Below are positions 1 to 27,447 of a stretch of DNA of 27,447 nucleotides, piece by piece. A model generated the notes under the pieces. That model ran no database searches. It was not told the DNA's origin and saw only the letters and a list, made by a program, of their open reading frames with translations. Origin of the DNA: a virus; IMG/VR virus record IMGVR_UViG_3300049216_000592, positions 1 through 27,447 of that record; one strand, 5' to 3'. The position numbers were made by a program, and so were the translations under genes. Every line of letters starts with the position of its first letter. The stretch's first letter is position 1.

Positions 1-1308
1 ATGGTCTCGTTCAGTGCGGGGCAAGATGCCGCGCGCCTGCTTCTTGAAGGATCTCAGCGTTTCACTTGCCTTGCCGGCGGGACACGTTCAGGAAAAACAT
101 TTCTCATCGTCCGCGCGATCGTTGCAAGGGCGATCAAAGCCAAACATTCGCGCCATGCGATCTTGCGGTTTCACGCCAATGCGGCGCGCGCGTCCATCGC
201 GCTCGATACGCTGCCGAACGTGATGCGGCTTTGCTTTCCGAGGACAAAGCTCAAGGAACATCGTCAGGATGGATATTTCGAACTATCGAATGGCGCGCGC
301 ATCTGGATCGGCGGTCTCGACGATAAAGAACGCGTCGAAAAAATTCTCGGGCTGGAATATGTCACCGTCTTTTTGAACGAGGCCTCGCAGATTCCCTATT
401 CGTCCGCGCTGATCGCCTTTACGCGATTGGCGCAGGTCGTGCCCAATCTTCATCAATGCGGCTTCGTCGATTTGAATCCGGTCGGCAAAACCCATTGGAC
501 GAATCTGCTCTTCGGCGAGAAGCGCGAGCCTGTATCGCAGAGGCCGTTGAGCGACCCTGAAAACTACAAGCGCGCCTTTTTGAATCCGCCGGACAATGCC
601 GCGCATCTTTCGAAGGATTTTCTCGCGAGCCTCGCCAATCTACCGGAAAAACAGCGCAAGCGTTTCTATGAAGGTGTCTATGTGGACGATGTCGATGCGG
701 CCTTGTGGACTTATGAGATCATCGACGCTGCGCGCTGCGCGTTGGAGCATATCCCGGAGGACGAACGCGCCGCTGTGGTGGTCGCGCTCGATCCTTCGGG
801 CGCCGCCGGGCGCGACGATCTCGGCGCCGATGAAATCGGCATTGTCGTCGCGGCGCGCGGCCAAAATGGCGAGTGCTATATTTTGGCCGATCGCTCGTGC
901 CGAGAAGCACCCGCGGCCTGGGGCCGCCGCGCGGTTGTCGCCTATCATGAATTCAAGGCCGATTGCATCGTCGCTGAATCGAATTTTGGCGGCGAGATGG
1001 TGCGCGCGACGATCCATGCGGCCGATCCCAACGTGCCCGTTCATCTTGTCACGGCTAGCCGTGGCAAGGCTGTGCGCGCGGAGCCGATCTCGGTAAGGTA
1101 TGCGCAAGGCCAGGTCCATCACGCGGGCCGTTTCGAAAAGCTCGAAGATCAACTCTGCGCATTCTCCGCTGCCGGTTACGGCGGCACGGGCAGCCCCGAT
1201 CATGCCGATGCTGCGATCTGGGCTTTGACGCATTTGTTTGGACACGACGATGGCACCGCCATCATCGAATTCTACAGGCGCGTAGCGCAGGACCAAGGGC
1301 AATCATGA
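1..1308 (+). CDS. phage terminase large subunit (TerL)
   Basis: This is the ATP-driven DNA-packaging motor and nuclease that cuts concatemeric phage DNA and pumps it through the portal. A Walker A motif GGTRSGKT lies at residues 26-33. A Walker B-like strand VTVFLNEAS (121-129) carries the likely catalytic Glu127, with Asn rather than the usual Asp before it. The C-terminal RNase H-like nuclease half shows acidic residues in ALDPSG (Asp264), VAESN (Glu326) and SPDHADA (Asp400/Asp403). The 435 aa length is normal for the family. The window begins on the ATG, so the start and any upstream small terminase cannot be judged. The stop codon lies inside a perfect hairpin (1302-1326). The portal gene follows only after about 650 bases of cargo. 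The family assignment is firm. Confidence 0.95.
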   Translation: MVSFSAGQDAARLLLEGSQRFTCLAGGTRSGKTFLIVRAIVARAIKAKHSRHAILRFHANAARASIALDTLPNVMRLCFPRTKLKEHRQDGYFELSNGARIWIGGLDDKERVEKILGLEYVTVFLNEASQIPYSSALIAFTRLAQVVPNLHQCGFVDLNPVGKTHWTNLLFGEKREPVSQRPLSDPENYKRAFLNPPDNAAHLSKDFLASLANLPEKQRKRFYEGVYVDDVDAALWTYEIIDAARCALEHIPEDERAAVVVALDPSGAAGRDDLGADEIGIVVAARGQNGECYILADRSCREAPAAWGRRAVVAYHEFKADCIVAESNFGGEMVRATIHAADPNVPVHLVTASRGKAVRAEPISVRYAQGQVHHAGRFEKLEDQLCAFSAAGYGGTGSPDHADAAIWALTHLFGHDDGTAIIEFYRRVAQDQGQS

Positions 1309-1326
1309 CGCGACACGCGTCATGAT
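1302..1326. repeat. perfect 11-bp hairpin over the terL stop codon
   Basis: The arms ATCATGACGCG (1302-1312) and CGCGTCATGAT (1316-1326) are exact reverse complements around a 3-base loop. The TGA stop of the terminase (1306-1308) is inside the left arm. No T-tract follows, so a classical intrinsic terminator is unlikely. It marks the left edge of a low-GC cargo segment. Confidence 0.8.
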
Positions 1327-1486
1327 GTCTTTGGCCACACGTCCTATACAGTCCCGACAGGCACCCGTGGCAGAGGTAATTCACGATTGATCATAGATAG
1401 TGCCTTAGGCTCTGTGTATTATACAAATACACATTACAAAAGCTTTTATCATGTGACGACGCTACCTCCTAAGAAGTGAATACGCC
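1309..1486. other. AT-richer non-coding stretch upstream of the barstar-like gene
   Basis: No open reading frame of note lies here. Composition drops in GC relative to the flanking phage genes. It contains a short inverted repeat at 1413-1433 around TATTAT/TATACA-like hexamers, a plausible place for a promoter of the downstream cargo gene. I could not pair a convincing -35 and -10 at normal spacing. Confidence 0.4.
1413..1433. promoter_or_regulatory. inverted repeat, possible operator/promoter of cargo gene
   Basis: TGTGTATT (1413-1420) and AATACACA (1426-1433) are perfect 8-bp inverted arms separated by 5 bases. The element is AT-rich, contains TATTAT, and lies about 55 bases upstream of the barstar-like ATG. 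Dyad symmetry of this size can be a dimeric repressor site, but this is inference from position only. Confidence 0.3.
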
Positions 1487-1793
1487 ATGCGAATAATAGA
1501 ACTCGATGCGGAAAACTGGGAAACAGCTATAGATTTTTATAAAGCACTTTTGCCGGCCTTGGGCGCGCCGGAATGGCATGGTTATAGTCCGGACGCCCTG
1601 ATCGACTCAATGTCTGGGGTGGTATGAATGCGATCAATCAGCCCTACAAGATCGTCGTGCGTAATATCGGAAATTCACCAGCGACGTAGCCGGTCATGTT
1701 AAGCTTGCCAAAGAGGCTTTGGCCGAAGGCAGAGCTTACTTCCGTGCTCATAAAGACTGTGACATTATCGTGGACTTCGAAGTCTTCGAATAA
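1487..1793 (+). pseudogene. barstar-like (ribonuclease inhibitor family) gene with two frameshifts
   Basis: Three successive reading frames join into one barstar-like protein of about 102 residues. Frame 1 (ATG 1487 to TGA 1625-1627) gives a start MRIIELDAENW and the segment EWHGYSPDALIDSM, which resembles the helix of barstar-family proteins that contacts the RNase active site. Frame 2 (from about 1620) gives MNAINQPYKIVVRNIG and stops at TAG near 1685. Frame 3 (from about 1682) gives DVAGHVKLAKEALAEGRA and ends in DIIVDFEVFE at TAA 1791-1793. Each frame change equals loss of one base, near the G-run at 1616-1619 and near 1680-1684. Restoring both gives 309 bases, a normal length for the family. 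Barstar-type proteins block barnase-like RNases. The gene is most likely dead unless the frameshifts are sequencing errors. Confidence 0.75.
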
Positions 1794-1813
1794 CATATCT
1801 CAGCGAGATATGT
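1793..1813. repeat. perfect 9-bp hairpin just after the barstar-like stop
   Basis: ACATATCTC (1793-1801) and GAGATATGT (1805-1813) are exact inverted arms around the loop AGC. The hairpin begins on the last base of the stop codon. There is no T-tract. It may protect a transcript 3' end, terminate weakly, or mark the right edge of the cargo insert. Confidence 0.7.
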
Positions 1814-1957
1814 GAAATGCGCTTGGCCTCGCTTCGCGAGCCGATCAGCGCCGCTGCCGATGCGCGGCCGTCAGTCAATTCTTTTCATGCGAAGCGCAGG
1901 ATCATCGTTGGGTGAATCCGCGCAGCTCTTAAACAAGATCAAAGAGAGACATCATTC

Positions 1958-3343
1958 ATGACTGACCGCGCGGCTGGGCAGAGAAGCTGGACGCTTTCTC
2001 CGACCGATCTTTATGTGAGCTATGGCTCCTCGGGGCAAGGCGCCGACTGGTTCGGACCGCTCGAACCGATGAAACCGCTGGCGCCGCCGGAGGTTGCGGG
2101 CCGTCAATGGGATTATCCCGCGGGCTATAATCTCACAACGGTCTCGCGGCCTTACGAGCCTGTCTCGTTCAACATGCTGCGCGGTCTTGCCGATAGCTAC
2201 GATCTTCTGCGTCTCGTGATCGAGACGCGCAAGGATCAAGTCGCAAGGCTCGACTGGACCATCAGGAAACGTGACAAGAAGACCTATCGAAGCCTCGATG
2301 CGGATCGTGTCGCAAGTATCACGCGCTTCTTGCGGCGTCCTGACGGGCAGCATGGATTTACCGATTGGCTACGGCTGATCCTGGAGGATCTCTTTGTCAT
2401 CGACGCGCCGGCACTTTACATGCAGCGCGATCGCGGCGGGCAGTTAAAAGCTCTGTTGCCGCTCGATGGGGCCACGATCAAGCCCGTCATCGACGATTGG
2501 GGCCGCGCGCCGCAACCATATACGGATGGCGGCCACGTCATCTATCCCGTCGCCTATCAGCAGATTTTGAAAGGCTATCCCGCTGTCGATTATACAACAA
2601 TAGACATCATCTACAGGCCACGCAATATCAGGACCAATCGCGTCTATGGCTTTGGCCCTGTCGAGCAGACCATCACCACAGTCAACATCGCACTGCGGCG
2701 CCAGATTTTTCTGCTCGATTATTTCACTGAAGGAAATATCCCAGATAGCCTGATCGGTGTGCCGGAGAATTGGACGCCAGATCAGATCGCGACCTACCAG
2801 AAATATTGGGACGCCTATTTCGATGGCGATCTTGGCCGCCGCCGCAAAGCCAAATTCGTGCCGGGCGGAGTTGCCAAAACCTTTCTGCAAACCAAAGAGC
2901 CGTCGCTCACGGGGCCATTCGACGAATGGCTCGCGCGTGTGATTTGTTTTGCGTTCTCGATCTCGCCGCAAGGCCTTGTGCAGCAAAACAACCGTGCGAC
3001 GGCGGAAACGCAAAAGGAGCTCGCCGAGGAAGAAGGCCTGTTGCCTGTGCTCGGCTGGGTGAAGAGCCTCATCGACGATGTGCTGATCAATGAATTCGAT
3101 GCGCCCGATCTCGAATTTGCCTGGCAGTCCGACCCGGAACTCGACCCGGCTGTACAGGAAACGATCCTGACCGGCTATACGGCCAATGGCATTTTGACGA
3201 TCAACGAGGCCCGCGCGATCCTCGGCCATGCGCCTCTGACGGAGCCTGCCGCCGATACGCCGATGGCGCTGACGGGGACGGGGTATGTGGCGCTGGGGCA
3301 GGCTGCGGCGCCAGTAAAGGGCAGGGCTGACGCGGCGGACTAA
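1958..3343 (+). CDS. phage portal protein
   Basis: The portal forms the dodecameric ring at one head vertex through which DNA is packaged and to which the tail connects. The 461 aa protein has the usual portal layout: an N-terminal region with SYDLLRLVIETRKDQVARLDW, a central segment with VYGFGPVEQTITTVNIALRR (the common YGxSPvE-type motif followed by a long helix), and a C-terminal segment with NRATAETQKELAEEEGL and NGILTINEARAILGHAPL, typical of the HK97/SPP1-like portal superfamily. The start is ATG 1958, preceded by AAAGAGAGACATCATTC, which has a weak purine-rich ribosome site. It is followed by the toxin-like gene rather than directly by the protease, an unusual insertion in the head operon. 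Confidence 0.92.
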   Translation: MTDRAAGQRSWTLSPTDLYVSYGSSGQGADWFGPLEPMKPLAPPEVAGRQWDYPAGYNLTTVSRPYEPVSFNMLRGLADSYDLLRLVIETRKDQVARLDWTIRKRDKKTYRSLDADRVASITRFLRRPDGQHGFTDWLRLILEDLFVIDAPALYMQRDRGGQLKALLPLDGATIKPVIDDWGRAPQPYTDGGHVIYPVAYQQILKGYPAVDYTTIDIIYRPRNIRTNRVYGFGPVEQTITTVNIALRRQIFLLDYFTEGNIPDSLIGVPENWTPDQIATYQKYWDAYFDGDLGRRRKAKFVPGGVAKTFLQTKEPSLTGPFDEWLARVICFAFSISPQGLVQQNNRATAETQKELAEEEGLLPVLGWVKSLIDDVLINEFDAPDLEFAWQSDPELDPAVQETILTGYTANGILTINEARAILGHAPLTEPAADTPMALTGTGYVALGQAAAPVKGRADAAD

Positions 3344-3366
3344 ACAACTAACCGCTTTCAGCCCAC

Positions 3367-3400
3367 CCGAAATCTGTCTCTTCCACCTTTCGGAATTTTT
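3367..3400 (+). terminator. weak terminator-like hairpin after the portal gene
   Basis: CCGAAA (3367-3372) and TTTCGG (3388-3393) can pair around a 15-base loop, followed by AATTTTT. The stem is short and the loop long, so at best this is a weak or partial terminator. It directly precedes the toxin-like gene, whose ATG at 3403 has no clear ribosome site. Confidence 0.3.
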
Positions 3401-3402
3401 AA

Positions 3403-4527
3403 ATGCAATCTTCCGTCCTTCTCGGGGCGGCGGAGCGTGTTCGCACGCTTGCCGTTCATCGCGGAGCTATTTGGATCTGGCCGGGCATTGCGCTGACCTA
3501 TCGCTGCGGCACAGAGGTCGTGCCTGTTTCAAGTGAGGTCATCGGCTTTTGGATCACCAGGCTGCATGGGCCGGAAGCACTTTATAAGGAAATTTCCTCA
3601 GCGGTGTCCTCCGCTGCTTGCCTTCTCAAGGCTGGCGATGAGATCGGAGCGCAGGGGGCGCTCGATAGGCTGCGGTTGACGGTCTTATCGGCGGATGGCG
3701 TCGCGCTCATGCGTGCTCTTTCAGACGAGCTCGGCATTGAGGCTTTAGATCTGCAAGTGCGAGCTGGGCCTCGGACATGGAATGCACGGGAGATCGCTCT
3801 ACATTGCTCGCTTATTAAAGAGCATGCCGAAGCGGCACGCATCTTGGCGAAGGGCGGGGCAGGCCCTTGGGATGAGGCCAAACATCCGCGTTGGCCGCCC
3901 GGCGCGCCGGAGAGTCAGGGCGGGCGCTTTGCACCTGGCGCAGAATCAGGCGGTTCTTCGACGAAGCCGCCGGATGCGGCTGAACTGCTACAGACGGGGC
4001 GGTCTATTGGGCGGCTTCCAGGGCCGCCCAATAGACCGAATGCGAAGCCACTGGGCCGTTTTGCTTACGCGGCCGTGAAAGAGATATCGAGGTGGGCGCA
4101 GGCAGCACTTGAACTTGGTGAAGAACGTCTGGTCCATAATCTCATTCTTATAGTAGAGGCAATTCAATGGCTGAATGGGAAACCTGACAATTACAGCGAT
4201 GAAATAAAAGCGTCTTTGGATGAACCGAAGACGTTAAAAGAGCTTCAAGACGCGGTTGACGATCCAAAGCCCGGCTATCAGGTCCATCACATCGTTGAGC
4301 AGACCGCAGCAGAAAACGATGGCTTCTCGAGAACTGAAATTGATGCGCGAAACAATCTTGTTAGAATTCCAGCGATGAAGCACCGTGAAATCAGCGGCTG
4401 GTATCAGACCGGGAATAAAGACTTTAGCGGTCTGTCGCCGCGCGAATATCTTCGCGGTAAAGATTTGAATGAGCGTTACAAAGCAGGCATTCAGGCTCTC
4501 GTCAAATTTGGAGTTCTTAAGCCATGA
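3403..4527 (+). CDS. phage-borne polymorphic toxin-like protein, HNH/ENDO VII-type C-terminal nuclease tip
   Basis: I do not recognise the N-terminal region (1-150). It is mostly helical and may be a virion-associated domain, judging by its place between portal and protease. A linker WDEAKHPRWPPGAPESQGGR (156-175), of the proline/glycine type that precedes swapped domains in alphaproteobacterial phage proteins, leads to a helical stretch (215-285). The C-terminal domain follows: GYQVHHIVEQ (291-300; His295-His296), NNLVRIPAMKHREISGWYQ (317-335; Asn317/318, His327) and PREYLRG. The HH...N...H order fits the beta-beta-alpha-metal nuclease fold of AHH/GHH-type toxins in polymorphic toxin systems. 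The DNA for the tip is lower in GC than that for the N-terminal region, and a perfect 16-bp inverted repeat (4000-4038) lies between them. The stop overlaps the next ATG by 4 bases. Nuclease activity is inferred, not shown. Confidence 0.7.
   Translation: MQSSVLLGAAERVRTLAVHRGAIWIWPGIALTYRCGTEVVPVSSEVIGFWITRLHGPEALYKEISSAVSSAACLLKAGDEIGAQGALDRLRLTVLSADGVALMRALSDELGIEALDLQVRAGPRTWNAREIALHCSLIKEHAEAARILAKGGAGPWDEAKHPRWPPGAPESQGGRFAPGAESGGSSTKPPDAAELLQTGRSIGRLPGPPNRPNAKPLGRFAYAAVKEISRWAQAALELGEERLVHNLILIVEAIQWLNGKPDNYSDEIKASLDEPKTLKELQDAVDDPKPGYQVHHIVEQTAAENDGFSRTEIDARNNLVRIPAMKHREISGWYQTGNKDFSGLSPREYLRGKDLNERYKAGIQALVKFGVLKP
4000..4038. repeat. perfect 16-bp inverted repeat at the toxin domain junction
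   Basis: CGGTCTATTGGGCGGC (4000-4015) and GCCGCCCAATAGACCG (4023-4038) are exact reverse complements separated by 7 bases (TTCCAGG). The element is inside the coding frame, specifying residues 200-212 of the toxin-like protein, between the linker and the nuclease tip. Base composition drops in GC just downstream. It may be a recombination scar or site, or an mRNA hairpin. Confidence 0.85.
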
Positions 4528-4892
4528 AACTCAGGCTTGCGGATATGTCGAACGAGGCACTTGTTCAGCGTTTTACCGAAATTTGCCTTGAGGAAGATCA
4601 AGCATTGTTTGCCGATAAAATTTCAAAATTCAATAAACTTTTCAAGCAACAAGTAGAAGTCGAGGCGGAACTGGAGAGCCGAGGCGTTGAGGCGCGTTTG
4701 TGCCTGTTAAAACTCTACGAACATCCAAACATGCAGGTAAAGTTGCAAGCAGCGCGGGAGACCTTGGCTGTCGCTCCGAAGGAAGCTCGCCAGATGATCG
4801 AATCTATCGCTAAAAGCCGTTGGATGCCGCAAGCGGGCGATGCCGGTATGTGTCTTTGGGCTTTAGACGAAGGTATATTTAAGCCGACGTGA
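4524..4892 (+). CDS. DUF2019-like protein, candidate immunity protein
   Basis: The 122 aa protein looks like the DUF2019 family: an N-terminal MSNEALVQRFTEICLEEDQ helix, a central YEHPNMQVKLQAARETLAVAP segment like a HEAT-type helical repeat, and a C-terminal SRWMPQAGDAGMCLWALDEG ending. Its ATG (4524) overlaps the stop of the upstream nuclease-like gene as ATGA, so the two are translationally coupled. That arrangement is usual for a toxin followed by its immunity protein. Like the toxin tip it is lower in GC than the flanking head genes. A strong terminator follows at 4977. The family call is from recalled sequence features; the immunity role is inferred from position and coupling. Confidence 0.72.
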   Translation: MKLRLADMSNEALVQRFTEICLEEDQALFADKISKFNKLFKQQVEVEAELESRGVEARLCLLKLYEHPNMQVKLQAARETLAVAPKEARQMIESIAKSRWMPQAGDAGMCLWALDEGIFKPT

Positions 4893-4976
4893 TTTCCTTT
4901 GAGCACTTGCCTGTGAAGCCAAGGCTCATTCGGTTTACTTCGCTGTCTCTCTACGACTTTTCTTCCACCGCCAAGC

Positions 4977-4997
4977 GCCGCCGCTTCGGCGGTTTTT
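4977..4997 (+). terminator. intrinsic terminator after the toxin/immunity pair
   Basis: CCGCCG (4977-4982) pairs with CGGCGG (4986-4991) around a 3-base loop, followed immediately by six T. This is a textbook rho-independent terminator. It would end transcripts of the portal/toxin/immunity segment before the protease gene unless antitermination acts. Confidence 0.85.
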
Positions 4998-5030
4998 TGT
5001 GCGCAAAATTCAAACACCACAGGAGCCTTC

Positions 5031-5927
5031 ATGCCTCAATTGAGCATGTTCATACCCATCACCAAGGTCGATGCGACGCAGCGCCTTGTCTATGGTCTTG
5101 CGACCGCCGAGATCGTCGATCGCAGCGGCGAGATTTGCGACTATGACTCGACCAAACCCTATTACGAAGACTGGTCGAACGGCATCGCGCAATCCACCGG
5201 TGGTAAGTCGCTCGGCAATCTGCGCGCCATGCATGGCACAGTGGCCGCGGGCAAGGTGACGGCGCTCACCTTCAACGACGACGATAAGCAGATCGAGATT
5301 TGCGCCAAGGTCGTCGATGACGACGAGTGGCATAAGGTGCAGGAAGGCGTCTACACCGGCTTTTCGCAAGGTGGCGCCTATATCCGGCGCTGGACGGATG
5401 AAGATGGGCTGACACGCTATACGGCGGCGCCAAGCGAAATCTCTCTTGTCGATCTGCCATGCCTTGCGCAAGCCCGTTTCGAGATGATCAAGCAGGACGG
5501 TACGCAGGAATGGCGGGGCTTTGCCAAGCCCGACGCGCAGCGGAGCTTGCCAGAGATCGCAAAGCTCGGCGCGCGCAATAGCGAGGCCGACCTCACGCGT
5601 ATCCAGGCCATGCACGATACGTCGGTGGAGCTTGGCGCGTCCTGCGGCGGCGATCCCATGAAAATCGCGCATGCCGGGCACGATGCGCTTGAAAAAAAGT
5701 TCGATGCTTTATCTGCCATGCTCGCCGATGTTTTGTTGCGGGTGAAGAAGATCGAGGAGCAGCCAATGCCGCTTCCGCTCTCGGGCCGGACGCGCGCGGT
5801 GTCTAAACAGGAAGATGGCGGTTTCGATACCGGCGAAAACGGAGCGATCGAAAAGCTGCTCGCCGATCCGCAGGCTCTATCGCTCCTGGCGATCAAGCTC
5901 GCGCAACGCCGGGGGAGCGTACGCTAG
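5031..5927 (+). CDS. prohead protease (capsid maturation protease), possibly with a scaffold-like C-terminus
   Basis: This protein probably cleaves the major capsid protein and scaffold during head maturation. The N-terminal half fits HK97-type/XkdF-like prohead proteases: YGLATAEIVDRSGEICDY (21-38), GNLRAMHG with His68, YTGFSQGGAYIRRW with Ser112, and APSEISLVDLPC with Glu136. His-Ser-Glu at this spacing is the likely catalytic set by analogy with HK97. The C-terminal part (about 215-255) is a charged helix, HDALEKKFDALSAMLADVLL, that may form a coiled coil serving as scaffold; no separate scaffold gene is seen. The start ATG at 5031 has an AGGAG site at good spacing. It lies between two terminators and upstream of the capsid gene, the normal order. 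Confidence 0.85.
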   Translation: MPQLSMFIPITKVDATQRLVYGLATAEIVDRSGEICDYDSTKPYYEDWSNGIAQSTGGKSLGNLRAMHGTVAAGKVTALTFNDDDKQIEICAKVVDDDEWHKVQEGVYTGFSQGGAYIRRWTDEDGLTRYTAAPSEISLVDLPCLAQARFEMIKQDGTQEWRGFAKPDAQRSLPEIAKLGARNSEADLTRIQAMHDTSVELGASCGGDPMKIAHAGHDALEKKFDALSAMLADVLLRVKKIEEQPMPLPLSGRTRAVSKQEDGGFDTGENGAIEKLLADPQALSLLAIKLAQRRGSVR

Positions 5928-5942
5928 GTCAGAACTCAAGCT

Positions 5943-6025
5943 GTCATTGCGATAAGTGGAGCGACGAAGCAATCCAGTCCAATAAAGTCGGTTGCTCTGG
6001 ATTGCTTCGCTTTGCTCGCAATGAC
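5943..6025. repeat. host-type palindromic repeat (REP/RPE-like)
   Basis: The left arm at 5943-5977 begins GTCATTGCGA and ends GAAGCAATCCAG. The right arm at 5997-6025 begins CTGGATTGCTTCGC and ends GCAATGAC. The arms are imperfect reverse complements, with an insertion in the left arm. Repeats with this core (GTCATTGCGAGCGAAGCGAAG-like) are scattered between genes in many Rhizobiales chromosomes, so this looks like a host element that entered the prophage, between the protease and capsid genes. Confidence 0.75.
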
Positions 6026-6080
6026 GCTCCTCAAATCGCATGGCGATTAAATCCTCATTCTAAAACAGACCCAAAAGCCT

Positions 6081-6110
6081 GCGGCTGAATATGTGTTCAG
6101 CCGCTTTTTT
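6081..6110 (+). terminator. strong intrinsic terminator upstream of the capsid gene
   Basis: GCGGCTGAA (6081-6089) pairs perfectly with TTCAGCCGC (6096-6104) around a 6-base loop and is followed by six T. It lies 28 bases before the chosen capsid start. The capsid gene must then be expressed by readthrough, antitermination or its own promoter; I could not identify a promoter in the remaining space. Confidence 0.88.
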
Positions 6111-6138
6111 ATGCCCGAAGAGCCATCAGGAGCAAGAA

Positions 6139-7668
6139 ATGATCATCAATACGACAAGCGACGACGTCATCGACCGGCTGAAAACAGCCCAGCAAAAGCC
6201 TCTGGGCGATCCACGTTTCAGGGGCCTGCTTGGGCTCGAAAAAAGTACCTTCACGGAAGCCTCAAGCGCGACATCGGGTCTTACATTCTACGATCTCGAT
6301 CTCGGTGCGAAGTTTCTTTATCCGGTGCTGACGCCTTTGCGGAATATGATCCCGCGCGTCTCAGGTAAAGGCGGCATACAGGCCGCATGGCGCGCGATCA
6401 CAGCGATCAACACATCCAATATGCGCTTTGGCGTCTCATCGGCCAACCGCGGCGGCGTACTTGCCGTCGCGACGCAGGATTATACCGCGACCTACAAAGG
6501 CATTGGCGTCGAAACAAGCGTCGATTTCGAGGCGCAATATGCGGGACAAGGCTTCGACGACATCCGAGCGATCGGGGCGAAGACGGGCCTCGAAGCCTTG
6601 ATGCTCGGCGAAGAAGCGATGATCCTCGGTGGCGACACATCGGTCGCCTTAGGCACGACGCCGACACCGACATTGAGCGATTCCGGCACAGGCGGCACGC
6701 TGACGCCCAATACGGCCTATAGCGTGATCTGTGTCGCCTTGACGCTCGATGGCGTGATGAATGCGACGCTCGCAGGCGGAATCCAGGGCCAGATCACACG
6801 CACCAACGCGGATAGCTCGTCGGATACATTCGGCGGCGGCGCAGCGAAAAAATCCTCCAATGCCGTCGTGACGACCGCCAATGACGGCAACACGACCCAT
6901 AGCGTCAAGGCAAGCGTGTCGGCGGTCTCCGGAGCTTTGGGTTATGCCTGGTTCTGGGGCGCGGCGGGTTCCGAAGTTCTCGGTGCGATCACGACCATCA
7001 ATTCCATCGTCATCGCGGCTGCGGCGAGCGGAACGCAGACGGCGGCTTCGCTTGGCACTTCCGATAATTCGCAAAATGCGCTCGCTTTCGATGGCTTGAT
7101 CTATCAAGCGCTCAAATCGGGTTCGGGTGCGACAGTGCTGACGATGGCATCGGGAAGCGCGGGAACAGGAACGCCGCTGACCTCCGATTCCGCTGGCGGC
7201 ATTGTCGAGATCGATACGGTCCTCAAAACCATGTGGGATAATTATCGGCTGTCTCCCGATACGATCTGGGTGAGTTCGCAAGAGGCTTTGAACATCTCGA
7301 AGAAAATCATCGCGGGCTCGACCACGGCCGCGCAGCGCTTTGTCTTCGAGACGACGCAAGATTTCGTCGGCGGCGGCATTATGGTGCGGACTTATTTGAA
7401 TCGCTTCTCGATGCAAGGCGGGAGTGTGCTCGATATCAAGGTCCATCCCAACATGCCTGCGGGCACATTGCTGATGACGACCAGGATGCTGCCTTATCCT
7501 TTGGCGGGTGTCGGCAATGTCGTGCAGATCCGGACGCGTCAGGATTATTATCAAATCGAATGGCCGCTGCGCTCGCGCCGCTATGAATATGGCATCTACG
7601 CGGATGAGGTGTTGCAGAATTATTTCCCGCCGTCGCTCGGCATGATCACCAATATCGGCAACGGCTGA
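6139..7668 (+). CDS. major capsid protein with an inserted Ig/FN3-like domain
   Basis: This is the main shell protein. The start is set at ATG 6139, because AGGAG lies 6-10 bases upstream; an in-frame ATG at 6091 falls inside the terminator. The 509 aa protein has an N-terminal region with LTFYDLDLGAKFLYPVLTPL (48-67), typical of HK97-like coat proteins that keep their N-arm. The C-terminal region has MWDNYRLSPDTIWVSSQEAL and the ending YPLRSRRYEYGIYADE-like segment (WPLRSRRYEYGIYADEVLQN). Residues about 172-312 interrupt the fold with a Thr/Ser/Gly-rich beta module (AYSVICVALTLDGV, SGALGYAWFWGAAGS) resembling Ig or FN3 domains displayed on capsids. Place and length after the protease support the call. 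Confidence 0.88.
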   Translation: MIINTTSDDVIDRLKTAQQKPLGDPRFRGLLGLEKSTFTEASSATSGLTFYDLDLGAKFLYPVLTPLRNMIPRVSGKGGIQAAWRAITAINTSNMRFGVSSANRGGVLAVATQDYTATYKGIGVETSVDFEAQYAGQGFDDIRAIGAKTGLEALMLGEEAMILGGDTSVALGTTPTPTLSDSGTGGTLTPNTAYSVICVALTLDGVMNATLAGGIQGQITRTNADSSSDTFGGGAAKKSSNAVVTTANDGNTTHSVKASVSAVSGALGYAWFWGAAGSEVLGAITTINSIVIAAAASGTQTAASLGTSDNSQNALAFDGLIYQALKSGSGATVLTMASGSAGTGTPLTSDSAGGIVEIDTVLKTMWDNYRLSPDTIWVSSQEALNISKKIIAGSTTAAQRFVFETTQDFVGGGIMVRTYLNRFSMQGGSVLDIKVHPNMPAGTLLMTTRMLPYPLAGVGNVVQIRTRQDYYQIEWPLRSRRYEYGIYADEVLQNYFPPSLGMITNIGNG

Positions 7669-7692
7669 TCGGGATCTCGAGGAGGTATTTCA

Positions 7693-8052
7693 ATGCGACT
7701 TCGTTGTCCGCCAGGCTGCTCCGTGGTCTCACACGGCGGCCGCATAATCGATATAGATACCGATGGCTTCGTTTATGTCGATGAAGATGCCGCCGATGCT
7801 TTGCAAGCGCATGGTTTCACGCGCGTATCGGAGAAGGACGCGGATTTCGAGGGCGATTGCCCTCTACCGTCAAAAGGAATCGACGATGGCATCGACCGGC
7901 TCAAACGCGGGGAACTCTTCGCGCTTTTGAAGGAACATGGCGTCGGCGTTTCGCTTCCCATCACGAACGAGGAACTGCGGACCTTGGCGAAAGATGCGAT
8001 CCGGCAGAGCTCAATCGACCCTGAAGAAGATGTTATGACGGGAGGATCATAA
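7693..8052 (+). CDS. small head-proximal protein of unknown function
   Basis: The 119 aa acidic protein follows the capsid gene with a strong GAGGAGG ribosome site. Its N-terminal half (MRLRCPPGCSVVSHGGRIID, then VYVDEDAADALQAHGFTRVS) resembles short phage proteins often found between the capsid and connector genes. The C-terminal half (GIDRLKRGELFALLKEHGVG... ITNEELRTLAKDAI) is helical and looks like a short SAP/LEM-type helix-extended-loop-helix motif. No enzymatic motif is visible. Position suggests a head-tail joining or capsid accessory role, but I do not recognise a defined family. Confidence 0.7.
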   Translation: MRLRCPPGCSVVSHGGRIIDIDTDGFVYVDEDAADALQAHGFTRVSEKDADFEGDCPLPSKGIDDGIDRLKRGELFALLKEHGVGVSLPITNEELRTLAKDAIRQSSIDPEEDVMTGGS

Positions 8053-8056
8053 GCCT

Positions 8057-8884
8057 ATGGCCTCATCGTTCGATCTCGTGACATTGGCCGATTTGAAAAC
8101 CTGGCTGGAAGTGGAAGGGACAGGAGACGATGATCTTCTGTCCCTTCTCATTTCGCAGATCAGCCGGGCGATCCTGACATTCCTTGACCGGCCTTCCATT
8201 CTTCCGACGACCTACACCGATATTATCGATGGCGGTAACGATACATCTGTGATGCTTCGCTACTGGCCGGTGAATGCAATCGCATCTTGCAGTATCGATG
8301 GTGTGGCAATCGCTCCGGCTCCGCCTCTTATCGCGGGTGCCACAGGGCAAATGGGCTATATGCTGGACTCGGCCGATGCCGCGCCGCCAGGGCGTATGCA
8401 GCGGCTATCGATGCGATATGACCTGTTTTGCCGGGGCGTCCAAAATGTCATCATCTCCTATTTCGCAGGATACCAGGTAACAAATGAGGCCGCGGCCATC
8501 CCAGCCTCCGCGCCTTTCACAATCACGGCACAAGCGCCCTATGGAGCATTCTCAGCCGATGGTGGTGTGGCCTATAAGACTGGTACGATACTGACGCCTG
8601 TGGCGCAAAATCCTGGCTTCGGTCAATATGCCGTATCGGGCGGTCTCTACACATTCGCAGCGGCCGATGCAGGCGAAGCCGTTACTTTGACCTACGGCTA
8701 TATCCCGCATGATTTAGCGCTGGCCACAAAGGAATGGGTGGGCGAGCGCTACGCATCCCATACGCGGATAGGACAAGCATCGAAATCCTTGGGTGGGCAA
8801 GAGACTGTCAGCTTTATCGTGAAAGACATCCCGGATTTTGTCAGCCTCATCCTACAGCCCTATCGCCGCGTGGTGATGCCATGA
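8057..8884 (+). CDS. gp6-like head-tail connector with an inserted beta module
   Basis: This protein likely forms the ring beneath the portal that prepares the head for tail attachment. The N-terminus LVTLADLKTWLEVEGTGDDDLLSLLISQIS and the helix ATKEWVGERYASHTRIGQ (223-240) fit the gp6-like/HK97 connector family. Usual family members run directly from the strand at VIISYFAGYQ (131-140) into the C-terminal helix. Here about 75 residues (about 141-215) are inserted, containing DGGVAYKTG, FGQYAVSGGLYTF and AADAGEAVTLTYGY. That module is clearly related to one in the tail tube protein encoded at 9807. The start ATG 8057 has GGAGGA 10 bases upstream. The stop overlaps the next gene's ATG as ATGA. 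Confidence 0.82.
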   Translation: MASSFDLVTLADLKTWLEVEGTGDDDLLSLLISQISRAILTFLDRPSILPTTYTDIIDGGNDTSVMLRYWPVNAIASCSIDGVAIAPAPPLIAGATGQMGYMLDSADAAPPGRMQRLSMRYDLFCRGVQNVIISYFAGYQVTNEAAAIPASAPFTITAQAPYGAFSADGGVAYKTGTILTPVAQNPGFGQYAVSGGLYTFAAADAGEAVTLTYGYIPHDLALATKEWVGERYASHTRIGQASKSLGGQETVSFIVKDIPDFVSLILQPYRRVVMP

Positions 8885-9314
8885 TCGACGCCGATGCCCT
8901 CCAGAATCTTGTCGCCGGTCGCATTGCTATACTCACGCAACAATTGGAAGCCCGGGTCAAAGCCAATCTCTCCGGTGCTGTTTTGAACGAGCGCTCGGGC
9001 CGCTTGCTGGCGTCGATTACCTCCGGCACCGTGGACGATGGCGATAGCAGCCAAGGCTATGTCGCGAGCGCAGGCGTGCCTTACGCGGCCATTCAGGAAT
9101 ATGGCGGAAAGACGCCGCGCATGACATCATCGCGGTTAAAGCAAAAGCCTTGGCCTTTGCTGGGAGCAGCGGCGAAGTCTTCGCGAAATCAGTGCATCAT
9201 CCGGGCTCCTCGATCCCGGCCCATGCCTATCTCGGCCAGGCACTCGCCAGCATGCGGGACGTGATCGGGTTGGATTTGAAACAATCCCTTCTCGATGCGC
9301 TGACGCAGAACTAA
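8881..9314 (+). pseudogene. HK97 gp10-like neck/tail-completion protein, frameshifted
   Basis: The gene begins at ATG 8881, overlapping the connector stop. The first frame gives an N-terminal helix and LASAGVPYAAIQEYGG-like sequence (GVPYAAIQEYGGKTP), the hallmark of HK97 gp10-like proteins. At about 9117 the protein-like frame moves by -1. The second frame reads AHDIIAVKAKALAFAGSSGE, then HHPGSSIPAHAYLGQALASM, and ends in LLDALTQN at TAA 9312-9314. That second part is the expected C-terminal half. The data fit loss of one G (ancestral ACG CCG GCG CAT). Staying in the first frame gives an Arg/Pro-rich tail to 9264 with no family likeness. No clear slippery heptamer was found, so this looks like a mutation or assembly error rather than programmed frameshifting. 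Confidence 0.78.
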
Positions 9315-9330
9315 ATTTGGTGGAACAATC

Positions 9331-9777
9331 ATGTCTATGACTTCTCGCGAGGCGGCTCTCGAAGCGCTCGCTAGCCTTGTTGCATCCGCTTACGGCTGGG
9401 TGAGCGGACCGTCACGCCGATTGAAGCTTTGGACCGATGTAGCGATGGCCAACAGGCCAGCCTGTTTCATCTTCGAAGGCGGTTTCGAATCTTATTCCTG
9501 GAGCGAAGGCGCTGTTCCAAAGCGCGCGATCGAAGCCAAGATCTTCATCTATCTTAACGCGAAAGACCCGAGCATCTGCGGCGCATCGCTCTTGAACGAG
9601 GCGATGGATGCCCTCGACTCAGCCTTTGCCGTCTCCGGGGCGGATTTACTCGTCGGGCGCAATACGCTTGGCGGTCTCGTCTATCACTGCCGCATCGACG
9701 GCAAGCTCATGAAGGATCCAGGCGATCTCGATGGCGATGCTTTGTTGATCGTGCCTGTCAAACTGATCCTTCCTTAA
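9331..9777 (+). CDS. tail terminator / DUF3168-like tail-completion protein
   Basis: The 148 aa protein fits the DUF3168/gpU-like family that caps the tail tube at its head-proximal end. It has an N-terminal helix (SREAALEALASLVAS), a central PACFIFEGGFESYSW strand region, IEAKIFIYLNAKD, a helix LLNEAMDALDSAF and a closing strand LLIVPVKLILP. Order after gp10-like and before the tail tube supports the call. The start is ATG 9331, preceded by GGTGGAACAATC. Confidence 0.75.
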   Translation: MSMTSREAALEALASLVASAYGWVSGPSRRLKLWTDVAMANRPACFIFEGGFESYSWSEGAVPKRAIEAKIFIYLNAKDPSICGASLLNEAMDALDSAFAVSGADLLVGRNTLGGLVYHCRIDGKLMKDPGDLDGDALLIVPVKLILP

Positions 9778-9806
9778 ACTGTCTCTCATGAAGGAGATTG
9801 AAATCC

Positions 9807-10544
9807 ATGTATAGTTTCGGTTCCGGCGTATTGCTCGGCACACGCAGCGATATCGCAAATGCAACGCCTGTCAATTTTGGTCTTGTGCAGGAAGTGACCA
9901 TCGAGGAAAGCGCAACGGTCAAAGAGATCTATGGCCAATATCAATATCCGCTCGTCGCCGCGCGCGGCACCGTCAAGACGACGGGTAAGGCAAAAGTCGC
10001 GCGAATCTCCGGGCTTGCCTTCGCCAATCTGTTCTATGGGGTCACACCGTCGTCGGGGCAGCTTTCGACGGCCTTCGCTGAAGCCGGGTCAGTCCCGGCG
10101 TCTTCTCCTTATACGGTTACCGTGGTCAATTCGGCGACCTTCGCGGACGATAATGGAGTGGTCTATGCCTCGACAGGCCTGCCGCTGACAAAAGTCGCAT
10201 CGGCGCCTGCGAGCGGTCAATATTCCGTAGCATCGGGGGTCTACACATTCAGCTCAGCGGATTCGGGAAAGGCGGTCCTCGTCACCTATACCTATGGTTT
10301 AGCAAGCTCGGGGCAAAAGCTCACTGTGACCAATCCACTTTTGGGAACGACACCGACATTTCAGGCTCTATTCTATACGACCTTTCAAGGCCAGCCCGTC
10401 ACTTTGAAACTCAACAATTGCGTTTCGAATAAACTGACGCTTCAAACCAAGCTCGAAGATTTCACGATGCCGGAGTTCGATTTTTCCTGCTTCGCGGATT
10501 CCGCGGGCAATATCATGACCTGGTCCTTCGGGGAGGCTTCTTGA
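9807..10544 (+). CDS. major tail tube protein with an inserted beta module
   Basis: This protein likely forms the stacked rings of the tail tube. AAGGAGA (9791-9797) lies 9 bases before ATG 9807, so I prefer this to the in-frame TTG at 9798. The N-terminus MYSFGSGVLLGTRSDIANATPVNF-like region (starting MYSFGSGVLLG), KEIYGQYQYPL and the C-terminal segment LEDFTMPEFDFSCFADSAGN fit tail tube proteins of alphaproteobacterial siphophages. Residues about 98-165 (NGVVYASTG, SGQYSVASGVYTFSSADSG, LVTYTY) form a beta module shared with the connector encoded at 8057. The 245 aa length is longer than a bare tube protein because of this insertion. The stop overlaps the chaperone start (TGATG). Confidence 0.82.
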   Translation: MYSFGSGVLLGTRSDIANATPVNFGLVQEVTIEESATVKEIYGQYQYPLVAARGTVKTTGKAKVARISGLAFANLFYGVTPSSGQLSTAFAEAGSVPASSPYTVTVVNSATFADDNGVVYASTGLPLTKVASAPASGQYSVASGVYTFSSADSGKAVLVTYTYGLASSGQKLTVTNPLLGTTPTFQALFYTTFQGQPVTLKLNNCVSNKLTLQTKLEDFTMPEFDFSCFADSAGNIMTWSFGEAS

Positions 10545-10909
10545 TGCGGCCGCAACCTGAAATCATCCATCTTGGCGCCCATGAATGGTGCATTCGTCCG
10601 CTGACTTTGGCTCAGGTTCAAGCGATCGAGCCTATCCTTATGGCGACTCAGCAGACGAAAAATAATGTCAAGGCGGCGATAGAGATCGTTGCGATTGCGC
10701 TGTCGCGCGATCATGCCTCCGTCGTCGAAGGCTTGAGCGAAATCGAGGCAACGGCATCCGAGATCGCGGCTGCGATGACATGCGTCTTGCGGCTCGGTGG
10801 ATTTATCGAAACACGGCAAGGAGCAAATCCCGTGGGGGAAGCGCAAGCGGATGCGATTCAGAGCGAGAATCCATCCGCATCGATTTCGACTTCATCTATG
10901 CGAGGCTGA
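10544..10909 (+). CDS. tail assembly chaperone, short (gpG-like) product
   Basis: The 121 aa protein is in the place of lambda gpG, between the tail tube and tape measure genes. Chaperones here coat the tape measure protein during tube assembly. ATG 10544 overlaps the preceding stop and follows GGGGAGG. The sequence has IHLGAHEWCIRPLTLAQVQA, then helices with VKAAIEIVAIALSRD and EIAAAMTCVLRLGGF. The last 20 or so residues (PSASISTSSMRG) look unconserved, whereas the -1 frame of the same DNA codes sensible protein, consistent with a programmed frameshift at the G-run 10834-10838. Confidence 0.8.
   Translation: MRPQPEIIHLGAHEWCIRPLTLAQVQAIEPILMATQQTKNNVKAAIEIVAIALSRDHASVVEGLSEIEATASEIAAAMTCVLRLGGFIETRQGANPVGEAQADAIQSENPSASISTSSMRG
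10834..10840 (+). promoter_or_regulatory. candidate -1 programmed frameshift site
   Basis: In frame the codons are GTG GGG GAA, giving the heptamer GGGGGAA. A slip of one base back on the G-run would read GGG then GGA AGC GCA and continue without a stop to 11130, giving a 195-residue fusion of the two chaperone reading frames. The heptamer is not a perfect X XXY YYZ type (the A-site re-pairing is poor), so the exact slip position is uncertain. Confidence 0.5.
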
Positions 10910-11130
10910 TGACGGCTTGTGGATTTAGCCCGTCCGACATTGACGACATGACGCTCTTCGATGTCCACGCGCTCTTTGCCTATTGGCGCGATTTTCCGCC
11001 CGTGCATGAAATTTTGAAAGCGGTTCACGGCATCGCGTGTGCTGCGAAAGCGCCTGAAAATCCAAATGACCCAAGTGGCATTGGATCGCTCATCGCGCGC
11101 TTTCCCAATGGAAAAGTGCCCCTGGTTTGA
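10909..11130 (+). CDS. tail assembly chaperone extension (gpT-like), likely read by -1 frameshift
   Basis: This is the second chaperone frame. Protein-like sequence begins before the first frame's stop (ESIRIDFDFIYARLMTACGF, with DFDFIYARLMT upstream of or across the stop) and continues through SPSDIDDMTLFDVHALFAYW to GKVPLV at 11130. The open frame extends back to 10780, so fusion with the upstream frame at about 10837 gives a gpGT-like protein. Independent starting is also possible: ATG 10909 overlaps the TGA at 10907 as TGATG, which would give a 73-residue protein. The pre-stop conservation argues for frameshifting. Coordinates here mark only the part after the first stop. Confidence 0.75.
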   Translation: MTACGFSPSDIDDMTLFDVHALFAYWRDFPPVHEILKAVHGIACAAKAPENPNDPSGIGSLIARFPNGKVPLV

Positions 11131-11152
11131 ATTCCGAATAAGGACGTGAGTT

Positions 11153-12403
11153 TTGACTGAAGATGTCACCATCAAATTTAGCGCCGATATAAGCGACTTG
11201 CTGAGCGGCATAGCGCAAGCTGCGTCGTCCATTCAGTCGGCAAGTACGACATTGCGAAGCGGGGCGGCTCAGGTGACGTCGTCTTTCGATTCTCTTACGC
11301 AGGCTTATACCACAAGCGCGACGCAGCGCGCCAATGCGGCGCGTGCCTCCGGCGACGAAGTGCTTGCCATCGCGCGCGTCAATGCGCGTGAGCAATATGA
11401 TATTGCCTTGAATGGCCTCAATCAGCAAAGCTCCGTGGTCAAAGAAGCCGCGCAAACCGCTCAGATCTCGCATGAGCAGGAGCTTACGGATCTTCTTGCG
11501 CTCGAGCGTCAGCGCGAAGAGATCGAGAACCGCTATTTGATTGCCGTGCGCGCGACTTACGAGCAAGGCACGCGGGCCTTTGCCGATGCGCAACGTAAAC
11601 TCGAGGAGCTTGCGAGCCAGGGCGCTTTGCGGCGGCAGGAGATTGAACGAAGTGTCAACCGGGAGATCTACAATGACTATCGCCGTACCTACGAACAAGC
11701 TGGCTCCGCCGTTTCAACCGCGATCATGGGTATGATCCAAGGCCATGAGACGTTTCGCCAGGCGGCACAAAACGTTGCCATGTCGATTTTGCAGACATTC
11801 ATTCAATCCAGAGTGCGTATGGTTGCGGATTGGCTGGCCGGGCAAACCGCGAAAGTTGCCGCGACCAATGCCGCGGAGGCTGCGCAGACCGCCGCGACAT
11901 CGGCGGGCGTCGCGGCGCGAACGGGCATCGAAACCGCGGGCGCCGCGGCATCGCAAACGGCGACCTTCAGCGGGATGATCGCGCAGATCCTGGCATCTTC
12001 GAAGGAAACATTCGCTGGCATCTTCGGCTTTTTCTCGCCACTTCTCGGACCGGCGGCGGCAGGGCCGGCGGCGGCTGGCGAAGCCACTGTCGCAGCCATG
12101 GCGAGTTTCGATAAGGGCGCCTGGCAATTGCCATCCGATATGATCGCTCAGGTGCATCGAGGTGAGATGATCGTGCCAGCCAGACAGACGCCTTGGGTCC
12201 AGGATATGCTCGCTAACGGCGGGCAGGGCGCTGGCGGCGGCAACGCGGTGCATGTTCATCATGCGACGAACTTCAATATTTCATCGCTCGATTCCAGCGA
12301 TGTGAAACGCTGGATCAAAGGCAATGGAAAGGAGATCTTGCGCACCATCAATGAGGGCGTCCGTCTCGGGACGCATCTTGGCCTGAAGAACCTTAACGCG
12401 TAA
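11153..12403 (+). CDS. short tail tape measure protein
   Basis: The tape measure fixes tail length and helps DNA entry. TTG 11153 is chosen because AAGGA (11140-11144) lies 8 bases upstream and no ATG is suitable. The 416 aa protein starts TEDVTIKFSADISDLLSGIA, has a long coiled-coil-like region (about 85-190) rich in Glu, Gln, Arg and Ala, an Ala-rich helical or membrane-active segment (about 215-320), and the closing motif SFDKGAWQLPSDMIAQVHRG then EMIVPA, typical of tape measure C-termini. At roughly 0.15 nm per helical residue it predicts a tail of about 60 nm, short for a siphovirus and close to GTA-like tails. Confidence 0.82.
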   Translation: MTEDVTIKFSADISDLLSGIAQAASSIQSASTTLRSGAAQVTSSFDSLTQAYTTSATQRANAARASGDEVLAIARVNAREQYDIALNGLNQQSSVVKEAAQTAQISHEQELTDLLALERQREEIENRYLIAVRATYEQGTRAFADAQRKLEELASQGALRRQEIERSVNREIYNDYRRTYEQAGSAVSTAIMGMIQGHETFRQAAQNVAMSILQTFIQSRVRMVADWLAGQTAKVAATNAAEAAQTAATSAGVAARTGIETAGAAASQTATFSGMIAQILASSKETFAGIFGFFSPLLGPAAAGPAAAGEATVAAMASFDKGAWQLPSDMIAQVHRGEMIVPARQTPWVQDMLANGGQGAGGGNAVHVHHATNFNISSLDSSDVKRWIKGNGKEILRTINEGVRLGTHLGLKNLNA

Positions 12404-12406
12404 CAT

Positions 12407-14818
12407 ATGGTTCTTCTTAAAGGCGTCAATCTTTTGCCTGCGACGGGCGAATTTGCCTATGACACGCAAGCCTATCTCGGCCAGCGGGTGAGCGAGCCGA
12501 GCCTCACCTCGATCAATCGCTATGCCAATGGCGCAGCCGGTTCGGCGACGGATTATACAGTCGCGCTGAACGATTTGCAGGCGCAATTTCCAGATTGCGA
12601 AACGGTCTCCCTTGTTGTCGCCTGGTTCGGTTATTCCACCGATATCACCGCCTGCCAAATCTATCCATCGACGACCTATATCGGTGGTGTCTTTCAAAAA
12701 TCGACAGGCGACTACGATGTCTGGCGCTGCTCGGGGCTGACGCAAAATTCTCTCGGGCTCAACCACATCCCCATGATCGGCGATGCGTTTGTTTACGGCG
12801 GCACGCCCTCCGATCAATCGATCGTACGTTGTATCGAAGATCTAAAAGCGCGTGGTTTTCGCGTCGTCTTCTATCCGTTCATCCTCATGACGGCTTCGGG
12901 TTTTCCGTGGCGCGGCAGGATCGCCTATATGGGCGCGGATGTCTCGTCCGCGGCGAGCGATGCCGTCAATGCCTTTCTCGGTTCGGCGGTGCCGTCGCAA
13001 TTCACGCCTGACATGACGAACCTCACAGTCGCCTATTCGGGCTCGCTCACGGATTATACGTTCCGGCGGATGATCCTGCATTATGCGAACCTTTGCGTGG
13101 TCGCTGGCGGGGTCGATCTTTTCTTGCTGGGCTCGGAGTTTCGCGGCATCGAAACGATCCGAGGCCCGGCATGGACAAAAGCCGGTACGACAGGTGCGGA
13201 CGGCAAAGTCATATGGGACTATCCTTTCGTCAATGGCTTGATCCAGCTCTCGGACGATGTGCGGTCTGTCTTCGATAGCGCTGGGCTCGGCAAGGATACA
13301 ACAGGGCTCCACAACCTCATCTCTTATGCGCCCGATTGGTCGGATTGGATGGGCTTTCAGCATCCAGGGGAAAACGGCCAATGGCCGCATCTCGATCAGC
13401 TCTACGCGCATGCCAATATAGATCTTGTCTGTTTCGATAATTATCTGCCCCTATCCGATTGGACGACAGGCAGTGGAGGTCTCGACGTGCAGAGCTGGAG
13501 CGAGCCTGCGCCAAACCCCGGTGCCTGGCCGCCGCCGCCAAGCACGATGAACGGATTGGGCCTTTCAGGACAGCCGACGATCTACAACTTGGTCTATCTC
13601 AAAGCCAATATCGAAGGCGGCGAGAAGTTCAACTGGTTTTATAATGACGGCACGAACGATGGCATCGGTTTCGATCCGAATGGAAGCGATCTGCGGGTGT
13701 CGTTGCCTGAAGGCGATAGGCTGATCCAAAGTCGCAGCCCCTATTATCCGAACCAGCAATTGCTTGCCAATAAACAGTTGCGCTGGTGGTGGAACAATCC
13801 GCATCAGGCAATCTATGACGATGGCGACGGGCAGGGCTATGCGCCGCATGGCCCGTTTACGGAATGGGTGCCGCGATCGAAATCGATCACGTTCACGGAA
13901 TATGGCGTTTCCGCCGTCGATCGGGGCACCAACCAGCCGAACGTCTTTTACGATCCGAAATCGTCGGAGAGCTACACGTCTTATTGGTCGGTTTGGGAAC
14001 CGCGATCGGGTGGTGGATTCAGACCAAAGCAGGACGAGGAGATCCAGCTTCTTTTCTTGCAAGCGATCTACGAATATTGGTTGATCGATGGCCATAATGC
14101 TACGTCCGCCGCTGGCCTTAAGATGATCGAGCCGAGTTTCATGTCGGCTTGGAACTGGGATGCGCGGCCGTTTCCGACCTTTCCCATCCGCACCGATATA
14201 TGGGGCGACGCTGGCAATTGGCGGGCCGGGCAATGGGTCGGCGGCAAGGGACCATTCCTCGCGCCGGCCTCCTCCGATCAGCCTGCCACGCCGCCAAACC
14301 TGCCAAGCTTTCCCGCTTTGAGCGGTCAGGGTTGGTCGCTCTTCTATCGGCCAAGTTTTACAACGAATATCGCGACGCATGTCTCAGGCCGTGAAACACG
14401 CGGCTTGAAGATGGTGCTTCCGCTCTGGGAGATCGAGTTGACCTTTGATGTCTTGCATGCGGACGCGCCAGACACGGACCTACAAGCAATTGCCGGATTC
14501 TACGATGAGATGCAAGGCAAGGAGGGGATTTTTGCTTTTCCGGCCCCGGCCTACATGAACGCCGGAATGACGCTCGACTGCCGGTTCGAAGACGATCAGG
14601 AAGATCTTGAAGAGTTCATGAACCGGCTCTTCACGCTGCGATCGCTCAAGCTGAAACAGATCAAAGGCGAAGGCACGCCTTCGGTTGTCATGTTGCTACT
14701 GGCTGGGCTGAATATCGACTGCGGCTTTGCCAGCCAATCGGGGTCGGAGATCGACGATTTCGGATTGGCGTCCGGCTCGCAAACACTTTTCATCGATTTG
14801 GGTTTAGCCTCCTTATGA
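12407..14818 (+). CDS. GTA TIM-barrel protein fused to a DUF2460-like distal-tail domain
   Basis: The 803 aa protein combines two parts usually found in different tail proteins. Residues about 1-600 match the GTA TIM-barrel (glycoside-hydrolase-like) domain: FLLGSEFRGIETIRG (Glu244), ITFTEYGVSAVDRGTNQPNV (Glu498), DPKSSESYTSYWS and WNWDARPFPTFPIRTDIWGD. Residues about 635-757 resemble DUF2460 distal-tail proteins (FPALSGQGWS, ATHVSGRETRG, CRFEDDQEDLEEFMNRL). They are related to the next gene product, implying tandem duplication. The last 35 residues (769-803) form a tag shared with the megatron-like protein ending at 19290. In Rhodobacter GTA the TIM barrel is part of the megatron (gp15); here it is separate and placed before the distal-tail gene. 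Glu244 and Glu498 are candidate catalytic acids only. The stop overlaps the next ATG. Confidence 0.85.
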   Translation: MVLLKGVNLLPATGEFAYDTQAYLGQRVSEPSLTSINRYANGAAGSATDYTVALNDLQAQFPDCETVSLVVAWFGYSTDITACQIYPSTTYIGGVFQKSTGDYDVWRCSGLTQNSLGLNHIPMIGDAFVYGGTPSDQSIVRCIEDLKARGFRVVFYPFILMTASGFPWRGRIAYMGADVSSAASDAVNAFLGSAVPSQFTPDMTNLTVAYSGSLTDYTFRRMILHYANLCVVAGGVDLFLLGSEFRGIETIRGPAWTKAGTTGADGKVIWDYPFVNGLIQLSDDVRSVFDSAGLGKDTTGLHNLISYAPDWSDWMGFQHPGENGQWPHLDQLYAHANIDLVCFDNYLPLSDWTTGSGGLDVQSWSEPAPNPGAWPPPPSTMNGLGLSGQPTIYNLVYLKANIEGGEKFNWFYNDGTNDGIGFDPNGSDLRVSLPEGDRLIQSRSPYYPNQQLLANKQLRWWWNNPHQAIYDDGDGQGYAPHGPFTEWVPRSKSITFTEYGVSAVDRGTNQPNVFYDPKSSESYTSYWSVWEPRSGGGFRPKQDEEIQLLFLQAIYEYWLIDGHNATSAAGLKMIEPSFMSAWNWDARPFPTFPIRTDIWGDAGNWRAGQWVGGKGPFLAPASSDQPATPPNLPSFPALSGQGWSLFYRPSFTTNIATHVSGRETRGLKMVLPLWEIELTFDVLHADAPDTDLQAIAGFYDEMQGKEGIFAFPAPAYMNAGMTLDCRFEDDQEDLEEFMNRLFTLRSLKLKQIKGEGTPSVVMLLLAGLNIDCGFASQSGSEIDDFGLASGSQTLFIDLGLASL

Positions 14819-15771
14819 CAACACCGCCATCCTTTCCGGTTCTGCCTGGACAAAGCTGGTCGGTCCATAAAAGGCCGACCTTTTCGACGCGCGTCGCAAG
14901 CCATGTATCGGGACGCGAAATGCGCAGCGCGCTTTATGCCGATACGCTTTACGAATTCGAGGTTACTTACGACGGACTCGATTCGGGCGGCGTCTTCACG
15001 GGCGTCGCCGCGAATTCATTGCAGGTGCTGATGGGGTTTTATCTGCAATGCCAAGGCCAATTCGGAACATTTCTTTATACGGATCCGACCGATCATGCGG
15101 TTGCTGGGCAGGTGATCGCGCTGGGCGATGGGAGCACAAGGTCATTCGGCTTTCAGCGCACGCTCGGCGGCTTCAGTGAGTCTGTCTCTTGGGTCGCGGC
15201 CGTGGCGGCCATCTATCTCAATGGCACTTCGATTCCAGCAGCGGGGCTGGCGGCGCCATCGGCGCCAAGCCTTTCGCAAATCTCCGGCGGCACGCTCGGT
15301 ACGGCCACCGTTTTTGTCAAGACGACCTATGTGACGGCTTCAGGCGAGACGGCGGCCTCGAGCGAAAGCTCACTCGCGGTATCGGCCGCTCATCTCTTGC
15401 AGGTGGCGTCGCCAAGCGCGCCGAGCCCGGCTTCTGCGACGGGCTGGAACGTCTATGTGAGCACGGCGACGGGAACCGAGGTCTTGCAAAATGGCACAAC
15501 GCCCATCGCGATCGGCGCAGCCTGGAGCGAGCCAACATCCGGTCTCGTGACCGGCACGGCCGCCACGCCGTCTGCGAACACAACCGGATGGAGTTTGGCG
15601 CAGCCGAATACGCTCATTTTCGCCGGTACGCCGAAATCCGGTGTCATCGTCACCGCCGATTTTACATATGCCTTCATCTGCCGCTTTCTCGACGATCAAG
15701 AAGATTTCGAGAATGTCATGAGCGGACTCTGGAAGCTGGATGCATTGAAGTTCCGGAGCGTGAAGCCGTGA
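14815..15771 (+). CDS. DUF2460 distal tail protein with an FN3-like insertion
   Basis: This corresponds to the GTA gp12-type distal tail protein that forms a ring joining the tube to the hub. Conserved elements are FPVLPGQSWSVHKRPTFSTR (7-26), ASHVSGREMRSALY, LQVLMGFYLQCQGQFGTFLY and the C-terminal CRFLDDQEDFENVMSGLWKL. Usual members are about 210 residues; this one has 318. The excess (about 146-255) is an FN3/Ig-like beta module: TTYVTASGETAASSES followed by ATGWNVYVSTATGTEVLQ. Such modules are thought to bind surface carbohydrates. ATG 14815 overlaps the previous stop (ATGA), so the genes are coupled. Confidence 0.88.
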   Translation: MTTPPSFPVLPGQSWSVHKRPTFSTRVASHVSGREMRSALYADTLYEFEVTYDGLDSGGVFTGVAANSLQVLMGFYLQCQGQFGTFLYTDPTDHAVAGQVIALGDGSTRSFGFQRTLGGFSESVSWVAAVAAIYLNGTSIPAAGLAAPSAPSLSQISGGTLGTATVFVKTTYVTASGETAASSESSLAVSAAHLLQVASPSAPSPASATGWNVYVSTATGTEVLQNGTTPIAIGAAWSEPTSGLVTGTAATPSANTTGWSLAQPNTLIFAGTPKSGVIVTADFTYAFICRFLDDQEDFENVMSGLWKLDALKFRSVKP

Positions 15772-15781
15772 GAATTATACA

Positions 15782-16648
15782 ATGAGATCAGCTTCAACTG
15801 CGCTTATCGATTTTCTCAACGCCGCTCGTGCCGCGCTAGACGCGCAGATCTTGATGGCAGATTGCTATACATTGACGCTGAAGACCGGGCTCATCCTGAC
15901 TTATACGAGCGTGGATGTTCCGATCGCGTTAAATGGCTACATCTATCTCGCGAACTCGATCTTGATCGACGGTTTGCGCTATAAATGCGCGACCGGGCTC
16001 GATGTCGATCAGCAAGAAATCACGATCTCGGCCCGGCCGACGGATACGGTCGGCGGCGTTCCATTTTTGCAGGCGTTGCGCGACGGTGTTTTCGATGGCT
16101 GCGAGGTTCAGCGCGAAAAGGCATTCTTGACAAGCTGGAACGTGGCTCCTGTCGGTAGCGTCATCTTATTCAAGGGACGGGTCGGGACGATCGCCAAAAT
16201 CGGACGGACCACGGCGCAAGTCACCGTCAATTCCGACCTTGTACTGCTCGATCTCCAAATGCCGCGTAATCTTTATGCGCCGCAATGCGCGCATGTGCTT
16301 TACGATTCGGGCTGTGGTCTTGTGAAGAGCGCTTTTGGCTCAACTGGAACAGTTGGGCCAGATTCGACATCGGCGGTCATTAATTGGTCCGGTGCCAATT
16401 CCAATTTCACCCAAGGCACAGTGCTTTTTTCATCCGGCGCGAATGCGGGCGTCTCGGCCAATATCAAAAGCGCGGGCGGCGGCGGACTCACGTTGAGCGC
16501 GGCGCTCCCCAATGTGCCAGCCGCGGGCGATGCCTTCACCGCCTATCAAGGCTGCGCCCATACGATGTCGAATTGCGCCTCGCAATTCGGCAATCTCGAT
16601 AATTTTCGAGGCTTTCCCTTCGTGCCGCCTCCCGCCGCCGCCTATTAG
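15782..16648 (+). CDS. DUF2163 baseplate hub protein (GTA gp13-like)
   Basis: The 288 aa protein fits the DUF2163/BR0599 family: N-terminal ALIDFLNAARAALDAQILMA, then YTLTLKTGLILTYTSVDVPI, and the C-terminal GNLDNFRGFPFVPPP. Four cysteines near the C-terminus, Cys169 and Cys178 (QCAHVLYDSGCG) and Cys258 and Cys265 (GCAHTMSNCAS), are in the position where the Rhodobacter GTA hub, and lambda gpL, bind an iron-sulfur cluster. It forms the trimeric hub between distal tail and megatron. There is no obvious strong ribosome site before ATG 15782; it is 10 bases after the preceding stop. Confidence 0.88.
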   Translation: MRSASTALIDFLNAARAALDAQILMADCYTLTLKTGLILTYTSVDVPIALNGYIYLANSILIDGLRYKCATGLDVDQQEITISARPTDTVGGVPFLQALRDGVFDGCEVQREKAFLTSWNVAPVGSVILFKGRVGTIAKIGRTTAQVTVNSDLVLLDLQMPRNLYAPQCAHVLYDSGCGLVKSAFGSTGTVGPDSTSAVINWSGANSNFTQGTVLFSSGANAGVSANIKSAGGGGLTLSAALPNVPAAGDAFTAYQGCAHTMSNCASQFGNLDNFRGFPFVPPPAAAY

Positions 16649-16660
16649 AATTTGGACATC

Positions 16661-17125
16661 ATGCACGCAGAACAAGACGAACGCGTGGCCCAGGAACGGG
16701 CCAAAGTGGTTGCCGAGGCACGCCGTTGGCTCGGCACGCCCTATCATCACGCAGCCGATATACGCGGCGCTGGCGTCGATTGCGGCATGCTGATCGTGCG
16801 GGTTTTTGTGGATCTCGGAATTTGCGCGGCCTTCGACCCGCGTCCTTATACGCCGGATTGGCATTTGCATCGCAATGAAGAGCGTTACCTCGGTTTTGTG
16901 TTCGACCGCTGTAAGGAAGTGGATGAACCGCGATTGGGAGATGTCATCTTGTTCCGCTATGGCCGTTGCTTCAGCCATGGCGGCATCGTCACGCGGAGCG
17001 AGCCTCTCACATTCGTTCACGCCTATCGCCAGGCACGCTGCGTGGTCGAAGAAAAACTCTCGCAGAATAAGGCCCTTGCAGCGCCTGATCGCGAGAGGCG
17101 CTTTTTTTCCTATTGGGAGGTGTAG
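16661..17125 (+). CDS. NlpC/P60 tail-tip cell-wall peptidase (GTA gp14-like)
   Basis: The 154 aa enzyme probably cuts peptidoglycan peptide stems during DNA entry. The catalytic Cys41 is in GAGVDCGMLI, His106 in CFSHGGIVT and the third polar residue is probably His120 in FVHAY. WLGTPYHHAADIRG precedes the Cys, as in the phage NlpC/P60 family. I prefer ATG 16661 to the in-frame TTG at 16652, which sits inside the GGA-containing ribosome site region. It is placed between the hub and the megatron-like gene, as in the GTA cluster. A terminator-like hairpin is embedded in its last codons (17080-17108). Confidence 0.9.
   Translation: MHAEQDERVAQERAKVVAEARRWLGTPYHHAADIRGAGVDCGMLIVRVFVDLGICAAFDPRPYTPDWHLHRNEERYLGFVFDRCKEVDEPRLGDVILFRYGRCFSHGGIVTRSEPLTFVHAYRQARCVVEEKLSQNKALAAPDRERRFFSYWEV
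17080..17108 (+). terminator. terminator-like hairpin inside the peptidase C-terminal codons
   Basis: AGCGCCT (17080-17086) pairs with AGGCGCT (17096-17102) around a 9-base loop and runs into seven T (17102-17108). The shape fits an intrinsic terminator, but it lies inside the peptidase reading frame and upstream of the megatron-like gene. Translation across it would normally prevent folding, so its action is doubtful. Confidence 0.4.
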
Positions 17126-17130
17126 GTCTT

Positions 17131-19290
17131 TTGGGCGGTCATCACCAAAGCGCGCCTGTCGCGCAGGCGGTCACGCCGGATTATACCGGCCTGCAGCTTC
17201 AGACATCCTCTAACGCGCTGCCGATCCCGATCGTTTGGGGCGTCACGCAGATCGCACCGAATCTTATATGGAGTGGCGATTTCAACGCACAGCCGACCTA
17301 CACGCAGGAAACGGGCACAAATACTGGCAAAGGCGGCGCCAGCACCTCTACTTATAGCTATGAACAGGTCACCGGATATAATTATTTCACGGCCATTATA
17401 TTTGGCCTTTGCGAAGGGCCTATCCATGGCATCGGCACGATCTGGCAGGGCCAAAGCACTTACGATACAAGCAGCCTCGGACTTTCAGAATTCGACGGCG
17501 GTACGCCGCAAAGCACGTGGAGCTATCTCTCGAGCAATCATCCGGACCAGGCTCTGTCCTATCCCGGGCTCGCCTTCCTCGCTTCGTCGAATTTCGCCTT
17601 GGGTTCGAGCGCCTCGCTCAACCTCACTTATGTGGAAGTCGCTGGCATTCTCGGTAGTTCGTCCGGCGTCAACGGATTGGACGCGGACCCAGCTCAGGTC
17701 ATCCAGGACTTCTTGACGAATGCGCAATATGGCGTCGGCTTCCCCTCGGCCAGCATCGATGCGAATACGCTTTTCACGGGTGCTTCTTGTTACCAAGTCT
17801 ATTGCCGCGCGGCCGGACTTGCACTTTCGCCAGCGCTCGTGAACCAAGAAGCGGCGAACAGCATTTTATCCCGCTGGCTGCAATTGACGAATACGGCGGC
17901 GATCTGGTCGGGCGGGCGATTGAAGTTCATCCCTTATGGCGATTCGGCGATCGGCGCGTTCATGCCGAATCTGACACCGGTTTACGATCTTACAGACGAT
18001 GACTTTATCTTTACGGATGGTGAGGATCCGGTGCAGGTCGGCCGCATCGATCCCTACGCCGCTTATAATATGCAGGCGCTTGAAATTCTCGACAGCGGCA
18101 ATTCTTGGGCTGCGACGCCGATCATTGCTTTCGATCAAAACGCCATCGATCTCTACGGTCTGCGGATCGCATCGACTCTTACGGCCCATGAGATTTGCGA
18201 TACGGGAGTCGGGATGAACGCGGCGCAGCTCATCCTACAGCGCGGACTTTATATTCGTACGGCTTACACATTTAAGCTCTCGTGGGAATATTGCCTGCTG
18301 GAACCGATGGATCTCGTCAACATCACCGATACGGCGCTGGGTCTTGCAAACACGACAGTCCGGATCACTGAAATAGATGAAGACGACAACGGGATTTTGA
18401 TGATCGTCGCGGAAGAATTCCCAGCGGGGACTGCGACCGCCGTGGCCTATCCGTCCCAAGCATCTTCGGGCATTCTGATCAACCGCAATATCGCGCCGGC
18501 TTCCGTCAATACGCCTTCGATCTACGAACCGCCCTCCGCTCTGTCAGCGAGCGGGAAAGCGGAAGTCTGGATCGGTGTGTCCGGCGGTACAAGCGGTGTG
18601 GCGGATCCCAACTGGGGCGGCGCATTCGTCTGGATCTCGACGGACAACATCACGTTCTCGCAAATCGGCGCGATCACGGCGCCGGCGCGGCAAGGTCTTC
18701 TCACCGCGACGCTGGCATCGTCCGGCGGCCAGGCCAATCCGCAGCCACCGTTCAACACCATCGACACGGCGCATACATTATCCGTCAGTCTAACGGAAAG
18801 TGGAGGAGCTTTAGAGTCGACCACTTCGCAGGGCGTGGAAAACGCCGCCACTTTATGCCTCATCGATCAGGAATTGATGGCCTACGAAACCGTCGCACTG
18901 ACGGGTTCGCATGCTTATAATTTGACGAATTTGGCACGCGGAGTCTATGGCTCGATCCCTGCCTCGCACATGAGCGGCGCGGTCTTTACGCGCCTCGACG
19001 CGGCGATCTTCAAATACATCATGCCTGATTCATATCTTGGGCAAGAGATCTACATCAAGCTTCAAAGCTTCAATGTCTTCGGCAACGCGGTTCAAGATCT
19101 CGCAGCTTGCACGGTCTATACATATAAACCATTTGGCTTGGGCGCTTTCGGCCCCATAGCGACGGCCCTGGCGACAGGCAACAACGTCGATTGCGGTCTC
19201 GCGAGCGGCGGCGCCGCGCAATATGACGATTTCGGCTTCGCTTCCGATCCCTATCCGAATTTTATCGATCTTGGCCTTGCATCGTCTTGA
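17131..19290 (+). CDS. megatron-like tail protein (phage-tail_3 / GTA gp15 type) lacking its TIM barrel
   Basis: The protein should form the central tail-tip fibre or hub extension that contacts the cell. TTG 17131 is chosen because GGGAGG lies about 10 bases upstream and the mature start GGHHQSAPVAQ resembles the MGG...SAP start of the family; TTG 17113 is an alternative. N-terminal SSNALPIPIVWGVTQIAPNL and WSGDF, followed by YFTAIIFGLCEGPIHGIG, mark the gp15/host-specificity family. The central region has QLTNTAAIWSGGRLKFIPYG and the segment LEPMDLVNITDTALGLANTT. The protein has 719 residues, well short of the roughly 1300 of GTA gp15, because the TIM barrel is encoded at 12407. Its last 35 residues (685-719) match the tag of that protein at 20 positions without gaps. 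Confidence 0.85.
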   Translation: MGGHHQSAPVAQAVTPDYTGLQLQTSSNALPIPIVWGVTQIAPNLIWSGDFNAQPTYTQETGTNTGKGGASTSTYSYEQVTGYNYFTAIIFGLCEGPIHGIGTIWQGQSTYDTSSLGLSEFDGGTPQSTWSYLSSNHPDQALSYPGLAFLASSNFALGSSASLNLTYVEVAGILGSSSGVNGLDADPAQVIQDFLTNAQYGVGFPSASIDANTLFTGASCYQVYCRAAGLALSPALVNQEAANSILSRWLQLTNTAAIWSGGRLKFIPYGDSAIGAFMPNLTPVYDLTDDDFIFTDGEDPVQVGRIDPYAAYNMQALEILDSGNSWAATPIIAFDQNAIDLYGLRIASTLTAHEICDTGVGMNAAQLILQRGLYIRTAYTFKLSWEYCLLEPMDLVNITDTALGLANTTVRITEIDEDDNGILMIVAEEFPAGTATAVAYPSQASSGILINRNIAPASVNTPSIYEPPSALSASGKAEVWIGVSGGTSGVADPNWGGAFVWISTDNITFSQIGAITAPARQGLLTATLASSGGQANPQPPFNTIDTAHTLSVSLTESGGALESTTSQGVENAATLCLIDQELMAYETVALTGSHAYNLTNLARGVYGSIPASHMSGAVFTRLDAAIFKYIMPDSYLGQEIYIKLQSFNVFGNAVQDLAACTVYTYKPFGLGAFGPIATALATGNNVDCGLASGGAAQYDDFGFASDPYPNFIDLGLASS

Positions 19291-19314
19291 GAGTTTTTCA
19301 AAAAGGATTTTCGA

Positions 19315-20178
19315 ATGAGTATTCGCCTTCAGCATTTGCGTGAAGCATGGTCGTTTTTATCGACGTTTACCGGCCGTGTCGGCGAAATCGCGATCGATAC
19401 GACGAACAACCGTCTGATCGTGCAAGATGGTGTCACGGCTGGCGGCTGGCCCGCCGCGAAACTATCCGAAACGGTGACGAATACGCGCATCGCTATCAAC
19501 GATACGGCCTATTCGGCTCTGACGACAGACCGGACGATTGCCTACACGGCCTTGACCGCCGCGCGAGTCGTTACGCTTCCGTCGGCGAGCGCCTATCCGA
19601 CTGGCACACGCCTTTTGGTTATCGATGAATCCGGGGCTTGCTCTTCGGCAAATACAATCGCACTTTCCCATGCTGGATCGGATACGATCAATGGCGCGGC
19701 GAGCGCGATCATTTCGGCTCCCTACGGCTTCGCGGCTGTCGAAAGCAATGGCTCGAACGCTTGGACTCTAACAGATCTTTCGGGAGCAGCGCTGCATGGC
19801 GCAAACGGATCCGCGGTCGGATTGGGCCTCATCGAGGGAAGCATCGCATGCTCCAGTGCATCATCCGTTTCAACAATTCAGATCCCGAACCGTGCGATTG
19901 TACTTGGCGTTTCTGTCTACGTGACGGCCGCGATCACCGGCGCGACATCATACAACGTCGATGCCACGACAAGCGCGAGCGGCGGCGCGGGAACGACGGC
20001 CGGTCAATTTGGCGCCTCGCTTGGGGTCGCGGCGGGATCGAATAATGCCGGTGTGATCGGACCGACCGCCTGGTATGCGGCATCGACGATCAAGCTGACG
20101 GCGAATGGGTCGAACTTTACCGGCGGCTCTGTCCGGGTTGCGATCCAATATCTGCTCATCGGTGCGCCATCGTCTTAA
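19315..20178 (+). CDS. tail fibre-like protein
   Basis: The 287 aa protein begins LQHLREAWSFLSTFTGRVGE and then IAIDTTNNRLIVQDG, the short beta-turn segment (GE.AIDT.N..L.V.DG) found at the start of many phage fibre and hyaluronidase-type proteins. The middle part (VVTLPSASAYPTGTRLLVID, then GSDTINGAASAI) looks like a beta-rich shaft, and the C-terminal part (ITGATSYNVDATTSASGG, VAIQYLLIGAPS) like a jelly-roll receptor-binding end. AAAGGA precedes ATG 19315. It directly follows the tail tip gene, consistent with host recognition. Confidence 0.7.
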   Translation: MSIRLQHLREAWSFLSTFTGRVGEIAIDTTNNRLIVQDGVTAGGWPAAKLSETVTNTRIAINDTAYSALTTDRTIAYTALTAARVVTLPSASAYPTGTRLLVIDESGACSSANTIALSHAGSDTINGAASAIISAPYGFAAVESNGSNAWTLTDLSGAALHGANGSAVGLGLIEGSIACSSASSVSTIQIPNRAIVLGVSVYVTAAITGATSYNVDATTSASGGAGTTAGQFGASLGVAAGSNNAGVIGPTAWYAASTIKLTANGSNFTGGSVRVAIQYLLIGAPSS

Positions 20179-20223
20179 ACGCATTGGCCGCTCACTATTT
20201 TCAAACGAGAGAAGAGAGATAGG

Positions 20224-20865
20224 ATGTCGAAAAAGCTTGTCATCGAGGCCGGGCTGATCGTCGGACTCCTGACCATCTCAGGGTCCGTGCTAGCGCAAAA
20301 CACCAATCCGGTGTCGATCAACAATGCAGGCTGGACGAATGTAGGTGTCGGGCCGCTCAGCGTCTCGGCCTTGGGGCCGGAATGGCCAGGCGTTTCGCTC
20401 GTGCAATCGGCAACGTCTAGTTGCGCGGGCCTTTCGACCTCGATCCAAGGCGAGCCTTTGCGCGACCGGCGGTTCTTCGGCGAAGCGACGGCGGTCTGCG
20501 CCAAGTCGGCGGCGGCGGTGGCTTCGGTCATCGTTACGACGCCGGACTTCGGGTCCAGCACAGGAAACGTCAGCAACAAAGATGCGCAGCTCGCACCATT
20601 GGGTGTCTATCAAGTCTCCATTGGCGCGACGGCTCAATCTCTCGCGGCCTTGATAGGGGCTTCGATCCCGAGCGGTGCGCGCGTCGTCTATATCGAGCCG
20701 GAAGGCGGCGATATCAGATTTCGAGACGACGGCACCGCGCCGACGGCAAGTGTGGGCTTGCGCATCTATAATGGCGTTGCGTGGCCCTATATAGGCAACC
20801 TCTCCGCACAGCAATTGATCGCGGTTACTGGCTCTGTGACCGTCAATCTCGCCTTTTATCAATAG
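20224..20865 (+). CDS. exported virion-type protein with signal peptide
   Basis: The 213 aa protein starts with a clear signal peptide: MSKKLVIEAGLIVGLLTISG then SVLAQ, probable cleavage after Ala25 or Gln26. The C-terminal 85 residues resemble a beta module seen in many phage structural proteins (GVYQVSIGATAQSLAALIGA, then DIRFRDDGTAPTASVGLRIY, ending VTVNLAFYQ). Two cysteines (SSCAGL, AVCAKS) could form a disulfide outside the cytoplasm. A signal peptide is unexpected in a protein placed among fibre genes; it may be exported by the lysogen or be a fibre partner. Function unknown. Confidence 0.65.
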   Translation: MSKKLVIEAGLIVGLLTISGSVLAQNTNPVSINNAGWTNVGVGPLSVSALGPEWPGVSLVQSATSSCAGLSTSIQGEPLRDRRFFGEATAVCAKSAAAVASVIVTTPDFGSSTGNVSNKDAQLAPLGVYQVSIGATAQSLAALIGASIPSGARVVYIEPEGGDIRFRDDGTAPTASVGLRIYNGVAWPYIGNLSAQQLIAVTGSVTVNLAFYQ

Positions 20866-20874
20866 GAGTGACGT

Positions 20875-23400
20875 GTGACATTTTTTAAAAAGCTGTTGTG
20901 TGGCTGCCTCGTAGCCGCGCTTGCTGACCTTCCCGCCTATGCGCTGCAAGCGCCGCTCGTGCCGCCGATCGCTGGCAGCTCTGCCTGCAATTTGCAAAGC
21001 GGCGCGGCGGCCGCGAATGCCGGTGTGTCGCCGCGCGCCTTTTGCTCGATGGACCCGCAATTCGGGGCCTATGGCGATGCGCAGCAAATGTGGGGCAATA
21101 CGCTCATCACGACGGGCACAAATGCGCTGACGGTCGGCACCGCGCAGACGATTTCCGCGACGGTCACGGCCATTGCCGGTGCCAATAATATTACGACATC
21201 GGCGTCGGTTTTCCCTTCGGCGGGAACGTCGCGCAATAACCTCATCGGACAGCCGATCTCGATCACCGGAGTCGGCAAAAATGGCGCGACGTTCAATTCG
21301 ACGATCGTGACAGTCGTCAACAACACGCAAATCGCTTTCGCCGATCCGCTTCCGACGGCTGTCACGGCCTCGGCGCAGACGATCGTCATCGGTGCCTATT
21401 TTAACTCCGCCGATGTCGGTAAGGCTATCGTCGTGCCAGGGGCTGGCGCGGCCGCTTGCCCGATGCTCGTGGGGCGAGGTCAAAATGTTTCCAACTGTCT
21501 TATCACAAGCATCGCCTCTTACGTCAGCGCGAATAGCGTCACGCTCGCAGCGAACGCGACGGCGACGCTCAGCACGGGCAATACGAATGCATGGCAGCAA
21601 ATCGTTTGGGGTCACGACGATAGCGCGGCGCTGTCCGCCGCCATTCTGGCGGCGATCGCACGCGGCGACCGCTATCTCTACGTGCCGGGCAACCACTACG
21701 TTCCGTCCATGTCGGCGCTCGCGGCCTATGTGATCCCTTATGGAGAAGGAAAGTTCTTCGCGGCGCCCATGCGCCGCTATGTGATCCCCTCGAACGCGCC
21801 GCAGGCCGCGCCGCCGTCCTCCGATATTTCGCCGCTTATGCTCGCCAATACGAAGGCGGCGGGGAGCCCGGTCAATGTCGTGATCGGCGACAGCATTTGG
21901 CAGAATGCCAACGATCCGTCGAATGAGATGCAGCCTTGGACTTACTTTCAAGCCGTATTGACATGGCGCAATCCGTCGAAGTCGATGGCTAACTACAACC
22001 GCGCCATTGGCGCTCAGTCATGGGTGAATGCCGATACTGTGCCAAGCGCATTTCCGTCTTGGGACGCAAACCATTCGACGCCGTGGCTTGGATCGCCAGC
22101 GGCCAGCGGCTATGTTTATGCTCTTAACCCCACACTTTTGCTCATGGGGTTCCAGAACAATGATGGCACGGGTTTTAGCATCTCTTCATTTTTAGATGCG
22201 CAGTCGAAAATCAGCACATGGGCGAGCCAGCCTGACCGCATCTTTGCTACGCATTGGACGAAGACCATTTTTCAAACGGGAATTAATGCTCCCGATGCAG
22301 GCGATTATGCCGCCATGTTTCTTCGAACCTATGCCAGGGCGATGGGTTACGGACTGATCGATTTCAACCGGCAGGGTGACAAGCTTCGTGACGGTTTCGA
22401 TCCTTTGGCAAATGCGATGGTGCTCTCCCCCGCCTATAACGATTTCGCGAATGCGCGCCTCAATCTGCCCTATACATCGCCGATTTCCACGACTGGATAT
22501 AGCGTGGCTTTAAACGATGTGACCGGGCAATCCGGACCGTCGTTTTGGTCGCATTACGGAAATGAAATTCAATTCTCGCTTTCGGCGGGGTCCGGCAACC
22601 TCTTCCGCATGGGCTATGACAGCGCCGCCGATGCGACCGGCAATATCGGCTCCGGCAATCTCTACTATCAATGCGATATTTCGGCATCCTATCCAGGCGC
22701 TGGATGTGCTGGTGGCACCAAGCCGTCCATTTTGACAAATGTTTCGATCGCCTCAGGCAGCAACAGCCTGACGACCTCCGCGGCCATTTTTACGACCGCG
22801 GATAATTGCGTGTGGATGACGGTCCCTGGCGCGGGAAGCTCTGGAGGGCAGTTCGTCGCTTATGGAAAATATATCAGCACGACGAATGTCACGTTCTTTT
22901 CCGATGCGGGATGCACCACTGCGCGCAACGCTAATACGACCTTGAGCGCCTCGAACCAGGTCATCCTGCGTGGCAACCCGAAGATCCAGACAGGCATCAA
23001 TGTGTCGTCAGATGCGACGAATAGCACTTCTTTCGGTGTGTCGATCAGTGGCGACATCGTAAATTTATTCTACCAAAATGCCGAGCATGCACCGTTCTTC
23101 TCAGGCGCGGCGGTCCGCTTTGGCGGCCCTTTTGTGCCAGCGATTACCGCGACGACCAACTTTCCGCTTGGCGTTTCTATTTTTGGCTCTACCAATGAAG
23201 CGTTCTTTGTCGAAACACCCCAGCTCACATGGCCGTCTCTGATGGATGCCGATGTGAATGGCCCGACCTCAGATACCCCTGTCAATAATCCGTCCTATAT
23301 CGGCGCATTCGGCGGCGCTGGCGATAATCACGGCACGTCCAAGGCTATGGGGCTGATCGTGCGGCCGGTGATCGACGCGGCGGGGTTGGCGGCGCAATAG
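20875..23400 (+). CDS. large tailspike-like protein with signal peptide and SGNH-hydrolase-like region
   Basis: The 841 aa protein starts at GTG 20875 after AGGAG. Its N-terminus (MTFFKKLLCGCLVAALADLP, then AYALQ) looks like a signal peptide. Two related beta modules occur, at about 110-225 (SADVGKAIVVPGAGAAACPM) and about 620-705 (NNCVWMTVPGAGSSGG-like, DNCVWMTVPGAGSSG). Residues 247-283 (HDDSAALSAAILAAIARGDR, YLYVPGNHYV) match the opening of pectate-lyase-type spike domains. Residues about 335-540 look like an SGNH hydrolase: VVIGDSIWQ with Ser340, LLLMGFQNND (421-430), and GYGLIDFNRQGDKLRDGFDP. A clear DxxH catalytic block is absent. It could degrade or deacetylate surface polysaccharide, but activity is uncertain. 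Confidence 0.7.
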   Translation: MTFFKKLLCGCLVAALADLPAYALQAPLVPPIAGSSACNLQSGAAAANAGVSPRAFCSMDPQFGAYGDAQQMWGNTLITTGTNALTVGTAQTISATVTAIAGANNITTSASVFPSAGTSRNNLIGQPISITGVGKNGATFNSTIVTVVNNTQIAFADPLPTAVTASAQTIVIGAYFNSADVGKAIVVPGAGAAACPMLVGRGQNVSNCLITSIASYVSANSVTLAANATATLSTGNTNAWQQIVWGHDDSAALSAAILAAIARGDRYLYVPGNHYVPSMSALAAYVIPYGEGKFFAAPMRRYVIPSNAPQAAPPSSDISPLMLANTKAAGSPVNVVIGDSIWQNANDPSNEMQPWTYFQAVLTWRNPSKSMANYNRAIGAQSWVNADTVPSAFPSWDANHSTPWLGSPAASGYVYALNPTLLLMGFQNNDGTGFSISSFLDAQSKISTWASQPDRIFATHWTKTIFQTGINAPDAGDYAAMFLRTYARAMGYGLIDFNRQGDKLRDGFDPLANAMVLSPAYNDFANARLNLPYTSPISTTGYSVALNDVTGQSGPSFWSHYGNEIQFSLSAGSGNLFRMGYDSAADATGNIGSGNLYYQCDISASYPGAGCAGGTKPSILTNVSIASGSNSLTTSAAIFTTADNCVWMTVPGAGSSGGQFVAYGKYISTTNVTFFSDAGCTTARNANTTLSASNQVILRGNPKIQTGINVSSDATNSTSFGVSISGDIVNLFYQNAEHAPFFSGAAVRFGGPFVPAITATTNFPLGVSIFGSTNEAFFVETPQLTWPSLMDADVNGPTSDTPVNNPSYIGAFGGAGDNHGTSKAMGLIVRPVIDAAGLAAQ

Positions 23401-23468
23401 CCTCGTTAAAGACTCACTCTGAATGAGCTAAGCGCGATCTCGCGCATTTGACAGTACCCTTACCATAG

Positions 23469-23491
23469 GCCCGCATCGAGCGGGCTTTTTT
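23469..23491 (+). terminator. intrinsic terminator after the tailspike gene
   Basis: GCCCGC (23469-23474) pairs with GCGGGC (23480-23485) around a 5-base loop and is followed by six T. It separates the structural genes from the lysis cassette. Confidence 0.88.
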
Positions 23492-23507
23492 ATTTTCAGG
23501 AGAGACG

Positions 23508-24065
23508 ATGCAAACCTCGGATAAGGGCCGCAAGCTGATCGAGACGTTCGAGGGCTTGCGGCTGACAGCCTATCGCGATGTCGCGGGTATCTGGACGATT
23601 GGCTATGGCCACACCGCGGCTGCGGGTAACCCCAAACCTGTAGCTGGCATGGCCATTACCGAAGCGCAAGCCGATGCGATCCTGAGCGGCGACCTACATT
23701 CTTTTGAGATTGGCGTTCTCGCAGCGATCAAACGCCCGATGGAACAGGGTCAGTTCGATGCGATGGTAAGCCTGGCCTTCAACATCGGTATTGGCGCGTT
23801 CCGGTCTTCGAGCGTGGTCCGCTGGTTTAACCGCGGTGACCCGATCGCAGCCGCGAATGCGTTTCGGCTGTGGGATAGAGCCGGAGGCAAAGTGCAATCC
23901 GGCTTGGCAAGACGCCGCGAGGCCGAGCGCAGCCAATTTCTATCAGCCGGTTGCGTGCCATCTGCTTCCATCGTCGAGACGACCCGCAAAGTCGATAATC
24001 CGCACAGCCTTCCTCAGCGCGTCACAGCCCGCCTGGAGCTAGCGCTCGCAGCGGTTCGATTCTGA
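23508..24065 (+). CDS. GH24 lysozyme, phage endolysin
   Basis: This enzyme hydrolyses peptidoglycan glycan strands at the end of infection. The T4-lysozyme-type catalytic set is intact: Glu15 in FEGLRLTAYRD, Asp24 and Thr30, then GYGHT. Further family motifs are QFDAMVSLAFNIGIGAF and GLARRREAERSQFL. The start ATG 23508 follows AGGAGAG. No cleavable signal peptide or signal-anchor is apparent, so release would need a holin, for which the next gene is a candidate. The C-terminal 40 residues after FLSAGC are an unrecognised extension. Confidence 0.93.
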   Translation: MQTSDKGRKLIETFEGLRLTAYRDVAGIWTIGYGHTAAAGNPKPVAGMAITEAQADAILSGDLHSFEIGVLAAIKRPMEQGQFDAMVSLAFNIGIGAFRSSSVVRWFNRGDPIAAANAFRLWDRAGGKVQSGLARRREAERSQFLSAGCVPSASIVETTRKVDNPHSLPQRVTARLELALAAVRF

Positions 24066-24105
24066 ATCCGCGCGTAGCGGCTCTACGCAAAATCAAAGGT
24101 GACAT

Positions 24106-24291
24106 ATGACGTTTTTATCCTCCGGCATCGTTGTCGGCGGCCTTTCCATGGCCGCGGCATTGTCTATCGCATTTCATTATCCAGCGCTCGGGGTCTTCTT
24201 CTCCGACCCGGCGACCGCGACGACACTCACCTCGCTTCTGTCAGGAGTGAGCGCCCTTGTAGGCGGCTTTTTGAAAGGTCTCAAAGGATGA
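24106..24291 (+). CDS. small membrane protein, holin candidate
   Basis: The 61 aa protein has two hydrophobic segments (about 6-24 and 39-56) separated by a short polar turn (FFSDPATATT) and ends with the basic tail KGLKG. Size, two predicted membrane helices, charged C-terminus and position directly after the lysozyme fit a class II holin. Sequence alone does not prove it. The stop overlaps the next ATG (ATGA). Confidence 0.65.
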   Translation: MTFLSSGIVVGGLSMAAALSIAFHYPALGVFFSDPATATTLTSLLSGVSALVGGFLKGLKG

Positions 24292-24707
24292 ACTCAGTTT
24301 CGGAGTTCATCTCCGTCGCGTGCGCCGCGATCAAGAAGACCGTGCCGCTCGTGCCAAAAATATCGAGCGGCGGCAGAACGATAACCGCCGTGCAACTTCA
24401 AACCGCCTTGGGTCTATTCGGTAGCTTTTTCGCTCAAATGCAAAAAGCGATGCAAGCAAAAGACTTCGGATCGGATGTCGAAATCGCCGTGGAAGACGCG
24501 GTGAAGATCGCAGCGGATCTCGGACTTGGCGAACCGATGACGGGGATCGTATCGGCTCTGCTGCCTTACGCTTTCGACGAACTCAATAAAGTCGCGGCGA
24601 TGCCGCTGATCGCGGTCGATGGTGGCCTTGGCGGTTTCGTCACGGAGGACTGGGTTGCCGATCCGCGTCATGGGCTGCGTCCAGATGGATCTTTCAAAAA
24701 TGAATGA
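24288..24707 (+). CDS. unknown helical protein in the lysis cassette
   Basis: The 139 aa protein is not recognised. ATG 24288 is chosen because it overlaps the holin-candidate stop and follows AAAGG. It is predicted largely helical (VQLQTALGLFGSFFAQMQKA, VEDAVKIAADLGLG, GIVSALLPYAFDELNK) and ends with a glycine-rich tail (GGLGGFVTEDWVADPRHGLR). No signal peptide or membrane segment is obvious. Translational coupling suggests it acts with the neighbouring lysis or export proteins. Confidence 0.6.
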   Translation: MNSVSEFISVACAAIKKTVPLVPKISSGGRTITAVQLQTALGLFGSFFAQMQKAMQAKDFGSDVEIAVEDAVKIAADLGLGEPMTGIVSALLPYAFDELNKVAAMPLIAVDGGLGGFVTEDWVADPRHGLRPDGSFKNE

Positions 24708-24717
24708 GGAAAACATC

Positions 24718-25026
24718 ATGAAGAAAATATCGGGTTTCGCTGTTTTGGCGATGATTGCGCTCGGTTTCTGCGGCTGCGCGGAAGTCGAAAAGGCCGAGGA
24801 TTTCTTGACAAGTTCCAAAACGATCCAAGCCGCCGCGGCTCTGCGGAGCGGGGCTTCGGCTTTCATCTGCTCTGTTGCGAATGCCGCGCTCATCGCGCAG
24901 CAAGTCGAAGCTACCATTGACGCCGGTCAATCGGTGCAAGGCACTGACGGCAAACTCTATGTTTCGTCCGCGATCGTTTGCTCTTCGCTCGGCGGTACGG
25001 TGACTGGCAAGGGAGTCGTGCAATGA
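24718..25026 (+). CDS. small exported protein, lipoprotein candidate
   Basis: The 102 aa protein starts MKKISGFAVLAMIALGFCGC, a signal peptide with a cysteine pair at the end; FCGC is a poor lipobox, so lipidation is plausible rather than certain. The mature part is helical and Ala-rich with two further cysteines (FICSVAN, AIVCSSLGG). GAGGA lies 7 bases before ATG 24718. Similar small Cys-containing exported proteins occur after the endolysin in other alphaproteobacterial prophages, role unknown. It is not an obvious Rz1-type spanin, being too rich in Ala and lacking a proline-rich stretch. The stop overlaps the next ATG. Confidence 0.6.
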   Translation: MKKISGFAVLAMIALGFCGCAEVEKAEDFLTSSKTIQAAAALRSGASAFICSVANAALIAQQVEATIDAGQSVQGTDGKLYVSSAIVCSSLGGTVTGKGVVQ

Positions 25027-25190
25027 TCATGGCATGGATGATCGTATCGGCTTTGGGTGCGCCACAACCATTCATCGAAAAGCAGATCCGTGTCGAACCA
25101 AAGGCCTGCCATTTGCCAGCTATTCGCGGTGAATACCCGATCGGCGATGAATGGCATCGCGTGACGATCAAGATCGCTTGCAAACGCTGA
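25023..25190 (+). CDS. small Cys-containing exported protein, copy 1
   Basis: The 55 aa protein overlaps the upstream stop (ATGA). A short hydrophobic N-terminus (MIMAWMIVSALGAP) may be a signal. The rest (QIRVEPKACHLPAIRGEYPI, then VTIKIACKR) shares a pattern with the protein at 25261: I-x-VEP-x-AC, a variable middle, then KI-x-C-x-R. The two cysteines could form a disulfide in the periplasm. Function unknown. Confidence 0.55.
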   Translation: MIMAWMIVSALGAPQPFIEKQIRVEPKACHLPAIRGEYPIGDEWHRVTIKIACKR

Positions 25191-25210
25191 CAAATAGCCG
25201 AACTCCACAA

Positions 25211-25233
25211 CCGCCGTTTTCGAGCGGCTTTTT
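25211..25233 (+). terminator. weak intrinsic terminator between the paired small genes
   Basis: CCGC (25211-25214) or GCCG (25213-25216) can pair with GCGG or CGGC (25224-25228), followed by five T. The stem is only 4 bp with a loop of 8-9, so termination would be partial. Confidence 0.45.
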
Positions 25234-25260
25234 ATCGGCTGTCATTCGAAAGGACGAGCA

Positions 25261-25458
25261 TTGATCGAAGCTATGATTCTCATTTGCAGTTTGGGCGTCG
25301 CCCCGGAAGCTTGCGACAAAGACTCGGCGCAAGATGTCATTAGCATAAAGGTTGAACCTGTCGCTTGCGCTATGGCCTCGGAGTCGGTCATCGCCGAAAT
25401 GCCTGGCGAGCGTGCGCAAGGGCGTTTCCTGAAGATTGTCTGCGGTCGAAAGGGATGA
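25261..25458 (+). CDS. small Cys-containing exported protein, copy 2
   Basis: The 65 aa protein starts at TTG 25261 with AAGGA upstream. After the hydrophobic N-terminus (MIEAMILICSLGVAP) it reads ISIKVEPVACAMASES and ends FLKIVCGRKG, the pattern also seen in the protein at 25023. The two are probably divergent tandem duplicates. Four cysteines are present in total. Function unknown; proteins of this look recur near endolysins of alphaproteobacterial phages. Confidence 0.58.
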   Translation: MIEAMILICSLGVAPEACDKDSAQDVISIKVEPVACAMASESVIAEMPGERAQGRFLKIVCGRKG

Positions 25459-25461
25459 GAC

Positions 25462-25719
25462 GTGTCCAACTCAGTTTGGGTGACGCTGAGCGCGGGCGTC
25501 GTCGGCGCTCTCATCGGTGCGATCGCGACGATCATCGCCGCGATGATCAGCCGTCAGCCGACCTTGACGGCCGTGGTGGATGATCGCATCAGGGTGCTTC
25601 TCGAAATCTACGAGCGAACCATCAAGGAATTGCGCTGTGAAATCGCGCAGCTTGAAAACAAGGTGGATTTTCTGAGCACCGAATTGAACAAGGTCCGTAG
25701 CGAACATAGTCTGGGCTGA
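25462..25719 (+). CDS. membrane-anchored coiled-coil protein
   Basis: The 85 aa protein starts at GTG 25462 with AAGGG 7 bases upstream and only 3 bases after the preceding stop. One N-terminal membrane helix (VWVTLSAGVVGALIGAIATI) is followed by a charged helix with heptad-like spacing (LLEIYERTIKELRCEIAQLE, then NKVDFLSTELNKV). This architecture resembles inner-membrane spanins and small phage membrane proteins, but I cannot assign a family. It is the last rightward phage-type gene in the window. Confidence 0.6.
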   Translation: MSNSVWVTLSAGVVGALIGAIATIIAAMISRQPTLTAVVDDRIRVLLEIYERTIKELRCEIAQLENKVDFLSTELNKVRSEHSLG

Positions 25720-25760
25720 AAATTGCGCTATCGTGAGAGGTATCGCCCTCAAACCTGTTC

Positions 25761-26672
25761 TCAGGGGTCAACGTGCCCAAACTTAAGCAGCGAAACATCG
25801 GGATCGATAATCACGATAATGTACGCAATCATAGGCGTATACTCAAAGTTGCCGGGAGTAATCTCAGTGAGATCTGGCACTTCTATCGTTTCAATGAGTG
25901 CACCCAACTTTAGAACGGTCGGCCCGAATACCTTTATGTTGTCGGGCGTGCCTGCGTAGGTCAGCCTGCATCCTGGCATGGCGACGCGAAGGATCTCCTC
26001 GACTTCGTTCGGGTTGCTATGCAGATGATTCTCGAAGATCGGACTGCTCCGGACGGCGATATTGCTGACGCTCCTCGCGGCGATGCTACTCGTAAGTACG
26101 CGAGGACCGCCAACTTTCCGATTGGCGAAGTCGGGGTTCGGGGCACAGTCGACGAAGCCCAAATAATCGGTCTCATGATCGCCATAGATGTTGATCTTGA
26201 GACCGAACGGCAGTGGATTGATGGGTGTCGCTTTGTGGCCGCCAGACTCGAGCGGCGGGCATCGGCTGTGGTCATGTTCAGGAGGACCAGGCGGCGTCAT
26301 CCAAACGAATGGATTATCGGGAACTTTCTCGAATTCGACCATGTCGGCATCAAGCCGGTCGATCGTCATTTGCCCGACGATGTTATCAGCGGTACTTTGG
26401 TAATCTGTGTTAACGATGTTACGCGGCGGACCTTTGTATTTTTGTACGGCCCGCGATGTCGCCGGTCCATAGAAGTTCGATGCAATTTCCGCCGCCGGGA
26501 TAACACCGGCTCCGAGCTTGACGAGCGCATTCTGAATGAGCGAAAAGTGATCGCCGCGAGAACCTTCTACGACGTGATCGCCTGGATTAATCAGGCAGCG
26601 TTGTAGCTTATCGTTATCTTTGAATTGATTGGAAACCAATCGTTGCCGCGTCAGCCGGACAGTCATTGGCAC
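25761..26672 (-). CDS. peptidoglycan-binding-domain-like protein, opposite strand
   Basis: The 303 aa protein is convergent with the lysis genes. Residues about 20-112 resemble a PG_binding_1-type domain: INPGDHVVEGSRGDHFSLIQ, NALVKLGAG, YGPATSRAVQKYK, then ADNIVGQMTIDRLDADM. The remainder (LPFGLKINIYGDHETDYLGF, NHLHSNPNEVEEILRVAMP) is unrecognised. There is no signal peptide. The start is GTG 26672 or ATG 26666; neither has a strong ribosome site. Lone genes on the opposite strand at the end of a prophage are often lysogen-expressed cargo, but this one could equally be host chromosomal. Its binding to peptidoglycan is inferred. Confidence 0.7.
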   Translation of the reverse strand: MPMTVRLTRQRLVSNQFKDNDKLQRCLINPGDHVVEGSRGDHFSLIQNALVKLGAGVIPAAEIASNFYGPATSRAVQKYKGPPRNIVNTDYQSTADNIVGQMTIDRLDADMVEFEKVPDNPFVWMTPPGPPEHDHSRCPPLESGGHKATPINPLPFGLKINIYGDHETDYLGFVDCAPNPDFANRKVGGPRVLTSSIAARSVSNIAVRSSPIFENHLHSNPNEVEEILRVAMPGCRLTYAGTPDNIKVFGPTVLKLGALIETIEVPDLTEITPGNFEYTPMIAYIIVIIDPDVSLLKFGHVDP

Positions 26673-26967
26673 AACTCGAAACGCGTGCTGCTCACCCGCG
26701 GGGGAAGGGAGCCGTAGTTTGATGAATTTGGTGAAACCATTTGAGCTAAATATTGCGGGATAATGACATTCATGTCGTATTCGAACGGCATTTTAAACGC
26801 TTCCTTCTTCTACACAACTGCATTGGGAAGACCTTGTGAAGGCGCATAGATTTTTACCGTGTCATTGATGCCTGTGCTAATTTCAGGATAAAGACAGCGA
26901 GTAGTTTGGACGGTGTGCTTCCGCACGCGCGGGCCACCGGGCGATGCCGAAGCATAGAGGAGCACAG
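26673..26967. other. intergenic region, possible prophage boundary
   Basis: About 295 bases hold no supported gene, tRNA or strong terminator. Divergent promoters are expected here (for the minus-strand gene and for glutathione peroxidase), but I could not identify confident hexamers. An attachment site cannot be found without the left end of the element. Confidence 0.4.
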
Positions 26968-27447
26968 ATGGGCACAGTTTATGACTTTTCGGCGAAGCTG
27001 CTTGGCGGACAGGAAAAGTCGCTGGCGGATTTCTCGGGCAATGTTTTGCTGATCGTGAATGTCGCGAGTAAATGCGGCTTTACCTCGCAATATGCCGGTC
27101 TCGAAGCTTTGTTTCGCAAATATACGCCGCGCGGTTTCTTCGTTTTGGGGTTTCCTTGCAATCAATTCGGGTCGCAGGAGCCGGGCGATGCGGTGGCGAT
27201 CGCAAAATTTTGCTCGACGGCTTATGACGTGACATTTCCGATGTTCGATAAGATCGATGTCAATGGATCGGCCGCGCATCCGCTTTACGGCTTTCTCAAG
27301 GGCGAACAAAAGGGCATCCTTGGGACTGAGGCCATCAAATGGAATTTCACTAAATTTCTGATTGACCGTACTGGGCAGGTGAAGGCCCGCTTCGCATCGA
27401 CCAAAACACCGGTCGAGCTTGAGGGCGAGGTGGAGAAGCTGCTTTAA
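26968..27447 (+). CDS. glutathione peroxidase (thioredoxin-type, Cys-dependent)
   Basis: The 159 aa enzyme reduces hydrogen or lipid peroxides using glutathione or thioredoxin. The peroxidatic Cys36 is in NVASKCGFTSQY, Gln70 in FGSQEPG and Trp125-Asn126 in KWNFTKF, the complete catalytic set. Cys64 (FPCNQFG) and Cys82 are further cysteines, one of which could act as resolving residue. AGAGGAG lies 5 bases before ATG 26968, so this start is preferred to an in-frame ATG at 26944. It looks like an ordinary chromosomal gene and marks the host side of the boundary. Confidence 0.95.
   Translation: MGTVYDFSAKLLGGQEKSLADFSGNVLLIVNVASKCGFTSQYAGLEALFRKYTPRGFFVLGFPCNQFGSQEPGDAVAIAKFCSTAYDVTFPMFDKIDVNGSAAHPLYGFLKGEQKGILGTEAIKWNFTKFLIDRTGQVKARFASTKTPVELEGEVEKLL

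Follow-up and report, generated by a model that had tools for sequence, protein, structure and literature searches.

A repeated D-x-G peptide on phage tail proteins is a probable docking site for Mtd_N-bearing receptor-binding proteins

Two tail-tip proteins encoded in a 27,447-base IMG/VR virus record (hereafter the window, meaning the whole stretch of DNA analysed) each end in three tandem copies of a 13-residue DxGx(A/V/I)(S/T) unit. Our results suggest, with a probability of roughly 0.8, that D-x-G units are docking peptides for receptor-binding proteins bearing an Mtd_N domain, presented in tandem or by several chains. The repeat, its spread, and its co-occurrence and directed adjacency with Mtd_N are direct observations, from which we infer that Mtd_N would bind the peptide; no complex of Mtd_N with a D-x-G peptide was found in the PDB.

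Results

Two tail-tip proteins of the window end in the same tandem repeat

The genes of the window run from terminase, portal and others through the tail tip to lysozyme. P0003 (12407..14818, plus strand; 803 aa) carries a GTA TIM-barrel domain (PF13547) and DUF2460 (PF09343), and its C-terminus, encoded at 14711-14815, reads NIDCGFASQSGSEIDDFGLASGSQTLFIDLGLASL up to the stop codon. The three units of this triplet begin at nt 14711, 14750 and 14789, with the cores NIDCGFAS (14711-14734), IDDFGLAS (14750-14773) and FIDLGLAS (14789-14812). P0004 (17113..19290, plus strand; 725 aa) is a gp15/megatron-like hub with Phage-tail_3 (PF13550) and Rcc01698_C (PF23666). Its C-terminus, encoded at 19183-19287, reads NVDCGLASGGAAQYDDFGFASDPYPNFIDLGLASS up to the stop codon, and its units begin at nt 19183, 19222 and 19261, with the cores NVDCGLAS (19183-19206), YDDFGFAS (19222-19245) and FIDLGLAS (19261-19284).

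A first-pass annotation of this DNA had claimed that the two C-termini match without gaps at 20 of 35 positions, each with three beats. Comparison of the translations confirmed the match, and the beats proved to recur in perfect tandem, one every 13 residues. None of 100,000 shuffled controls reached 20 identities (maximum 13), and the next best match among 9,453 pairs of C-termini from window ORFs was 10. At the DNA level the two tags are identical at 61 of 105 nucleotides and share the same codon at only 8 of the 20 identical residues; their likeness is therefore one of protein, not of a recent DNA copy.

The tail-tip identity assigned to both proteins by that annotation was borne out, since they match two parts of the RcGTA/R4C megatron, GTA_TIM plus DUF2460 for P0003 and Phage-tail_3 plus Rcc01698_C for P0004. 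The RcGTA megatron chain 6tba_8A was matched with E 7.7e-75 by P0003 and 1.1e-05 by P0004. A single-chain megatron layout of TIM-barrel, adhesin-like and central parts was not found here; the TIM barrel lies on P0003 and the rest on P0004.

Between the two tagged genes, all on the plus strand, lie an untagged second DUF2460 protein (P0005, 14815..15771), a baseplate hub with PF09931 and PF09356 that is untagged in the window (P0006, 15782..16648) and an NlpC/P60 peptidase assigned by a weak Pfam match just under the curated cut-off (P0007, 16652..17125). The C-terminus of P0003 and the whole of P0005 form tandem DUF2460 proteins (12407-15771), which suggests that a gp12-like protein was duplicated and then fused to a TIM domain.

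The D-x-G triplet is a widespread module of phage tail proteins

The first-pass annotation had proposed a search for the repeated D-x-G pattern in phage genomes. When viral contigs were searched with a DNA pattern in which three D[YF]G lie 39 nt apart, the matches were mostly true modules on tail or virion proteins, and the module recurs across phages. Its carriers include gp15-like hubs and a DUF2163-type hub, J-like proteins (where it lies within FnIII-like domains), baseplate-type proteins, and giant structural proteins that have as many as ~10 modules each. Alignments showed that the triplet can be inserted cleanly and in frame: it interrupts one or the other of two TIM-barrel loops (L103, L036), DUF2460 (L038) and the hub protein of L092, a relative of P0006. 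The tag is thus not special to the two window proteins, since it occurs on many unrelated tail proteins. The triplet was found on tail proteins only.

A hidden Markov model trained only on modules of unrelated phages recognised the tags of the gp15 family (19 matches at E < 0.01; reversed decoys, 0) and matched the P0003 tag of the window with E 0.013. Among 54 modules, no consistent sequence counterpart was found in Pfam, PHROG or the PDB. In bacterial genomes, the matches listed for the triplet pattern were simple repeats, with no module at any locus among them. Nothing relevant on DYG or 13-residue repeats was found in the open papers searched. In the Sinorhizobium phage Phosso (L267), a 469 kb jumbo phage, triplet-like units occur in a protein of ~3,700 aa, and three Mtd_N genes lie elsewhere in the genome.

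Triplet genes are usually followed by genes that encode Mtd_N

In the loci that we read, the genes after triplet genes repeatedly begin with RRGTT...FTGAxGEIxVDT...VVHDGxTAGG. This sequence corresponds to Mtd_N (PF18454), the domain with which the receptor-binding protein of phage BPP-1 begins. In the window, P0008 (19315..20178, plus strand) starts 24 nt past the P0004 stop, and matches PF18454 with E 6.7e-07 and 29.6 bits (cut-off 26.3). It is a predicted receptor-binding or adaptor protein that would dock on the triplet, its Mtd_N domain (residues 6-41; 19330..19437, plus strand) being the predicted plug. A Pfam search that detected the second Mtd domain, PF21916, in Mtd itself found only PF18454 in P0008. 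No Mtd_N gene adjoins the gene of P0003 to pair with its tag. After the receptor-binding protein gene, positions 20875-23400 encode an 841-aa protein with no Pfam match, no Mtd_N and weak PHROG matches (unknown function; pectin-lyase-like), possibly a tailspike or depolymerase.

Of 50 triplet contigs, 42 had Mtd_N; of 50 control records with a similar combined length, none did. These controls were 37 viral contigs taken at random, 8 false-positive contigs and 5 megatron/hub phages without a triplet. Where Mtd_N lay in the fetched stretch, it was downstream of the triplet on the same strand at 63 of 64 loci, and within 500 nt at 51. In INPHARED, all 25 records retrieved by the triplet query, representing about four independent lineages, fall among the 57 Mtd_N records of 50,697. 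PF18454 was not detectable in two contigs that bear a triplet, L127 of 40 kb and L141 of 22 kb; they may be fragments, carry a diverged Mtd_N or use another partner.

The association also held in the reverse direction, in 115 loci that we collected solely with an Mtd_N DNA pattern. Here every triplet (19/19) lay upstream on the same strand, with none downstream or on the opposite strand. The motif D[YF]G.[IVLA] occurred 70 times in the upstream proteins against 5.6 after shuffling (12-fold), and showed no enrichment in the Mtd_N proteins themselves (4 against 4.3). A C-terminal D-x-G followed by 2-4 residues was present on 77 of 109 upstream neighbours and missing from 32, some owing to ORF choice or truncation. 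Among ORFs of at least 200 aa, it was found on 43 of 66 upstream ORFs versus 20 of 348 others (Fisher p 2e-26). Annotated genes directly upstream of Mtd_N that bear units include BPP-1 Bbp9, CRP-3 gp31, S-TIP37_39, HTVC008M and AH02_14, and T7-type fibres (PF03906) bear one internal and one C-terminal unit. In the group of Stenotrophomonas phage DLP4, Mtd_N is reported to adjoin a Phage-tail_3 protein (PMC9206674); the DLP4 Phage-tail_3 hub upstream of Mtd_N ends in IFDGGGA, which fits D-x-G only in its lenient form.

A second C-terminal motif, DGG(T/N)(Y/F) before the stop, was observed on 13 ORFs (loci L297, L301, L303, L324, L328, L329, L363, L365, L378, L390 and L392), and in six cases the next ORF begins with a weak Mtd_N cousin (KRS...GEIAVN...DKKIY). 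Some of the small adaptors that start with such a cousin have a D-x-G at their own C-terminus and are followed by an Mtd_N gene, possibly forming a daisy chain.

Adhesion or chaperone binding explains the gene order less well

Instead of a docking peptide, the triplet could be a small adhesion domain on the virion, for example a sugar-binding one, co-inherited with Mtd_N receptor-binding proteins. Its restriction to tail proteins and its placement in surface loops of several of them, reminiscent of Ig/FnIII decorations, would suit such a role. However, co-inheritance alone fails to explain the strict orientation and adjacency of the two genes (19/19 upstream), and leaves unexplained both the single units at the extreme C-terminus of the upstream gene (77/109) and the finding of Mtd_N in 0 of 5 megatron/hub phages that lack the triplet. 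We consider an adhesion domain unlikely.

Recognition of the D-x-G peptide by a tail-fibre assembly factor or chaperone, rather than by the receptor-binding protein, appears very unlikely. Exposed, flexible C-terminal peptides would be typical sites for such factors, and the tag is predicted to be disordered. However, inspection of the loci revealed no factor gene other than Mtd_N that recurs across them, and triplets in internal loops would be unusual for chaperone tags.

The tag is constant in relatives of P0004 and rare in those of P0003

Among the related viral contigs that we fetched, all 27 relatives of P0004 have the triplet, a few with one degenerate unit, and it nearly always forms the last 45-49 residues. 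The P0004-like protein of L052 has two triplets. In L027, the gp15-like ORF (ending at ~17253) continues in frame after the triplet into the fibre-like sequence GGTGATSPTLARANIGAA..., and its sequence suggests a naturally occurring fusion of hub and fibre, joined where docking is predicted. By contrast, among 52 complete C-termini of P0003-like proteins, the tag is present in only three, those of the window, L004 and L005; such proteins normally end directly past DUF2460. The P0003 tags are alike at 29 of 35 positions and agree with P0004 tags at only 19-21. Since they are closer to each other than to the P0004 tags, the P0003 tag was probably gained once, in the ancestor of this small group.

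The first-pass annotation had proposed that the tag mediates common docking or processing of the two megatron halves, or reflects the split of one ancestor by duplication. Docking is retained as the best reading of the sequences, and nothing points to processing; the evidence suggests that the docking partner, rather than being the other half, is the receptor-binding protein encoded next. It is highly improbable that a tagged ancestor was duplicated or split to give the two halves, or that both dock through the tag to one shared hub partner. Both proteins are indeed tagged and match megatron parts, but their domains differ, the tag also occurs on unrelated proteins, and the R4C megatron and the gp15-like hubs of Polewnik and KT1 have no D-x-G triplet. 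A tag that is universal in P0004 relatives and rare in P0003-like proteins (27/27 versus 3/52) was not inherited from a split megatron.

Finally, a nucleotide artefact of translational coupling, in which the C-terminal motif reflects the ribosome-binding site of the next gene, can practically be dismissed: GGA is the commonest glycine codon of the C-terminal D-x-G (36/77) and the next gene starts nearby, but GGT, GGG and GGC are also used, F, L, Y and W predominate at the middle position, and mid-protein triplets far from gene ends refute it.

A docking model for receptor-binding proteins

We then propose a model in which the 13-residue D-x-G unit acts as a linear docking peptide on phage tail proteins, to which proteins starting with Mtd_N would attach. 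A carrier would display at its C-terminus a single unit or a tandem of two or three, or else a triplet inserted into a surface loop. In the window, the terminal triplet of P0004 would hold P0008, the product of the adjacent gene, and the second triplet, gained by P0003, would add another docking site on the tail tip. In RcGTA and R4C, each baseplate has three megatrons, to which nine fibre chains are bound as trimeric fibres (PMC7296036, PMC10276861), and the tag takes the place of the fibre-binding region of these megatrons.

AlphaFold predicted the module alone without secondary structure (pLDDT 68). The P0004 model has an ordered core and a low-confidence tail from residue ~677, with residues 699-725 below pLDDT 50. 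These models are weakly compatible with an exposed, flexible peptide that would become ordered on binding, and low AlphaFold confidence may merely reflect weak input.

The three units may serve one trimer of the receptor-binding protein, either in cis (triplet) or in trans (homotrimeric fibre), a reading to which we give somewhat less than even odds. The triplet would occur where the carrier provides one chain per site, and one unit per chain would be enough on a homotrimeric fibre. Exactly three units were found in motif-selected triplets and gp15 relatives, with a fourth unit in 0 of 38. We dropped this as a general rule because one or two units are common in the Mtd_N-selected set; neither its roughly 14 tandem doublets nor Bbp9, with three units, fits a simple equation of three units with one trimer. 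Mtd is possibly a hexamer on each fibre (PMC3567102). An equation of two Bbp9 units with two Mtd trimers per fibre was abandoned when a third, C-terminal unit was found.

More tentatively, we speculate that D-x-G peptides, at a C-terminus or in a loop, and N-terminal beta-prisms of the Mtd_N type form a general modular plug-and-socket system among tailed phages, in which fibres, adaptors and receptor-binding proteins would be daisy-chained and the number of units would set the copies of the receptor-binding protein. Such a system would have several orthogonal codes, one being D(F/Y/W/L)Gx(I/L/V) for RRG-type Mtd_N and another DGG(T/N)(Y/F) before the stop for the KRS-type cousin.

Discussion

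The closest parallel is BPP-1 (PF18454; PDB 1YU0-1YU4, 2IOU), in which the Mtd_N protein is likewise encoded directly after a D-x-G-bearing tail protein. Its tail fibre Bbp9 has units at 201, 425 and 503 and ends in ADLGGIA. These units are dispersed and do not form a tandem triplet, and P0008 of the window differs from Mtd in having no PF21916. The megatron fibre-binding domain of RcGTA and roseophage R4C (PDB 6TEH/6TBA, 8GTC) is also a C-terminal region of a homologous hub and attaches trimeric fibres. However, it is large (~300 residues), and R4C has neither the D-x-G triplet nor Mtd_N.

The general principle that trimeric receptor-binding proteins dock on tail proteins is already known. 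We found no account of the repeated D-x-G peptide, of its movement between tail proteins or of its pairing with Mtd_N in the databases and open papers that we covered, and these appear to be new. In adenovirus, a short linear peptide joins the trimeric receptor-binding fibre to the penton base of the virion. That peptide lies on the N-terminus of the fibre, whereas the peptide described here lies on the carrier and is repeated; the two sequences are unrelated.

For modular receptor-binding proteins, including the hypervariable Mtd of diversity-generating retroelements, anchoring on the virion has been described only as "presumably" occurring through the N-terminal beta-prism, which in Mtd would attach to the fibre (PMC10743442). 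If the model is true, its socket peptide, recognisable from sequence, would make the interface between receptor-binding protein and virion directly testable. It would also aid in finding receptor-binding proteins and in counting their attachment sites from sequence, and would explain how phages exchange or multiply receptor-binding proteins on unrelated tail proteins.
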